From Archangium lipolyticum (GTDB lineage Bacteria; Myxococcota; Myxococcia; Myxococcales; Myxococcaceae), in contig NZ_JANKBZ010000032.1 of the NCBI RefSeq assembly GCF_024623785.1, forward strand, positions 1-64,000: DNA of 64,000 nucleotides, written 5' to 3'. The notes under the pieces were generated by a model. The model did no database searches and was not told where the DNA came from. It worked only from the letters and a program-made list of their open reading frames with translations. This document shows, piece after piece, positions 1 through 64,000 of the stretch. The translations under genes were made by a program, and so were the position numbers. Every line of letters starts with the position of its first letter. Position 1 is the first letter of the stretch.

Positions 1-104
1 TGCTTGGTAGGCGCGAACGCATAGGGGGGACGTGTGTCTTGGATTTGCGCCCCATCGCATCTACGAAGAATTAGACGTCCTCATCGGCATGCCTGGAGCG
101 ATAA

Positions 105-275
105 GGCCGCCCAGTTCAACAGCCTCTCAAGAAGCAAGGCTGGCAGTTCGTCGGGCCAACGACGGTATATGCCTTCATGCAGGCCATGGGACTGGTCAAC
201 GATCATGTCGACGCCTGCATGACGAGGTCCAAGGTCGAGCGTGCGCGGGAGACCTTCAGGCGCCCCGGGCGCTGA
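105..275 (+). pseudogene. tag: 3' remnant of DNA-3-methyladenine glycosylase I
   Basis: In the frame ending with the TGA at 273-275, the reading contains LKKQGWQFVGPTTVYAFMQA followed by MGLVNDHVDAC. This matches the conserved C-terminus of Tag-type 3-methyladenine DNA glycosylases (base excision repair). The frame is closed by a TAA at 102-104 and nothing recognisable of the N-terminal half lies upstream, so this is only a C-terminal stub, not a working gene. Confidence 0.6.
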
Positions 276-573
276 CGCTCGGCTTCCGCATCCTGCCGCA
301 ATCCTTCGACGAAGGTTTCGTTCACTCCGTGGAAGCGCTTGCTCTCTACCAGGTCTTCGCCGCGGCGAGCGCCTCGTCGAAATCCAGGCCGTTGACCGGC
401 ATCACCGCGAGCCAGTTGATGGGCCCCACGACGTCGAAGACGAGGCCCTTGCCTCCGGTGGCTTCGATGATGCCGGCTCCCGCCGTGTCGCCCGTGCCGA
501 CGCCGTAGACGATGCCTGCGCCCGCGAGCTCCACGCTCGCGAAGCCCGCGCCGAGAGTGAGGTTGCCAATCAT
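203..573 (-). pseudogene. chimeric unidentified ORF starting with LysR leader codons
   Basis: A minus-strand reading starts at 573 with MIGNLTL, the same seven residues that open the LysR gene at 2540, because its start lies in a duplicated promoter segment. After that it continues into unrelated sequence (to a stop at 346) and, in another frame, to 203. I do not recognise the downstream part. It looks like a gene tail placed behind a copied LysR start, probably non-functional. Confidence 0.3.
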
Positions 574-656
574 GCTCCATCATCCACGCCGATGGAGATC
601 ATCATGATTTAATCACTCCCGCGTGGGAGAGGCAGCGTTTAGATTGACGAAATGCA
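554..656. repeat. promoter-region repeat, copy A
   Basis: About 103 bp nearly identical to 2521-2623. It carries the first LysR codons on the minus strand, a palindromic block (AATCATG ... CATGATT) and the leader up to the start of the plus-strand gene. In copy B it separates lysR from the azoreductase gene; here it sits directly upstream of the dioxygenase gene. Confidence 0.85.
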
Positions 657-1557
657 GATGAGCACGAAAACAAAAAGCATGACGCGCCGGGGGCTGCTCG
701 GCGCGATGGGTCTGGCGGTGGTGGCGCTTCCCCTTACCCGCTTCCTGGCGTGGGCGAAGCAACCCGCGAAGCAGGTGGGGAAGGGCTGGGCCACCGGAGG
801 AACCGCCGCGATGACCGGCGCCAGTGCCTACCCCAATCCCTTCACTTCCCAGGTGGGAGCGGCGTGCAAGCTGACGTGCGAGCAGGTCGTGGGCCCCTGC
901 TATGGGAGCACGAAGGTGCGCAAGGACATCAGCGAGGGTCACGCGGGGCTGCCCGTGCGGCTCGCGTTCCGGATATTGGATGAGACCTGCAAGCCCGTTC
1001 CGGGGGCGAGCGTGGATATCTGGCATGCCGGACCCGAGGGCGTCTATTCAGGCGACGATCAGCACCCGCTCTGCAATCCCCATGACGAGAAGGCGCGAGC
1101 CGCGCATTGGTTCCGGGGTGTGCAGACAACGAACGACGAGGGCCGGGTGGATTTCAATACCTGCTTTCCTGGCTGGTACAAGAGCCGGACCGTGCATATC
1201 CATTTCACCATCAGGATCGCGGGCACCGAGAGCGTGACGTCTCAACTCTACTTCGAGGACTCGCTCAACGACGACATCCTGAGCACCCAGGCGCTCTACA
1301 ACACGCGTGGCGTACGCGACACGCGCAACTCAACCGACAAGACGGCGGCACCCGACAAACAGGGTGACTTCGTGCTCCAAACCCGGAAGATGTCGGATGG
1401 TGCGCTGCTGGCCTGGAAGACATTCATCGTCCGCTCCTCGACGGGCATTCCCTTGTGCGATGCCAGCAGCGAACACGTCAAGGCGTTGATGAAGTCGGGC
1501 GTCAATCCCGCGGACCCAAACACCTTCCCCTCCGAAATGCTCTCCCCGGAGAATTGA
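652..1557 (+). CDS. Tat-exported intradiol ring-cleavage dioxygenase-like protein
   Basis: A 301-residue protein of the intradiol dioxygenase superfamily (protocatechuate 3,4-dioxygenase/catechol dioxygenase fold), which opens catechol-type rings with a non-haem Fe(III). Residues 11-30 form a twin-arginine signal (TRRGLLGAMG plus hydrophobic stretch), so it is probably exported. The family core is visible: TCEQVVGPCY, then DIWHAGPEGVYSG, then GWYKSRTVHIHF, which supply the expected Tyr/Tyr/His/His iron ligands. Start is ATG 652 or ATG 658; neither has a strong ribosome binding site. It lies just downstream of a copied LysR-type divergent promoter, suggesting co-control with the azoreductase gene at 2642. 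The substrate cannot be read from sequence. Confidence 0.85.
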   Translation: MQMSTKTKSMTRRGLLGAMGLAVVALPLTRFLAWAKQPAKQVGKGWATGGTAAMTGASAYPNPFTSQVGAACKLTCEQVVGPCYGSTKVRKDISEGHAGLPVRLAFRILDETCKPVPGASVDIWHAGPEGVYSGDDQHPLCNPHDEKARAAHWFRGVQTTNDEGRVDFNTCFPGWYKSRTVHIHFTIRIAGTESVTSQLYFEDSLNDDILSTQALYNTRGVRDTRNSTDKTAAPDKQGDFVLQTRKMSDGALLAWKTFIVRSSTGIPLCDASSEHVKALMKSGVNPADPNTFPSEMLSPEN

Positions 1558-1604
1558 GGCGTATAGGAGCATGGCGCGGCACCCTCCCGGATGAGCGACC
1601 CCCA

Positions 1605-2540
1605 TTACCGATGGCGAGCTTCAGGTCGAGCGCCAGGGGCTCGCTCGATCTCGAGGCGGCGTCTCAGGTCCTCGAGCAGCCAGCGCCCGGCGGGACCGAG
1701 CATTCGATCACGTCTGTGGGCCGCATAGATCGTCAGCCCGTCGCGCGGAGTCGTATCCTGATCGATGTGGAGCAGCGTCAGCCGGCCGGCAGCGATCGGT
1801 TCGGCGACGAGATGCTCGGGCATGCGACACCACCCGAAGCCGGCAAGCAGGAAGTCGAGACGCCGTCCAAGATCGACGAAGCGCCATAGTCTCGCGCTTA
1901 GAAGCCCATAATTCTCGCCGCCGGGCTCGACTGGATCCGTGAGCACGAGCTGGACGTGCGGCTCCAGGTCAGCCCGCGTAGCCGACCGCCCGAGCGAAGC
2001 GAGCGGATGCGCGGGCGCCGCCACGGGCAGCAACCCGATCCGGAGCAGCGGGTAGGCGACGATATCGTCGGGAACGGCAGGTAGGAGCAGGCAGATCGCC
2101 AAGGCGGCCGAGCCGTTGCGCAGGCGCCGCAACGAACCGCCGAGCCCCTCCGTCGAGAAGCTGACCGGAAGAGCGGGAAAGGTGCCGCTGAGCGCGCGCA
2201 GACTTTCGATCAGCGGCGCCGTCGGCACCAGGGGATCGATCGCGAGCGCGAGTTCGGGCTCCAGCCCCGCGCGCGTGCTTGCCGCCACCGCTTCGAACCG
2301 GGTCGCGCTCGCCAGCACCAGCCGCGCCTGCTCGACGAGCACGCGCCCGATCTCGGTCAGCTGCGGTCGGTGACCGCTCCGGTCGAAGAGCAACACCCCC
2401 TGCATGTCCTCGAGCGTCGCCACGGCCTGGCTGATCGCCGATTGCGCACGGCGGAGCTTGCGGCCAGCAGCGGAAAAGCTGCCCGTGTCGGCAATCGTCA
2501 CGAGGACACGCAGTTGATCCAGAGTGAGGTTACCAATCAT
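1605..2540 (-). CDS. LysR-family transcriptional regulator
   Basis: A 311-residue LTTR. The N-terminal winged helix-turn-helix is clear (LDQLRVLVTIADTGSFSAAG, then RRAQSAISQAVATLE), followed by a substrate-binding domain to about residue 300. It is divergent from the azoreductase gene at 2642 with about 100 bp between, the usual LTTR arrangement, so it probably controls that gene. The copied promoter at 554-656 makes the dioxygenase gene a second possible target. The inducer is unknown. Confidence 0.9.
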   Translation of the reverse strand: MIGNLTLDQLRVLVTIADTGSFSAAGRKLRRAQSAISQAVATLEDMQGVLLFDRSGHRPQLTEIGRVLVEQARLVLASATRFEAVAASTRAGLEPELALAIDPLVPTAPLIESLRALSGTFPALPVSFSTEGLGGSLRRLRNGSAALAICLLLPAVPDDIVAYPLLRIGLLPVAAPAHPLASLGRSATRADLEPHVQLVLTDPVEPGGENYGLLSARLWRFVDLGRRLDFLLAGFGWCRMPEHLVAEPIAAGRLTLLHIDQDTTPRDGLTIYAAHRRDRMLGPAGRWLLEDLRRRLEIERAPGARPEARHR

Positions 2541-2623
2541 GATCCATCATCCACGCCGATGGAGATCATCATGATTTAATCACTCCCGCAAGGGAGAGGC
2601 GGCGTTTAGGTTGACGAAATGCA
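2521..2623. promoter_or_regulatory. lysR/azoreductase divergent promoter, repeat copy B
   Basis: Divergent control region containing an inverted repeat (AATCATGATCC / GGAGATCATCATGATT) of the kind LysR proteins bind. It is duplicated at 554-656 with only a few base differences. Confidence 0.6.
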
Positions 2624-2641
2624 ACCGACAGGAAACCCCTA

Positions 2642-3259
2642 ATGTCCAAGCTTCTCATCGTCGAGACCAGCCCGCGCGGTGACCAGTCCATCTCGCGCAA
2701 CATGACCCGCCGCTTCGTCGCCGAATGGCGAGCCGCGCATCCAGGCGGCGAAGTGGCCGAACGCGACCTCATGGAGACCGAGCTCCCGTTCGTCACCGCG
2801 CCCTGGCTTCAGGCCTATTTCACGCCGCCCGAGCAGCACTCGCCAGGAATGAAGGAGGCGCTCCGGCTGTCGGACGAGCTCGTCGCGGAGCTGCTTGCCG
2901 CCGACCACCTCGTCATCGCCACGCCGGTCTACAACTACAACGTGCCGGCGGCCTTGAAGGCGTGGATCGATCACATCGTGCGCAAGGGGCTGACGCTTGG
3001 CTACGATGGGCAAGGCCTCGTCACGGGCAAGAAGGCGACGATACTGCTCGCCTCGGGCGGCGTTTATACCGAAGAGTCGCCGATCCGGAATCGCGACATC
3101 GCGACGCAGTATCTGCGCCTGATCCTGAACGTGATCGGCATCACCGACGTGACGATCGTCGCGGGCGGGGGCGCGAAGGTCGTCGACATGGGCAAGGAGA
3201 CGATGGACGGGTTCCTGGCGAGGATCGAACCCGACATCGAGCGCGCCGCGTCGAGTTAG
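2642..3259 (+). CDS. azoR: FMN-dependent NADH-azoreductase (AzoR-like)
   Basis: A 205-residue flavodoxin-like quinone/azo reductase, close to the roughly 200 residues typical of AzoR. The N-terminal FMN phosphate-binding loop ([12 protein letters not shown]) follows the first beta strand, and the conserved [18 protein letters not shown] motif sits near residue 100. Such enzymes carry out two-electron reduction of quinones and azo compounds and often protect against thiol or quinone stress. Pairing with a divergent LysR gene and a catechol-dioxygenase-like gene suggests a response to aromatic or quinone compounds (inference). Confidence 0.9.
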
Positions 3260-3274
3260 AGGTCGGGGGTCGAG

Positions 3275-4561
3275 CTATTGGTCGCCGCGTGACGGAGTGA
3301 GGGACGATGCGCCCTCGGACGCGCCGGTCGCGCTCGCGGTGGCCTCGCCGACGAACGTGGCGATGCTCTGCGGATCGACATAGAACGACGCCGCGCCATT
3401 CTGGGCCTGATAGCCGCCGCCGTAGCCGACGTTCAGGCTCGACGAGGTGCTGTACTTGGTGAACCTGGCCACGCGACCGCTCGGCACGCTGACGTTGAGG
3501 CCTCGGTGCTGCGTGCTGGTGTTGACGACGACGAGCACGATCTTGCCGTCCGGCGTCTCATACGCGGTCGCGTAAACGTCCGAATACGGTTTCTCGGTGG
3601 CACCGATGCGCACGGAGCCGGGCCGGACAAAGCGCGCGAACTGGGACATCACATAACCGCGCTTGCTGACACTGCCGTTCTCCGAGATCAGGCCGTAGCT
3701 GCGTCGGATGTACCACCAGATGTACCCGCTGTAGTTGGCGACCATGCTCTTGTGCAGTTCGCTGCCCACCTCCAATGCCGACGGCCAGACATTGGCATCG
3801 GTGTTGTCGGTGAAGTGCTCGGTCATCCACAGTTCCTTGCCTTTGCTCCGAGCCAGCGGATAGTCCTTCGGCTGCACGCCGTACAGGTGGCCGCCGACGA
3901 TGTCCAGGTGCTGGCTGGTGGTGGCGTTGTTGAGGATTGGATCGGTCATCGCCGGGTTGAAGTTCAGCGACTCGGCGGCCAACACCTTCAGCGTGCCGAA
4001 CCTGGCGCCCTGGGCATTCAGGAAATTGGCGAAGTCGGTCCCACTCCACTCCGCCGACTCGTAGTCCGGGTGCCAGTCGGGCTCATTCTGCAAAGAGATC
4101 GCGTACAGCGGCGCGTTGTTGTTGGCCATGTAGCTGGCGAAACCGAGCAGGTGCGTCGCATAGGCCTCGTAGTACTGGGGCAACAGTTTGCCGCCGTTGA
4201 TCAGGCTGTTGTTCGACTTCATGTAGGCAGGAGGCGTCCACGGCGTCCCCAGCAGGAGCGCTCCCTTGGCATGCGCGCGCGCGGCTGAGGGCACCTGTAG
4301 ATTCCACCTGGAACTCGACGGGTCGATGCGCATCCGCATGATCGACAGGCCGAGCTGGCCGGCGTCGCTGCCGAAGGCCAGATCGACCTGGGCCGGCGTC
4401 AGATCGTCGATCCAGCCCGGAGCATTCATGCCGCCGAAGCCGCGAATGGCCTGATGCTTTTTCGATGGATCGATGACGACGTTCTGCGCCGATGCGTTCG
4501 CACCGAAAAGACATGCACCCAGCAGAGGCAAGACCACCCGTAGTACGAATGACGTTTTCAT
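3275..4561 (-). CDS. secreted GH30-family xylanase
   Basis: A 428-residue secreted glycoside hydrolase family 30 enzyme, similar in length to bacterial glucuronoxylanase XynC. A signal peptide (MKTSFVLRVVLPLLG ... NASA) starts at ATG 4561, which has a GGGGAA ribosome site; the longer open frame to 4702 is discarded because it overlaps the upstream gene's end. The fold begins with HQAIRGFGGMNAPGW. The acid/base glutamate is in LQNEPDWHP and the nucleophile glutamate in ELWMTEHF. A C-terminal beta domain follows. It lies 79 bp downstream of a GH62 gene on the same strand: a two-gene arabinoxylan-degrading unit. Confidence 0.9.
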   Translation of the reverse strand: MKTSFVLRVVLPLLGACLFGANASAQNVVIDPSKKHQAIRGFGGMNAPGWIDDLTPAQVDLAFGSDAGQLGLSIMRMRIDPSSSRWNLQVPSAARAHAKGALLLGTPWTPPAYMKSNNSLINGGKLLPQYYEAYATHLLGFASYMANNNAPLYAISLQNEPDWHPDYESAEWSGTDFANFLNAQGARFGTLKVLAAESLNFNPAMTDPILNNATTSQHLDIVGGHLYGVQPKDYPLARSKGKELWMTEHFTDNTDANVWPSALEVGSELHKSMVANYSGYIWWYIRRSYGLISENGSVSKRGYVMSQFARFVRPGSVRIGATEKPYSDVYATAYETPDGKIVLVVVNTSTQHRGLNVSVPSGRVARFTKYSTSSSLNVGYGGGYQAQNGAASFYVDPQSIATFVGEATASATGASEGASSLTPSRGDQ

Positions 4562-4640
4562 GTTGTTCCCCGCGCCTGTGAGATGAGCATCCGGTCCGGT
4601 AGCCTGGAGCACCACCGAACCATCATCGCTGACGCCGTGG

Positions 4641-5726
4641 TCAGCAGGAGGAGTTGGTCTGGGTGAGGAGCCCGAGCTTCCAGGGCAGCAGGTTGTAGTC
4701 ACCGCCCGCCGAGGGGTTCTTGCCCTGGTAGAGGTACTGCAGGCGGCACGGGTCGATCTCCATCGTCTGGTCGATGCCGGAGCGGATCATCTCTCCGTGG
4801 CTGATGTCAGCGCTCCAGGCACCCGACGGGAACGTGACGTTGTTCGCGCGCGCGAACGGGTTGCTCTCCGTTGCCGCCAACGGTGTCCACGAACCGGTGA
4901 TGCCATTGGCGGTCCACGACCGGAAGTAACGCTTGCCGTCACTGCCGATCGCCTCGACGAGCAGCAGATAGGTGTTGGTGCCCTTGATCTTGTAGATGTT
5001 CGACGCCTCCCACAGCGCGTACTTGTTGGAGTCCTGCAACACCATCACGGTGTTGGTGAACCCGTTGGGGAAGTTGGCCACCGTGGTCTGCGCGCGGTAG
5101 AGATGGCCGTTGTCGTCGGAGGAGAACAGGTAGCAGTTCAAGGCGTCACAGATGACCCAGAAGTCCACCCAGTACCCGTTGCCGATGTTGCTACGGATGA
5201 TGTCGGGCATCGAGTTCTGGAAGTTCCGCGGCGCCGACCACGTCTCGGGCCTCTCGATGTCGGTGGTAGTGGAGTACGACGGCAAACCGGTCTGGTAGAC
5301 CAGATACCAGCGGTTCTGCGGCGCGAACCAGAACACCTGCGGCGCCGCGCGGTACCCGGCGCCGATCGCCGAGCGGTCCAGGTAGTACTGAGACGCCGAG
5401 GACGCCTGCGACCAGTCGGCGAAGCCGGTGTACATCATGTTGTAGCCGCCGGTCGAACTGGCGGTCGAGGCGAACACGTGCCACTTGTTGTTGTAGCGCA
5501 CCACGGTCGGATCCTTGACCGCGACGATGTTGTGCGACGCGTCGGACTTCGGGCCGATCAACACCCCGCTGGACGACCAGCGGAAACTTGATGGGAACGC
5601 GGCCGCAGTGGCCACCCCTTGGGTTGAGTCCGTGGACGGTCGAACCACGGCGGAAGCCGCGGCGGTGGCGCTACTCAGGCAAAGAGTGGTCGCGGCGAGC
5701 ACCGCGCACCAGCGTATTCCTCTCAT
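4641..5726 (-). CDS. secreted GH62 alpha-L-arabinofuranosidase
   Basis: A 361-residue secreted GH62 enzyme, which removes arabinose side chains from arabinoxylan. I place the start at ATG 5726 (MRGIRWCAVLAATTLCLSS signal peptide) because GGGGA lies six bases upstream; upstream in-frame ATGs (5738, 5744) have no such site. GH62 landmarks include VAVKDPTVVRYNNKWHVFAS (catalytic Asp), YWVDFWVICD, and the C-terminal SHGEMIRSG. The protein reads like actinobacterial (Streptomyces-type) GH62 enzymes, consistent with transfer (inference). It precedes the GH30 gene and has its own promoter and a lac-type operator upstream. Confidence 0.9.
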   Translation of the reverse strand: MRGIRWCAVLAATTLCLSSATAAASAVVRPSTDSTQGVATAAAFPSSFRWSSSGVLIGPKSDASHNIVAVKDPTVVRYNNKWHVFASTASSTGGYNMMYTGFADWSQASSASQYYLDRSAIGAGYRAAPQVFWFAPQNRWYLVYQTGLPSYSTTTDIERPETWSAPRNFQNSMPDIIRSNIGNGYWVDFWVICDALNCYLFSSDDNGHLYRAQTTVANFPNGFTNTVMVLQDSNKYALWEASNIYKIKGTNTYLLLVEAIGSDGKRYFRSWTANGITGSWTPLAATESNPFARANNVTFPSGAWSADISHGEMIRSGIDQTMEIDPCRLQYLYQGKNPSAGGDYNLLPWKLGLLTQTNSSC

Positions 5727-5827
5727 TGCAGTCCCCATCGTCATCGTTGATGGGCGAGCCGCCTCGATGCCCGATGCAGCCCGACCTGGGTCAAAACTGC
5801 CATTCGTCTGAGCTTCAGTCCCAGTCA

Positions 5828-5856
5828 CCATAATGACGTCGTTTTCGACGAGTCAA
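5828..5856 (-). promoter_or_regulatory. sigma70-type promoter for the GH62/GH30 unit
   Basis: On the minus strand TTGACT (-35, 5851-5856) and TTATGG (-10, 5828-5833) are 17 bp apart, about 100 bp upstream of the GH62 start. Position, spacing and hexamers fit a vegetative promoter reading into the xylan genes. Confidence 0.5.
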
Positions 5857-5875
5857 TGCGCGAACAGGACAGATT

Positions 5876-5887
5876 GTGAGCGCTCAC
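5876..5887. promoter_or_regulatory. LacI-type palindromic operator
   Basis: GTGAGCGCTCAC, inside TTGTGAGCGCTCACAT, is a perfect 12-bp palindrome equal to the core of the symmetric lac operator. It lies 20 bp upstream of the -35 box of the GH62/GH30 promoter. No LacI-family gene is in the window, so the repressor or activator must be elsewhere, or the site came along with the genes from another genome. Confidence 0.55.
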
Positions 5888-6312
5888 ATGGGCTTGTTCG
5901 TAAGTGAACGCCAGGTGCTCCGCAATCGCTCGCACCCCTCCCGCCTCGTTCACGTACGCCAGCACTCCCAGCACGGAGTTGAAGAAAAGCCCGCGCATGC
6001 TGTGATGAACCGGCATGGAGGCCAGCCGCTGTTGCATCTCCTCCTCGGAGCCGAGCTGCATCCTCATGCCCTTATTTTTCCATGGCTCACGGGCGCGGCC
6101 AATGGGGGCGAGGCGGGGTAGGGCGATTCCGTCCGCACCTGCGCGAGGTGGTGGGCTTCCACGTCGAGCAGGCCGCCAACGGACGCGCCGGCCTGGAGCA
6201 GGGGGCCGTGCCACGGCGAGCCCCGCAGTGCCCACACTCGTTCCAGACAGGAAATGACCCGCTCCCGTGGACGTAGGGAGGAGGGAGCATCGACCTCGGA
6301 AGGAAAGAGCGC

Positions 6313-7599
6313 ATGGATTGGAAGGTGTTGTTCGTCGCCGGAGTGTTGGGCCTCTTGGGGTGCAGGACGCCAGCCAGCTCTGGGAGGGTCACGGACCCGG
6401 GACTCCCCACCCTGGCACTCGTTGGGGGCACGGTCTACCCGTCCCCGGACGCAACTCCCATCCCAGAAGGAGTCGTGCTGATCTCCTCGGGGCGGATCTC
6501 CGCGGTGGGGCCCCGGTCGGAGGTGGAGATTCCAGCGGGGGCGACCGTCCTCGACACCTCGGGCCAGACACTGTTGGCCGGATTCTGGAACAGCCATGTT
6601 CACTTCACCGAGCCGTGGGGGCAGGACGCGGCGGCCCTACCCACGTCCGAGCTCGAGCAGCACCTGCGGGACATGCTGCTGCGCCACGGCTTCGTCCATG
6701 TCGTCGATACCGGCTCGTTCCCGGAGGCCACGCTGGCCCTGAGGCGGCGCATCGAGGCCGGCGAGCTGGCCGGCCCCAGCATCATCACCGCGGGAGCCCC
6801 ACTGGTCACGGTGGAGGGCACGCCTCGGTACGTTCCGGTGAAGCTGCCGGAACTCCGGACGCCGGAGCAGGCCAGGGTGCTCGTGAGGGAGCAGCTCGCG
6901 GGAGGCACGGATGCCATCAAGCTCTTCACCTGCTCCCTCACGGAACGCAAACCCTTTCCGGTGATGCCGCTCGCCATCGTCCAGGCGGTGACCGAGGAAG
7001 CGCATGCGCACGGCAAGCCCGTCTTCGCGCACCCGACGAACGCGGCGGGACTGAGCGCGGCCGTGGAGGGAGGCGTGGACGTGGTGGTGCACACGGCGCC
7101 GATGGCCGGCCCGCTGCCGGACGCTCTCCACGAGGCCATGGTGCGCCGGAAGGTGGCGCTCGTGCCGACGCTCTCCCTGTTCGAGTGGGAGCTGAAGCGC
7201 GCCAACGAGGCGCCCGCCGTGCTCGAGCGCTTCACCCAGGTGGGGGCCGAGCAGGTCCGCCACCACGCCCGGCTCGGAGGCCGCATCCTCTTCGGCACGG
7301 ACGTGGGCTACATGACCGACGACGATCCACGGCGAGAGTACGTACTGCTGAGGGGGGCGGGGCTCGAGCTGCGCGACATCCTGGCGAGCCTGACGACGAA
7401 CCCCGCGAAACAGTTCGGCCGGGAAGCGCGGACCGGCCGGCTCGCTCCGGGACTGGATGCGGATGTGGTGGTCATCGACGGAGACCCGTCCCGGGACATC
7501 GAGGCGCTCGGCAACGTGCGCCTGGTGTTGAGGCAGGGGAAGATCGTCTACCCACTGTCTCCGATGCCGAGATCCCTGGCCAGGCCGGGCTCTCCGTGA
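6313..7599 (+). CDS. lipoprotein amidohydrolase (imidazolonepropionase-like)
   Basis: A 428-residue metal-dependent amidohydrolase. A lipoprotein signal (LFVAGVLGLLGC) suggests membrane anchoring. A small N-terminal beta domain precedes the TIM-barrel metal motif NSHVHF; further ligands are likely in HAHGKPVFAHP, VVHTAP and LFGTDVGY. The C-terminal beta strands end with LAPGLDADVVVIDGDPSRDI, standard for this superfamily. ATG 6313 is preceded by a GGAAGGAA ribosome site. Relatives include prolidase-like and imidazolonepropionase-like hydrolases; the true substrate is unknown. No operon partners. Confidence 0.85.
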   Translation: MDWKVLFVAGVLGLLGCRTPASSGRVTDPGLPTLALVGGTVYPSPDATPIPEGVVLISSGRISAVGPRSEVEIPAGATVLDTSGQTLLAGFWNSHVHFTEPWGQDAAALPTSELEQHLRDMLLRHGFVHVVDTGSFPEATLALRRRIEAGELAGPSIITAGAPLVTVEGTPRYVPVKLPELRTPEQARVLVREQLAGGTDAIKLFTCSLTERKPFPVMPLAIVQAVTEEAHAHGKPVFAHPTNAAGLSAAVEGGVDVVVHTAPMAGPLPDALHEAMVRRKVALVPTLSLFEWELKRANEAPAVLERFTQVGAEQVRHHARLGGRILFGTDVGYMTDDDPRREYVLLRGAGLELRDILASLTTNPAKQFGREARTGRLAPGLDADVVVIDGDPSRDIEALGNVRLVLRQGKIVYPLSPMPRSLARPGSP

Positions 7600-7767
7600 G
7601 GCGTCAGGAGCAGCGTGCGCCCCCGCGGTACCTTCTTGAACCAGCCCAGTTCGAGCAGACGCGAGGTCAGGGCCTCACCGACACGTGGCCTGAGGGGGCT
7701 CTCGCGCCGGGGCCAGGCTCGCGGTACGTCTCACGCCTCCTTGGGGCATAACCGGGCGCTCTGCTGG

Positions 7768-7917
7768 CATGACCCACCTGCTCTTCACATCCAGTTCCCG
7801 TGCCATGGTCGCGGCAACCAGCGGTTCCGCCTGGAAGTGTTGGGTGATGGGTTCTTCGGGCTCAGGGCCAGGCACAGTGGGCAGTGCCTGGACGTTGGAA
7901 GCGCATCGAAAGTATAG
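7768..7917 (+). pseudogene. ricin-type beta-trefoil lectin fragment
   Basis: A plus-strand frame ending at 7917 contains NQRFRLEVLGDGFFGLRARH followed by SGQCLDVGSAS, the repeat signature of ricin B-type (QxW) carbohydrate-binding domains. Only one subdomain remains, with no start or flanking catalytic module, so this is a relic of a lectin or glycoside hydrolase gene. Confidence 0.55.
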
Positions 7918-8129
7918 GACGGATAGGAGCCCTGTAGAGAGGTGGCGGCGAGGAGCGGAGGTGGCGAGGCGGGCCGCTGACGGGGGCCCGCCCGAGCAGT
8001 GAGCCAGGCGGGAGGAGAAGCCGCGTTGCCCCTTGGGGTACACGTCGGCCCAGGCCGCCCTCCCATGAGATGCGGGGCAGGGGCCTGGCTCTGTTGGCGC
8101 TGGCGGCTTGAGTTTCAACACCACGAGGC

Positions 8130-8226
8130 GTGGAGGGGCCCGTGCGCCGGGGCCAGCCTCGCACCTGCCGTGGGCAGGCCCAGGTGCTCCAGAATCGCTC
8201 GCACCCCTCCCGCCTCGTTCACGTGC
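8130..8226 (-). pseudogene. IS91-family transposase C-terminal fragment
   Basis: Minus-strand reading HVNEAGGVRAILEHLGLPTA followed by GARLAP is the end of an IS91/IS801-type (HUH Y2) transposase. The same stretch recurs, diverged, at 5900-5960. No catalytic part is present. Confidence 0.55.
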
Positions 8227-8434
8227 GGGTGCTCGTCGCGGGTTACAGCATGGGCGCCCAGGTGGGGCTCCTGCTGGCCTCACGCGCGACCCGTTCTCCA
8301 CGGCGGAGAACAACCAGGCGCTGTTCGAGGCCGCGCCTTCCAAGCGCAAGGCTCGCAAGGCCTTCGACAGTGGACACACCTTGCCGCGCGAGTACCTCGA
8401 CGAGGTGCGCCGCTGGTTGAGCGAGACGCGATAA
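8222..8434 (+). pseudogene. broken alpha/beta hydrolase gene
   Basis: VLVAGYSMGAQVGLLLASR (8228-8285) is a hydrolase nucleophile elbow (G-x-S-x-G). In the next frame DPFSTAENNQALFEAAP, then FDSGHTLPREYLDEVRRWL, ends with a stop at 8434, typical of the catalytic-His C-terminus of dienelactone-hydrolase-like proteins. The cap and middle are missing and the two pieces are in different frames, so the gene is dead. An IS91 tail on the opposite strand abuts its left edge. Confidence 0.55.
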
Positions 8435-8454
8435 TCCTCACTCGACGATGCAGG

Positions 8455-8505
8455 GCCGGGCTCTCCTCCTCCAGCCCCGGCTCCGCCCCCGCTCGAGGGA
8501 GCATG
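8455..8505 (-). pseudogene. short IS91 transposase fragment
   Basis: GAEPGLEEESPA on the minus strand is shared with the larger IS91 fragment at 10265-10400; the DNA is almost identical over about 35 bp. Confidence 0.4.
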
Positions 8506-8542
8506 CCGTGCTGATCGCCATCCAGCGCGGCATGCTGGAGCT

Positions 8543-9352
8543 TCAGGCCTGACGCGCCATCAGCGCATTCAGGCCGGGATAGTTCAGCGCCGGCGCCGGT
8601 GGCGTAAGGATTTCGCCGTTTTGCAGGAAGTGCCGCATGGAGTTCGAGACAAAGCTGAACATCGTCTCCGAGATATCGGATCCCGCGCTGAGGCGCCGTA
8701 CGCCCAGTTGCGCGAGACGTTCTGGCGACGGGAAGCCCGGTCGCACCAGCACATTCAGCGGCAGCGTGCAACCCGCGGCGATGGCGGACATGTCGGCTTC
8801 CTCGCGCACTCCAGGCACGAACAGGCCGCTGGCGCCAGCTTCCTTGTAGAGCTGTGCGCGACGCAACGTTTCCGCCACCCGAGCACCCGCGTCGACCAGC
8901 GGGCGCAGATAAACATCGGTGCGGGCATTGATGTACAGGTTCACGCCAGCAGCCGCTGCTGCCCGGCGCGTCGCAGCGATTTTCCGGCACAGCAGTTCAG
9001 GCGCTTCGGTGCCGTCTTCGATGTTGATGCCGACCACGCCTCCCCGCAGCAGTTCCGTCACCAGCGCGGCCACGCGCTCCGGTTCCGACGCATAGCCGTC
9101 CTCGATATCGACACTCAGGGGCAGTTCGCTCACGCGCTTGATGCCCTTCACGGTCGCCAGCAGCAAGTCGGTCGGCAGTCTGCTGCCGTCCGCAAAGCCA
9201 TGCGACCACGCCACGGCGGCGCTGCTCGTGGCAAGCGCCTTGCTGCCAACCGCTTCGGCAATGCGGGCGCTCCCCGCATCCCAGCAGTTGGACAGCATCA
9301 ACAAACCTTCTGCATGCAGGGCATGGAACACTTCGTCGTGACGGGTTTTCAT
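8543..9352 (-). CDS. isocitrate lyase/PEP mutase family protein
   Basis: A 269-residue protein of the isocitrate lyase/phosphoenolpyruvate mutase superfamily (TIM barrel). Visible landmarks are MLSNCWDAGSARIAEAVG near the N-terminus, the PLSVDIEDGYAS metal-binding loop, the INIEDGTEAPELL loop and YINARTDVYL. The canonical KKCGH catalytic loop of 2-methylisocitrate lyase is not evident, so the reaction (C-C or P-C lyase, or oxaloacetate hydrolase type) cannot be assigned. Flanked by gene fragments; no operon. Confidence 0.85.
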   Translation of the reverse strand: MKTRHDEVFHALHAEGLLMLSNCWDAGSARIAEAVGSKALATSSAAVAWSHGFADGSRLPTDLLLATVKGIKRVSELPLSVDIEDGYASEPERVAALVTELLRGGVVGINIEDGTEAPELLCRKIAATRRAAAAAGVNLYINARTDVYLRPLVDAGARVAETLRRAQLYKEAGASGLFVPGVREEADMSAIAAGCTLPLNVLVRPGFPSPERLAQLGVRRLSAGSDISETMFSFVSNSMRHFLQNGEILTPPAPALNYPGLNALMARQA

Positions 9353-9737
9353 GGGTTTCCTTCTACCTCATCCGCCAGGCTCCATAGAACGACGCATGGC
9401 TGCTCGGCGGCGCGCACGGAGGCCGGCAGTTCCACCTCGCCAAGAACGAGGTCTAGCGAGGGGGGTAGCTGTTCTGGTTGCTCTCCTGCTGCTGCTGGAG
9501 ACGGCGGCGGTTCTCTTCGTTCTCGGTTCGGCCTCGCTCCTCCTCGGTATGGGTGACTCCTGAGCGAAGATGAGGCGAGGACCGTATGGACGCACCCTCA
9601 TGACGAGATGACTGCCCCCACCTCGGGCTCAGCGACATTTTGACGAGGAATAAAACCACGATCAGCCCTGTGCGCAGCGAATACGAGGCAAGACAGCGCG
9701 CCTGGGCGTTGGCTCGCGTTTTGCGATTGAGGCGGGT
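9353..9737. other. gene-poor stretch with short gene tails
   Basis: No intact gene recognised. On the plus strand a reading ending LLGGAHGGRQFHLAKNEV with a stop near 9456 looks like the C-terminus of a lost gene. On the minus strand a reading ending at 9453 has a Gln/Asn/Arg-rich tail. Neither could be assigned. Confidence 0.3.
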
Positions 9738-10163
9738 ATGTCCTCAGAGCCTCGATCTCGCGATCATGACAAGAGAGAGCAGACGAACCGCACGGTGCTT
9801 GTTATCGGCGGCAGCGGGGGAATGTCGGATCGCTACCGTGACGTCGTGGAAGGGCGCGGCTGGTCGCTGCGCCATTACGAAAACCGGCTGCCGCCGGGAG
9901 CGCGGCGCGATCTCGGCAAGGTCGCGCTCGTGGTGATCATCGTGAGCATGGTCTCCCACGCGCTCCGCGATCAGGTGCGGAGCCTCGCGGTGGACGGCGC
10001 GCCCATCGTCTATCTTCGCAGCGCCTCCGTCTCCGCGCTGCGCGGGCTCGTCGAGCAATTGCCGCGTGAGCAGCGAGACGACATCCTCTTGAGGGATCGA
10101 CGGTCAGCGTCGACGCCTCGAGCGAGTAGATACATCACCTCTTCGACGTATGACCCTGATTGA
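9738..10163 (+). CDS. DUF2325 domain protein, C-terminus altered
   Basis: A reading of 141 residues from ATG 9738. Residues 19-100 fit DUF2325: a strand and glycine loop (TVLVIGGSGGMSDRYRDVVE), a middle helix, then VALVVIIVSMVSHALRDQV and APIVYLRSASVSALRGLVEQ. Unlike typical members, the CDCVSH-type cysteines are missing. The last 35 residues run over antisense remnants of other genes, so the native C-terminus has been replaced. Function of DUF2325 is not firmly known. Confidence 0.5.
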   Translation: MSSEPRSRDHDKREQTNRTVLVIGGSGGMSDRYRDVVEGRGWSLRHYENRLPPGARRDLGKVALVVIIVSMVSHALRDQVRSLAVDGAPIVYLRSASVSALRGLVEQLPREQRDDILLRDRRSASTPRASRYITSSTYDPD

Positions 10164-10268
10164 GAGAACACGTGCTTCGGTAGCTCGTTGAGCCGCGGCG
10201 CCTCGGACTGCGTCGAGGTCGGCCAGTGCGAAGCGAAGAGCTGGTACGTCTTCCGGCCCGGCAACATG
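10158..10268 (-). pseudogene. fragment of RibD/DHFR-like reductase
   Basis: MLPGRKTYQLFASHWPTS, then APRLNELPKHVFS, is the central motif of small dihydrofolate reductase-family proteins (RibD C-terminal type). It is fused in frame directly behind an IS91 transposase piece (residues RRTFALG) and lacks both ends of the fold. Confidence 0.55.
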
Positions 10269-10400
10269 CCCAGGGCGAACGTCCTGCGCAGCAGCCCGGC
10301 CCAGTCCAAACGGGGTGTGCGCTCCTTCCTCGGCTCCTCCACCGTCGCGGCAAAGGCGGGGCTCTCCTCCTCCAGTCCCGGCTCCGCCCCTGCTTGAGGG
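10265..10400 (-). pseudogene. IS91 transposase fragment
   Basis: GLEEESPAF, then RTPRLDWAGLLRRTFALG, matches the linker and C-terminal start of IS91-family transposases seen again at 34920 and 42195 (EWAGL(L/V)RK). It bridges a zf-HC2 fragment upstream and a DHFR-like fragment downstream. Confidence 0.55.
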
Positions 10401-10527
10401 AGCTCAAGGCCACCAGCAGCTGGCACTCGGAGCAGCCCTCCATGTGCTCCAGGACGCGCACCCGGTGCTCCACCTCGAGCAGCCCCTCGAGGAAGTCGCT
10501 CAGTGTGGTCTCGTCCGGGCAGTCCAT
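10400..10527 (-). pseudogene. truncated zf-HC2 (anti-sigma/kinase N-terminal) module
   Basis: From ATG 10527: MDCPDETTLSDFLEGLL then LEHMEGCSECQLLVAL, a putative zinc-finger module with the H-x3-C-x2-C pattern found at the N-terminus of anti-sigma factors and myxobacterial kinases. It breaks off at the IS91 fragment after about 42 residues. Confidence 0.5.
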
Positions 10528-10664
10528 CCGGGAAAGCACGTTATCAGAGGAGTCCGGATTCACGAACCCCCGGGTCCCGCGCACGCAACCGCGCGGCCCC
10601 TCGCGCGATAACTCCGATTGAACATGGATTTCGATTCTTTCGGAATTCGGAGCTTGAGGTGAGC

Positions 10665-12620
10665 ATGTGTCTCTCGATGTGGCTGCGCCATCTGGCGCTG
10701 GTTCTTCTTCCGGGCACCGTCATCGCGTGTGGCGGACCCGGGCTCCCGAGCCCGGGCGGACCCGATGACGTCACGGTAGGCGAGGGCGCGCTGGCCCCGG
10801 ACGTGACGGTGTCCTTCCAGCGGGGCGTGTCCCCGTCTTCCTCGTACGCGGGTGTCACCGACACGTGGCTCCAGGAGACCGCCCCGTCCACCAACGCAGG
10901 CGGGGACACCGTGCTGCGGATGGACCGCGACAGCCCGGCGGGCACCGGGCTGAGCGCCAACGCCCTGCTGCGCTTCGACCTGAGCGCCATCCCCTCGAAT
11001 GCGACGGTGCGGTCCGTCACGCTGACCTTCACCGTGACGAACCGGACGAGCGGTGAGGGCTTCTTCCTCTATGCCGCGAGCCGCGACTGGAGCGAGTCCC
11101 AGGCCACCTGGACCCGGGCCACGTCGACGACGACGTGGAGTGCTCCCGGCGCTCGTGGCGCGGCGGACCGGGGCGCCACCGTGTTGGGGACGATCCTTCC
11201 CACCGTCACGGGCACCTACTCCGTGACGCTCGGGGCCGAGGGCCTCGCCGCGGTCCAGGCGTGGGTGAAGAACCCCGCGAGCAACCGGGGCTTCGTGCTG
11301 GACGCGGACACGAACATGGACGGGCTGGACGTCGCCTCGTCCGAGGCCACCACGCTGGCGCAGCGCCCCCAGCTGACCGTCACGTACACGCCCGGCTTCG
11401 TGCACCCGGGGCTCCACGTCTCCCAGGCGCAGCTCGACTTCGTCAAGGCGAAGATCGCGGCCGGTGCGCAGCCGTGGGCCAGCCAGTTCAGCAAGGCCGC
11501 CGGTGGCACGTACGCGAACACGGCCTGGACGCCTCATCCGGTGACGACGATGCAGTGTGGCAACAGCGGCGACACGACGGACATCGGCTGCAACGACTCC
11601 CGGCAGGACGCCCTGCACGCCTATACGCTCGCGCTGCTCTGGTACCACACGCGGGACCAGCGCTACGCGGATGCCGCCATCCGCATCCTCGACGCGTACG
11701 CCAACACGCTCCAGACCATCGTCTTCGTCAATGGCGACATCAGCACGTACAACGGCCCGCTCCAGGCGGCCTGGCTCGCCGAGCTCTTCCCGCGCGCGGC
11801 GGAAATCCTCCGCTACAGCGGCGCGGGCTGGCCGCAGGAGCGGGCCCTCAAGTTCGGTGACATGCTGAAGCGGGCGATGCTTCCGCGCATCGTCAACGGC
11901 TGGTCAGGCGGCGGCTCCAACTGGAACAACTCCATGACGAACGGGGTGATGAACATCGCCGTCTACACGGATGACAAGGCGCTGTTCGACAAGTCGCTCG
12001 CCATGTGGCGCCAGCACGTGCGGGAGACCTACTACCTGACGAGCGATGGCGCGGTGCCCGTGGCCGCTCCGGACCAGCTCACCGCGGACGGACGCTGGAA
12101 GGATGGGGTGCTGCTCAGCAGCTGGCGGGGCCAGACGGAGTTCGGCACGGCGCGCGTGAATGGCATCTCCATGGAGGCGTGCCGGGACTTCGGCCACGCG
12201 ACGATGTCGATTGCCTCCGTCTCACAGGCGGCGGAGACGGCGCTCATCCAGGGGGTGGACCTCTACTCCGAGCAGGAGACGCGGCTCATCGCCGGTGCCG
12301 AGTTCATGGCGCGCTACCTCGTGCCCTATGCGCCGGACAACAACGCGCAGGCCACCATCTCCGTCGACCCCTGGTTCTGCGCGCGCCGGAGCGAGTTCGT
12401 GACGAAGAACGGCCAGCGCGTGCCGAACAACACCATGGAGGTGCAGCTCCTCCCGACGTGGGAAATCCTCTACAACCACTACGGGGTGCGCAAGGGCCGC
12501 TCCATGCCCTCGACGGCGGCGCTCCTCCCGAGGGTGCGCGCGGGCGGACAGGCCACGGACCTGCAGATGTCCTGGGAGTCGCTCACCCACGCGGGCGTGG
12601 GCTCCGTGGGGCTGCCGTAG
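10665..12620 (+). CDS. lipoprotein with DNRLRE and alginate-lyase-like domains
   Basis: A 651-residue predicted lipoprotein. Start ATG 10665 has a GAGGTGA ribosome site; the signal ends LLPGTVIAC with a lipobox Cys. Residues about 40-240 form a DNRLRE-type beta-sandwich, containing DTWLQETAPSTNAGG and RGFVLDADTNMDGLD. Residues about 250-590 form an alpha-helical domain of the alginate lyase family (PF05426 type): TPHPVTTMQCG, LAELFPRAAEILRYS and GSNWNNSMTNGVMNIAVYTD, the last holding the conserved Asn/His neighbourhood. It probably cleaves a uronate-containing polysaccharide at the cell surface; substrate unknown. Confidence 0.8.
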   Translation: MCLSMWLRHLALVLLPGTVIACGGPGLPSPGGPDDVTVGEGALAPDVTVSFQRGVSPSSSYAGVTDTWLQETAPSTNAGGDTVLRMDRDSPAGTGLSANALLRFDLSAIPSNATVRSVTLTFTVTNRTSGEGFFLYAASRDWSESQATWTRATSTTTWSAPGARGAADRGATVLGTILPTVTGTYSVTLGAEGLAAVQAWVKNPASNRGFVLDADTNMDGLDVASSEATTLAQRPQLTVTYTPGFVHPGLHVSQAQLDFVKAKIAAGAQPWASQFSKAAGGTYANTAWTPHPVTTMQCGNSGDTTDIGCNDSRQDALHAYTLALLWYHTRDQRYADAAIRILDAYANTLQTIVFVNGDISTYNGPLQAAWLAELFPRAAEILRYSGAGWPQERALKFGDMLKRAMLPRIVNGWSGGGSNWNNSMTNGVMNIAVYTDDKALFDKSLAMWRQHVRETYYLTSDGAVPVAAPDQLTADGRWKDGVLLSSWRGQTEFGTARVNGISMEACRDFGHATMSIASVSQAAETALIQGVDLYSEQETRLIAGAEFMARYLVPYAPDNNAQATISVDPWFCARRSEFVTKNGQRVPNNTMEVQLLPTWEILYNHYGVRKGRSMPSTAALLPRVRAGGQATDLQMSWESLTHAGVGSVGLP

Positions 12621-12645
12621 CCAGGAGGGGGCGCGGGACGGCTTG

Positions 12646-12712
12646 AGGTCTCCATCTGGCTGGCCTCGCGAAAGGTGGCCTGCGTCGGCGCGGACAACTG
12701 GCTACTCCCCCT
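12646..12712 (+). pseudogene. cyclase-family (PF04199) C-terminal scrap
   Basis: EVSIWLASRKVACVGADNWL resembles the wlaer..alvGaDnw motif near the C-terminus of kynurenine-formamidase-like cyclases. It is about 20 residues only, with no start. Confidence 0.35.
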
Positions 12713-13031
12713 GCGCCTGGGCCCCGGACAGCAGCGTGCGCTCGTCGCGGAAGAGCTCGAACAGATGGTCTCCCACCGCCTTGACCCGGGGTGCCCGTGC
12801 CGCGTCGCGGCGCATCAATATCCAGACCTCGCGCTCGGGCGGAAGCGGGCCGAACGGGACCCGCACGAGGCCAGGGTAGCTCGCGGCCAGGAAACAGGGC
12901 AGCAGCACGATGCCGTATCCGGCCTGCGCGGCCGCCGCTTGAGCCTGGAGGCTGTTGCTTCGGAAGACGAACCGGTGGCTGGGAAAGGCGGGAATCCGGC
13001 GCGGCACCGGGAACTGGCTGGCGAGCCACAC
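12702..13031 (-). pseudogene. LysR substrate-binding domain, C-terminal fragment
   Basis: About 109 residues matching the last third of an LTTR: HRFVFRSNSLQAQAAAAQAG, then YGIVLLPCFLAA and PPEREVWILMRRDAARAPRV. The DNA-binding half is absent. The fragment abuts the NmrA gene terminus. Confidence 0.6.
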
Positions 13032-13041
13032 CGGCCAGGGG

Positions 13042-13956
13042 TCAGGCCATCCTTCGCTGCTGGCGGGCCCACGTCTCGAAGCTCATGGGCGAGAGACCGT
13101 AGGAGCGGGCGATCTCGGGCCGTGCCAGCACCGGGGCGACGTTCATGTACGTCAGGCCCCGCGCCACGCCGGGATGCAGGCCGGCGGCGACGGCCTCCTC
13201 GACCGTGCCCGACTGCACGACGTACTCCTTGCCGTCGAGGCGCGAGAGGATCTCGGCGATCCGAGGAATCGTGAGCAGGTCGCCAGCGAGCTGCAGCGTC
13301 ACACCTTTGAACCTGGTGGGGTCGTTGATCGCCGCCGCGGCTGCCTTGCCGATGTCCTCCGGGGCGATGAGCCCGATGGGCCGATCGGTCCTGATCACCG
13401 TGACCAGCCGCCGCCCGTCGGCGAAGCAGGCGGGATCGAGCATGGGTTGGTCCATGAAGGTGGCGGGCAGGATGATGGTCCAGCCGTCGAAGCCGGCGTT
13501 GCGCACGAGCTCGCAGGTCGCGAGCTTGTTCTCCCAGTAGTCCTCGTGGGACTTCCAGAGACCCTCGGCCCAGCCCTCGACGTTACGGTGGTCGCCGACG
13601 CCCGACGTCGCGGTGTGCACGAACGTGCCGACGCCTTCGGCCAACGCGGCCTCGACGAGGTTTTTCCCCTGCTCGCGCTCCTTGCTGTAGTCCACGCCGG
13701 TCGCGGAGACGATGGGCGACTGCATCGAGAACACCGCCCGTGCCCCGGCGCAGGCGGCGCGCAGCGACCGCGGATCGTCGAGATCCCCGACGACCACCTC
13801 GGCGCCGGCCGCCGCGAGGGCCTTCGCGTTCGGCGCGTCCGGGCTGCGCACCATCACCCGCACGGATGTGCTGCCTTCGGCCAGCAGAGCCCGGGCGGTG
13901 GCGCCGCCCTGTCGCCCTGTGGCGGCGGTTACGAGAACGGGAGCGCTGCTGTTCAT
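13042..13956 (-). CDS. NmrA-family NAD(P)-binding oxidoreductase
   Basis: A 304-residue Rossmann protein of the NmrA/atypical SDR group. The N-terminal VLVTAATGRQGGATARALL is the GxxGxxG-type dinucleotide loop; VVVGDLDDPRSL follows strand 3; a YWENK stretch stands where classical SDRs have YxxxK. Start ATG 13956 with AGGAG ten bases upstream; a longer open frame to 14451 runs through the divergent TetR gene and is rejected. Relatives act as redox sensors or reduce small quinones and aldehydes. Divergent from a TetR gene that probably represses it. Confidence 0.9.
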   Translation of the reverse strand: MNSSAPVLVTAATGRQGGATARALLAEGSTSVRVMVRSPDAPNAKALAAAGAEVVVGDLDDPRSLRAACAGARAVFSMQSPIVSATGVDYSKEREQGKNLVEAALAEGVGTFVHTATSGVGDHRNVEGWAEGLWKSHEDYWENKLATCELVRNAGFDGWTIILPATFMDQPMLDPACFADGRRLVTVIRTDRPIGLIAPEDIGKAAAAAINDPTRFKGVTLQLAGDLLTIPRIAEILSRLDGKEYVVQSGTVEEAVAAGLHPGVARGLTYMNVAPVLARPEIARSYGLSPMSFETWARQQRRMA

Positions 13957-13971
13957 GCGGATCTCCTGTAA

Positions 13972-14004
13972 GTGGGGTGCCCCACCGTTTAGACTTCGGT
14001 GGCA
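13972..14004. promoter_or_regulatory. TetR-type operator palindromes
   Basis: The 89-bp divergent region has GTGGGG-TG-CCCCAC (13972-13985) and, overlapping it, CCACCG-N9-CGGTGG. Both are dyads suited to a TetR dimer and would control nmrA-like and tetR together. Confidence 0.5.
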
Positions 14005-14045
14005 AGATATGGAGGACCACCCCGTTTGTCGAGAAGAGGAGCGCC

Positions 14046-14654
14046 GTGGATCGTGTGAAGACGTTGCGAGCGGACGGCCGACGCAACCGGGAGCGGATCC
14101 TCGCCGCCGCCGCGGAGCTGGTCGGCAGGGAAGGCGCGCAGGCGTCGCTCGAGGAGATCGCGCGGCGGGCGGGGGTAGGTTCCGCGACCCTGCACCGGCA
14201 CTTCCCGTCGCGGCGGGCGCTGTTGGAGGCGGTATTCCGCGCCGGTGTCGCGCAGCTCTGTGAGCGGGCAGCCGCGCAGCCGGGCGAGGACCCCAGCGCT
14301 GAGCTGGCCGCATGGCTCGAGGAGCTGACGGTTTACACCGCGACCCATCGCGGGCTTGCCGCTGCGCTGCTGGCCGGCCCGGATGGCCTCTCACCAGAAG
14401 AGATCTGCTGCACCGGCATGCTGCTCGACGTGTTGAAGGTTCTGGTGACACGCGCCTCGTCTGTGGGCGCGCTTCACGCCGACGCCACCGCGGAGGATCT
14501 GATACTCCTGGCGAACGCGATCGCCGTCGCCACCGAAGACGATCCGACCACCGCGAGCCGGTTGCTGCGCCTCGCGCTCACCGGCATACGGTCTGAAAAC
14601 CGGAACGGTACCCCTTCTCGGCCGGGTCGGGCTCGGGCGCCGACGAAGAAGTAG
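14046..14654 (+). CDS. TetR/AcrR-family regulator
   Basis: A 202-residue TetR regulator. Start GTG 14046 with AGGAG five bases upstream. Residues 10-60 form the HTH: GRRNRERILAAAAELVGREG, SLEEIARRAGVGSATLHRHF and PSRRALLEAVF. The C-terminal ligand domain resembles the SbtR-like class (HRGLAAALLAGPDG). Divergent from the NmrA-family gene with shared dyad operators, so likely its repressor. Confidence 0.9.
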   Translation: MDRVKTLRADGRRNRERILAAAAELVGREGAQASLEEIARRAGVGSATLHRHFPSRRALLEAVFRAGVAQLCERAAAQPGEDPSAELAAWLEELTVYTATHRGLAAALLAGPDGLSPEEICCTGMLLDVLKVLVTRASSVGALHADATAEDLILLANAIAVATEDDPTTASRLLRLALTGIRSENRNGTPSRPGRARAPTKK

Positions 14655-14699
14655 GCCGAGCACTGCCGCGAGAGGTGGAGGCCGAGGCCCGTGCGCAGG

Positions 14700-15007
14700 G
14701 CAGGCCTGTCATGGGAGCGCGAGCGGTGCAAGAGCAGCACGCAGCCGTTCGGACGCGAGCTCCAGGAAGGCCACCGCCGCCACGCGTGGCTGGCCAACGC
14801 CTCCGGGTTCTTCGGCACGCCCGCGCGCTTCAAATACGCCGGGCTCGCGCAGATGACCGAGCGCACATGGCCAACGAGGCGGGCCCGCAGCGCCGAGTCG
14901 GGGAGCGATCCAATCCTCACTCCCAGGTCGATGCCCTCCTCGGCCAGCGAGACCACGCGATCGAGCAGCGTGAGCCGCAAGTGAGCCTGCCCCGGTTTTG
15001 TGGACAC
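14700..15007 (-). pseudogene. LysR regulator remnant with internal deletion
   Basis: LRLTLLDRVVSLAEEGIDLG, VRIGSLPDSALRARLVGHVR and SVICASPAYLKRAGVPKNP form the first part of an LTTR effector domain; VAFLELASERLRAAL in another frame is its C-terminus. The HTH half and middle are missing. The upstream end stops at an IS3-like terminus (TGTGTCCACAAAACC, about 14993-15010). Confidence 0.6.
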
Positions 15008-15043
15008 ACCTCATAAGTCGGCTACACGGGAGGTAGTGTTCAT

Positions 15044-15193
15044 GGAGCGAAGAGGCGGAGTTTTACCCCGGAGTTCAGGGCCGATGCGGTCCGGTTGGTG
15101 CGCGTGGGCGGCAAGAGCCTGCCCCAGGTGGCCAAGGACCTGGACCTGACCGAGTCGGCTCCGCGCAACTGGGTGCGCGAGGCCGAGGGTGGC
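15044..15193 (+). pseudogene. IS3-family OrfA remnant
   Basis: The frame reads RRSFTPEFRADAVRLVRVGG, then KSLPQVAKDLDLTESAPRNW: the helix-turn-helix N-terminus of IS3-group transposase OrfA. It ends after about 50 residues; OrfB is absent. Confidence 0.65.
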
Positions 15194-15313
15194 AAGGGCA
15201 AGTGCGCCGTCCCGGCCAGACGCCCAGCACGATTGACGGGCGCACCGCTTGTTTCCTCTACTCCTCGGGACGCAGCGTCCAACCCGAGCGGCTTGCTGGG
15301 AGAGAGGTGTGGC

Positions 15314-16666
15314 TTGCCCACGTGTCTTGTTGGTTCGCGCCCGGCGGGTGTGCAGCGGTTTCCTCGAGGCATCGCGCTCGTGCTGGCGTTTCTGCTGTTG
15401 GTGGCGCTCGTCGGGTGTGGCACCGCCTCCCGGGCCGTGCGCCTGGACACGGGTGACGGCGATGCCTTCGTCGTCACTCCACGTGGCGGCGAGTCGCCCG
15501 TGCAACTGCGCACGGGCGAGTTCAAGGAGTCACTGGCCGAGCTGGCGCGGGATGTACGGCCTGCCGCAAATCCCCTGCTACACGCCCGGCGGCTGATGTT
15601 CGACTCCTTCTGGCACGAGGAGGTCTACCTGAAGTGGACGGGGCAGCGCCTGTACCTGGATTCCGAGGCGGAAGCGACGCAGTCCGTCCCCCAGGTGTGT
15701 CTTGAAATGACGCGCGCCTACCGGCTCTGGTGCGAGCGCCAGGGCCGCTCCAGAGACTGCCTCTCGCTGCTGAAGGAAGAGCTCGTGTTCGGCGCGGAGG
15801 GCCGGTACGCCCTGGCCCTGGAGTTCGCCCTCGGCTCGGTGTGGAACGAGACAATGGACGCCTTGAAGGACATGGCCAGTCCAGAGGCAGTACGAGCCAC
15901 CCTCGTGTCCGCTATGGCCATATACATGATGCTCTGGGTATTGCCCGAGCCGGTGAGCAAGGGCGTGGCGGCCAGCTTGACGGTCGGCCTCATCGCCTAC
16001 TTGGGTGTGGACACCGTCTGGAGCCTCATCCAGGGCTGGAGTCTGCTGGTGTTGGAAGCGGATCGGGCTACCACCTTCACTGAGCTGCGTGAGGCGGGTG
16101 AGCGGTTTGGCCGGGTGCTTGGGAAGAACTCCGCGCGCGTCTTCGTCCTGCTGACGACGGCGGCGATTGGGAACACGGCGGGACTGGCGGTGAAGGGACC
16201 GGGATTGCCCGGTGCCGTGAGGGCCACGGCCCTGGCGGAGTCCCAGGCGGGCCTGCAGTGGGCCGCGGTGGGCGAGGTGGGCTCCGTGGCCCTGTCCGCC
16301 GAGGGGACCTTCACCATCGCTCTTGCCCCCGGTGCGGTGGCCATGTCGGCTCGCCCCGAAGGCGTAAGCTTCCCCACGGGAAGTACGCTCGAGCCTGGAC
16401 CACATGCCTCGGAGTCGATCCCCGCCAGAGGGCCCGGGCGTGATTTCACGGCGGCGGAGCGCGAGGCCGTGAATGAAATCGGCAGGAAACACGGGTGCCA
16501 CACGTGTGGCACCAGGAATCCTGGTACGAAGAGCGGCGATTTCATCCCGGATCATCAACCGCCCAGCCAACTGGCTCCGGGCCAGCCCCAACGACTCTTT
16601 CCCCACTGCAAGGCATGCAGCCTCAAGCAGGGAGGCGAGGTCAACGCGGAGCTGCGACGAAAGTGA
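15314..16666 (+). CDS. SitA-like polymorphic lipoprotein toxin, HNH-type tip
   Basis: A predicted outer-membrane lipoprotein (lipobox LLLVALVGC) of about 450 residues. Start is uncertain: TTG 15314 has GAGAGG upstream; GTG 15350 gives a compact signal peptide. The middle part, with a hydrophobic pair (MAIYMMLWVLPEPVSKGVAA, then LIAYLGVDTVW) and ATTFTELREAGERFGRVLG, is shared with the toxin at 42930. The C-terminal 75 residues differ completely: FTAAEREAVNEIGRKHGCHT, CGTRNPGTKSGDF, IPDHQPPSQL, then CKAC, a treble-clef HNH-like nuclease with CxxC pairs and a DH motif. This is the architecture of myxobacterial SitA toxins moved between kin by TraA/B outer-membrane exchange (family knowledge). 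The immunity gene overlaps its stop. Confidence 0.75.
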   Translation: MPTCLVGSRPAGVQRFPRGIALVLAFLLLVALVGCGTASRAVRLDTGDGDAFVVTPRGGESPVQLRTGEFKESLAELARDVRPAANPLLHARRLMFDSFWHEEVYLKWTGQRLYLDSEAEATQSVPQVCLEMTRAYRLWCERQGRSRDCLSLLKEELVFGAEGRYALALEFALGSVWNETMDALKDMASPEAVRATLVSAMAIYMMLWVLPEPVSKGVAASLTVGLIAYLGVDTVWSLIQGWSLLVLEADRATTFTELREAGERFGRVLGKNSARVFVLLTTAAIGNTAGLAVKGPGLPGAVRATALAESQAGLQWAAVGEVGSVALSAEGTFTIALAPGAVAMSARPEGVSFPTGSTLEPGPHASESIPARGPGRDFTAAEREAVNEIGRKHGCHTCGTRNPGTKSGDFIPDHQPPSQLAPGQPQRLFPHCKACSLKQGGEVNAELRRK

Positions 16667-17172
16667 TGGGTGAACCCATGCCGTGGATTTCCTCTGCCGG
16701 AGGACCCCTGGTGCTCCTCCCCAAGGTCTTGCTGCCGCACTGGCGGGGAACGTACGGGGTGCCTTCCGACTATGAGCGGGCCTGTGGCGTCGAGGGCTAC
16801 GTGGGAGTCATCGAAAAGGCCGGGGGCGAGATGCTCGTGCTGGGCGACGAACCTCTCCAGACCGCGGTCTCCGCTCTGGACGGAAGGCCTTGCCTGGTGA
16901 GGTGGGTCTACGCGCCCTCGCCCGGTGTCGCGGAATCCACCGTGGCGGCGATGGTACCTGCCCAGCTTCGAGGTCCACTGGAGTCCGTTGCCATCCGACT
17001 GGAGGGCTCCCCTCTGGTCCTCATGGATGCCGGTGCCCCTGGCGAGCATCCCGGCGACACCCTCGAGCTGGAGTTGGAGCCCGGCGCCTATCGTGTCCAC
17101 GTGTACGAGTTCGCTCCTGCCCGGGACATGAAGTTCCTCGTATATGAGTTCGAGCCGCATACGGGCTGGTGA
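16666..17172 (+). CDS. Imm21-like immunity protein
   Basis: A 168-residue protein whose ATG overlaps the toxin stop (TGATG), implying translational coupling. It starts MGEPMPWISSAGGPLVLLPK and has YERACGVEGYVGVIE and LVLGDEPLQTA, then LVRWVYA, a pattern I recognise from Pfam immunity family Imm21. No signal peptide, so cytoplasmic, as expected of an antidote to a nuclease delivered from a neighbour. An alternative ATG at 16678 is possible. Confidence 0.75.
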   Translation: MGEPMPWISSAGGPLVLLPKVLLPHWRGTYGVPSDYERACGVEGYVGVIEKAGGEMLVLGDEPLQTAVSALDGRPCLVRWVYAPSPGVAESTVAAMVPAQLRGPLESVAIRLEGSPLVLMDAGAPGEHPGDTLELELEPGAYRVHVYEFAPARDMKFLVYEFEPHTGW

Positions 17173-17254
17173 GGTGAGCCCCCAACGCGACGGGGTTTCT
17201 TCCTCACCCGTTCCCGGGTTGCTGACCTGACGAGTCCTGTGGGAAGGGTCTACT

Positions 17255-17545
17255 TCACGGGATCGTCTTCTCCAGGTCCGCGACGGTGAAGCTGTTGTTG
17301 AAGAGCGCGTGGATGGGGCGCTCGCCGCGCATGTCCGCGCGGACGCTGAAGAGCTGCTGGATGAAGAACGCGTAGACCGTGTTCTCACGCCGGGTCGTGT
17401 CCTGGCTGAGGCTGGACGAGGCGCTGGCGCCGAGTGTCTTCACGTCGATTTTGGCCGGAGTTTCCAGGAAAACGGCTCTCAACCGCGCTGGAGCGCTCTC
17501 GCCGGAAGCCTCCGGAGGCGACTTCGATTCCCGCCGCCTCCACAT
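17255..17545 (-). CDS. hypothetical protein fragment
   Basis: A minus-strand reading of 96 residues. The C-terminal half (NTVYAFFIQQLFSVRADMRG, then ERPIHALFNNSFTVADLEKT) looks protein-like. The N-terminal part runs over the tmRNA-like site and is probably not native. No family recognised. Confidence 0.3.
   Translation of the reverse strand: MWRRRESKSPPEASGESAPARLRAVFLETPAKIDVKTLGASASSSLSQDTTRRENTVYAFFIQQLFSVRADMRGERPIHALFNNSFTVADLEKTIP
17523..17544 (+). other. tmRNA 3'-end-like sequence (possible att core)
   Basis: TTCGATTCCCGCCGCCTCCA equals the T-loop, 3' T-stem strand and 3' acceptor strand expected of a tmRNA (ssrA). The bases just upstream (GCGAC) no longer pair with CCCGC, and no tmRNA body is upstream. 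A break exactly at the T-loop is typical of att sites left by integrases that use ssrA. Confidence 0.4.
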
Positions 17546-17550
17546 TCAGA

Positions 17551-17588
17551 AGCCCAGCAATCTCACCGGGTTGCTGGGCTTTTTCTTT
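17551..17588 (+). terminator. Rho-independent terminator
   Basis: AGCCCAGCAA / TTGCTGGGCT 10-bp stem with a 10-base loop, followed by TTTTCTTT. It lies just after the tmRNA-like sequence, as a tRNA or tmRNA terminator would. Confidence 0.8.
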
Positions 17589-17633
17589 GCGAGGATGCCG
17601 ATGCGCTCGTCTCGGCCGCGCAGCCGCTCGCTT

Positions 17634-20600
17634 CTAGCGCAGCGCCGCGAGGGCCGCGCCGACCTTCGCCACCGTCACCGACACGGGCGTCGTCACCTCC
17701 GGGGCGAAGATGGCCACGCGGAGCTCCTCGAAGGCCCACCGCAGCTCCCGCGCCGCCTCCTGGTCACGCACGGTGGCGCGCCTGGCGAGGAAGGTCTCCC
17801 ACAGGGGGGTGAAGGGCTCGGCCTTCCCCGCGTCCTTGCCGGGGTTCGCCACCGCACGCGCCAGCCGTGCCTGGGCCGCGCGGAGGTAGCGCGGGTAGTC
17901 CAGCAGGCGCACGAAGGGAATCCACTCGATGAGGTTGGCGGGGAACAGGTGCCCGAGCTGCGAGCGGATGTCCCGCACGGCCGCCGAGCCGCTCGGCCCC
18001 TTGGATGCTGTCTTGAGTGCGGCGAGCGTCGCGGCGAGCGCCGAGGAGGTGGCCATGACGGCCTCCGCCCAGTCCCGGGCCGCACGCTCGATGCGCGGTG
18101 AGCCCTCACGGACCAGCGCCTCGAAGTCCGCCTTCGTGCGGGGCAGCGGCGCACCCGGTGCGAGCTTGAACGCATCGTCGACGGCGCGTGCGAGGACGAG
18201 CGCCCGGAAGGCGTCGGCCTGGCCCCGCGCGGGCGGCGCGCCGTCCAGGGACGGGAAGGGCGGCGGCATGCGCGCGGCGCTGACGGCCACGTGTCCGCGC
18301 GCGGCGAGCATCAGGAGCCGGCGGACCCCCGTGCGCGTGGCCGCGTCGGCGGCGGAGGAGGTCTCGAGCAGCACCAGGTCCACGGCGGCACCCCGGTCGA
18401 CGAGCGCGGGGTAGCTGCGGATCTCGAGCCCACCGACCCGCCGGGTGACCACGGGGGGCAGTTCTCCGAAGGTCCAGGCCGTCAGCCCCTTGCGCTCCCA
18501 GTCCGAGGCCGGTGCCGCGCTGCGCAGCGCCGCCCGGGCACGTCCCCCGTGTTGCTCGAGCAGCGCGTCGGCGTCGCGGCTCCTCGCGAGCTCCTTTCCC
18601 CGCTCGTCGAGCACCCGGAGCGTGATGCGCAGGTACGGCGCCACGGCATCCGCCCGGAGGGACTCCTCGGGCAGGTCCACGCCGCACAGCCGGGACACCG
18701 CACGCGCGAGCGCTGGAATCATCGGCCCGCGGAAGGGCACCAGCTCCTTCTCGAGACGGTCGACCAGGTCCGGCACCGGCCCCAGCTGCTTGCGCTGGGC
18801 GCGGGGGACCTGCTCGAGCAGGGCGGCGAGCTTCTCCCGCTGCCACCCGGGGATGGTCCAGTCGAGTTCTCCGGGGACCAGCTGGGCGAGCAGCAGCAGC
18901 GGCACGCTCAGGGTGATGCCGTCGTCCTCGGCCGCGGGGTCGAAGGTGTACGTCACCGGCACGGACGCGCCGTGCAGGGTGATGGCGTCCGGGTAGTGCG
19001 CCGGGGACAGGCCCGGGTCGTGTGCGAGGGCATCCTCCATGGAGAGGACGAGCACGTCGGGGTCGGCCGCCTCGGCCTTGCGGCGCCAGGCCTCGAAGCT
19101 CGCCCCGTCCGTCACGTCCGCCGGGACGCGCTGGTCGAAGAACGTCAGCAGCGCCTCGCTGTCGAGCAGCTCGCTGCGCCGGGCCTTGTCCCGCAGGCGT
19201 GCCACGCGCTCGAGCACCTGGCGGTTCTTCTCCTGGAACGCCCCCCGCGTGCGGTACTCGCCGCGCACCAGGGCATGCTCGAGGAACATCAGCCGTGCCC
19301 GCTCCTTGTCCATGCTGGCCAGGGCCACGGGGCGCTCCTTGAAGACCTGCAGCCCGAAGAGGGTCGCGCTCTCCTTCACCACGGCGCGCGCGGACTTCTC
19401 CGACCAGTGCGGTTCGGAGTAGCTGCGCTTGAGCAGGTGGGGGGCCGCCGCCGCGAGCCACTCCGGGTCGAGCTTCGCCACGGTGCGCGCGAACAGCTGG
19501 GACGTCTCCACGAGCTCGAACGCCATCACCCAGGCAGGGGGCTTCTTCGCGAGCGCCGACGAGGGGTGAACCATGAAGCGCGTCTGCTTCGCGCCCGTAT
19601 AGTGGCGCTGCTCCGGATTCCACTGGCCGATGCGGGACAGGAGCCCGGTGAGCAGCGCCTGGTGCAGGGCGTCCCCGCGCGCCGGGGCGCCCTGGCCCTT
19701 GCGCGGCAGGCGCAGCTCGCGGACGGTCTCCTCGAGCTGGCGCTGGACGTCCCGCCACTCGCGCACCCGCAGGAAGGACAGGAAGTTGTCCCGGCACACG
19801 CGCCGCAGGTGGGACGTCCCCCGGCCTTCGGCCTCGCGCACGAACGCCCACAGCTTGAGCAGGCCCGTGAAGTCCGAGTGCTCGTCTCGGAAGCGCCGGT
19901 GCAGCTCGTCCGCCTTCTGCGCGAGCTCCCTTGGCCGCTCGCGCGGGTCCTGCAGGTTGAGCGCCGCGGCGACGATGAGCACCTCGTCCAGGCACCCGTA
20001 CTCGGCGCCGGCGAGAATCATCCGCGCGATGCGCGGGTCCACCGGGAAGCGCGCGAGCTGGTGCCCGAGCGGCGTCAGGGTGCGCTCCTTGCCCTCGATG
20101 GCCCCGAGCTCCTCGAGCACCCGCCAGCCCTCGGCGATGGACTTCGGCTGGGGCGGGTCGAGGAAGGGGAAGTCCTCGACGTCACCGAGGCCGAGGGACT
20201 TCATCCGCAGGATGACCCCCGCGAGCCCGGTGCGCTTGATTTCCGGGTCGGTGAAGGCGGGCCGCGTGGTGAAGCTCGCCTCGTCGTAGAGGCGCACGCA
20301 GATCCCCTCGCGCACGCGTCCGCAGCGCCCTTTGCGCTGGTCGGCGCTGGCCTGGGAGACCGGCTCGATGTGCAGGCGGGTGGTGCCCGAGCGTGGGTCG
20401 TAGCGCGACAGGCGCGCCACCCCCGTGTCCACGACGTACACGATCCCCGGGATGGTGACCGACGTCTCCGCGACGTTGGTGGCGAGGATGACCCGGCGCT
20501 CGGGGATGGTGGCGAAGACGCGCGACTGCTCGGCGGCCGACAGGCGCGCATACAGGGGCTGCACCACCGTGCCGCGGAGCTCGCGCGCGTTCAGGGCATT

Positions 20601-21344
20601 CTCGGCCTCGCGGATTTCCCGCTCCCCGGGGAGGAACACGAGGACGTCCCCGTCCGGGTCGAGCGAGAGCACGTCGGCCACCGCATCGGCGACGGAGTCA
20701 GCGAGCTCGGCGTCCTCGGGGGGAGGCTCGTAGAGCACGTCCACCGGAAAGGTACGGCCCTCCACCTGGATGACCGGAGCCCCCCCGAAGAACCGCGAGA
20801 AGCGCTCGGTCTCGATGGTGGCCGAGCTCACCACCACCTTGAGGTCGGGGCGCCTGGGGAGGATGCGCTTGAGCCACCCCAGCAGGAAGTCGATGGTGAG
20901 GCTGCGCTCGTGGGCCTCGTCGAGCACGACCGTGTCGTAGCGGCTCAGGAGCGGGTCGCCGTGAATCTGCGCGAGCAGGACGCCGTCGGTCATGAACTTC
21001 ACGGCCGTCCGCCGGGACGAGCGGTCCTCGAAGCGAATCTGGTAGCCGACGTCCGTGCCCAGCTCCGTGCCGAGCTCGCGTGCCACGCGCGCCGCCACGC
21101 TCGTCGCGGCGATACGCCGGGGCTGGGTGACGCCAATCTGGCGCGGGCGGCCGCGCCCCATGGCGAGCAGGACTTTCGGCAGCTGCGTCGTCTTCCCCGA
21201 GCCGGTGGCCCCCGCGACAATGACCACCTGATGGGCGGTGATGGCCGCGGTGATGTCCTCCACCCGGCTCGAGATGGGGAGCTCGGGGGGGAAGTGCAGG
21301 GTGGGCAAGCCGCCGGGGATGGGGACGGGTGAGTCGCCGGACAT
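17634..21344 (-). CDS. hrpA: ATP-dependent RNA helicase HrpA
   Basis: A 1236-residue DEAH-box helicase of the HrpA family (E. coli HrpA is about 1300). Start ATG 21344 (MSGDSPVPIPGGL); the open frame upstream is intergenic. Motif I is GATGSGKTTQLPK, motif II LDEAHERS, motif III SSATIETERF, motif VI QRKGRCGRVREG. A helicase-associated/OB region follows, then the long C-terminal DUF3418-type part. HrpA rescues stalled ribosomes and remodels RNA in other bacteria. Its first 462 codons or so plus 98 bp upstream are duplicated at 33331-34814. Confidence 0.95.
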   Translation of the reverse strand: MSGDSPVPIPGGLPTLHFPPELPISSRVEDITAAITAHQVVIVAGATGSGKTTQLPKVLLAMGRGRPRQIGVTQPRRIAATSVAARVARELGTELGTDVGYQIRFEDRSSRRTAVKFMTDGVLLAQIHGDPLLSRYDTVVLDEAHERSLTIDFLLGWLKRILPRRPDLKVVVSSATIETERFSRFFGGAPVIQVEGRTFPVDVLYEPPPEDAELADSVADAVADVLSLDPDGDVLVFLPGEREIREAENALNARELRGTVVQPLYARLSAAEQSRVFATIPERRVILATNVAETSVTIPGIVYVVDTGVARLSRYDPRSGTTRLHIEPVSQASADQRKGRCGRVREGICVRLYDEASFTTRPAFTDPEIKRTGLAGVILRMKSLGLGDVEDFPFLDPPQPKSIAEGWRVLEELGAIEGKERTLTPLGHQLARFPVDPRIARMILAGAEYGCLDEVLIVAAALNLQDPRERPRELAQKADELHRRFRDEHSDFTGLLKLWAFVREAEGRGTSHLRRVCRDNFLSFLRVREWRDVQRQLEETVRELRLPRKGQGAPARGDALHQALLTGLLSRIGQWNPEQRHYTGAKQTRFMVHPSSALAKKPPAWVMAFELVETSQLFARTVAKLDPEWLAAAAPHLLKRSYSEPHWSEKSARAVVKESATLFGLQVFKERPVALASMDKERARLMFLEHALVRGEYRTRGAFQEKNRQVLERVARLRDKARRSELLDSEALLTFFDQRVPADVTDGASFEAWRRKAEAADPDVLVLSMEDALAHDPGLSPAHYPDAITLHGASVPVTYTFDPAAEDDGITLSVPLLLLAQLVPGELDWTIPGWQREKLAALLEQVPRAQRKQLGPVPDLVDRLEKELVPFRGPMIPALARAVSRLCGVDLPEESLRADAVAPYLRITLRVLDERGKELARSRDADALLEQHGGRARAALRSAAPASDWERKGLTAWTFGELPPVVTRRVGGLEIRSYPALVDRGAAVDLVLLETSSAADAATRTGVRRLLMLAARGHVAVSAARMPPPFPSLDGAPPARGQADAFRALVLARAVDDAFKLAPGAPLPRTKADFEALVREGSPRIERAARDWAEAVMATSSALAATLAALKTASKGPSGSAAVRDIRSQLGHLFPANLIEWIPFVRLLDYPRYLRAAQARLARAVANPGKDAGKAEPFTPLWETFLARRATVRDQEAARELRWAFEELRVAIFAPEVTTPVSVTVAKVGAALAALR

Positions 21345-21442
21345 GGCAGCATTGCCTAGCACTGAAGCGCACGCTCCGCCCCTGACGAATCGTGTGGGCA
21401 CCTGCACGCCCGGCGTTCCTGGAGGAATTCTCCCTGCACGCG
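19959..21442. repeat. 1.48-kb direct repeat, copy 1 (5' half of hrpA)
   Basis: Same-orientation copy of 33331-34814 (offset 13,372 bp throughout, with no indels seen). Differences I noticed are few, for example 21310 G/A and 21320 A/G. Confidence 0.9.
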
Positions 21443-21453
21443 TCCAATGCGCC

Positions 21454-21613
21454 CTGCGGTACATGCACCTGGGGAAGGGGAGAAACACCGCGCCATCCAG
21501 ATGCTGGAGGATGGGCGGGATGCGTCTCCGGCTTGGAGACATTCCGGAAACCGCTGAGATTCCAGCAGCTTCCGGCCCCAGTTTCAGTGTCCCCGACGGG
21601 ATTCGACCCCGTG
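21454..21613. repeat. integrase 3' remnant joined to tRNA-Glu 3' end (left junction)
   Basis: Homologous to 46444-46639. It contains the RYMHLG tyrosine-recombinase tail (frame broken), the same non-coding spacer, then GTCCCCGACGGGATTCGA-like tRNA-Glu 3' sequence at 21589-21613 with one mismatch to the real tRNA. The 5' part of the tRNA is absent, as expected of an att duplicate. Confidence 0.7.
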
Positions 21614-21948
21614 GGCAGGACGATGGAAAACCCCAAGCAGGACGCGCTGTTACCCGCTATCGCCTTGATTCTCCTCGGGTTCATCATCCCGCCCCGTCCC
21701 GCGCTGTTCCCCCTCCAACCCCGCTGGCGGGGCACACTGGGGGCACATGCGGCTCCCTCCCTTCGCCTCTTCGGCCATCCCGTGCCGGACAGGGTGGCTG
21801 TTAGCTGGCGAGTTCCTACGCGCGGGGCCTTGCCGCGTCGGCTCCGGCGATTCTTGGGCTCACTGAACAGGGACGATGACCGGCAGCCTACAGGCAGGGG
21901 GCGCGAGGATTGAATGCCCTGCACCCGTCCTGTTACGTTGGCCCCACC
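21614..21948. other. intergenic region without recognised gene
   Basis: Between the tRNA-Glu fragment and the DUF2381 gene. No coding region, RNA gene or clear promoter recognised. Confidence 0.4.
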
Positions 21949-22881
21949 ATGGGCACTTTCCCACTTCTCAGGTATGGCCTGCTTATCGTCCTGATGGCTT
22001 CCCCGGCACTGGCCAGGGATGAGGCAGAAAAGCTCACGATTCGGACCCTCAAGGTGCCGGCCCATCCAGGTCAGGAGGCTCCGTCCATCTACGTTTCCTG
22101 GCAGGTGGTGACGGCGCTCCGCTTCGAGAAGGAGGTCGATCCGGAGAAGACGAAGTTCTTGGCGTGGGAGGGGCGTTTCGAGACCCCGCTTGTAGGTGGC
22201 AAGAAGGTGGTTCTAGAGCCGCTGCGTGACCTCGACGACGGCGAGGCGCTGCCCCTGCTCGTGACGCTCGTTGACGGGACGGAGTTCACGTTCCTTGTGA
22301 AGCCCAAGAGGCGCGAGGACTGGGGATGGATCGACTATCAGGTCAACGTGTTCAAGGACCACGACAGCTACAACGAGATCCTCTCGTCCCTGTATGACTC
22401 CCTCAACCGCGAGCGCAAGCTGAGCGAGGAGAACGAGCGGTTCAAGAAGGAAGAGAACTCGGTCGATCATGCCTACGCGATCCTGCTTGCGAACGGACAG
22501 GTGAAGAAGACGCCGTTTCGCCGCGTGAGATTCTGGCGCTCAAAAAACGAGGACATGGACACGCGGGTCGAGGTCTTTGAGGGCCCCGGAAAAGCGGCGG
22601 TCGTGATTCACCTGAAGAACACCTACTACGGCGAGTCCTGGAAGCTGGACGGTGCCTACCTAACGCGCGACTTCACCAGCTATACGGCTCGGCCCTTTGC
22701 GCTTCGCATGGACCGGAACGAAATCGCTCCCGGTCAATCGGGGAAGATCGCGGTCGTTGTGGACAAGAGCGCCTTCCAGACGGACCAGGGGCAGCTCGCC
22801 GACCTGGCCCTCCAGATCTTCCGTGGGGACGGTCTCCTACAGGTGGCTGTTGCGATGGATCACACACTGGTTCGGCAGTAG
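21949..22881 (+). CDS. DUF2381 family protein
   Basis: A 310-residue exported protein. Start ATG 21949 gives a signal peptide (MGTFPLLRYGLLIVLMASPA, ending LARDE). The body fits DUF2381 (TIGR02268), a paralogous family confined to myxobacteria: FLAWEGRFETPLVGGKKVVL, ALPLLVTLVDGTEFTF, a coiled linker with LYDSLNRERKLSEENERFKK, and APGQSGKIAVVVDKSAF. The function is unknown; members usually sit beside a small lipoprotein gene and a Ser/Thr kinase gene. Here the lipoprotein follows after 2-11 bp, but the kinase is missing. Confidence 0.85.
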   Translation: MGTFPLLRYGLLIVLMASPALARDEAEKLTIRTLKVPAHPGQEAPSIYVSWQVVTALRFEKEVDPEKTKFLAWEGRFETPLVGGKKVVLEPLRDLDDGEALPLLVTLVDGTEFTFLVKPKRREDWGWIDYQVNVFKDHDSYNEILSSLYDSLNRERKLSEENERFKKEENSVDHAYAILLANGQVKKTPFRRVRFWRSKNEDMDTRVEVFEGPGKAAVVIHLKNTYYGESWKLDGAYLTRDFTSYTARPFALRMDRNEIAPGQSGKIAVVVDKSAFQTDQGQLADLALQIFRGDGLLQVAVAMDHTLVRQ

Positions 22882-22892
22882 AAGTGCCGTTC

Positions 22893-23387
22893 ATGCGCAC
22901 GACCAAGGCCCTGCTGCTCAGCTCCATCGTCCTGCTCGCTACGTCTTCCGGTTGCACCACCACAACCGGCGGCGTGACGCTTCGCCCGGACGGCACTCCA
23001 GGTCCACAGGAATGCTCCGAGGAAGCCAAGAGGATGATGCGAGCACTGAAGCTACACGTCGGGGATGCCGCCTGGGTGGACCTCGATGCAAACCAGCTCG
23101 ACGCGAAACAGCTCACGCTCTACGACGGACCGATTGAGAGCATCCTGAAGGACGACTTCGGCACGCTCGAATCGACAACTCGCTTGTACGGACAGGTCTG
23201 GACTAGCGGCGCCCAAGTCGTGATCCGGTACTACGAAGCCCACCCACCAGACAGCGAAAAGTTCCCTATCTGCGCAGTGGCCCGGCTCAGCCGGGACCAA
23301 ATGCGGAAGCGGCCCGAGTCGAAGCCCGGAATGGCCATCCTCGACGGCTCCACCGCAGCGGCATACGTCGTCGATGCCTTCCGCTAA
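22893..23387 (+). CDS. small lipoprotein paired with DUF2381
   Basis: A 164-residue predicted lipoprotein (MRTTKALLLSSIVLLATSSG then Cys). Start ATG 22893, or in-frame GTG 22884. Conserved stretches include CSEEAKRMMRALKL and the C-terminal PGMAILDGSTAAAYVVDAF. Such proteins are regular partners of DUF2381 genes in myxobacteria; biochemical role unknown. Same operon as the gene before. Confidence 0.8.
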   Translation: MRTTKALLLSSIVLLATSSGCTTTTGGVTLRPDGTPGPQECSEEAKRMMRALKLHVGDAAWVDLDANQLDAKQLTLYDGPIESILKDDFGTLESTTRLYGQVWTSGAQVVIRYYEAHPPDSEKFPICAVARLSRDQMRKRPESKPGMAILDGSTAAAYVVDAFR

Positions 23388-23451
23388 AACTTCATATAGA
23401 TCAGATGTGTCTTAACTGACAAACGTTCAAGAGCCACGCATCAACTTCGGA

Positions 23452-24348
23452 TTGAAAAAAATGGCAATTAGGTTTGAAAGATTTAACCTTTGGCGTGGCG
23501 GAAAAACTTGGGCATTCGTCAAGTTTCGCGAGCACCACACGGAACTCAATCACATGTACTGGGCGCATGCACCAGCAGCACACCATGCCCACAGACACAT
23601 AAAACTCTCTTCGTCGGAACCTGCCACCGCATTTCACTTCACGCGAGAGGCCCATAGAGTTCCAAAGACCTCTGTTGAGTGGAATGAAAGGTTCAAAGAA
23701 TTCGAAAATTGGACAAGACTCAGTGCTCTCATGTCTCTAGCTTCATATTTCGAAATTTACATCCGCTCTGTTGTGTCCCTCGCGCTTGAGTCGGATCCCG
23801 GTGTTCAATTGGGCAGACCTCATGCAATTGAAGGGGTTAGTCTTCTTAAGACTCGGAAAGATTATTCATTCATAGATCTTGCCGAAAACTGCGCCAAAGG
23901 GACCTGGCAAGAGAGGCTCAACCATTATCGAACCTTGTTCGGGCACGTCCCGCCCCAACTTGAAGCTATGACTGTGGATCTCGAAGAGATAAGAAGGATG
24001 CGGAACTCTGTCGGCCACATGTTTGGTCGCTCAGGCGACTTCTCGCTCATTCGCGATCTGCCCGATGTCACACCTACAACTCGTCTCAGCGAGACACGGC
24101 TTCAAGCCTTCTTGGGGACGGTCATGGATGCGGCAATCATCATCGACGGGCATTTGGGGCCCAGCCATATTGGGCAGTATGAGTCCTTTATCTATTATCA
24201 TTCTTGGCGGGATCCAAATTTTCTAGACACCCCCGAAGAAGCGCGGCAGCTCGCTAGGGAATTCAGCCAATTCAAAGCATCGCCAGCAAGAGGCGAGGCT
24301 GGTCGGGAATTCTGTCGCGGACTGATTAGTTATTACAAGAACGCGTGA
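23452..24348 (+). CDS. HEPN-like protein, putative RNase
   Basis: A 298-residue, mostly helical soluble protein, visibly lower in GC than its neighbours. The segment LEEIRRMRNSVGHMFG holds R184-N-S-V-G-H189, the Rx4H motif with a polar residue after Arg that forms the active site of HEPN RNases. Before it lies a helix WTRLSALMSLASYFEIYIRS, typical of stand-alone HEPN proteins. No signal or membrane segment. No known family could be named. A second gene with an Rx4H motif starts 90 bp downstream, so the two may form a defence or toxin unit (inference). Confidence 0.6.
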   Translation: MKKMAIRFERFNLWRGGKTWAFVKFREHHTELNHMYWAHAPAAHHAHRHIKLSSSEPATAFHFTREAHRVPKTSVEWNERFKEFENWTRLSALMSLASYFEIYIRSVVSLALESDPGVQLGRPHAIEGVSLLKTRKDYSFIDLAENCAKGTWQERLNHYRTLFGHVPPQLEAMTVDLEEIRRMRNSVGHMFGRSGDFSLIRDLPDVTPTTRLSETRLQAFLGTVMDAAIIIDGHLGPSHIGQYESFIYYHSWRDPNFLDTPEEARQLAREFSQFKASPARGEAGREFCRGLISYYKNA

Positions 24349-24438
24349 CCCCTGGCCAATCCATCATGTCGCACAGTCTTGGCCAGTCCGCTCAGTTGAA
24401 TCAGGACCGGCGCGTCGGTAGGCAGGAGAGAGCCGTTA

Positions 24439-25554
24439 ATGTCGAAAGGATCGAAGCAGAAGAGGGATGAACGTCGTAAGCGAGAAACAAAAGAACAGAA
24501 CCGGCAGGTGGCGAAGAAACTCCTTCGTCATCTCTCGACTTCCCGAGTAGGAGAGAATAGCTCGTCTTCGCTCTCAATTCCGCCTGAAAAGCTTGGAGCC
24601 CCCGGCATTCCTCACGAGTTGCACGCTGTTGCTGGCCCTGCTCCTGGTATTGTCGGAGATCATGCGTACAGCATGGCAGCGATGAATGACACCTCGGAAC
24701 GGGACTTCCGCATCGTTGCTCATCTTGCCAAAGAGCCCGGTTCCTTTTCGGGAGATTTGAGCATTTCGGTGGATCCAACTCATGGTGCATCTCTTATCGA
24801 GGCGCCTCCTGGATTCAACTTCGCCGTCCTCCAGACAACCTTCGGTGAAGTCCAGATGGCTCTGAATTCCACCAATGAGGTTGCTGGTCTTGAATTTCGC
24901 TGCCGTGCACGAAGCTCAAGAGAGGTACTCAATAAGTACAGCGATGTGCTCGCCTCGCTGATAGATCACATGTCGTTCAATCACGATATTCCTATCTTTG
25001 TTCGGTACGTTGCGCTGTGGGATGAGAAGAATAGAATCTTGACTGCATCCTATGTGGCCCCCTACCGCAAGGTTACACCGTCGGGGAATTGGACTGTTTT
25101 TGACCTCGAGTTGCGGCCTTTTTACGCGCTCTACCGAGAGGCCCTCACCAACCCGAGCGTCTATTACCAATTCCTCTGCTACGCAAAAGTGCTGGAAGGC
25201 GCCTTTCGATGGTTGTTCCCGCGCCTACGTCGAGAAGCTGCATCTAGAGCAGTTGAGTTCCCCAAACTCGACATCCGGATCGAGGACCATCCAGAGTTGG
25301 AAGGGGAAGCACGAAAGTGGGTCGGTCGCAGTGTACAGCAGGCCTTCAATGACTACTTACAGGGTGAATTCCGCGACGCGATAGCGCATTTCGCAAAAAC
25401 AGACGAAGAGCCCATCGTCACCAGCAACTACATCAGCAGTGCGACTGTCGCGAACAACCTGCTCCTTGCACGTATTTGCGCCCGCAGTGTCATTCTCGCC
25501 GCAGAACAGGTAGTTCGATTTCTAAAGAACATACCTACAGCCGCTACACCGTAG
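24439..25554 (+). CDS. HEPN/MauJ-like protein
   Basis: A 371-residue protein. The first 35 residues are highly charged (SKGSKQKRDERRKRETKEQN). The C-terminal third reads YYQFLCYAKVLEGAFRWLFP, then FRDAIAHF with R312-D-A-I-A-H317, a HEPN-type Rx4H motif resembling MauJ-like or ApeA-like HEPN domains. The middle part (residues 90-230) is beta-rich and unrecognised. GC content is low like the preceding gene; together they look like a recent acquisition. The role as an RNase effector is inferred. Confidence 0.55.
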   Translation: MSKGSKQKRDERRKRETKEQNRQVAKKLLRHLSTSRVGENSSSSLSIPPEKLGAPGIPHELHAVAGPAPGIVGDHAYSMAAMNDTSERDFRIVAHLAKEPGSFSGDLSISVDPTHGASLIEAPPGFNFAVLQTTFGEVQMALNSTNEVAGLEFRCRARSSREVLNKYSDVLASLIDHMSFNHDIPIFVRYVALWDEKNRILTASYVAPYRKVTPSGNWTVFDLELRPFYALYREALTNPSVYYQFLCYAKVLEGAFRWLFPRLRREAASRAVEFPKLDIRIEDHPELEGEARKWVGRSVQQAFNDYLQGEFRDAIAHFAKTDEEPIVTSNYISSATVANNLLLARICARSVILAAEQVVRFLKNIPTAATP

Positions 25555-25792
25555 CCCAACCTTGCTCGGTCGCTGCTCCCTTCGAAAGTGATACTCGTCC
25601 GGCCCATGGCACGCTGCGGAACTTTGCCGGGGTGAGGGGGCAGGCGCTGTGGCACCTTGGATCCCTGGAGAGCACACGGGCGCGGCATCGGACGCACCAG
25701 CGACTCGGGCCGTTGGGCGGCACCAGCGGGGAGGCAGCCACAGTGCGAACGTGGGGCCGTGGAGGGCCAGGAGCGTCGCAGTCAGTGCGCCG
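25555..25792. other. repeat-derived flank of the IS66 insertion
   Basis: No gene. The end (GAGCGTCGCAGTC, then GTGCGCCG at 25785-25792) recurs at about 28511-28540 to the right of the IS, showing that the IS66 element entered a degenerate repeat. GTGCGCCG is the target duplication. Confidence 0.5.
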
Positions 25793-25865
25793 GTAAGCAC
25801 TCGGCGGACCACACCTTCCGCGAGAGGGAGGAGCCGTTCAGGGTCGCGTTCCAGGAGGTGCAGAC

Positions 25866-26243
25866 ATGGGACGCGACACGGAAAGAGTGGACGCAACGCT
25901 GGAGAAGGCTGCGGCAAGCAACTATTGGTCGGAGGCCGAGGCGCAGGTGGTGCTCAAGGCCCAAGAGGCGAGCGGGCTGTCGGTGGCGGAGTTCGCCCGC
26001 CGCCATGGGCTTGGGCCGCAGCGGCTGAGGTGGTGGAAGAAGCGGAGAGCCGAGGAGGCGAACCCAGCGCTCGCGTTCATCCCGGTGCGGGTTGAGGCGG
26101 AGCCGTCGTCACAAGCACAGCAGGCACCGAGCGGAGCCAGCATGGAAGTGGTGCTGGCCCGGGGCCGCCGCGTCCGGGTGGAGCCCGGCTTCGACGCGCA
26201 CGCGCTGGCGCGGCTGGTGAGGGCGTTGGAGGAAGCATGCTGA
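25866..26243 (+). CDS. tnpA: IS66 accessory protein TnpA
   Basis: A 125-residue DNA-binding protein with a helix-turn-helix: GLSVAEFARRHGLGPQRLRW. The C-terminal VEPGFDAHALARLVRALE is the typical end of IS66 OrfA. It overlaps tnpB by 7 bp, indicating coupled translation. Needed together with TnpB and TnpC for IS66 transposition. Confidence 0.85.
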   Translation: MGRDTERVDATLEKAAASNYWSEAEAQVVLKAQEASGLSVAEFARRHGLGPQRLRWWKKRRAEEANPALAFIPVRVEAEPSSQAQQAPSGASMEVVLARGRRVRVEPGFDAHALARLVRALEEAC

Positions 26244-26608
26244 CGCTGCCCGCCTCGGTGCGAATCCACCTGGCGAGCCAGCCGGTGGACATGCGCAAGT
26301 CCTTCGACGGGCTGTCCTTGCTGGCGCGGCAGGTACTGCGAGAGGACCCCTTGAGTGGACACCTCTTCGTCTTCTTCAACCGCACGCGCGACATGGTGAA
26401 GGTGCTGTGGTGGCACTCTGGAGGCTTCTGTCTCTTCGCCAAGAGACTGGAGAAGGGCAGCTTCCGACTGCCGCGTCCGCCGCCGGAGGACACGGGCGCC
26501 GTGACGCTCGAGGCGGTGGAACTCACCCTGCTCTTGGAAGGGATTGATTTGAAGGCCAGCGTCCGTCGGCCGCGCTGGCAGCCCCCACCTCTCAAGTCAC
26601 CTGTGTGA
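26237..26608 (+). CDS. tnpB: IS66 accessory protein TnpB
   Basis: A 123-residue protein of the IS66 Orf2 family (PF05717): VDMRKSFDGLSLLARQVL, HLFVFFNRTRDMVKVLWW and FCLFAKRLEKGSFRLP are nearly invariant family motifs. Function in transposition is essential but poorly understood. It overlaps tnpA. Confidence 0.9.
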   Translation: MLTLPASVRIHLASQPVDMRKSFDGLSLLARQVLREDPLSGHLFVFFNRTRDMVKVLWWHSGGFCLFAKRLEKGSFRLPRPPPEDTGAVTLEAVELTLLLEGIDLKASVRRPRWQPPPLKSPV

Positions 26609-26644
26609 GAAAACCTCTTGCGTTGAGGGGCCGGGCCGTGGCTC

Positions 26645-28321
26645 ATGTCGCGCGTCATGAGCGGCGAGGCCCCCGGCAAGAAGAGGACGGACGTGCACGG
26701 CGTGGCGGCGCTGCTACGGGGGCTGCTGGCCGAGGGCCAGGAGGAGCAGGCCATTGAGCTGGTGGTGGGGCTGCTGACGCAACTGGTGGAGAAGAACGCC
26801 GAGTTGGAGCTGCGCCTGCTCAAGGCGATGCGCCAGCGGTTTGGCCGCACCAGCGAGAAGCTGTCGGCCGAGCAACTCTCGCTGTTTCTGACACAGCTGG
26901 GACAGCAGGACGCTGGTGCTCAGCAGGAGCAGGCGGCGACGCCTGGTGCCGGGGACGCTGGCGTCGCGCAGGGCGCACCACCTTCGTCCGAGCCGCCCAA
27001 CAAGGAGTCACGAAAAAAGGAGCGCAAGGGACACGGGCGCCGCCCGCTGCCCTCCCACCTGCCGCGCGAGCAGCGCGTCCACCAGCCTCCGCCCGAGGCG
27101 CTGCGGTGCGAGGCGTGTGGGAGGGACAAGACGCGCTGTGGTGAGGAGAAGAGCGAGACGCTGGAGTGGGTGCCCGGCCACTTCAAGGTGATTGAGGAGG
27201 TACGTCCCAAGTATGCCTGCCGGCCGTGTGGTGACGGACTGGTGGTGGCTCCTCCCGCCGACAGGGTGATTGAGGGGGGCTTGCCAGGGCCGGGCCTGCT
27301 GGCCCACGTGTTGGTGTCCAAATTCAAGGACGCCCTGCCGCTGCACCGGCTGAGCGGAATTTACGCGCGCCATGGCGTGGAGTTGCGCACCTCGACGCTC
27401 TCGGATTGGGTGGCGGCGGGGGCCGACATCCTAAAGCCGCTGGCGCGGGAGGTGGGCCAGAGGGCGCTGGCCTCGCACGTGCTGCAGAGCGACGACACGC
27501 ACCTGAAGGTGCTCGACAGGGAGCACCCCAATGGCCTCAAGCGCGGGCACATGTGGGTGTACCTGGGGGACACCACCTGGGCGGCCTTCGTGTACACGCC
27601 AGACTGGAAGCAGGAGGGGCCGCTGTCCTTCCTGGACGAGCGCAAAGGCTGGCTGCTGGTGGACGGGTACAAGGGCTACGACAAGCTCTTCACTCGCCAG
27701 GGCGCCACCGCGGTGGAGGTGGGGTGCTGGAGCCACTGCCGGCGCTACTTCGTCGAGGCATTGGAAGCCGGCGACACGCGGGCGGCGCTGCCTCTCTCCC
27801 TCATCGGCCGGCTCTTCGAGGTGGAGCGCGAAGCCAGTGAGTCGCGGGTAGACGACGCCGAGCGGTTGCGCAGGCGTGACACGCTCTCGCGGCCCATTAC
27901 CGAGCAACTGGGGCGCTGGGTGGCCAACACATACAACGCGGAGCCACCCAAGAGTCCACTGGCCCAGGCCTGCCGCTATGCCATCAACCAGTGGAAACCC
28001 TTGAGCCGCTTCCTGGAAGACGCACGGCTGCCACTGCACAACAACGCCTCGGAGCTACGGCTGCGGGAGATTGCCATCGGCAGGAAGAACTACCTGTTCG
28101 CCGGCAGTGACGCGGGAGCCGAGCGCGCCGCGTGCGTGTACACGCTGGTGGCCACCTGCGTGCTGGCTGGCGTGGACCCGTGGGCGTACCTGGCCGACGT
28201 GCTGGAGAAACTCGCCCAGGGCTGGCCGCAGCGCCGACTCGAGGAACTGCTGCCGCCCATGTGGAAGGCCTCGCGCGAGGCCGCCGCACGGGCTCCCTCT
28301 GCCTCGCCCGCGACGACCTGA
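26645..28321 (+). CDS. tnpC: IS66 transposase TnpC
   Basis: A 558-residue DDE transposase. N-terminal leucine-rich coiled coil (LLTQLVEKNAELELRLL), then the FGRTSEKLS motif, a zinc-finger region (CEACGRDKTRCGEEK, CRPCGDG), and the DDE domain: LQSDDTHLKVLD, LLVDGYKGYDKL, VGCWSHCRRYFVEA and LHNNASELRLREIAIGRKNY. The C-terminus ends as in other IS66 transposases. It appears intact. Confidence 0.9.
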   Translation: MSRVMSGEAPGKKRTDVHGVAALLRGLLAEGQEEQAIELVVGLLTQLVEKNAELELRLLKAMRQRFGRTSEKLSAEQLSLFLTQLGQQDAGAQQEQAATPGAGDAGVAQGAPPSSEPPNKESRKKERKGHGRRPLPSHLPREQRVHQPPPEALRCEACGRDKTRCGEEKSETLEWVPGHFKVIEEVRPKYACRPCGDGLVVAPPADRVIEGGLPGPGLLAHVLVSKFKDALPLHRLSGIYARHGVELRTSTLSDWVAAGADILKPLAREVGQRALASHVLQSDDTHLKVLDREHPNGLKRGHMWVYLGDTTWAAFVYTPDWKQEGPLSFLDERKGWLLVDGYKGYDKLFTRQGATAVEVGCWSHCRRYFVEALEAGDTRAALPLSLIGRLFEVEREASESRVDDAERLRRRDTLSRPITEQLGRWVANTYNAEPPKSPLAQACRYAINQWKPLSRFLEDARLPLHNNASELRLREIAIGRKNYLFAGSDAGAERAACVYTLVATCVLAGVDPWAYLADVLEKLAQGWPQRRLEELLPPMWKASREAAARAPSASPATT

Positions 28322-28405
28322 GCGCCGCTCCTCCCGGTCGAACCAGGCGGCGCGCCCCCTACCACATCTCCGTCTCCACGCTGCACCGCTCCGCCGAGCG
28401 GATAC

Positions 28406-28916
28406 GTGCGCCGGGGGAGCCGAACGCGAGAAACAGCATGGCGGACCTCTGGCGGGCTCGGAGGGCGCAACGGCAGCCCAAGGGCTCAGTGGGACGCCAT
28501 GGAGGGCTTCAGGAGCGTCGCAGTCGGTGCGCCGGGGCCCATGGGCCGCCTGGACGAGAGAAACGGCACGGCGGACCTGTGGAGGGACCCAAGGGGGGAA
28601 CAGCAGCCGACGCTCGGGTTTGGGCGAAGGCGCCAGGACGCGAGCAACGGCACGGGTGCGGTGGAGCGTGCCGACGTGTGCCTGCTCTGCTCACGGCAAC
28701 GACGCAGCGGCATCCAGTCGGTTATGGGGGCGGTTTCGGCAAGATTCCGGGAGGGACGGACAGCAAAACCAACGGTGCCCGCGAGATTTATTGGAAATTT
28801 TCTGAGCGTGTGCGACCTCCGAGCATGGTCGAAAGCGGCCACGCATCGGAAAGACTTGCGGGGGGCATCCTTCCAGGCGCGGCACGCTCAGGGCAACCCT
28901 AGCACCGGCACGCGAT
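28406..28916. repeat. degenerate tandem repeat region
   Basis: Starts with the IS66 target duplicate. Two imperfect copies of a roughly 125-bp unit begin GTGCGCCGGGG (28406 and about 28528) and share AGAAACRGCAYGGCGGACCT. Part of a third copy lies left of the IS66. No credible gene. Confidence 0.45.
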
Positions 28917-29036
28917 CAAGCCGTCACGATCTGAATCTATAAACCCCATACGAAGAAGGTCGTGTAGTGTGGGGGGGGTGTGTAAACATGTATGAGATAG
29001 GAGGCTATAGAGGTTTAGAAAACCAGCTCAAAGCCG
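28917..29036. repeat. diverged direct repeat, unit 1
   Basis: About 120 bp, AT-rich for this genome, starting AAGCCGTCA and containing TGAATCTATAAACCCC and GGAGGCTATAGAGG. Its partner is 29120-29236. No open reading frame. Confidence 0.5.
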
Positions 29037-29119
29037 AGTGACGTGTGCCGCTCCGCGCTGGCTCGGCTGCTTGCCGTTCAATGCACCAATGTCCCCAAAC
29101 CCGGCAACGGCCACATCGT

Positions 29120-29258
29120 CAAGCCGTCAAGCCTTGAATCTATAAACTCCTGTAGAGAAAGATCATGTATGGGCAGCATGTGAGAGTGTGTGGGTATACA
29201 TGGGGTATAGGGCTATAGGATTGTTGGAACAGCCCGATTGACGCTTGACGATTGACGC
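29120..29258. repeat. diverged direct repeat, unit 2, with flanking inverted GTCAAGC
   Basis: Starts CGTCAAGCCGTCAAGCC, contains TGAATCTATAAACTCC and GGGCTATAGGA, and ends near GATTGACGCTTGACG. The outer GTCAAGC / GCTTGAC motifs are inverted, so the unit could be a small hairpin element or a non-coding RNA gene. Confidence 0.4.
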
Positions 29259-29314
29259 CCGCCATTCCGCTGCCGCTGCCTGCCTGGGCCACGTCAAAGA
29301 TCCGCACCCATTTA

Positions 29315-29456
29315 GAACTCGTTTCAAAAATGGACCAGAACAGGCAGGTCACATGACCTGCAGAGGGGACAGCGACGGTGGAAGGCGATTTTCCCCGAGG
29401 GCGAAAGGCTTGGGTCAGATGACCTGACCCATCGAGTCCATTTTTAAAACGAGTTC
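29315..29456. mobile_element. MITE-like element 1 (142 bp, TTA target duplication)
   Basis: The left end GAACTCGTTTCAAAAATGG and the reversed right end GAACTCGTTTTAAAAATGG form a 21-bp terminal inverted repeat with one mismatch. TTA flanks both sides (29312-29314, 29457-29459). Inside are dyads GCAGGTCACATGACCTGC and GGGTCAG/CTGACCC. No transposase: a non-autonomous miniature element, possibly of an IS5-type (TNA target) family. Confidence 0.65.
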
Positions 29457-29459
29457 TTA

Positions 29460-29750
29460 GTTCGAGTTTCGCAGTTTCTGGTGGCCAGGAGGAGCGAGCG
29501 GAGGATGCGCTGGTGGGCTGAGTAGTCCTCGCTCCCGGTGGCGCCTTGCAGCTTGCCTGAAGATTGCGCAGGGGGGCGAAGCTGGAGCGCGCGGCGGCAG
29601 GACGTTAGAAGTCATGCTGGAGACGATGACGGGAGTGCCGCGATTTCTACGAACCCCAATGGCAAACAGGGTCGACAAAACCCCCTCCTGCTGCTGCCCG
29701 GTTCCTTGAAGGCCGTGGCTTGACCTCGCTAGAAAGTGCGAAACTCGAAC
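29460..29750. mobile_element. MITE-like element 2 (291 bp), abutting element 1
   Basis: The left end GTTCGAGTTTCGCAGTTTCT and reversed right end GTTCGAGTTTCGCACTTTCT give a 20-bp terminal inverted repeat with one mismatch. TTA at 29457-29459 (shared with element 1) and at 29751-29753 would be the target duplication. The interior carries no convincing transposase reading. Confidence 0.6.
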
Positions 29751-29899
29751 TTATTGCCCAATGCCCTCCGGAGTTCCCTCGCCTGGTGGAGTGTACGGAT
29801 TGGCAGGCTTCAGGCAATACGGGGGGCGAGGATCCTTTCCTCAGAGCGTCAGGAGACCGCGCCAGCAAAGATGAAACAGCAGATTCTTGCATCTGTCGC

Positions 29900-30260
29900 G
29901 CACACCATAATGAGAGGGGCAGGGGCCGGTCACGAGGCGCGCGGGGGATGGAGCCCCGGGGCGAAGTGGAGGCCTGGAGCGAGGAGAGCTCCCGGGCCAG
30001 CTCGGAGGCGCTCACGCCCTGCGGCAGGGTCTTCATGGGCAGGGCGACGCCCAGGTTTTGCTCCAGCGTGTGCGCGAGTTCCACTGCGGCGAGGGAGTCC
30101 AGCCCCAGCCGGGTGAGGGGCTGGTGCGACTCCAGGGAGTGGGCGCGAGCGCCCAGCCGCGCGGCGATGAGCGCGAGCACGCGGGCATCTACGGAGTTGG
30201 CGGGAGCGGCCGGGGAGGCGGGTGACGCGACGGGAGGCTGCGTGGGCTCCAAGGCCCGCC
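29900..30260 (-). pseudogene. NRPS/PKS carrier-domain fragment
   Basis: The minus reading has VLALIAARLGARAH, then LTRLGLDSLAAVELAHTLEQ: a phosphopantetheine carrier domain with the Ser of GLDSL at about 30100. It is followed by PRDRPLPLS, the usual opening of an NRPS condensation domain, and then decays. No start, no other modules: a scrap of a natural-product synthetase. Confidence 0.6.
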
Positions 30261-30482
30261 AGAAGCCACGCCCACGCATGAGTAGCTGAGCCGATCGTCC
30301 GGCCCGACCTGGGCGGCCCCGAAGGCCTGTTCTCTCACCCAGAAAGAGCGGGCCTTTGGTTTTCACTTGTTCACTATTGGGCATTCATGCTTCACTCGTC
30401 GTCACTCAGCGATCTGCTGCGGGTTTAGGATCAGCACGCCAGTTCCAAAGGCTGGCAAACCAAAACACGCGAGGCACAGGCA

Positions 30483-32771
30483 ATGCTATCTTCCCGTATT
30501 TGTCGGATACCCCTATTGCTGGCTGTGGTGCTTCTAGCGAGTTGTACTGCTTCTTCCTCTGACACCGGCTCGGCGCAGTTCGCTGTCTCTATGCGCCAAG
30601 CCCTCGACTCCAACGTTTCCCGCGTTTCCGTCACCTCTCGTGCCGACGGTATCCCTTCCGTGACCGTGGAACTCGCACCCACCAACGGTGTCTGGGGCGG
30701 CGTCATCGGCAATATCCCAGCGGGCGCCAATCGCTCCTTCATCGCACAGGCGTTCGACTCTTCGGACACCCTGGTCTTCGAGGGCGCCGTTTCCGGTGTC
30801 ACCATCTCCGCAGGTCAAGCCACCCTCGTCGCCATCACCCTCCAGCAGATCAACGAGCCGCTCCCGTTCGAGAATGAGGCCCCGCTAATTGAGTCCCTAA
30901 TCGCCTCATCAACTTCGGTGCTTGTCGGTGGCTCCATCTCTCTACAGGCCACGGCTCGTGATCCCAACCCCGGAGACTCCCTTTCCTACGCTTGGTCCTC
31001 CTCCGCCGGCTCTTTCTCCTCTTCCTCTGCCCCAGCCACATCGTGGACAGCGCCTCTCTCCACGGGCATTCAAAAGCTCACCTTCACCGTGACGGACTCC
31101 GGCGGCCTGTCCTCCAGCATCGCCCTAGCTATCAACGTCATCCAGAGCGCAGGCGAGGGGGAGGCGAAGCTGTCCATCTCCTTCAACAGTTCGCCCCTGG
31201 TGGCCTCAGTCATTGCCACGCCCACGCAGTTGGCCGTCGGTCAGAGGACTGCTGTCTCCGTCTCGGCTTCTGACCCGGACGGGGACAGCCTCTCTTACTC
31301 TTGGAGTGCCACTTGCGCTGGCACCTGGGCCAATGCTTCCTCCAACGCGGCTCAGTTCACTCCTTCGGAAGTGCCTGCTGGCGCCTGCAACAACTGCCGC
31401 CTCATTGTCTCTGTGTCTGACGGACATGAAGGGCAGAACACAGGCACCGTCGCGCTATGCGTGAGCAACACGCCCCCCATCAATCACTTTCCTCCCGTCA
31501 TCGTCCGCTCCTACCGCTCCTCGGACACGGCCGCTGCGGGCCAAGTGATCACCTACGAGGTAGAGGCCAGCGACCCGGAGGCCTCTGCGCTCACCTTCTC
31601 CTGGGCTGCCACGGTGGGCACTATAGGCACACCAGAAAACGGTGCCTCCCGCAGTCGCCTCATCTGGACCGCGCCCGGCTGTGTCATTGGAGGCGCGAAC
31701 CCTAACATCACCGCCACAGTTACCAATGCCTTCAACCTCACGGTCACCAAGAGCTTTTCAGTGGCGGGGCTGCCGGTCTGTTCCTCAAGTTGGGCTTTGA
31801 CAGGTTCTATGGCAGTGCCTCGTCACTGGTTCCGAGCGGCGCCCCTACCTGGAGGCAAAGTGCTCGTCGCAGGTGGAGTGAGCATAGGCGGTGTGCTCGC
31901 GACGGCGGAGGTGTATGACCCGGTCTCGGGCACATGGAGCGCTACCGGAACCATGGCCCAGGACCGGTGGAACCACACGCTCACGTCGCTACCTAACGGT
32001 AGGGTGCTCGTTGCAGGGGGAAACTATGGTGGCAGCCCGAACGCGAAAGCGGAGGTGTATGATCCGGTGGCGGGGACTTGGAGCGCGACTGGCTCGATGA
32101 TCTGGCCCCGCAGAAGCCACACGGCGACGGTGCTCCCCAATGGCAAGGTGCTCGTCGCAGGAGGAGATGGGCTCGCAACAGCAGAGGTGTACGACCCGAT
32201 CTCGGGCAAATGGAGTGCTACCGGAACTATGACCTCGATTCGTAGCAATCACGAGGCGACGGTGCTCCCCAATGGCAAGGTGCTCGTCGTGGGGGGCTCG
32301 TACTACGAAAACTCCGAAACCCTTGGGCGTGCAACTGCAGAGATATACGACCCGGCTCTAGGTACTTGGAGCGCAACTGGCTCTATGTCGACGCCTCGGT
32401 ACTACGCTACAGCAACGCTGTTGCTTGATGGCACAGTCCTTGTTGCAGGAGGACGAACTGCTAATGCAGGTGGGAGCTCCGCCTATCTAGCTACAGCGGA
32501 GTTGTACAACCCAGCTTCGGGTACATGGAAAGCCACTGGCTCTATGCCTTCAACGAATTCTGTGCACTCGGCGACGTTGCTGCTTGACGGCACGGTGCTC
32601 GTCGCAGGTGGCCCTGTTCACGCGGCGGTATATGACCCGACTCTGGGCACATGGAGAAATACTGGCCCCATGTCCTTGGCTCGTCCGTTCCCCACGGCGA
32701 CATTGCTGCCCGGCGGTCGCGTGCTTATCGCTGGAGGGTACGAAATCGAGGCGGAACTCTACACACCCTGA
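30483..32771 (+). CDS. Ig-like/Kelch-repeat lipoprotein
   Basis: A 762-residue predicted lipoprotein (lipobox LAVVLLASC). Residues 30-130 form a beta domain; residues 135-430 hold three PKD/Ig-like repeats (for example SLQATARDPNPGDSLSYAWS and VSASDPDGDSLSYSWSA). Residues 440-760 hold about six Kelch repeats with the motifs GKVLVAGG, AEVYDPVSGTWSATG and MxxxR, giving a beta-propeller. Such secreted or surface proteins are numerous in myxobacteria; binding partner unknown. A RAYT remnant directly follows the stop. Confidence 0.85.
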   Translation: MLSSRICRIPLLLAVVLLASCTASSSDTGSAQFAVSMRQALDSNVSRVSVTSRADGIPSVTVELAPTNGVWGGVIGNIPAGANRSFIAQAFDSSDTLVFEGAVSGVTISAGQATLVAITLQQINEPLPFENEAPLIESLIASSTSVLVGGSISLQATARDPNPGDSLSYAWSSSAGSFSSSSAPATSWTAPLSTGIQKLTFTVTDSGGLSSSIALAINVIQSAGEGEAKLSISFNSSPLVASVIATPTQLAVGQRTAVSVSASDPDGDSLSYSWSATCAGTWANASSNAAQFTPSEVPAGACNNCRLIVSVSDGHEGQNTGTVALCVSNTPPINHFPPVIVRSYRSSDTAAAGQVITYEVEASDPEASALTFSWAATVGTIGTPENGASRSRLIWTAPGCVIGGANPNITATVTNAFNLTVTKSFSVAGLPVCSSSWALTGSMAVPRHWFRAAPLPGGKVLVAGGVSIGGVLATAEVYDPVSGTWSATGTMAQDRWNHTLTSLPNGRVLVAGGNYGGSPNAKAEVYDPVAGTWSATGSMIWPRRSHTATVLPNGKVLVAGGDGLATAEVYDPISGKWSATGTMTSIRSNHEATVLPNGKVLVVGGSYYENSETLGRATAEIYDPALGTWSATGSMSTPRYYATATLLLDGTVLVAGGRTANAGGSSAYLATAELYNPASGTWKATGSMPSTNSVHSATLLLDGTVLVAGGPVHAAVYDPTLGTWRNTGPMSLARPFPTATLLPGGRVLIAGGYEIEAELYTP

Positions 32772-32784
32772 ATCCGGAGACGGT

Positions 32785-33162
32785 GTCAAAGGACTCGAAA
32801 CGAGCGTGCTGGCGCGAGCCGTTCAGCAGAGTGCGGGCACTGTGCGGCTGCACGCCTTCACCTTTGCTTCCAACCACTTCCACCTGCTGGTGTGGGCGCG
32901 GGGAGCCGCGCTCGCCTCTTTCATGCAGTACCTGCGCTCCATCCTGTCCAAGAAGGTGGGCCGGCTGGTGGACTGGAGTGGCGGCTTCTGGGAGAGGCGG
33001 TATTCGGCGGAGCCGGTGCTGGACGACACGGCCGTGGTGGGCCAGCTGCGCTACGTGCTGGCCCACGGGGTGAAGGAGGGGCTGGTGGAGAGGAGCGCCG
33101 AGTGGCCGGGCCTGACGTGTCTGCCGCAATTGCTGGGGTCGGCGCGGCGGCTGTTCCGGTAG
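32785..33162 (+). pseudogene. REP-associated tyrosine transposase (RAYT) remnant
   Basis: Reading VRLHAFTFASNHFHLLVW contains the HUH motif (H-F-H); SKKVGRLVDWSGGFWERRYS and LRYVLAHGVKEGLVER are typical of myxobacterial IS200-like Y1 REP transposases. The N-terminus is missing (the kelch stop lies just upstream) and the C-terminus ends early at 33162 before the hrpA duplicate. Confidence 0.7.
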
Positions 33163-33330
33163 TTCAACTGGACGAAGCGCTGGCGCAAACGGGGAAGAGA
33201 GGAACTGGCAGTGGGGGAGAGGCGGCGGCTTGCTGGGGCCGAGGGGATTTCTCAGCGCCCTTTCCGCCGTTCTCCTTCCCGCCGCGGGTGGTGCCAGAGC
33301 GCGTCGCTCGAGTTCTTTGACACCCTCTCG

Positions 33331-34716
33331 GAGCGCCGCGGCGACGATGAGCACCTCGTCCAGGCACCCGTACTCGGCGCCGGCGAGAATCATCCGCGCG
33401 ATGCGCGGGTCCACCGGGAAGCGCGCGAGCTGGTACCCGAGCGGCGTCAGGGTGCGCTCCTTGCCCTCGATGGCCCCGAGCTCCTCGAGCACCCGCCAGC
33501 CCTCGGCGATGGACTTCGGCTGGGGCGGGTCGAGGAAGGGGAAGTCCTCGACGTCACCGAGGCCGAGGGACTTCATCCGCAGGATGACCCCCGCGAGCCC
33601 GGTGCGCTTGATTTCCGGGTCGGTGAAGGCGGGCCGCGTGGTGAAGCTCGCCTCGTCGTAGAGGCGCACGCAGATCCCCTCGCGCACGCGTCCGCAGCGC
33701 CCTTTGCGCTGGTCGGCGCTGGCCTGGGAGACCGGCTCGATGTGCAGGCGGGTGGTGCCCGAGCGTGGGTCGTAGCGCGACAGGCGCGCCACCCCCGTGT
33801 CCACGACGTACACGATCCCCGGGATGGTGACCGACGTCTCCGCGACGTTGGTGGCGAGGATGACCCGGCGCTCGGGGATGGTGGCGAAGACGCGCGACTG
33901 CTCGGCGGCCGACAGGCGCGCATACAGGGGCTGCACCACCGTGCCGCGGAGCTCGCGCGCGTTCAGGGCATTCTCGGCCTCGCGGATTTCCCGCTCCCCG
34001 GGGAGGAACACGAGGACGTCCCCGTCCGGGTCGAGCGAGAGCACGTCGGCCACCGCATCGGCGACGGAGTCAGCGAGCTCGGCGTCCTCGGGGGGAGGCT
34101 CGTAGAGCACGTCCACCGGAAAGGTACGGCCCTCCACCTGGATGACCGGAGCCCCCCCGAAGAACCGCGAGAAGCGCTCGGTCTCGATGGTGGCCGAGCT
34201 CACCACCACCTTGAGGTCGGGGCGCCTGGGGAGGATGCGCTTGAGCCACCCCAGCAGGAAGTCGATGGTGAGGCTGCGCTCGTGGGCCTCGTCGAGCACG
34301 ACCGTGTCGTAGCGGCTCAGGAGCGGGTCGCCGTGAATCTGCGCGAGCAGGACGCCGTCGGTCATGAACTTCACGGCCGTCCGCCGGGACGAGCGGTCCT
34401 CGAAGCGAATCTGGTAGCCGACGTCCGTGCCCAGCTCCGTGCCGAGCTCGCGTGCCACGCGCGCCGCCACGCTCGTCGCGGCGATACGCCGGGGCTGGGT
34501 GACGCCAATCTGGCGCGGGCGGCCGCGCCCCATGGCGAGCAGGACTTTCGGCAGCTGCGTCGTCTTCCCCGAGCCGGTGGCCCCCGCGACAATGACCACC
34601 TGATGGGCGGTGATGGCCGCGGTGATGTCCTCCACCCGGCTCGAGATGGGGAGCTCGGGGGGGAAGTGCAGGGTGGGCAAACCGCCGGGGGTGGGGACGG
34701 GTGAGTCGCCGGACAT
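33331..34716 (-). pseudogene. hrpA 5' duplicate, truncated
   Basis: From ATG 34716 the first 462 codons or so of HrpA repeat almost without change (MSGDSPVPTPGGL; GATGSGKTTQ, DEAH and QRKGRCGR motifs present). After AEYGCLDEVLIVAAAL the frame runs into unrelated sequence (REGVKELERRALAPP). The product would have both RecA domains but no C-terminal half. It may be expressed from the copied 98-bp upstream region. Confidence 0.85.
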
Positions 34717-34814
34717 GGCAGCATTGCCTAGCACTGAAGCGCACGCTCCGCCCCTGACGAATCGTGTGGGCACCTGCGCGCCCGGTGTTCCTGGAGGAAT
34801 TCTCCCTGCACGCT
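33331..34814. repeat. 1.48-kb direct repeat, copy 2
   Basis: Copy of 19959-21442. Its left edge abuts the RAYT remnant region and its right edge an IS91 transposase fragment. Confidence 0.9.
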
Positions 34815-35010
34815 TCCATGGCGTGTTTGCCCCGGGGGCGAGAGTCCGGCCATTTCTGTTCTCCGCAGCGGAGGCCCCGGGCGAGGAGGAGGCACCAGCT
34901 TCAGAGGCGGCAGCTCGGGCCATGTGCCGCAAGCGTCAGCGCACCCGAATGCTGGAGTGGGCGGGGTTGCTGCGCAAGACGTTCGCAGTGGACGTGTTCA
35001 GGGCGCAAAC
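34815..35010 (+). pseudogene. IS91 transposase C-terminal fragment
   Basis: HGVFAPGARVRPFL, AAARAMCRKRQRTRM, then LEWAGLLRKTFAVDVF: the post-catalytic region of an IS91-family (Y2, HUH) transposase. It stops before the CxxC zinc motif. The piece begins exactly where the hrpA duplicate ends. Confidence 0.65.
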
Positions 35011-35330
35011 GGCAAAAACCCCATCCGCTTCTCGCTCCATCGCCGGGTCTTCAGGCTGTCCAGGCGCTCGTCGGCTTCGAGCGTAGCCGCCCAGCCGAGC
35101 GCTGCGTGTCCTCAGCAGCAGAGGCCGTCAGGCGAGCGGGATGGGCAAGCGTGTTTGGAAAGTGAAGTGGAGGGCGCGCCCGGCCCCGGACGGCGCGGAG
35201 CGGCTGAGCAGAGCCGTCAGGCTGTTGCTGGAGGCAGCCCGCAGCGGCTCGTCGGCAAGAAGGACAGGCCCCGGGGCCGCCGCGCGCAGTCAGCAGCCCG
35301 TGGGCCAGGAGGACGCCCAGGAGGAGGGCC

Positions 35331-35609
35331 ATGACACAGAGGACGGCGCTGTACGCGCGCGTGTCGACGACGCGCCAGCAGGAGGAGAGGACGGTGGCCT
35401 CGCAACTGGCGGCCTTGGAGAAGGCCGCTGAGGGCATGGGGCTTTTAGTGGCCGCCGAGCACCGCTACGTGGATGAGGGCTACAGCGGCTCACGTCTGGA
35501 CAGGCCCGGCCTGGATGCGCTGCGGGACGCGGCCGCTGACGGCCTGCTCGACCTAATGCTGGTGTACGCCCCCTCCACCCGCCAAAGGACTAGAAGCCCT
35601 CTAGGCTAA
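35331..35609 (+). pseudogene. truncated serine recombinase N-terminus
   Basis: TALYARVSTTRQQEERTVAS, with the catalytic Ser in ARVST, then YVDEGYSGSRLDRPGLDALR and DLMLVYAPS: the resolvase catalytic domain of a large serine recombinase. The frame ends after 92 residues, so the recombinase and zinc-ribbon domains are lost. A charged ORF upstream (35141) may be its usual small partner but cannot be named. Confidence 0.7.
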
Positions 35610-35616
35610 GATTGTG

Positions 35617-36537
35617 TCAAGCAAGCACTGGCAATGCTCGATCTTTAGACGCCTCTACGAGACGCTTTTTCAATGCGGGCTCATCGAAAAGCTCGACCCA
35701 CATTGACTGCCCATCCGTAGTTCCGCCCGCCCAGTACACATACCCGTATTGACCAGTATACCTGCCGTCAAGTTGGTACATACCGGCCAAACTTGAGTAC
35801 TTCATCATCAGCTCGAAGTGGACGCCAGCAGCCATGCAAACGATTGCTGCTACTCCAAGCTCTGAGCTGGGCAGATCTTTGAACTTGCTACCGCACTTAG
35901 CTTCGACTCGACGTTGCAATTCAGCCCGAGCTTGCGCGGGGTCTAGGCCTACAAATTTGACTGCATGCCACGCTTCGACGTCGACATGCACAACAGTGCC
36001 GTCGGGATGTCGGAACTGGATGTCCGCGTCCTTTTGGCCTTCGCCGATCTTGAGACCAAATCCGACGGGTTTGAATTTGTTTGATTGGTAGGTTTGGGCC
36101 AAGAAGGCTGTTGCCACTACAGACCAGATTTCGGGAGGATCAATGTTCCAAGCTGAATCAGTCCAGAGTGGCTCTAAGGTTTTTCGTACCCCTGGCTCCG
36201 TCCCAAAATCCCGAGCGAAGCCGTCTAAGACTCGCAATAGCGACTCCATAAGGGTTCTTGCCTTCGAATCCGGGTAACCTGCGCCCGCCGCATGCACGCA
36301 GAGCGGGAGGTTTAGCGCATGCCAATAACGACTGACTTCCTTTTTTTTCGCGAAGTCAGCCATCTTGGCCGTGGTGATCCCAAACTTGGCCCCATGTGGC
36401 CAATCAGCAGGGAGAATTGCCTTCAAGTGGGAGAAGCGGGCAATGGTCGCGGACAGCGAATCGTGAAGGTCGTTATCCGAGACCGAATTTCCGAATTCGG
36501 CAGCCTCGACGGCGTCCTTCGGATGAGACTCACTCAT
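35617..36537 (-). CDS. unidentified protein downstream of STAND nuclease
   Basis: A 306-residue soluble protein with no family I recognise. Residues 1-130 are helical (LHDSLSATIARFSHLKAIL); the middle has KDADIQFRHPDGTVVHVDVE then AWHAVKFVG, with a D...D/E-x pattern reminiscent of PD-(D/E)XK nucleases but without the usual E-x-K; the C-terminus ends WVELFDEPALKKRLVEASK. It starts 117 bp after the stop of the 1769-residue STAND gene on the same strand and has similar lower GC, so it is probably its operon partner. Defence function is inferred from context only. Confidence 0.55.
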   Translation of the reverse strand: MSESHPKDAVEAAEFGNSVSDNDLHDSLSATIARFSHLKAILPADWPHGAKFGITTAKMADFAKKKEVSRYWHALNLPLCVHAAGAGYPDSKARTLMESLLRVLDGFARDFGTEPGVRKTLEPLWTDSAWNIDPPEIWSVVATAFLAQTYQSNKFKPVGFGLKIGEGQKDADIQFRHPDGTVVHVDVEAWHAVKFVGLDPAQARAELQRRVEAKCGSKFKDLPSSELGVAAIVCMAAGVHFELMMKYSSLAGMYQLDGRYTGQYGYVYWAGGTTDGQSMWVELFDEPALKKRLVEASKDRALPVLA

Positions 36538-36654
36538 TTACACCCTCACAGTGAAAGTTCCTCGTGGTCGCACCGGGTAGTGCAGCACTGTAGTACGGCC
36601 TACTGTATCCATACCTGTACAAATCCTCTGGCCCCCTTCTGCCGGGATCGGTTA

Positions 36655-39600
36655 CTAGCCTGCTGCGATCTGGATGCTCCGAAAATGCTCTGATTGCTGG
36701 AGCGCGGCGGCACGTCGATCCCCGATGTCGACGAGCCGATCAAGGATGAGCAGTAGGTCCCGCGCTTGCGCTTGCGTCAGCGGATGGTTGGCGTCGGCGA
36801 GCTTCTGGATCACCCCGGAAATGCTCGCCGGTATCCCGGCGTCATTCCAGCGTTCAAGCCTGAACCCTTCCGCATCCATACTGGCCACGACCAACCGGCT
36901 TAGCATCTCGATGGGAAGATGCGCACCGGCGCGCTGGCCCAGGGTCATGAATTTGTCCATCACGACGTCGGACCATCCGGCGGACTGCATGAGCCGATCG
37001 ATGAGGGGTAGTACAAGCGGTAGGTCGCGCCACTCGCCATTGGCGTAGCGCGCTGCGCCAGGCGCGTCCTTCACCGAGATCATCAAGAACGACTCCAGCA
37101 TCGACACCAGAGCACGGTCGCGGATCTCGCCCGGTCGGTAGCTGGTGGGCGAGAACTCCGGCTCCGCCAACATGCGGGTCATGATGCTGTCGAGGATCGC
37201 TAGCGCAACTGGCGGAACTGCCGGAGCATCGTAGACATGCCGGCAGGTGATGCTTTCGGTGAGATTGCCGAGATAGAGCAGGAGGACATCGCGGTGGCGG
37301 TGCTTCGATAGCGGCTCGATAAAGCGCTTGGCTGCTTCCTCGGGAGGGCAGAATACGCTCACACGCGCCACGAGGCAGGCGAGGGCCAAGAGCCATTCGT
37401 ATAGCTGTGAGTCGCTCTTGCGATCCTCCTCGGCAAAGGGTGGGAAGATGCGATCAGCCGTCCATCGCACAAGCTCGGTCACGTATTCGACGAGCTTTAG
37501 GCGTAGCTCCTCCCGCTCACCCCATTTCTCGATGGGAAAGGACTTGATGATCTCGGCCGCAAACTGCGGGTTGAAGTCAAAAGACGGATAGGTCCACGTC
37601 TCCTCGTTGGCGACCCGGCGCACGCGCCTCTTTGGCGTCCCGCTTTCAAGCACCCAAGCAGCAGGAGGAGCGACGAGTTCTTCAGCGTAAGGAGAGGCCT
37701 CCATGCGTGCAATAGCCCGCGTCAGCGCCTGCTCACGATGATGGGTCGCCTGTGCGCTTTCGTCTGCTTCATCGAGCCTGACGGAGACATGGCTCGAGAA
37801 AAGCTCGGATGCGAGCACGGCCGCATTCCACGTCAGCGCAAGGGGCAAGGATGATGTGTCAAAGAGCGCAGCGAATGCGCCCTGAGCGATGTGGGGATTA
37901 GGATCGCCCGCCTTGCTGAGCAACCGGACTCTGGAACTCGCGCGTGGCGATCCGCTGGCGATGTCCGCCTTCAGCGCCACCATGCAGAAGAACCGCGGGT
38001 CCAACGAATTGTTGCTGTAACGGAACGGCCCTTCCTCCTCCTTTATGTCGGTCGCGCGGTCGATGACCGACCAGGCCCACTCTAGATCGTTCGCTTCTGC
38101 GCCGAAGCGGATCGCAAGCGCCGCAACTGCGACGACACAGCTTTGCCGCCTCCCAAATTCCAAGTTGGCCACTTGCAGCAGGAGCTCAGGCGCATCGCGC
38201 TCCTGCGCAAAGGTGAGTGCTGCTTCCAGCGTCATCCTCGGGTCGAGCGCGCCGTTCTGGATGGATTGCGCGGCCCAGATCACGATACTGGACTCTCGCT
38301 GCGACTTCTCCGCCTCAATGCGTCGTTCGACGGTTGCCTCGCTCTGCAGCGTGGGGTTGCTATAGGTGAGTTGCACCAGGTCACTGCGTTCGGGGACCTG
38401 CTGCAATGCGTAGTTCTCTCTGTTGGCGAACTGCGCCCACGCTTCGGCCGTCTCGCGCATGCTGGCCTCTGTCTCGGAATGACCGCGCTGCTCTTCCACC
38501 GCGTAAGGCAATTCCGAGGGAAATCGCGCCAGGGCAGCCGCAAACTCCGCACGCTCGCTTTCGTCGGCGCTCAGCGCGTACAGATAGGCGAGGTCCTTCA
38601 GTGACCGCTGCCGGTAGGTTCGTCTCTTGAGGTACTGGTCCGCAGCCTTCTGCTTCGCGTTCATCTGCGAGCGAACGTCGAAGCCGAAGTGGTTGATCTC
38701 GCGACCACCCTCCTGGACTTGGCGGTGAAAATCCAGCACCCACAGACGCTGCGATTTCATCAGCGCGAGCAGCGAGGGGGCACGCTCGTTGCGCTCCAAC
38801 GCAAGTGATACGGCGAGACCCAAGGCCGCTACACTCTCATGGCCCTCGACGACCTTTCGGATGAGATCGTCGAGATCGGCGCCGGTGTCGAGCTGCTGAT
38901 GCGCCCAATGGGTCATGGCTAGAAAGGCCGACTCTAACGGCTGCGGCCCGCCTTCACCGAAGAACCAATCATAGCTACGATCATTGCCCCAGAATTGCTG
39001 GGTCCCCCAGGGAAGGGAGATCTCTATCGGAACCGGCGTTCCGTGACGCGGGTAGTTAACTTCATGGATCTGGCGCCAGCCGGTCGTAGCGTGGTTGGCA
39101 AGGTCCCGAACCAAGGTGCGGGCCACGTCCGGCGCGAACTGGAAGAGACTCGTAAATGGCTCATGTCCGGGTGCTGGCGGATAGAACGAGCCGTGAAAGC
39201 GGACGATACCTAGATCGCGAAAATCATACGTTGTGTGCCCGATGGGCTCGACCATGATTGAGAGCATGCGCCGTTCATTGGGCGTCAGCTCGCTCTCGGG
39301 CTTCTCGCGAAGCGCTTTTCGCCACGCATAGCGCTGTTCGCGTTCACGTTTCTCACGCTCAAACTGCTCCTTCGGAAGTTCCTCAAGCACCTCGATTTTG
39401 ACGAGTTCAGCGAGCTTTTCAGGGCAAACTTGGCTCAGCACCGGCGCGAGACCAAACACCGAGTTCAACAGTTCCTTGGACCGACTCTCCCACGCGTTCA
39501 GCCGATCAAGCGTTCGGATAGCGCTATCCGGATAAGTACGGGCAGCCCGAATGATGATCTGCCGCAGGCTTCCGGCCAGCGAGTCTCGCGAGTCTGATTT

Positions 39601-41964
39601 GAGCGACCGCCACCCTTCGGTCGTCTCGCCTTCAAGCTCAACGATCCAACTCTCGGCGGCTTCCACGATGCGCTTCGAATAGGAGTTTGGCAGGTCAGCG
39701 AACATGTTCTGCCAAACGTTGAACAACTCCACGACATGCGGAAGCATTGTCGCAGGCAAGCGGTCTAACCTCGCGAATAGCCAGGTGAGCACTCGCTTCC
39801 ACGCGTTCATGTCCGAAGGCCAGCCCAACAGGTCGGCGGCGCGCACAATCGTCGCGCTGTCGACCCCTTCAATCGGACTTTGCAGTATGAGCGGGCTCGG
39901 GATGGTTCGCTCGGCCTGGAACCAGACCAGGAACTTCTCAAGCAAGAGGCAGTCATTTTGCACCAGCAGGCCCTCGAACACCGCGAGCTGCTCGGTGAAG
40001 CGGGTGCTGGCCGGAGGGCCAAGCAGCCACGCGCGCCGCCATTGGGGGCGCAAGGGCCGCCCATTCAGCAGCACGTAACCACCCGGCCAGTCGCCGCCAC
40101 GTTCGAATGTATGTTGGGAAAGCAGGCTGACGATGCGAGCCAGCAGCGGCGGCTCCCCTGTGACAACCAACGCATCTGGCCAGTCAGACCCGTGATCGAT
40201 CAGAAGCCGGAAGAAGGCCCATTCAAAGAAGATGTCGTGGCTGAACTTGTAGCTGCTGCCAGCTTCTAGAACATCGATAATCTTGTCGCGACGCAGACTC
40301 TCAAGCTGTGTCGCAGTCTCCGCCTTGATGCGCCGGCCGCGGATCGCTTTGCCCAGGCTCGGCGCACCGACCTCCGCAAGGTCGAGGAGCGCGCGTTGGC
40401 GGGCATCTGCAGCCTCGGGCTCGACATTGTAGCCACCAGCCTTCCACCACGCATTGATCAGTTCACTCTCGGTTTGAGGCGGCGGGTTCTTATCGAACCC
40501 CATGACGTTCGCCTGATCAGCGAGCACGGCCGCAAAAAAGGGCCGACGCGCAATTTCTCGAACCGCCGCGGCGCCGTAGAGCAGTGGCCTCAAGGCGGGA
40601 TGCTGCTCGGCGAGCGCCTCCGCCTCGTCATCGTTAAGCGGTTCGACCGCTACATCACCTAGGCCCGTCTTCGAATAGAGCGAAGCGGGAATCCAAGATC
40701 GTAGGACTTCAAGCCCTTGATCGCGGGAGGTAACCAGGGCGCGCCAGTGGCGCAGTTCCGGCTCCCGCTCGATCGTGTGAAACAGGTCGGAGACGATACC
40801 CCGTTGTTCGGGTTTGATGCGGTCAATGCCGTCGATGAACAACACCGGCGTGCCGGTGCTGCCGATCTCCGCCAGCAACTCCGCAGCCGAGGCATGCTGA
40901 AGGCCTAGCTTGCGTGCGAAACTCTGCCAGTTCGTGCCCTCCAGCCGGTCGGACTTGAGAAGAAGAACCGGGCCCTTCTCAAGCGCACGCTCCACGCACC
41001 GGCGTAGGATCACCGACTTCCCACAGCCGGGCAGGCCGCTGATGTTGGAGAAGACATATTTCGACGCCGCTACTTCCGCGGCCGTCACGAACGACAGCCG
41101 GTCCAAGTTGCATCCGGCGATATCGGTCCGGATATCCGCAAGCGCGTCTGTCGAGTAGGTCGTGAGGATGGAGAGATCGCGCGCGAAGCTCGGAGCGACC
41201 TTGAGCCGGACGCCCGTGCTACGAAGATCAGCCAGGAGTGAACCGCGCGTCCAAACTTTCGCCACGCCTTCGCCCAATCGAACTTGGCGACAGAGCAACT
41301 CCACAAACTGCGGTCCCCCATTCTCGGATAGGGGAGCTAGACGATTGCCGAGTTCCACCAGCCGGTCACCGCCGGGCTCAAGCCCATCCATGCGATACGC
41401 CACGAAATGGCAGTAGAAGTCCCACTCGCCTTCATCATTGGCGGGGTTGATCAAGCCGCGCAACTCGTCGCGCAGCGCTATGTCCATCTTGCTGGATTCC
41501 CCTGCCGACCCAAAGCGCGACACGAACTCGGAAGCCGTCGTGCTCGCCCTCGCGCGCCCGATGATGCGGTTGAGCGCGTCGAGCGGGCCGGTGGCGACAG
41601 AACCTGTAATGAAGCCGTACTGATCCTTCCCGATGCGAAAATCCGGCTTCGACCTCGTGGCAAGCGACTCGGCGATCACCGCCTTGAAGTCGGTATCGCT
41701 GTCGCTAATCGTCAGGCTGCTCTTGACCTGTAAGCTGAGGCGCGCCGGCTCGTTCTGCCATCTGGTATCGACAACGAGATCGTCCATCGGCTCGCCTTGG
41801 GCGGCTTGTTGTACAGCCACCTTGACGACGACGCCGTTCCCGCCCATCGCGGCTTCCTCGCGAAGAAGAGCGGCCAAGTAGTAGGCGACTACGCTGTCTT
41901 CATAGGTGAAGCCGGCTCCGCCGGTAAGTTCCGCAGATCGTGATCTCTTCACGTTCTTTGTCAT
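36655..41964 (-). CDS. Avs-like STAND NTPase with N-terminal PD-(D/E)XK nuclease
   Basis: A 1769-residue protein. Residues 15-110 fit a Cap4/Mrr-like nuclease: FTYEDSVVAYYLAALL (E22), DDLVV (D61/D62) and LSLQVKSS (Q79-x-K81). Residues about 300-500 are a P-loop NTPase: Walker A GLPGCGKS (310-317), Walker B TPVLFIDGIDRI (about 372-382) and a sensor-like ALVTSRDQG. The remaining 1200 residues are helical repeats with no recognised motif, the usual sensor part of STAND proteins. This nuclease-STAND-repeat order is that of Avs (AVAST) anti-phage proteins, which recognise phage proteins and then cut DNA. Start ATG 41964. Probably co-transcribed with the 306-residue gene that follows. Assignment to a specific Avs type is not possible here. 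Confidence 0.75.
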   Translation of the reverse strand: MTKNVKRSRSAELTGGAGFTYEDSVVAYYLAALLREEAAMGGNGVVVKVAVQQAAQGEPMDDLVVDTRWQNEPARLSLQVKSSLTISDSDTDFKAVIAESLATRSKPDFRIGKDQYGFITGSVATGPLDALNRIIGRARASTTASEFVSRFGSAGESSKMDIALRDELRGLINPANDEGEWDFYCHFVAYRMDGLEPGGDRLVELGNRLAPLSENGGPQFVELLCRQVRLGEGVAKVWTRGSLLADLRSTGVRLKVAPSFARDLSILTTYSTDALADIRTDIAGCNLDRLSFVTAAEVAASKYVFSNISGLPGCGKSVILRRCVERALEKGPVLLLKSDRLEGTNWQSFARKLGLQHASAAELLAEIGSTGTPVLFIDGIDRIKPEQRGIVSDLFHTIEREPELRHWRALVTSRDQGLEVLRSWIPASLYSKTGLGDVAVEPLNDDEAEALAEQHPALRPLLYGAAAVREIARRPFFAAVLADQANVMGFDKNPPPQTESELINAWWKAGGYNVEPEAADARQRALLDLAEVGAPSLGKAIRGRRIKAETATQLESLRRDKIIDVLEAGSSYKFSHDIFFEWAFFRLLIDHGSDWPDALVVTGEPPLLARIVSLLSQHTFERGGDWPGGYVLLNGRPLRPQWRRAWLLGPPASTRFTEQLAVFEGLLVQNDCLLLEKFLVWFQAERTIPSPLILQSPIEGVDSATIVRAADLLGWPSDMNAWKRVLTWLFARLDRLPATMLPHVVELFNVWQNMFADLPNSYSKRIVEAAESWIVELEGETTEGWRSLKSDSRDSLAGSLRQIIIRAARTYPDSAIRTLDRLNAWESRSKELLNSVFGLAPVLSQVCPEKLAELVKIEVLEELPKEQFEREKREREQRYAWRKALREKPESELTPNERRMLSIMVEPIGHTTYDFRDLGIVRFHGSFYPPAPGHEPFTSLFQFAPDVARTLVRDLANHATTGWRQIHEVNYPRHGTPVPIEISLPWGTQQFWGNDRSYDWFFGEGGPQPLESAFLAMTHWAHQQLDTGADLDDLIRKVVEGHESVAALGLAVSLALERNERAPSLLALMKSQRLWVLDFHRQVQEGGREINHFGFDVRSQMNAKQKAADQYLKRRTYRQRSLKDLAYLYALSADESERAEFAAALARFPSELPYAVEEQRGHSETEASMRETAEAWAQFANRENYALQQVPERSDLVQLTYSNPTLQSEATVERRIEAEKSQRESSIVIWAAQSIQNGALDPRMTLEAALTFAQERDAPELLLQVANLEFGRRQSCVVAVAALAIRFGAEANDLEWAWSVIDRATDIKEEEGPFRYSNNSLDPRFFCMVALKADIASGSPRASSRVRLLSKAGDPNPHIAQGAFAALFDTSSLPLALTWNAAVLASELFSSHVSVRLDEADESAQATHHREQALTRAIARMEASPYAEELVAPPAAWVLESGTPKRRVRRVANEETWTYPSFDFNPQFAAEIIKSFPIEKWGEREELRLKLVEYVTELVRWTADRIFPPFAEEDRKSDSQLYEWLLALACLVARVSVFCPPEEAAKRFIEPLSKHRHRDVLLLYLGNLTESITCRHVYDAPAVPPVALAILDSIMTRMLAEPEFSPTSYRPGEIRDRALVSMLESFLMISVKDAPGAARYANGEWRDLPLVLPLIDRLMQSAGWSDVVMDKFMTLGQRAGAHLPIEMLSRLVVASMDAEGFRLERWNDAGIPASISGVIQKLADANHPLTQAQARDLLLILDRLVDIGDRRAAALQQSEHFRSIQIAAG

Positions 41965-42124
41965 GGCGGTCGCGCTTCCTCACACTTGTTTGTTCTTTCC
42001 ATGGGTATAGCGGAGCGGCTGCACTGGGCTCAAGCCGGATGACCCGGCGTCAAGCCGCGCGCATTTCTGTAGCGAGAGGGCCATGGGCGGTGAGTGTCAA
42101 CGTAGTTGTCGCGAGAGTGTGACT

Positions 42125-42425
42125 CAAGCTGTTCTCCGCAGCGGCGGACCCGGGGGAGGAGGAGGCACCAGCTTTAGATGCGGCAGCTCGGGCCATGTGC
42201 CGCAAGCGTCAGCGCGCCCGGAGGGGGGAGTGGGCGGGGTTGGTGCGCAAGAGGTTCGCAGTGGACGTCTTCTGCTGCCCGAGGTGCGGAGGAAGGCGGC
42301 GGGTGCTGGCGTTGCTCACCCAGGGCAGCGTCATGCGGCGCATTCTGCGCCACCTGCACCTGCCCGAGCTGCCCCCACCCCAGGCACCTGCCAGGGGGCC
42401 AGCGCAGCAGGCGCTGTGGGAGTGA
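42125..42425 (+). pseudogene. IS91 transposase C-terminal remnant (left of toxin cassette)
   Basis: AAARAMCRKRQRARRGEWAG, LVRKRFAVDVFCCPRCGGRR, RVLALLTQGSVMRRILRHLH, then PAQQALWE and a stop at 42425: the complete C-terminal tail of an IS91-family transposase with its CxxC motif. The catalytic part is missing. Confidence 0.7.
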
Positions 42426-42561
42426 CGACGCACGGCTGAGGGATGCACTCTCTGGCACAGCCCAAGGCGAGCGGTCGCCTGCGCAGGGGAGGGGTGTGCC
42501 TGGATCGCGACGGGCGGGCCTCCTCAGGGCCCTCCTGCACCGTCCAATGCGTGTCGCGCGG
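42314..42561 (+). repeat. IS91-type 3' end, copy A
   Basis: About 248 bp covering the last transposase codons and the non-coding 3' end. It is about 95% identical to 45361-45606 in the same orientation. The two copies bracket the toxin/immunity pair. Confidence 0.8.
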
Positions 42562-42639
42562 CCCTCCTGGACGACCACCTACCCCGGCCCTCGCCCGCAA
42601 CAGGGCTCCCATGCCGCCTATGCTCCGCTGCGAGGAGGC

Positions 42640-42800
42640 CCTACTCTTCTTCTTGAGGTACTCCTCGACGGCAGCAGCGCTCGTGCCGACTTCCCTGACG
42701 GCCTCACGCAGCTCCGACTCGGTGCAGCCAAACTTCCTGCACCAGTACCTGAAACCGACCTCCGACGTCTGGCACTCCGTCTTCGGAGCACGGCCGTTTT
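42640..42800 (-). pseudogene. DUF3606-like fragment
   Basis: SEVGFRYWCRKFGCTESELR, then EAVREVGTSAAAVEEYLKKK, matches the short DUF3606 domain. It is embedded in a longer minus-strand open frame with no sensible start, so probably a relic, though a small stand-alone gene cannot be excluded. Confidence 0.45.
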
Positions 42801-42929
42801 CGGCGCACGTCCAGGGTCCCACAGTAGAGGGGGCTCGGACTGTGGGGCGTTGCGCGCCCGCCCTCCTGTAGGGTTGGCCGTCCCGCATCCTATCCTTCGG
42901 GACTGATGCTCCTGGGGGAGGCCAGCGCC

Positions 42930-44573
42930 ATGTTTTACAAGCACCCGAGTCCTGCGGTGGGGGAGGGCGGCGGAACGCAGCTCGAGGCCCGGAGGCGGGG
43001 CCCGCCACCCTGGGCGCCGGCCGGGGCCCTCTGGCTCATCGTCCTCTTCCTCCACGCGGCCTGCGCGACGCAGGGGCCCGCGGCGGGCAGGAGGGCAGGG
43101 GGAGGGCGTGCGGGGGAGGAGGCTGCTGAGAGCGAGGCGCGCTCGGCGCCGAGGGAGCTGCAGCCGGTGCTTGTTGTGTACGCCGCCGAGGTGGAGGCGC
43201 GCGGCAGCACGCGGGTGGTGGCTGTCTCGCGGGAGGAGTACCAACGTGCGGTTGCGCAGCTGCTCCAGCACCACCAGGTGCGCGGCACTCCCCAGGAGGC
43301 CGCCCAAGGGCTGCTCCAGGCCATGCCCGAGGAGGAGCTGCTCGCCGAGGTGTACCGGGACAGGGTTCTCACGCTGGTGCCCCTCACCGACAAGGGCTCG
43401 CTGGTGCCCGAGGCCGAGGCGGCGCTCAAAGAGAAGTACCTCCGGTGGTGTCAGCCACGTGGCGGCGGTGACTGCCTGGGCCTCTTCACGGATGGGCCCT
43501 ACCTGCGCACGGACGACAGGCGCACCCTGGCGCTCGCATTGGCCTTCGGAGGCGTGCTGGACGAGACGCGAGCGTCCCTTGGACGCGAGCTCAGTCCGCA
43601 GGCGCTGCTCTCCTCCCTGGTGTGGGCCGCGGGCCTGTACCTGGCGCTCTGGCTGCTACCAGAGCCCAGCACGAAGGCGGTGGCGGCCGCGCTCTCCGTG
43701 GTGCTTCTGGCCTGGCTGGGCGTGGACGCCATGTGGGGCCTCATGGACGGGTGGGCCAGCATGGCGCACGCGGCGCACGAGGCCACCACCTTCGAGGAGC
43801 TGCGCGACGCTGGCGAGGTCTTCGGCAAGCGCATAGGCACGGACGCCGCCCGGGCCCTCATTCTCGGGGTGGCCACCCTCACCGGACGGACCCTGGGCGA
43901 GATGGCGACGCACCTTCGCTCGTTGCCGAGGTTCAACCAGGTGCAGGCGCAGTGGGCGGCCCAGGGCATGGATGGCTCCGTGGCGGTGGCGATGGAGGAG
44001 GCCGCCGCGGTGGAGGTGGTGGTGGAGCAGAGCCGCGCCCTCGTCGTCCTCATGTCCCCGCAGGCGCCGGTGGCCATCAACGTGCTGGCGAGGAGCGGCA
44101 GCTCGGGAGCTGCTGGGGGGCACTCGGGCACCGTGGCCATCCAGCACCGCGGTGGCAACAAGCAGGTCATTCTCAGCACTGGCGAGCGGTGGCACCTCCC
44201 GCGCGGCAAGAGCTACAGGGACATTCCGGCGGAGGACCGCCTGGGCGACGAACTGCAAGCGGCGGTGAGGGAGGAGGCGGCGAAGTGGTCTCGGGCGGCG
44301 CTGTCGAATGAGGAGGCGGCGGCGATTGACAAGATGCTGCGTGCTGGAAAGGAGCACCGGGCAAATCTGCTCGAGCGTCAGGCTCGTGGGCGATGGGTCG
44401 AAAGACAGGTGGCCAACCGTTTCCCGCACCTGTCGTGGAACCAGCGAGGCGTGGACGTGACCGGTCCGGGTGGCCAGAGCTACCACTACGAGATCCTGTC
44501 TGGTACGGAGTCCAACTTCGCGCTGCACGGGCGACGGATGGCGAGCACCTTCTTCCGCATGATCTTCTTCTGA
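42930..44573 (+). CDS. SitA-like polymorphic lipoprotein toxin, second locus
   Basis: A 547-residue protein. ATG 42930 has GGGGGAGG upstream (an ATG at 42906 is less likely). A long N-region leads to LIVLFLHAAC, a lipobox. Residues 170-300 repeat the scaffold of the toxin at 15314: LALAFGGVLDET, LYLALWLLPEPSTKAVAAAL, LLAWLGVDAMWGLMDGW and TTFEELRDAGEVFGKRIG. The last 65 residues or so are unrelated to that toxin: GRWVERQVANRFPHLSWNQ, RGVDVTGPGGQSYHYEILSG, HGRRMASTFFRMIFF, possibly a PD-(D/E)XK-like nuclease (D-V ... Y-E-I-L). Same scaffold with a swapped tip is the hallmark of SitA toxins. The immunity gene follows after 7 bp. Confidence 0.75.
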   Translation: MFYKHPSPAVGEGGGTQLEARRRGPPPWAPAGALWLIVLFLHAACATQGPAAGRRAGGGRAGEEAAESEARSAPRELQPVLVVYAAEVEARGSTRVVAVSREEYQRAVAQLLQHHQVRGTPQEAAQGLLQAMPEEELLAEVYRDRVLTLVPLTDKGSLVPEAEAALKEKYLRWCQPRGGGDCLGLFTDGPYLRTDDRRTLALALAFGGVLDETRASLGRELSPQALLSSLVWAAGLYLALWLLPEPSTKAVAAALSVVLLAWLGVDAMWGLMDGWASMAHAAHEATTFEELRDAGEVFGKRIGTDAARALILGVATLTGRTLGEMATHLRSLPRFNQVQAQWAAQGMDGSVAVAMEEAAAVEVVVEQSRALVVLMSPQAPVAINVLARSGSSGAAGGHSGTVAIQHRGGNKQVILSTGERWHLPRGKSYRDIPAEDRLGDELQAAVREEAAKWSRAALSNEEAAAIDKMLRAGKEHRANLLERQARGRWVERQVANRFPHLSWNQRGVDVTGPGGQSYHYEILSGTESNFALHGRRMASTFFRMIFF

Positions 44574-44580
44574 GGACCGA

Positions 44581-45195
44581 GTGACTGCCAACATCCACTA
44601 CGAGAATCGAGAGATTGAGGGCGAGCGACTGGAGCTGACGGACAAGAAGGCCATTTACTGGCTCGGGCCGAACGTGACGCTCCGGGGCTGTACGTTGGTC
44701 ACCAACATTTCGGCGCGGTGGCTCCATCTGGTGTCGGGGAGGCTGATCGACTGCACCATTCACGCGAAGAGCGAGCTGAAGACGCTGCCCTGGGCGGCAA
44801 TGAAGTTGAAGGGGTGCCGGTTCAAGGGCCGGTTCGGCGGAAACGACTTCGGGTTCCGCGAGGACGTGGACGAGAGATGGCGGCTCGGCGGAATCGAGGA
44901 CTGTGACTTCTCGGAGGCGCGGCTCAATGGTTGTCGGTTCTTCAACTGCGACATGAGCACGATTCGACTGCCGCGCTGGCCGTGCTTCACCTTCATGGAC
45001 GCACGCCGTCACGGCGCGGACCTGGGGCAGCAAGAGTGGCCCGGCTTCTTCGGCTCGGTCATCAAGGTGGTGTGTGATGCGCCCGAGGGCACAGTCGCGT
45101 CGACCTGGCACGCGCCCACTGTGGCCGAGAAGATGGACACGACGGTCGAGGAACTGCGCGCAGCCTTGGAGAGGGCACCCGGGATCTTCATGTAG
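44581..45195 (+). CDS. putative cognate immunity protein, pentapeptide-like
   Basis: A 204-residue cytoplasmic protein starting at GTG 44581, 7 bp after the toxin stop. It is built of short repeats with alternating Cys/Phe (LRGCTLVTNIS, LKGCRFKGRFGG, IEDCDFSEARLNGCRFFNCD), suggesting a right-handed beta-helix like pentapeptide-repeat proteins, then a helical C-terminus (TTVEELRAALERAPGI). Position and size argue for the antidote of the upstream toxin; I know no named immunity family for it. Confidence 0.65.
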   Translation: MTANIHYENREIEGERLELTDKKAIYWLGPNVTLRGCTLVTNISARWLHLVSGRLIDCTIHAKSELKTLPWAAMKLKGCRFKGRFGGNDFGFREDVDERWRLGGIEDCDFSEARLNGCRFFNCDMSTIRLPRWPCFTFMDARRHGADLGQQEWPGFFGSVIKVVCDAPEGTVASTWHAPTVAEKMDTTVEELRAALERAPGIFM

Positions 45196-45228
45196 AGCGC
45201 GGGACTAGCCAGCTCGAGCATGAAAAAG

Positions 45229-45264
45229 AGCCCCGGCCCGAGGAGAGACCTCGGAGCCGGGGCT
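45229..45264 (-). terminator. strong hairpin downstream of immunity gene
   Basis: AGCCCCGGC-CCGAGG ... CCTCGG-A-GCCGGGGCT, a 15-bp stem. On the minus strand it is followed by CTTTTT, so it is a formal terminator for leftward transcripts; on the plus strand it has no T-run but may still stop or stabilise the toxin-immunity message. Confidence 0.55.
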
Positions 45265-45360
45265 GTCGTCGCAGTGCGTTTAGGCGGTGGAACCCCGTAG
45301 AGCGGGGAGTGATGCGACTGCTGGCCAAGCATCAGCCGGTGCTTCGGTGGACCCCCGCTC

Positions 45361-45606
45361 GCTCACCCAGGGCAGCGTCATGCGGCGCATTCTGCGCCAC
45401 CTGCACCTGCCCGAGCTGCCCCCACCCCAGGCACCTGCCAGGGGGCCAGCGCAGCAGGCGCTGGGGGAGTAACGCGCGGCTGAGGGATGCACTCTCTGGC
45501 ACAGCCCAAGGCGAGCGGTCGCCTGCGCAGGGGAGGGGTGTGCCTGGAGCGCGACGGGCGGGCCTCCTCAGGGCTCTCCTGCACCGTCCAATGCGTGTCG
45601 CGCGGC
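45361..45606 (+). repeat. IS91-type 3' end, copy B (right of toxin cassette)
   Basis: Direct repeat of 42314-42561. Codes for LTQGSVMRRILRHLHLPELP, then a stop near 45473, and the same downstream non-coding 3' end. Confidence 0.8.
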
Positions 45607-45750
45607 ACGGCGCCTCCACCTTCCGCTCCGTGAGTGTCACCCGTTAAAGCCGCACGCTTCTCGGCATAAGGATCTTGGCGGTCACCCCCGCTGACGTCCT
45701 GGCTGGTCGGCCAGGACGTCCTCATCCAATCCAGCCGAGGAGGAACGCAG

Positions 45751-46344
45751 ATGGAACACATCAGCCTCTCGGCTGAGCTGGGGGAAATTCGTTACGCCAT
45801 CGAGGGCGCCCACTGGATCGCGGACAGCGTCGCCATGGGCGCGGTGCCCGACCCGGAGCGGACGAACAGCGCTCCCGTCATCATCAGCGCCATCCTGCTG
45901 CTGGTGGAGAACAGGCTGCATCAGCTCGGCCGTGTGCGCCGGGGCGAGGAGAACCCGGCGCACTTGTTGACGCCGCACAACGCCACCACCAGGGAGGATG
46001 CGGACAGGGACGACGTGGTTCTGCGGGCCTGGGACTGGAGCAGAGCTTCGAGGCTGTCTCCATCCGAGAAGAAGGAGACCGAGCAACCCCGTCCAGTAGC
46101 TGGCCACCTCACCGCTCACCCGTCGGGTGGCAATGGCGATCCTGCTCGGGCTGGCCGGGCACCTGCGGGAAGTCATGCGACAGGGGCGGTGAAGAAATCC
46201 GGAAGAGAGTCACGGTCCCCGCTGCACCAGCACCCACCGTGGTGTTCCCGGTCTCGTCCGGGTGGTGTGGCAGGGGTCGGGTTGTCGGGCATCAGCTCCA
46301 GCGCAGCTCCACCGCCAGAAGTCCCCGGTCACGTCTCCTGGTAG
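45751..46344 (+). CDS. hypothetical protein, probably truncated
   Basis: ATG 45751 has a GAGGAGGAA ribosome site and lies 30 bp after a perfect hairpin (GACGTCCTGGC ... GCCAGGACGTC, 45693-45720). The first 90 residues look real: MEHISLSAELGEIRYAIEGA, VIISAILLLVENRLHQLG, NPAHLLTPHNATTRED. The remaining hundred residues are Pro/Ser/Gly-rich and likely read through decayed DNA. No family recognised. Confidence 0.45.
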   Translation: MEHISLSAELGEIRYAIEGAHWIADSVAMGAVPDPERTNSAPVIISAILLLVENRLHQLGRVRRGEENPAHLLTPHNATTREDADRDDVVLRAWDWSRASRLSPSEKKETEQPRPVAGHLTAHPSGGNGDPARAGRAPAGSHATGAVKKSGRESRSPLHQHPPWCSRSRPGGVAGVGLSGISSSAAPPPEVPGHVSW

Positions 46345-46384
46345 CCCTCGAGATTTTTAAGTGTCAGGGGCGCCCTCCCCCCTC

Positions 46385-46580
46385 GTGCGCGAGGAAGAGG
46401 CACGGCTTACCCCTGGCGGGCCACCGGAGCCTCCGCACCACGATGCGGTACATGCACCTGGGGAAGTGCGAGAAGCACCGCGCCATCCAAATGCTGGAGG
46501 AGGAGCGGGGAGAGTCTCCGGTTTGGAGACATTCTGGAGACGCGCCGGGGCCTGAAAACACCAAGGCCGGAAACCACTGA
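46385..46580 (+). pseudogene. tyrosine integrase 3' remnant
   Basis: GHRSLRTTMRYMHLG contains the box II end of tyrosine recombinases (His, then catalytic Tyr in RYMHL), followed by EKHRAIQMLEEERGES and a stop at 46580. The N-terminal and core domains are gone. It ends 31 bp from the tRNA-Glu 3' end, the normal place for an integrase next to its att site. Confidence 0.65.
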
Positions 46581-46639
46581 AATTCCAGTAGCTTCCGGCC
46601 TCGGCTTTTGTGTCCCCGACGGGATTCGAACCCGTGTTA
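46444..46639. repeat. integrase 3' remnant joined to tRNA-Glu 3' end (right junction)
   Basis: Homologous to 21454-21613; here the tRNA-Glu is complete. Together the two define the ends of a roughly 25-kb island. Confidence 0.7.
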
Positions 46640-46683
46640 CCGGCTTGAAAGGCCAGCGTCCTGGGCCTCTAGACGACGGGGAC
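46611..46683 (-). tRNA. tRNA-Glu (anticodon TTC)
   Basis: Minus-strand cloverleaf: acceptor GTCCCCG/CGGGGAC, D-arm CGTCTAGAGGCCCAGG, anticodon loop CCTTTCAAG (TTC) and T-loop GGTTCGAATCC. CCA not encoded. Confidence 0.95.
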
Positions 46684-46688
46684 CTCTG

Positions 46689-46761
<73 letters not shown>

Positions 46762-46936
46762 GCACTATTCTTTTTTGGCCGATCGCCGGATTCCGCAACC
46801 CCCCGGCATCTCCGCGCTCTCTACCAGCACTTCTTTCGGACTTCTACTGGCGATTCGCTCCCCCCGTTCCTGACGGTCAACGCCCACCCCGCGCCTCCTT
46901 CCTGTCTCCGCCCTCCAGAGGCGCTATACAGGGTCC

Positions 46937-47509
46937 ATGCGTCGAGACGTCCGGAATTCCGAGGAAGCCCCCGAGGAGAACGACGGGCTGGAACTGGAGG
47001 GTGGGGATGAAGAGGAGGAGGAGAAGTCCTCCTCTGGCCACCGCCGCTACCTCACCCGGTCAGGGGCCGAGCGCATGCACAAGGAGCTGCTGCGCCTGCT
47101 CAACGAGGAGCGCCCCAAGGTCACCGCCGAGGTCTCCGCCGCCGCCGCCCAGGGCGACCGCTCGGAGAACGCCGAGTACATCTACGGCAAGAAGCGCCTC
47201 CGGGAGATCGACCGGCGCATCCGCTTCCTCCAGAAGCGCCTGGACACCGCCACCATCGTCGAGCCCTCCGAGCAGACCGACACCGAGCGCGTCTACTTCG
47301 GCGCCACCGTCACGCTCGAGGACGAGGACGGCCGCCCCGTCACCTATCAGATCGTCGGCTCGGACGAGATCGACACCGCCGGGGGCCGCATCAGCGTGGA
47401 GTCGCCCATCGCGCGTGCCCTGATGCGCAAGAAGGTGGGCGACACCGTCGAGGTGATCCGCCCTCGCGGGGAGATCGAGTACACGATCGTCCGCATCCGC
47501 TACGTGTAG
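46937..47509 (+). CDS. greB: transcription elongation factor GreB
   Basis: A 190-residue Gre factor, which rescues backtracked RNA polymerase by stimulating transcript cleavage. The first 35 residues are an unusual acidic extension (run of Glu/Asp). Then YLTRSGAERMHKELLRLL and the coiled-coil tip DRSENAEYIYGKKRLREIDR, with the acidic Asp/Glu of the Gre tip and the YIYGKKRLRE signature that separates GreB from GreA. The C-terminal FKBP-like domain has TYQIVGSDEID and VGDTVEVIRPRGE. Confidence 0.9.
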   Translation: MRRDVRNSEEAPEENDGLELEGGDEEEEEKSSSGHRRYLTRSGAERMHKELLRLLNEERPKVTAEVSAAAAQGDRSENAEYIYGKKRLREIDRRIRFLQKRLDTATIVEPSEQTDTERVYFGATVTLEDEDGRPVTYQIVGSDEIDTAGGRISVESPIARALMRKKVGDTVEVIRPRGEIEYTIVRIRYV

Positions 47510-47824
47510 CCGCGAGCGCTTCGTCCACCGCCCAGCTCCCTCGCCCGGCCCTGGAGTGTCCTCTGGGAGACGCCAGGGGAGGGTGGGCGGAGCGGCTCAG
47601 GGGGGTGTTCCCTGATCCCCGGATCAGGGGTCCCGTGGGACTCCCCGCATGACCCCGCGCGTTACACTCCAGGTACACATTCGATGGCCCTGGTGGGCTG
47701 TCCACGTGGGAAGCCGGGCCTATATTCAGGCTGGCAGTCAGACGCAGAAGCGTTCCGTCAGTCGGGGTCCCGTCGCACGGTCGGTTCCAGCGGTCGCACC
47801 CACTTCGAGGTCGCGCTCCACACG
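47510..47824. other. intergenic region with hairpin
   Basis: No gene. A perfect dyad CCCTGATCC/GGATCAGGG sits at 47610-47629 with no T-run; possible greB 3' hairpin or regulator site. Confidence 0.4.
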
Positions 47825-49147
47825 ATGCGAAAGAACTTCATTCTCGACACCAACGTCCTCCTCCACGACCCGCGCTCCATCTACGGCTTCAAGGAACACA
47901 ACGTCATCATCCCCATCTACGTCATCGAGGAGATCGATCAGTTCAAGCGCGATCTCTCCGAGCTGGGACGCAACGCGCGTCTGGTGGCGCGCTACCTGGA
48001 CTCGTTCCGGGAAGAGGGGTCTCTGAAGGACGGGGTGCGCCTGCCCCATGGCGGCGTGCTGCGCGTGTGCTTCACCGACAGGGACCTGCCGCTCTCCATG
48101 GCGGACAGCAACCTGATGGACAACCGCATCCTCGCGGTGGCCATCGACCTGATGGAGCGCGAGCCCCAGTCCCCGGCCGTCTTCATCACCAAGGACACCA
48201 ACCTGCGCATCCGCGCGGACGCCCTGGGTCTCATCGCCGAGGACTACGACGCCGAGCGTGTGGAGATCACCGAGCTCTACACCGGCTTCACCGAGCGCCT
48301 GGTCCCCCGCGAGGTGGTGGACCAGATGTACAAGTCCGGCGCCGAGGTGGAGCTCTCCGGCCAGGACAAGCTCTCCCCGCACCAGTTCATCCTCCTCAAG
48401 GACGAGACCAACCCGTCCCACACCGCCATGGGCCGCTTCAACGCCGCCCGGGGCCGGGTGGTGCCGCTGCTGCGCGGCATGAAGAGCGAGGGCGTCTGGG
48501 GCATCCGCCCGCGCAACATGGAGCAGAGCTTTGCCCTCGACCTCCTGATGAACGACGACATCAAGCTCGTCACCATCGTGGGCAAGGCCGGTACGGGCAA
48601 GACGCTGCTGGCCATCGCCGCCGGGCTCCACAAGGTGACCGAGGAGGGCACCTACCAGAAGCTGCTCGTCAGCCGGCCTGTCTTCCCGCTCGGCCGGGAC
48701 ATCGGGTACCTGCCGGGCACACTGGAAGAGAAGATGAACCCCTGGATGCAGCCCATCTTCGACAACGTGGAGTTCCTCATGAACCTCAGCCGCGCCGACA
48801 AGAAGGCCGGCCGCGGCTACCACGAGCTGATCGACCTGGGTCTGATGGAGATCGAGGCCCTCACCTACATTCGCGGGCGCAGCATCCCCAACCAGTACAT
48901 CATCATCGACGAGGCCCAGAACCTCACCCCCCACGAGGTCAAGACCATCATCACCCGCGTGGGCGACAACACGAAAATCATTCTCACCGGGGACCCGTTC
49001 CAGATAGACAACCCGTACGTGGACGCGACCAACAACGGCCTCGTCCACGTGGTCAACCGCTTCAAGAACGAGAAGATCGCGGGCCACATCACCATGGCCA
49101 AGGGCGAGCGCAGCGCCCTGGCCGAGCTCGCGGCCAACCTCCTCTAG
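47825..49147 (+). CDS. PhoH family protein with N-terminal PIN domain
   Basis: A 440-residue PIN-PhoH protein. Start ATG 47825 (MRKNFILDTNVLLHDP). Residues 1-140 are a PIN RNase domain with acidic residues (FILDTNVLL, YVIEEIDQF, ADSNLMDNRIL). Residues 220-440 are the PhoH ATPase: Walker A VGKAGTGKTLLA, then LPGTLEEKMNPWMQPIFDN, Walker B YIIIDEAQNLTPHEVKTIIT and LTGDPFQID. Such proteins are thought to unwind and degrade RNA. It is followed 26 bp later by a DUF493 gene on the same strand. Confidence 0.9.
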   Translation: MRKNFILDTNVLLHDPRSIYGFKEHNVIIPIYVIEEIDQFKRDLSELGRNARLVARYLDSFREEGSLKDGVRLPHGGVLRVCFTDRDLPLSMADSNLMDNRILAVAIDLMEREPQSPAVFITKDTNLRIRADALGLIAEDYDAERVEITELYTGFTERLVPREVVDQMYKSGAEVELSGQDKLSPHQFILLKDETNPSHTAMGRFNAARGRVVPLLRGMKSEGVWGIRPRNMEQSFALDLLMNDDIKLVTIVGKAGTGKTLLAIAAGLHKVTEEGTYQKLLVSRPVFPLGRDIGYLPGTLEEKMNPWMQPIFDNVEFLMNLSRADKKAGRGYHELIDLGLMEIEALTYIRGRSIPNQYIIIDEAQNLTPHEVKTIITRVGDNTKIILTGDPFQIDNPYVDATNNGLVHVVNRFKNEKIAGHITMAKGERSALAELAANLL

Positions 49148-49173
49148 CCCCTGCGCCGCACGAGGATGCAGTC

Positions 49174-49491
49174 ATGAAGGGAGACGGAAAGGGAGACGGA
49201 GCCACCCAGGGCAGCGGTGACGGCCAGGAGAACAAGCCGCTCATCGACTACCCCACTGTCTACACCTTCAAGGTCATGGGCCGGCAGGCCCCGGACTTCG
49301 CCGACTACGTGCGCGGTCTCTTCCGGGCGCTCATGGGCACGGAGATCTCCCCGGACTCCATCCGTGAGCAGCCCAGCAGCAAGGGCACCTACGTCTCCTT
49401 GAGCGTCTCGGTGTACCTGCTGTCCGAGGAGCACCGCCGCTCCATCTATGCCCGCCTCCGTCAGGAGCAGCGGGTCGTCTACTACCTCTGA
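49174..49491 (+). CDS. DUF493 (YbeD-like) protein
   Basis: A 105-residue protein; ATG 49174 with GAGG nine bases upstream. A Gly/Asp-rich 20-residue leader precedes the ferredoxin-like YbeD fold: YPTVYTFKVMGRQAPDFADY, SSKGTYVSLSVSVYL and IYARLRQEQRVVYYL. Members look like ACT-type regulatory domains; in E. coli the ybeD gene sits near lipoate synthesis genes. Probably in an operon with phoH. Confidence 0.85.
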   Translation: MKGDGKGDGATQGSGDGQENKPLIDYPTVYTFKVMGRQAPDFADYVRGLFRALMGTEISPDSIREQPSSKGTYVSLSVSVYLLSEEHRRSIYARLRQEQRVVYYL

Positions 49492-49568
49492 GGGCGGCCG
49501 GCACCCCGTCCGCCGCTCCGCCGAGGGGAATTGGCGATTCGGGTCCGGCAGTGTAGAAGGGGCTTCTC

Positions 49569-50327
49569 ATGAGCACGGCCGAGCCCTTCCCGCTCTACTT
49601 CCCTGGTGATGCTCGGCGCCCCTTCTGCTCCGAGGCCGCCACGCGCCGCTTCGCGAGGGTGGCGCAGTTGGAGGAGGGCGGGCGCGTGCTCGAGCTGGGC
49701 TGCGGCCCCTCCGGCCTGGCCAGTGTGCTGCTCGCCCAGGAGTTTGGTTGCTCGGTCGTCGCCGCGGACGCCGACGAGGCGATCGTCTCCCGGATGAAGG
49801 AGCGGGTGCACTCGCTCGCCCTGGATGGGCGCGTCGAGGTGCGGCGCGTCGACTTCCGCAAGCCCTCCTTCCGCGAGGGCGAGTTCGATGCCGTCCTCTG
49901 CCAGGGCCGCGTGCTGATGGCCCTGCCCGATGCCCTGAGCACCCTCCGGCCCCTGCTGGCCCACAAGGGCCGCGTGGGGATTACCTACCCGGTTCGCGTG
50001 GGCCGCGTGACGCCTCGCGCGGTGATCGAGTTCTGGGAGCGACGCCTGGGTTCCCCCCTGCTGCTCCCCCGTGAGCTGCTCCACGAGCTGGCCCAGGCCG
50101 GCTTCGAGCCCGAGTCCGCGGAGTCCCTCCAGGACGCCGAGCTGGATACCCTCTACAAGGAACTGGAGCCTCATCTTGCCAGCGCTCCGGCTGAGTCGGC
50201 TCGCTGGTTGCGCGAGGAGATGGCCCTTCACCGTGAGAGCGGGAAGGCCACGGCCAGCTATGCGTTCCTCGTGGGCCGCCGCAAGGAGCCCGGGGAGCGG
50301 CCTCCTGCCTCGCGTGATCGCGGCTAG
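49569..50327 (+). CDS. class I SAM-dependent methyltransferase
   Basis: A 252-residue protein. Motif I VLELGCGPSGLASVLLA, motif II VVAADADEAI and motif IV-like GEFDAVLCQGRVLMALPDAL are standard for Rossmann methyltransferases. The substrate is not apparent. It stands alone between the DUF493 gene and REP palindromes. Confidence 0.85.
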   Translation: MSTAEPFPLYFPGDARRPFCSEAATRRFARVAQLEEGGRVLELGCGPSGLASVLLAQEFGCSVVAADADEAIVSRMKERVHSLALDGRVEVRRVDFRKPSFREGEFDAVLCQGRVLMALPDALSTLRPLLAHKGRVGITYPVRVGRVTPRAVIEFWERRLGSPLLLPRELLHELAQAGFEPESAESLQDAELDTLYKELEPHLASAPAESARWLREEMALHRESGKATASYAFLVGRRKEPGERPPASRDRG

Positions 50328-50357
50328 GGCTTTGTTGGGGGACGGGCAGGGGAACTG

Positions 50358-50458
50358 ACCCTCACCCCAGCCCTCTCCCAGAGGGAGAGGGGGCATACAC
50401 AGGGACAACCCGAGGCGCTTGATACCCTCACCCCGGCCCTCTCCCGGTGGGAGAGGGT
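50358..50458. repeat. two REP-type palindromes
   Basis: Units at 50358-50392 and 50424-50458, each CCCTCACCCC(A/G)GCCCTCTCCC followed by GGGAGAGGG, forming a hairpin between the methyltransferase gene and the convergent lipid-kinase gene. Other copies: 53828-53863 (reverse) and 59934-59969. Confidence 0.75.
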
Positions 50459-50464
50459 GGGGAG

Positions 50465-51556
50465 TCAGTGCACCGCTCCGTGGAAGTCCAGCAGCTCCAC
50501 GGATTCTGGCGCCACGCTCAGCTTCACTTCCTCCCGGTAGCCCGCCGCGTCCCCTCCCACCTGGAACGGCATCGGCCTCGCGAAGCGGATGTGCACCTCG
50601 CTCGCGTAGAAGTCCTGCAGGCCTTCCGGGAACCAACGGCCCGCCCACAGCTTCGGCAGGTTCGCCAGGATGTTCGCCGCCTGCATCTGGCCCAGCCTCA
50701 GCTGCATCATCCCCCGGCGCTCACCCGCGAAGGGGAACATCCGGAAGCCGTACCCGTAGAAGGGCATCGTCGCCGCCGCCGCCATCATCAGCTCGCCCTT
50801 GAAGATCCTCTCTCCCGGCGCGATGGGCGCCCCCACCGGGTTTCCATCCGGCCCCACCCGGTACGCCTCTCCCGCCTGGCCGTTGATGACCTCGCACTCC
50901 ACCCACGTCGAGTTCGTCAGGTAGTGCGGCACCGTCTTGAACGCCACCGCCGAGAAGTAGCCGCCCGGGCCCGACAGCATCTTCTTGAAGAAGCCTCGTC
51001 CCAGGTTGCTCTTCACCCAGATGTAGTCGTTGAGCAGCTTCCCATCCACGCCCAGCCCCGCGAACGGCGTGCGCTTGCCGTCCACCATCAGCAGGTCCAT
51101 CCGCCGGTGGCCCGGCACCTGGCCCGCTCGCGCCCTCACCACGTCCTGCAGGATGCCGTCGTGGCCTCCACCCGCGTTCACGTACGTGGCCAGGCCATTC
51201 CCCGTGCCCAGCTTCAACACGCCAAAGCGCGGCGCCCGCTTGCCCGCGAAGCGGCCTCGGGGATCCAACTGGCGGAACATCTCGTTGGCGAAGCCCAGGA
51301 ACGTGCCGTCTCCGCCTCCCGTGAACACCACCGGATAGTTGCGCTCCAGCACCGTCTGCACGATGCGCCGGCAGTCCAGCTCCGAGCGCGACAGGAACAA
51401 ATCCTGCTCCGGCACCACGTGTGAGAGCGACTTCACCACCCGTGCGTCGACCTTGCGGGCATTGGCGTTGAGCAGCACCGCGACCTTGTGCTCGGGCGCA
51501 CCGGTGACGGACGGAATCTGGCGCGGATCCACGGACCGAAGTGGCTGTACCAGCAT
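50465..51556 (-). CDS. diacylglycerol/lipid kinase catalytic-domain protein
   Basis: A 363-residue member of the DAGK/sphingosine kinase-like fold. Start ATG 51556 with GGAGG upstream; the open frame to 51637 is not used. HKVAVLLNANARKVDARVVK, the nucleotide-binding VVFTGGGDGTFLGF and KLGTGNGLATYV are the catalytic-domain signatures. The C-terminal domain (RMDLLMVDGK onwards) is longer than in YegS. Probably phosphorylates a membrane lipid or diacylglycerol; substrate unknown. Confidence 0.85.
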   Translation of the reverse strand: MLVQPLRSVDPRQIPSVTGAPEHKVAVLLNANARKVDARVVKSLSHVVPEQDLFLSRSELDCRRIVQTVLERNYPVVFTGGGDGTFLGFANEMFRQLDPRGRFAGKRAPRFGVLKLGTGNGLATYVNAGGGHDGILQDVVRARAGQVPGHRRMDLLMVDGKRTPFAGLGVDGKLLNDYIWVKSNLGRGFFKKMLSGPGGYFSAVAFKTVPHYLTNSTWVECEVINGQAGEAYRVGPDGNPVGAPIAPGERIFKGELMMAAAATMPFYGYGFRMFPFAGERRGMMQLRLGQMQAANILANLPKLWAGRWFPEGLQDFYASEVHIRFARPMPFQVGGDAAGYREEVKLSVAPESVELLDFHGAVH

Positions 51557-51806
51557 GAGGCTGCCTCCAAGGGGGGTAGGAGCGTGTCGTTGCCACACAG
51601 CAACGCGCCCCCCGGTACAGTGCACATTCTCAGCCAAAGACTGACGCGAGGCGTTATCTTGTCCTACACCTGTCTTTTCAAGGGGTTGGCGCGTCCGCTA
51701 ATGAGCGCCCGGCCGGCCGGTTGCAAACAGCGGGTGGCGGAGGTGGAGAGCGCGTTACGCACCCGTGGCAGCCCGGTGGCTCGCGTGTGACGCAGCTTGA
51801 CGTGGT

Positions 51807-51834
51807 TTGACACCCCCGGGTGGGTGGTTACGTT
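51807..51834 (+). promoter_or_regulatory. sigma70-type promoter of dnaK
   Basis: TTGACA (51807-51812), 16-bp spacer, TACGTT (51829-51834), about 68 bp before the dnaK start. No CIRCE element was seen. Confidence 0.5.
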
Positions 51835-51901
51835 GGGCACATATCGGAGCCAATGAGGGCTCCGGGATGTTTTCCGTAGTTATTTCCGGAGGTTACATAC
51901 C

Positions 51902-53815
<1,914 letters not shown>

Positions 53816-53827
53816 TCGGAGCCACCC

Positions 53828-53863
53828 ACCCTCCCTCTCCCTCCGGGAGGGCTGGGGTGAGGG
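53828..53863. repeat. REP-type palindrome
   Basis: Same family as 50358-50458 but reversed (CCCTCTCCCTCCGGGAGGG, then CTGGGGTGAGGG), directly after dnaK. Confidence 0.6.
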
Positions 53864-53890
53864 TCGCTGACATCCCGGGTTGAACCCAGA

Positions 53891-53929
53891 GAAGGGCCGG
53901 AGCTCCCGAGCGGGAGTGTCCGGCCCTTC
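53891..53929 (+). terminator. dnaK terminator hairpin
   Basis: GAAGGGCCGGA / TCCGGCCCTTC, 11-bp stem with internal CTCCCG/CGGGAG, followed by GATTATG. Weak T-run but strong stem. Confidence 0.6.
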
Positions 53930-53982
53930 GATTATGAGAAACTCCAACGGCAGCAAGGACCGGACACGGCGGGAGGAGACCC

Positions 53983-54390
53983 ATGAAGGCGCTGACGACG
54001 ACGCCCCCGGGGCATGATGTCATCCTGTACGACGGGCATTGCCGGCTGTGTCGTGGGGCGGCGAAGCAGTTCGAGCGGCTGTTGGGGAGCAGCGGTACGG
54101 AGCTGCGCTCGTTCCGGGACGAGGGGGTGTTGGCCGCCTTCCCCGGCGTCCAGCCCGATCGGTGCGAGAAGGCGATGCAGCTCGTCCAGGGGGACGGGCG
54201 GGTCTTCGAGGGTGCCGAGGCCGTGGTGCAGGCCCTGGGGCGCAGGCCGCTCGGCAAGTTGCTCTTCGTCTACTACGTGCCGGGGCTCCGGCAGGTGGCG
54301 GACTGGCTCTACGGCCTCATCGCCCGCTACCGCTTCCGCATCGCGGGGCGGACGTGCTCGGACGGCGCGTGCGCCGTGCACTTCAAGTGA
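53983..54390 (+). CDS. DCC-family thiol-disulfide oxidoreductase-like protein (DUF393)
   Basis: A 135-residue protein with the DxxCxxC motif that names the family: ILYDGHCRLCRGAAKQF. Later landmarks: RVFEGAEAVVQAL, LFVYYVPGLRQVADWLY, and a C-terminal CSDGAC pair. Probably a small redox protein; its partner is unknown. It precedes the MoxR gene by 71 bp. Confidence 0.85.
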   Translation: MKALTTTPPGHDVILYDGHCRLCRGAAKQFERLLGSSGTELRSFRDEGVLAAFPGVQPDRCEKAMQLVQGDGRVFEGAEAVVQALGRRPLGKLLFVYYVPGLRQVADWLYGLIARYRFRIAGRTCSDGACAVHFK

Positions 54391-54461
54391 GGGCCGACCG
54401 GCCGGTTCAATCCTGAGCACGGGGGCCGCACCCTTCAAATGGGGCGGCGGGGGGGGCTACG

Positions 54462-57020
54462 ATGGCGCCTCCTGTCTCAGCCAGAGCGACCGTGATCCAC
54501 TCTCCCTCTCACGTCTACCCCCAGGCCGCGCAGGCCTTCCGCCACTTCTTCCAGGAGCTGCGCGAGGCCTACCTCGAGCGTGAGACGCTCTTCACCCAGA
54601 TCGAGCTCGCGCTGCTGTGCCGGGAGCACGTGCTGGTGGTGGGGCCGCCGGGGACCGCCAAGAGCGCCATCGCCTCGTCGGTGCTGGGGCGCATTCTCGA
54701 CGAGAAGACGGGGCAGCCGTCCCTCTTCGCCAAGCAGATCGCCGAATCCACCGTGCAGACGGACCTCATCGGCCCGGTGGACTTCAAGGTGCTCACCGAG
54801 ACGGGCCGCACCGAGTTCATCACCGAGGACGGCATGCTGGGTGCCACCCACGCCTTCCTCGACGAGGTCTTCGACGGGCGCGACATGCTCCTGCGCTCCA
54901 TCCTCAACGTCCTGCACGAGCGCGAGCTCAAGCACGGGCGCCGGGTGACGACGGGACGCATCGAGTGCGCCATCATGACCAGCAACCGCTACCTCTCCGA
55001 GGTGCTGGCGCGCTCGCCGGAGCTGCTGCTGGCCTTCGCGGACCGGCTCAGCTTCATCTCCTTCGTGCCCAAGTCCTTCGCCCGGCGTCCCAGCCGCGCG
55101 GCCATGCTGCACCGCTTCGCCTCCAACATGCGGCCGGATCTGCGCGCCGGCCTCACCCTGCAGCAACTCGACGTGCTGCAGGAGGCCGTGGAGCGGGTGG
55201 GGGTGTCCAGCAACCTGCTCGAGGCCATCGAGATGCTCGCCGACGAGCTGGAGCGCGCGCTCACGGCCCAGGTGTCCAAGCTGCCCGACTACGTCCCCAC
55301 CAAGTACTTCTCCCAACGCTCGGTGGTGAAGGCGCTCTGGGCCCTCAAGGCCGCGGTGGTGAGGGATCAGCTCTACCGCCGTCCGGACCGGCCGCTCGAG
55401 GCCACCGTGGAGGACCTGGACGCGCTGCGCTGGTTCTTCCTGCTCGGCGGGCCACAGGCCGAGGAGGTCGAGTCGCTCCTCAAGGTGGCGGTGGACCCGC
55501 GCGAGCGCGCGCAATTGGAGATCGTCCGCATCGAGCAGAAGGCCTTCGACGCCGCGCTGGCCAAGGTCCGCGCGGAGCTGGGCACGGGCGTGGAGCGCGA
55601 GGCGGCCTCGCTCGGCGCGGCCGAGGACCTCAAGCCCGTGGAGGCGCTCGCGCGCAGCTTCCAGCCCGGCATCGTCTCCACCACGGCGCAGCGACTGCGC
55701 ACCAAGCTCGTTCCGGGGCCCCGGCACCCGGAGAACCGCACGGCCCTGCTGGGCGCCGCGCGCGGGCTGCTCGCGGTGGTGGAGCAGCGGGTGGCGCGCG
55801 GCCCCGTCGAGGGCTCGGAGCCTCGCGCGGGCATGGCCGTCTTCGCCGCGCTCTCGGAGACGTTGGAGCTGTGCCGTCAGGTGCCGGAGCTGCGTCCCCG
55901 GCTGCCCGTGCTGAGTGAATCGGTGGCCCGCTTCGTCATGCAGGCGCTGGAGCTGATGGCCCTGAACGCCGAGAGCCTCGCCTTCGACGAGTCGGTGGTG
56001 CTGGAGGCGCTGGTCGGCCTGGCGGACAACCTCGCCGAGGAGCTGGGCCAGGTGGGCGCGCTCCTGGCGCTGATCGCCGAGGGCAGCGCGGGCGCCGTGG
56101 TGCGGCTGCGGACCGCGGAAGCCGAGGCCCGGCGGCGCGCCGTGGCCGCCCTCCGTCAGCGCTCGGAGAGCGTCTTCCCGGGCTCGCGCGGCCGGAGGGA
56201 TCCGCTCGATGCGCTCGCGGCGGACTCCCGCCGGCTCGGCCAGCTTGAGCAGGCCCTGTGCAAGCTGGACCCCGCGCAGCGCGGCCTCAAGCAGGAGCTG
56301 CTGCAGCCGCTCGGGTTCGCCTACGCGCGTGACGTGCTGTCCACCACGCCCTTCGAGCGGATCGATCAGCTCTCGCGCACGGTGCAGGTGGTGGCGGAGA
56401 ACCTGCGGCGCGAGGGTCTGGCCCCGGAGCCCGTGTTCTCCGAGTGCCGGGAGTTGCTCGAGGTGCGCCTGCGCGAGTACGTGCGGGCCATCGGGCGGGA
56501 GGTGGCGAGTCCTCCGCCGGCCCCCCATGCCGCCGTCAGTGGCGAGGCCTACACCTTCTACCGGAGCGAGTTCTCCTCCCATCTCCGCGATGGTGAGCTC
56601 GCCGCGCTGTTCGGCCTGGACGGACAGCTCGCCTTCGCGCGGCCGCCCTCCGCTGCGTCCTTCCTCTCCGAGGGCATCCGCGAGGCGCTGGCCCGGGTGG
56701 AGCTGTCCTTCGTGCAGACACGCATCAAGTTCCTGCGCAGCTGGCTCACCCAGCTCCTCACCGGCCTGCCGGGTGCACAGGCCATCCAGAACCGCGCCAC
56801 CGCGGATCAGGTCTTCGACCGCCTGGTGAAGAGCCGCTTCCCGCTGCTCACCCTCAAGGAGGGCGAGCTGGTGCGCATCAAGGGGCTGCTCGCGCAGTTG
56901 AGCGCCATTCCCGGCGAGCTGGGCGAGAGCGCGCGCAAGCTGGAGAGCGTGCTGCGCGGCATCGACGACGACTTCAGCCGCTTCAGCAAGCAGTTGCTGG
57001 AGCTGCGGGCCTCGCTGTGA
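54462..57020 (+). CDS. MoxR/RavA-like AAA+ ATPase
   Basis: An 852-residue protein. The AAA+ module (residues 30-330) has Walker A VVGPPGTAKSAIAS, the MoxR-type helix insert ESTVQTDLIGPVDFKVLTET, Walker B HAFLDEVFDGRD and sensor 1 AIMTSNRYL. The remaining 500 residues are helical, longer than in RavA (about 500 residues in all), and unrecognised. The next gene encodes a VWA protein, 14 bp away: the classic MoxR-VWA (RavA-ViaA type) chaperone pair that assembles or remodels other complexes. Confidence 0.85.
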   Translation: MAPPVSARATVIHSPSHVYPQAAQAFRHFFQELREAYLERETLFTQIELALLCREHVLVVGPPGTAKSAIASSVLGRILDEKTGQPSLFAKQIAESTVQTDLIGPVDFKVLTETGRTEFITEDGMLGATHAFLDEVFDGRDMLLRSILNVLHERELKHGRRVTTGRIECAIMTSNRYLSEVLARSPELLLAFADRLSFISFVPKSFARRPSRAAMLHRFASNMRPDLRAGLTLQQLDVLQEAVERVGVSSNLLEAIEMLADELERALTAQVSKLPDYVPTKYFSQRSVVKALWALKAAVVRDQLYRRPDRPLEATVEDLDALRWFFLLGGPQAEEVESLLKVAVDPRERAQLEIVRIEQKAFDAALAKVRAELGTGVEREAASLGAAEDLKPVEALARSFQPGIVSTTAQRLRTKLVPGPRHPENRTALLGAARGLLAVVEQRVARGPVEGSEPRAGMAVFAALSETLELCRQVPELRPRLPVLSESVARFVMQALELMALNAESLAFDESVVLEALVGLADNLAEELGQVGALLALIAEGSAGAVVRLRTAEAEARRRAVAALRQRSESVFPGSRGRRDPLDALAADSRRLGQLEQALCKLDPAQRGLKQELLQPLGFAYARDVLSTTPFERIDQLSRTVQVVAENLRREGLAPEPVFSECRELLEVRLREYVRAIGREVASPPPAPHAAVSGEAYTFYRSEFSSHLRDGELAALFGLDGQLAFARPPSAASFLSEGIREALARVELSFVQTRIKFLRSWLTQLLTGLPGAQAIQNRATADQVFDRLVKSRFPLLTLKEGELVRIKGLLAQLSAIPGELGESARKLESVLRGIDDDFSRFSKQLLELRASL

Positions 57021-57034
57021 GGAGGAGCTGACGC

Positions 57035-59344
57035 GTGCTCGCATCGCGGCTCGCACGGCTGCGGCTCCGGTTGGACGCGCTCCAGGGGGGCCCGTCCCAC
57101 ACCGAGGGCCTGCGCGGGTGGTGGCGCGGGCTCACCGCCCCGGGAGAGGTGGACCTGTCCCTGCCCATCGTCACCGCGCTCGATCGGGCGCTGGAGCGGG
57201 TGGGGGTGCACACCCTCGCGGACGCGCGCCTGTTGCTCGAGCTCGGCGTGAAGAAGGGCAGGGCGGGGGACCTGGCCGCGGGCCTGCGCTCCCGCGCGGA
57301 CGAGTCGCTGGAGGAGTTCGAGCGGACCCTCGACGCGGTGGAGAAGATGCACCTCGCGGGGCGGACGCCTCCCGGGGCGCGCACCGCGCTGGAGCGGGGC
57401 TTCATCCGGCTCGCGCGCGTGCTGCGGGTGGCGGACCTCTTCTCGAACCCCTCGCTCCCGTCCCAACAAGAGGACGCGCTCGAGATCTTCGCCCGGCCCG
57501 GCCCCGTCTGGAACGAGCGGGGAGCGCCTCCGAGCAAGGCCCGCATGGCCGTGGCCGAGTTCCTCGCGCAGCGGGCTCGGAACAACGTGGATGACCTGGT
57601 CCAGAAGCGGCGCGACCTGGACATCGCCCATGAGATCCTCCTGCGCATCGGCATGGAACACGACCGGGACCGGGGCGTGGCCCTGCGCAACGAGGTGGCC
57701 CAGGCCCGCGAGCGCGTCCGGGAGCAGCCGGCGACGCGCTCGCTCGAAGCGCTGGTGCAGGAGGTGAAGCGCACCGCGCGCCGGGAGCCGGGGATGGCCT
57801 GGCGCTCGCTCCGCGGGCTCTACGAGCGCGCCTTGGAGGCGAACGATGCCCGGCTCGCGGCGGCGGCCCGCGCGGCACTCGAGCCGCTGATGCCCTCGCG
57901 CGAGCCGATGCGCGTCCTGTTGGAGTCCGCCGAGCGCGACGACCTGACCCGCTGGTTCGGAGAGGAACCCCCCGCCATCGAGGCAGGGAAGGCGGCCCGG
58001 GAGGCACCGAAGGCCTCCAGCGCGGACGATCTGCTCGCGGACCTCGCCTTCTCGCTGAAGCCCGAGCAGCTCGCCGCGTTCGAGCTGGCGGCCGGGTGCG
58101 GCCGCTACTTCGACGTGGAGGACTCGCTCACCGAGGAAGTCGTCGAGGTGAACACCCAGAAGGTGCGTCCCGCGCCGAAGCGGGTGCCATACCCCACGCA
58201 GAACATGACGTTCGAGCGCACGGGCAGCCTGCACGACGTGCACAACTTCGTCATCTCGGACCCGCGGATGCTCCTCCACGATCTGGCCTCCCACCGCCAG
58301 ATGGTGCGCGCCTACCTGGAGGACGAGCCTCCTCCGCAGGTCAAGAAGATGCGGCGCACCGCCGTGCGCGTGTACGTCTGTGATGCCTCGGGCTCCATGC
58401 ACGGCGCGCGTGCCCGCTTCCGCGACGCCCTCATCATCGCCGAGCTCAACAACCTCCGCGTCAAGGCGCGCCAGGGGCTGCCCTTCGATCCGATCTACTT
58501 CTCCTTCTTCAACGACACCCCCACCGAGCTGGCCCGCGTGGACACGGCCCGCGAGGCCACCCGGCAGATCGAGAAGCTCTTCCGCGATTCGCCCGCCGAG
58601 GGACAGACGGACATCACCCTCGCGCTCATGTCCGCCTTCGACTCCATCCGCGCCGCGCGGGGAAGGGACCCGTACCTCGCCCGCGCCACCGTGGTCCTCA
58701 TCACCGACGGCGAGGATCGCGTCGACCTGGACCTCATCCGCCGCACCCGCGCTCCCATGGACGCGCTGGACATCTCGCTCAGCTTCATCTCGCTCGGCGA
58801 GGAGAACCCGGATCTCAAGTCGCTGGTCCAGGAGCAGCGCGGCCGCGGAGGCCGTGCCTTCTACCACCACCTCTCCGACCAGGAGATCCAGTGGGCGCGC
58901 ACCGAGTTCGACAGCCCCTGGCGCACCCTCCTTCCGCGCGACGTGCCCGTCACCCCGGAGCGCGTCGAGGCGCTCATGCCCCACCTGGACGCCCTCGAGG
59001 CGCTCGCCGCGGGGCGCACCATGTCCTCCTCGCCCGTGGCCTCGGAGGCCTCCTTCGATGCCCTCTTCCCGGAGCCCTCGCGGGTCTCCGCCCAGAAGCT
59101 GGCGGGCGAGCGCTCCGGCCCCGAGGTCATCGCCCGCGTGGCCGACATCCTCGATGCCCTCGTGGAGGCCGCCGCGCTCGCCCCCGCCGAGCGCCGCGCC
59201 ACCGAGAGCCTCTCCCTGTTGCAGCACCTGCTCGGGGTGTACCAGCTCAACCCCACGCGCTACCTCGCCGCGCTCGCCACGGGAGGTTCACAGGTGCACG
59301 AGCGCCTCGAGCGCGTGCGCCTGCTCTGCCGCCCGTTCGAGTAG
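57035..59344 (+). CDS. VWA-domain protein, MoxR partner
   Basis: A 769-residue cytoplasmic protein. The C-terminal third has a von Willebrand A domain with a full MIDAS: VYVCDASGSMHG (DxSxS), the EGQTDITLAL Thr and VVLITDGEDR (Asp). The N-terminal 430 residues are helical with many Arg/Glu, presumably the part that meets the AAA+ partner. GTG start at 57035, 14 bp after the MoxR gene; a PspA-like gene follows 14 bp after its stop. Function parallels ViaA. Confidence 0.85.
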   Translation: MLASRLARLRLRLDALQGGPSHTEGLRGWWRGLTAPGEVDLSLPIVTALDRALERVGVHTLADARLLLELGVKKGRAGDLAAGLRSRADESLEEFERTLDAVEKMHLAGRTPPGARTALERGFIRLARVLRVADLFSNPSLPSQQEDALEIFARPGPVWNERGAPPSKARMAVAEFLAQRARNNVDDLVQKRRDLDIAHEILLRIGMEHDRDRGVALRNEVAQARERVREQPATRSLEALVQEVKRTARREPGMAWRSLRGLYERALEANDARLAAAARAALEPLMPSREPMRVLLESAERDDLTRWFGEEPPAIEAGKAAREAPKASSADDLLADLAFSLKPEQLAAFELAAGCGRYFDVEDSLTEEVVEVNTQKVRPAPKRVPYPTQNMTFERTGSLHDVHNFVISDPRMLLHDLASHRQMVRAYLEDEPPPQVKKMRRTAVRVYVCDASGSMHGARARFRDALIIAELNNLRVKARQGLPFDPIYFSFFNDTPTELARVDTAREATRQIEKLFRDSPAEGQTDITLALMSAFDSIRAARGRDPYLARATVVLITDGEDRVDLDLIRRTRAPMDALDISLSFISLGEENPDLKSLVQEQRGRGGRAFYHHLSDQEIQWARTEFDSPWRTLLPRDVPVTPERVEALMPHLDALEALAAGRTMSSSPVASEASFDALFPEPSRVSAQKLAGERSGPEVIARVADILDALVEAAALAPAERRATESLSLLQHLLGVYQLNPTRYLAALATGGSQVHERLERVRLLCRPFE

Positions 59345-59358
59345 TCTGGCCCCCGCCC

Positions 59359-59913
59359 ATGCTCTTCGACTGGTTGCGCAAGAAGAAGAAGCCGCCCAAG
59401 CCCGAGAAGCCCACGGATCCGCTCGCGGCTTTTGATCAGCTCATCGAGGACCTGGAGCGCCAGGCGGCCGAGGTCCGCAAGTCCGCCGCCACCCTGCTGG
59501 CGCTCAAGGGCGACCTGGTCCGCTCCGAGGATCGGTACGCCAAACGCCTGGAGGAGCTCTCCAAGCGGCGGGGCGTCGCGGACGAGAAGGGGGACGCCAA
59601 GGTCGCCGCTACGCTCGAACGCGACCGGGCCCAGACCCAGGCGCTGCTGCGGACCACGCAGGACTCGCTCCAGCGCGCCGAGCAGGACAGCAAGCTGCTG
59701 CTGGAGGCCGCCGCGGACATTGGCAACCGGGTGGCCGAGCTTCGCGCCGAGCGCGAGAGCGCCTCCGCCCGGCTCGCGGTGGGCGGGCTGGTGACCGGAG
59801 CCCTGCAAGAGCAGGTGGAGCGCTTCGACAAGGTGCTCGCCCTGGACGCCGCGCGCGATGAGATCGAACGTGCCCATGCGCTCGCGGAGATCTACCGCGA
59901 GGAGCGTGGGTAG
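59359..59913 (+). CDS. PspA/IM30-like coiled-coil protein
   Basis: A 184-residue protein from ATG 59359 (MLFDWLRKKKKPPKPEK). Almost all of it is charged coiled coil (LIEDLERQAAEVRKSAATLL, LERDRAQTQALLRTTQDSLQ), with the spacing of PspA/Vipp1 helices though only weakly similar in residues. Third gene of the MoxR-VWA unit, suggesting an envelope or membrane-stress role (inference). Confidence 0.65.
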   Translation: MLFDWLRKKKKPPKPEKPTDPLAAFDQLIEDLERQAAEVRKSAATLLALKGDLVRSEDRYAKRLEELSKRRGVADEKGDAKVAATLERDRAQTQALLRTTQDSLQRAEQDSKLLLEAAADIGNRVAELRAERESASARLAVGGLVTGALQEQVERFDKVLALDAARDEIERAHALAEIYREERG

Positions 59914-59933
59914 GGGGAACCCGGGGGGCGCAT

Positions 59934-59969
59934 ACCCTCACCCCGTCCCTCTCCCAGGGGGAGAGGGGT
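59934..59969. repeat. REP-type palindrome
   Basis: ACCCTCACCCCGTCCCTC, then TCCCAGGGGGAGAGGGG, between convergent genes (PspA-like and diadenylate cyclase). Confidence 0.65.
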
Positions 59970-59975
59970 GATGGG

Positions 59976-60857
59976 CTACGTGCGGCGCGCGGTCTGGTGC
60001 AGCTCCAGCACGATGTTGCCTCCCTTGAAGAGTCGTACCGCTCCCGACGTCTGGCTCACCACCAGCGCGATGCTCTTCGTCATCGACGTGATGCTCGCCG
60101 CCGCCGCGTGCCTCGCTCCGAGTCCCAGCGGGATCTTCACCGCGTCATCCGACGCTGACAGGTAGCGGCCCGCCGCCAGCACCACCCCGTCCTCCCGGAT
60201 GACGAATGCCCCGTCCAGCACCGAGAAGTTCTTGATCGCCTCGCGGATCTTCGGATCCAGCACGTTGCGCTCGGCCTCCGACAGACCCTGGAACGGGTTG
60301 ATCGTCATCTGCCGGCTCTTCTCCATCACGCTCGTGTGATCGCCAATCGTGATGATCGTCCCGATGGGGTGGCCCTCGAAGCCCTCCTGGCCGACCTGCA
60401 GCGCCAGCTGGATGAGCGCGTCCACCACCTGCGAGTTGAACTCGTCCCCCAGCTTCACGCCCTCGATGGTCAGCCGGTCGTCCAGGGAGCCACCGATGCG
60501 CATCTGCATCAGCGTGTCCGGGGCCTTCCCGAGCTTCCCCGTCATCGCCAGCACCAGGTCCCCCTCCTTGAACGCCCCCTGTGACAGGGCCGACACGAGC
60601 GCCACCTTCACCCGCTCGGTGCGCGAGTAGTCGTAGGCCGGAATCACCAACGCCTTCTGCTTCTTGGAAAGCAGATCCTGAGCGATGTTGTCCGAGGTCA
60701 CCGCGTAGACGAGCTTGCGCTTCGCCTGCTGCCGCCGCAGGTCCTCCGGGGGAATGAGCGTATCGCTGATGTAGAGGAAGTGGTCCACGTCCCCCTTTCC
60801 AGCAAGCGAGAGGGCGGCTCGTAGGAACTCCCGATCGAATTTCGAGGCTTCGCTCAT
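59976..60857 (-). CDS. diadenylate cyclase (DAC-domain) protein
   Basis: A 293-residue protein; start ATG 60857 preferred over 60905. The C-terminal 130 residues form a DisA_N/DAC domain that makes cyclic di-AMP: LDGAFVIREDGVVLAAGRYL with the DGA motif, then GLGARHAAAASITSMTKSIA, where the canonical RHR reads RHA, then SQTSGAVRLFKGG. The N-terminal 150 residues are a separate alpha/beta region (HFLYISDTLIPPEDL). There are no membrane helices and no DNA-binding C-terminus, so it is neither CdaA nor DisA proper. Divergent from the DksA-type gene. Confidence 0.85.
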   Translation of the reverse strand: MSEASKFDREFLRAALSLAGKGDVDHFLYISDTLIPPEDLRRQQAKRKLVYAVTSDNIAQDLLSKKQKALVIPAYDYSRTERVKVALVSALSQGAFKEGDLVLAMTGKLGKAPDTLMQMRIGGSLDDRLTIEGVKLGDEFNSQVVDALIQLALQVGQEGFEGHPIGTIITIGDHTSVMEKSRQMTINPFQGLSEAERNVLDPKIREAIKNFSVLDGAFVIREDGVVLAAGRYLSASDDAVKIPLGLGARHAAAASITSMTKSIALVVSQTSGAVRLFKGGNIVLELHQTARRT

Positions 60858-60986
60858 GGGTACGACTTCGCCCCCTGTTATAGGTAGGTCAGGTCTCCTT
60901 GACATCAGACCGCACGTGAATAAAGCTTTCCGGCCTTTTTTTCCGGAGTACCGGGCCCATTTCCCCGCAGACGGGAGCCTAAGGCT

Positions 60987-61349
60987 GTGAACCAGAAAGA
61001 TCTCAAGCGTTACAAGAAGATGCTCGAGGACAGCAAGACGAGCCTGCTGGAGAGCGCCAAGAAGACCCTGGTGGAAGAAGCAAGCTTCGACACCGATGAT
61101 CTCCCCGACGAGATCGACCAGGCCTCTTCCGAGTATGCCCAGTCCATGGCGTTCCGCCTGCGCGACCGGGAGAAGTTCCTGATGCAGAAGATCGATCGGG
61201 CCCTGGCCCGCATCGAGGACGGCACCTTCGGTATCTGCGAGCGGTGCGAGGAGGAGATCTCCCCCAAGCGGCTGGAGGCGCGGCCTGTCACCACGCTGTG
61301 CATCCGCTGCAAGGAGGAGCAGGAGAAGAAGGAGAAGTCCTACGGCTGA
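60987..61349 (+). CDS. dksA: DksA/TraR-type zinc-finger regulator
   Basis: A 120-residue DksA-family protein starting at GTG 60987. A coiled coil (LKRYKKMLEDSKTSLLESAK) with the acidic tip DTDDLPDEIDQASSEY enters the RNA-polymerase secondary channel; the C4 zinc finger is CERCEEEISPKRLEARPVTT followed by CIRC. The length is shorter than E. coli DksA (151). It likely modulates transcription with (p)ppGpp. Confidence 0.9.
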   Translation: MNQKDLKRYKKMLEDSKTSLLESAKKTLVEEASFDTDDLPDEIDQASSEYAQSMAFRLRDREKFLMQKIDRALARIEDGTFGICERCEEEISPKRLEARPVTTLCIRCKEEQEKKEKSYG

Positions 61350-61363
61350 TGCCGTGGGAGCAG

Positions 61364-61406
61364 GGCAGGAGGACCTCGCGCACGGGCCCGCGTGAGACCT
61401 CCTGCC
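61364..61406. terminator. bidirectional terminator hairpin
   Basis: GGCAGGAGG / CCTCCTGCC 9-bp stem between the convergent dksA and FHA genes, within 5 bp of the FHA stop. No long T-run. Confidence 0.4.
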
Positions 61407-61410
61407 TCTC

Positions 61411-62169
61411 TCAGGCCGCCAGTTGGATCTCCACCCGGAGCAGCTGGCGGCCGATGAGGAAGTGGTCCCCGTTCTCCACGAACACGGGGCCGGTCAGCCG
61501 GATGAAGGTGCCGTTGGACGAACCCACGTCCCGCACCCGCAGCCGGTCCTGTTTCACATGCAGCAGCGCGTGACGCCCCGACACGAAGCCGTCCGTCGGG
61601 AACGCGATGTCCCCCTGCTCGCGCCCCAGGTGGTTGTCCCCCTCCTTGAGCGGGAAGGCCGCCCCGCGCACCCCTCCCTCCAGGATCTGCACCAGCCTCA
61701 GCCGATAGCCCGGGTCGGGAGAGCCCCAGATGTGGGCGCCACCCGGACCCACCGCCGCGGCGGGAATGGGCTCGAGCACCAGCCGCTGCCGGCCCAGGCG
61801 CAGCTCCCCACCCACCGGCAGCTCCTTGTCCTGACGCAGGCGCACGAAGACGCCGTTGGCCCCGCCCACGTCCTCCACCACCAGCCGGGCGCCCGAGAAG
61901 AAGAAGCGGGCCTGGACGGGCATGATGAAGGGGTCGTCCGAGAGGACCAGGTCCCCCTGGGGGCCGCAGGTGAGGGTGTCCCGGGTCATCCGCACCACGG
62001 ACTCGGGGCCTCCGTCGGCCCGGACCACGCGCAGGGCCACCTGGGGCCGGGCCGTCACTTTCGGCGCCGCCATCACCATGGTGCCGCCCGCGCGTACGGG
62101 CGAGCCACAGGCATGACAGGTGGAGGCGGAGTCGGGGTTCTCTGCGTCGCAGCGGGGGCAGTAGACCAT
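61411..62169 (-). CDS. zinc-ribbon protein with two FHA domains
   Basis: A 252-residue protein. An N-terminal zinc ribbon (MVYCPRCDAENPDSASTCHACG) is followed by two FHA domains that bind phosphothreonine: the first about residues 45-130 (DVGGANGVFVRL), the second about 160-250 (LGREQGDIAFPTDGFVSGRH, VRDVGSSNGTFIRL). The first lacks the usual GR and SxxH residues and may not bind. It is divergent from a Ser/Thr kinase gene carrying the same kind of zinc ribbon; the two probably form a signalling pair. Confidence 0.85.
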   Translation of the reverse strand: MVYCPRCDAENPDSASTCHACGSPVRAGGTMVMAAPKVTARPQVALRVVRADGGPESVVRMTRDTLTCGPQGDLVLSDDPFIMPVQARFFFSGARLVVEDVGGANGVFVRLRQDKELPVGGELRLGRQRLVLEPIPAAAVGPGGAHIWGSPDPGYRLRLVQILEGGVRGAAFPLKEGDNHLGREQGDIAFPTDGFVSGRHALLHVKQDRLRVRDVGSSNGTFIRLTGPVFVENGDHFLIGRQLLRVEIQLAA

Positions 62170-62308
62170 GGCGGGCGGGCTTACATATCAAGCCCCGTGG
62201 AGGGTTGCGCGGGCACAAAGCAATGCCCGTCCACCTTGCGGGCGACCCGACGCTCGTGGGAAGTTCGGGGACCAACACCCCCCAGACCCCTGCATTCCGG
62301 GAAGTCCC

Positions 62309-64000
62309 TTGCATTGTCCGAGCTGCCGCGCTGACGCCGGTGATGTTTCCAAATATTGCCCCGCCTGCGGCGCCACGCTCGCCCGCGGGGAGGCGGACGA
62401 GTACATCGGACGCACCATCGCCCAGAAGTACCAGGTCGAGGCCCTCATCGGTGAGGGTGGGATGGGCAAGGTGTACCGTGCCCGTCAGGTCGCCCTGGAC
62501 AAGCTGGTGGTGCTCAAGGTGCTGCGTCACACCCTGCTGGGGGATGACCGGACCGTGGCCCGCTTCAAGCGCGAGGCCAAGGCCGCCAGCCGCCTCAACC
62601 ACCCCAACTCCATCAGCATCCTCGACTTCGGCGTGACAGAGGACGGCGCCCTCTTCATCGCCATGGAGTTCGTGCCGGGGCAGGACCTGCACACCGTCCT
62701 GAGCAAGGACGGCCCGCTGCCCGAGCCGCGCGTCATCCGCATCGTCAGCCAGGTACTCTCCGCCCTCTACGACGCGCACGCCGCCGGCGTCATCCACCGG
62801 GATCTCAAGCCCGAGAACATCATGGTGGAGCAGCGCCGCAACGAGCCGGACTTCGTGAAGGTGCTCGACTTCGGCATCGCGAAGATCCAGGACGGCGAGG
62901 ACGGCCCGACGCTCACCCGCACCGGCTTCGTCTGCGGCACCCCCGAGTACATGTCTCCCGAGCAGGCCCGCGGCGCCACGTTGGATCACCGCTCGGACCT
63001 GTACGCCGTGGGCGTCATCCTCTACCAGCTCATCTCTGGCCGGCTCCCCTTCGAGTCCGACTCCGCGGTGGGTTACGCCACCAAGCACCTCACCGAGGAG
63101 CCCGTCCCTCCGTCGCGCAAGCGCCCGGAGATCCGCGTCTCCCAGGCCATGGAGCGGCTCATCATGCGGGCCCTCTCCAAGAGCCCGGATGACCGGCCGC
63201 AGGACGCGGAGGCCTTCAAGGCCGAGCTGCTCGCGGTGGAGAAGGAGCGGGAGCGAGAGCCGCGAGAGCGCCGCTCCAACGTGGCGGCCACCGGCCGGCG
63301 CACGGCGGCGGCCTCGGCGGGGGTGTTCGCCCCGCTGCCTCGCCGGGCTACGCCTCCTCCCAGCGGGGTGAGCACGGAGATCACCGATCCGTGGGGGAAA
63401 AACGAGTCCGACGCCACCGTGCGCGCCATGCCCGAGCGCATGCAGCCCGGTGCCGCCATGGCCCGCATGTCCCAGGAGCGCACGCAGCTCGCTCCCCCGA
63501 GCCGGCCCGCGCCGGAGCGGGAGCGGGAGCGCCCGCCGCCGGCCCTGGCGCACGCGCCCGTGCGCTTGGCCACCGAGAAGCTCCCCACCGAGCGCTCGGC
63601 CACCGAGAGACTCCCACCCGTCGAGCGGGCCCCGGCGGCCACCGTCAACCATGCCCTGGCCAACGACAAGACCGAGGCCATCGTGGCCACCATTCCCGAC
63701 CCCGGGGGCGGGTTCGGTTTCCTCAAGGCCTTCGTGCTCACGCTGGCGCTGGGGACGCTCGGCCTGGCCGGCTACTGGTTCTACACGAGCTGGCGCAACC
63801 AGGCGACGAAGGAGCCCTTCGTTCCCCCGGTGAACGCGCCCATCCCCGGCCGCGAGGGGGGCGCCTTCGTGCCCGATCCCTCCATGCCCCTGTACGAGCA
63901 GCAGATCCCCAAGGATCCGCGCAACCTCGGGGAGGCGCAGCGGCGGCAGCAGGCGGGGTACGACGCCTACAAGAACAAGAACCTGGATCTGGCCGCCACC
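62309..64000 (+). CDS. Hanks-type serine/threonine kinase (3' end outside window)
   Basis: Open to the window end (564 codons so far). I place the start at TTG 62309 because the frame then begins LHCPSCRADAG, KYCPACGATLARGEADEY, a zinc ribbon, and no ATG is available. Kinase landmarks: IGEGGMGKVYRARQ (glycine loop), VVLKVLR (Lys), HRDLKPENIM (catalytic loop), KVLDFGIAK (DFG) and GTPEYMSPEQARG. A Pro/Arg/Glu-rich linker (about 300-440) precedes one membrane helix (FLKAFVLTLALGTLGLAGYW, about residue 475), so the C-terminus is probably outside the cytoplasm. Confidence 0.85.
   Translation, partial: MHCPSCRADAGDVSKYCPACGATLARGEADEYIGRTIAQKYQVEALIGEGGMGKVYRARQVALDKLVVLKVLRHTLLGDDRTVARFKREAKAASRLNHPNSISILDFGVTEDGALFIAMEFVPGQDLHTVLSKDGPLPEPRVIRIVSQVLSALYDAHAAGVIHRDLKPENIMVEQRRNEPDFVKVLDFGIAKIQDGEDGPTLTRTGFVCGTPEYMSPEQARGATLDHRSDLYAVGVILYQLISGRLPFESDSAVGYATKHLTEEPVPPSRKRPEIRVSQAMERLIMRALSKSPDDRPQDAEAFKAELLAVEKEREREPRERRSNVAATGRRTAAASAGVFAPLPRRATPPPSGVSTEITDPWGKNESDATVRAMPERMQPGAAMARMSQERTQLAPPSRPAPERERERPPPALAHAPVRLATEKLPTERSATERLPPVERAPAATVNHALANDKTEAIVATIPDPGGGFGFLKAFVLTLALGTLGLAGYWFYTSWRNQATKEPFVPPVNAPIPGREGGAFVPDPSMPLYEQQIPKDPRNLGEAQRRQQAGYDAYKNKNLDLAAT

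Follow-up and report, generated by a model that had tools for sequence, protein, structure and literature searches.

Ferrieres et al. reportedly described in 2004 how the regulon of FixJ, a two-component response regulator of Sinorhizobium meliloti, grew by promoter duplication, and regulon growth by this route is thus already known. The locus analyzed here resembles the FixJ case in that a regulated promoter is copied before another gene, which would bring that gene into the regulon. It differs in that the promoter is a divergent one of the LysR type, joined exactly at a start codon, and in that a previous regulator appears to have been replaced. In horizontal regulatory transfer, or promoter switching, non-coding DNA is exchanged while the gene is kept; here, in contrast, the promoter comes from the locus of a different regulator and is not an allele of the same gene. 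A further comparison is offered by LysG-lysE of Mycobacterium tuberculosis, in which a LysR-type activator has a target promoter with a leaderless transcript (PMC5648196). The leaderless transcript was measured there whereas we infer it here, and the LysG-lysE passage of that paper contains no promoter duplication (PMC5648196). In the accessible portion of PMC4051601, LysR occurs once, in a reference title about BexR. Among the literature matches listed, which include few subscription journals, no title concerns this regulator, operator or fusion, and among the same matches the capture of a LysR promoter at an exact start codon, with a swap of regulator, would be new.

The window, a 64,000-nt stretch of Archangium lipolyticum DNA, contains a direct repeat whose two copies, A and B, align without gaps and agree at 97 of 103 bases (BLAST E-value 2.3e-39). 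In plus-strand order the repeat consists of the first lysR codons, the whole divergent promoter and ATGCA. The original prediction described it as a 103-bp duplicate of the lysR/azoR promoter, carrying the first seven LysR codons and lying directly upstream of an intradiol dioxygenase gene. The duplication is borne out, being the sole such pair found in the genome, and so are the lysR codons, with the start of lysR at 2540 on the minus strand. The placement before the dioxygenase also stands, but the dioxygenase ORF begins inside the repeat, so that the start codon itself was captured and the gene is an in-frame fusion. The features of the locus are as follows.

554 to 656, plus strand: copy A, with the 5' remnant of lysR, the putative LysR operator, the promoter and ATGCA, joined to the dioxygenase gene (by identity with copy B)
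554 to 573, minus strand: remnant of about the first seven lysR codons in copy A (by sequence comparison)
576 to 610, plus strand: putative operator of copy A (pattern match with 0 mismatches, identical to the copy B operator)
640 to 645, plus strand: -10-like hexamer of copy A, TAGATT, with the ATCACT box (612-617) 28 nt away and the ATG at 652 following after 6 nt
652 to 1557, plus strand: intradiol dioxygenase ORF (PF00775, E-value 4.6e-14; PDB relatives; fusion frame)
1594 to 1595, no strand: joint at which the dioxygenase 3' flank common with Hyalangium ends and the lysR 3' flank common with Corallococcus CA053C begins (located with query 1541-1680)
1605 to 2540, minus strand: LysR-type regulator gene of the azoR/dodA group (PF00126, 1.9e-18; PF03466, 1.1e-21; relatives)
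2521 to 2623, plus strand: copy B, the divergent lysR promoter in its putative parental form (repeat and genome searches)
2543 to 2577, plus strand: putative operator of copy B (pattern match)
2619 to 2642, plus strand: remnant of the dodA start, a mini-ORF reading MQPTGNP and a stop (by sequence; Corallococcus CA053C has an intact dodA here)
2642 to 3259, plus strand: azoR, of the FMN-dependent NADH-azoreductase/quinone reductase family (PF02525; NCBIfam azoreductase models, below their curated cut-offs)

A search at an E-value of 0.001 or less found no third copy in the 12.59-Mb genome of the organism. The repeat has matches in three of the 59 genomes searched, namely its own, G003 from the same genus, which has both copies at a spacing equal to that in the window, and G032 from the same family, which has one copy at 85% identity. 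The arrangement is real: G003 is a single-contig genome, and the presence of both copies in it rules out an assembly artefact. Chance similarity between the copies was likewise ruled out, by BLAST of the organism's own genome. At the edges of the locus, a small functional protein from the chimeric ORF at 346-573 was rejected, as it has no Pfam match and its left flank is different in G003; we take the fragment at 100-270, at the contig start, to resemble by eye the C-terminal end of 3-methyladenine DNA glycosylase I (Tag).

Relatives of the window LysR were gathered by scanning contigs of one genome per species, which gave 91 loci, with 80 kept. The promoter alignment comprises 69 of the 80; the remaining 11 have no start-to-start promoter, either because the start of lysR or of its neighbor was unmatched or because there was no dodA or azoR match within 400 bases. 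The lysR start is matched divergent to azoR in 61 loci and to dodA followed by azoR in eight, with dodA recognized from a match to Pfam LigB (PF02900) and from one, below the model's cut-off, to NCBIfam 4,5-DOPA-extradiol-dioxygenase. In regulator family, operator and divergent layout, copy B agrees with these lysR <- P -> azoR and lysR <- P -> dodA -> azoR units, which occur in Proteobacteria and Myxococcota. Across the 69 loci, which are not 69 independent cases because many are from related Pseudomonas and one (Corallococcus CA053C) is from the family of the window, 31 promoter columns are conserved in at least 80%, and copies A and B keep all 31. The six differences between the copies, at repeat positions 12, 22, 70, 71, 81 and 90, all fall outside these columns.

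LysR-type sites are marked by a T-N11-A inverted repeat in a divergent promoter. Both copies contain CCATC-N9-GATGG, a putative site of this type, most of whose bases fall in conserved columns of the alignment. It lies within an operator core that reads TCCATC-N7-CCGATGGA-N3-CATCAT-N-ATTT. With up to three mismatches allowed, this pattern occurs at nine sites in seven genomes, all at lysR/dioxygenase loci, with no mismatches except for two in G074; the reversed pattern, used as a control, has no sites in the same genomes. Altered LysR-box bases in copy A, which would have spoken against shared control, were looked for and none was found, as all 31 columns and every operator position are intact. 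When the three fused copies are compared, 13 of 91 columns are variable, and only one of these 13 is among the 29 conserved columns (P = 0.037, a weak test that takes copy B of the window as reference, although copy B is not the ancestor). Hyalangium P1 has one change in a conserved column. Between operator and -10 element, both copies also have a CTCCC-loop-GGGAG inverted repeat (616-629 and 2583-2596), with the same stem but a different loop in copy A, copy B and copy A of G003.

The right end of the repeat is explained by a gene that the window has lost. What remains of the dodA start is ATGCAACCGAC at 2619, while Corallococcus sp. CA053C (L055, identical to G074 C195) has lysR <- P -> dodA -> azoR, and G081 has a 22-residue dodA match (73%) at the same place. 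Since a dodA remnant or an intact dodA sits there in all three, the ATGCA that ends the repeat is the start codon of the lost dodA. Copy B is the parental promoter of a widespread lysR <- P -> [dodA] -> azoR unit. Remnants of the dodA 5' end, of differing length, were seen by eye in Thiohalocapsa, Sphingomonas UV9 and G081 (L061, L066 and L140), as if dodA had been deleted more than once. In the window, the stop of the mini-ORF overlaps the ATG of azoR by one base (TAATG), with translational coupling a possibility.

The alignment also points to a -10 element at a fixed place. The mean match to TATAAT peaks 28 nt downstream of a conserved ATCxCT box, where it is 3.69 of 6 in the 61 azoR-first loci and 3.0 of 6 in the eight dodA-first loci, whose hexamers are poor. 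The distance from the box to the ATG is 40-41 nt in all eight dodA-first loci versus 60-184 nt in the azoR-first loci; in the three dioxygenase fusions it is 40, counted by eye. The best hexamer of the dodA-first loci is at offset 28 in six of eight, leaving 6-7 nt to the ATG, and at offsets 26 and 32 in the other two, leaving 8 and 2 nt. A Shine-Dalgarno match of at least four bases was found in 52 of 61 azoR-first loci versus one of eight dodA-first loci. Because the start codon of the dodA-first loci is so close behind the -10 position, the dodA mRNA is probably leaderless. In copy A the box is retained, with TAGATT at the 28-nt spacing and 6 nt from there to the ATG at 652; the mRNA of the fused dioxygenase would also start without a leader. 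The -10 hexamer of copy B, TAGGTT, is poorer than that of copy A.

The dioxygenase begins with ATG CAG from the captured dodA start, followed at 658 by its native start ATGAGC. The junction reads GACGAA ATG CAG ATG AGC in the window and in G003, and CGAA ATG CCA ATG AGC in Hyalangium versicolor (G086/L056). All three fusions have the captured ATG in the reading frame set by the original ATG of the dioxygenase, and native dioxygenase upstream sequence is not recognizable in any of them. Two of these three carriers are 99.5% identical over the block and so may count as one case; the window and G003 agree at 99.46% over a 2.2-kb block, a figure from which we claim no recent transfer because other window segments match G003 at 96-99%. 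Three segments of the window (7910-8224, 17633-21413 and 33331-34785) have counterparts at 97-98% identity within the 50 kb of G003 around this locus, the first being a multi-copy repeat and the other two matching one and the same G003 stretch. Intradiol ring-cleavage dioxygenases have a Dioxygenase_C domain with two Tyr and two His as iron ligands. In the window protein, the motifs GVYSG, GWYKS and VHIHF start at residues 130, 174 and 181, and their Tyr and His residues align with those of 6bdj as the four presumed iron ligands. The enzyme has a Tat-like RR motif, noted by eye, and is probably exported.

Native control of the dioxygenase can be seen in relatives. The closest form that is not under the lysR/azoR promoter is that of G081, 89.6% identical to the window's. 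Its upstream region is common to the dioxygenases of G019, G004 and a paralogue in the window genome (C4:580911, about 69% protein identity); G081 matches the other three at 77-80% over 126-143 nt, with a CAGGAG-type ribosome site. As G081 and three remoter relatives have this other upstream region in common, the dioxygenase would have joined the lysR/azoR promoter secondarily. All four of these dioxygenases have a second LysR gene immediately divergent from them, encoding 308-317 aa, 66-86% identical among the four and 26-30% identical to the window LysR, and matching PF00126 and PF03466 in G081. Searches at an E-value of 1e-60 or less found the second LysR in four of 11 genomes, always beside one of the four native dioxygenases, and did not find it in G003, G086, G032, G080, G074, G002 or G005, the first five of which have a dioxygenase linked to the lysR of the window. 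Where the second LysR is absent, this could be an incidental loss. Neither this gene nor the native upstream region is present near the dioxygenase relatives of G032, G081 and G080 (67-71% identity) within the stretches fetched, and the G008 relative has as its divergent neighbor a LysR that shares only 36% identity with the second LysR. A regulator swap is likely because the four native dioxygenases adjoin, divergently, a LysR gene different from that of the window.

A family survey of 96 genomes, with three candidate regions scored per genome, identified seven with a strong DNA match to the window lysR, and a dioxygenase or a fragment of one lies beside lysR in all seven. The window genome and G003 have A-dioxygenase followed by lysR-B-azoR, with azoR in G003 cut to 41 codons. 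Hyalangium (G086) has half a promoter with lysR, then promoter and dioxygenase in the same direction, without azoR. G032 and G080 are arranged as lysR <- P -> azoR -> dioxygenase, the two latter genes being 27 bases apart in G032; G081 has second LysR-dioxygenase convergent with azoR-P-lysR; and G074 has a dioxygenase fragment with lysR <- P -> dodA -> azoR. Among the 80 loci, some of them cut by contig ends, tblastn (E-value of 1e-10 or less, within 6 kb) found no intradiol dioxygenase relative near lysR in 78, the two exceptions being Corallococcus CA053C and Hyalangium. Apart from G003, the closest match to the window by nucleotide identity is Corallococcus for lysR (93.7%), G081 for azoR (91.7%) and Hyalangium for the dioxygenase (96%). 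Given these conflicting histories, the module has recombined or moved between lineages. Two observations concern its surroundings. The G032 module (L009) lies between two similar ORF copies (reverse strand, about 3765-5274 and 7952-9986), a direct repeat that could drive its duplication or loss. G003 (L008) has a third LysR-like gene (reverse strand, 5127-6110), 29-31% identical to the second LysR of G081, and about 12 bases separate the end of this third gene from the copy A lysR remnant that follows it.

We consider it likely that copy A works as a LysR operator-promoter, having taken the place of the dioxygenase's native control region and so swapped its regulator. The ancestral dioxygenase would have been divergent from another LysR gene. 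A stretch from lysR into the start of dodA would then have been duplicated and joined in frame to the dioxygenase (ATG CAG to ATG AGC), a join that would have given it an operator, a promoter and a usable start codon at once, with a ribosome-binding site unneeded. Both copies would be activated by LysR in the presence of its inducer, which is presumably a quinone or a compound of the catechol type, so that the dioxygenase and the azoreductase are proposed to be co-induced. The best evolutionary evidence that copy A matters is that lysR and the fused dioxygenase were kept despite the loss of azoR: azoR was not found in G003 and G086 at an E-value of 1e-40 or less, and both other genes have open frames in both genomes. 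The suggestion that the regulon grew by promoter duplication is upheld insofar as an intact operator-promoter sits on the dioxygenase; the likeliest event, given the different divergent LysR of four relatives, is a swap of regulator and not growth only. In G003 and Hyalangium, where azoR was not found, the regulon would have moved rather than grown, and in a sister genus (G032 and G080) the dioxygenase reached this promoter differently, through a place downstream of azoR.

That other arrangement leads to the rival reading that survives best, though we hold it to be rather unlikely: the dioxygenase was already behind azoR, the locus was tandemly duplicated and one azoR was deleted, so that copy A preserved an existing control. 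G032 and G080 have exactly the lysR <- P -> azoR -> dioxygenase order that this reading starts from, and the 22 lysR codons in copy A of G003 are the left end expected of a longer duplicate. It requires G081 to branch outside the operon and fused forms, and the intermediate tandem occurs in none of the seven loci compared. The dioxygenase tree puts the native G081 beside the fused clade with a support of only 57%, and we examined the question with three fixed trees under three models. The operon-first tree had p-AU values of 0.044, 0.040 and 0.054, with p-KH of 0.12-0.15 and p-SH of 0.16-0.28, and the two other trees were not separated from each other. Independent captures are therefore favored but not proven, as the AU test disfavors the operon-first tree while KH and SH do not reject it. 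The stretch before the dioxygenase in G032 and G080 is short and native-like: the last 34 upstream bases of G032 have a local alignment score of 33 against G081, reached by none of 2000 shuffles, versus 10 for copy A of the window, while BLAST gave no match between the G081 and G032 upstream regions. Copy A may thus represent a second, independent entry of the dioxygenase into the regulon or a membership that was kept, and the tree leans weakly to independent entry.

It is improbable that local rearrangement left copy A behind as an inert remnant, with the dioxygenase silent or driven from elsewhere, even though the neighborhood is very unstable: outside 554-2763, only repeated window segments match the 50 kb of G003 around the locus, and there are further breaks in G074 and G086. 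Against this, three genomes retain the operator, the 28-nt spacing, the -10 element and the start codon while the lysR codons erode, from 22 in G003 to seven in the window and about three in Hyalangium, as if the lysR part of copy A were a leftover beside a conserved operator. The dioxygenase has an open frame in which most changes are synonymous (22, versus 14 non-synonymous, between window and Hyalangium; dN/dS 0.19), and loss of azoR has left lysR and the fused gene in place. A small mobile or repetitive element present by chance at both places, for which the abrupt ends and the differing module neighbors might speak, is rejected as scarcely credible, as the genome has only two copies, 56 of the 59 genomes searched have none, the right end is the dodA start codon and the left end is in lysR coding sequence at a different point per genome.

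Beyond the captured promoter of the window, we tentatively suggest that operator, promoter and start codon form a portable unit, possibly one that pulled this dioxygenase lineage from the control of its own LysR twice independently, by fusion (window, G003 and Hyalangium) and by insertion behind azoR (G032 and G080), with G081, where both LysR pairs lie side by side, as the state before capture. If so, any gene joined in frame at the ATG of the unit would be regulated and translated, because the mRNA would be leaderless. Whether leaderless promoters are easier to capture, given that a start codon comes with them, is a testable question. Regulon rewiring is usually inferred from networks; here, candidate before, neighboring and after states are visible in living genomes and the exact joint is visible at the locus, where it can be tested whether a gene can move between LysR-type regulators in a single step. 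For these soil myxobacteria, the locus ties an intradiol dioxygenase to what is presumably a quinone/azoreductase regulon.
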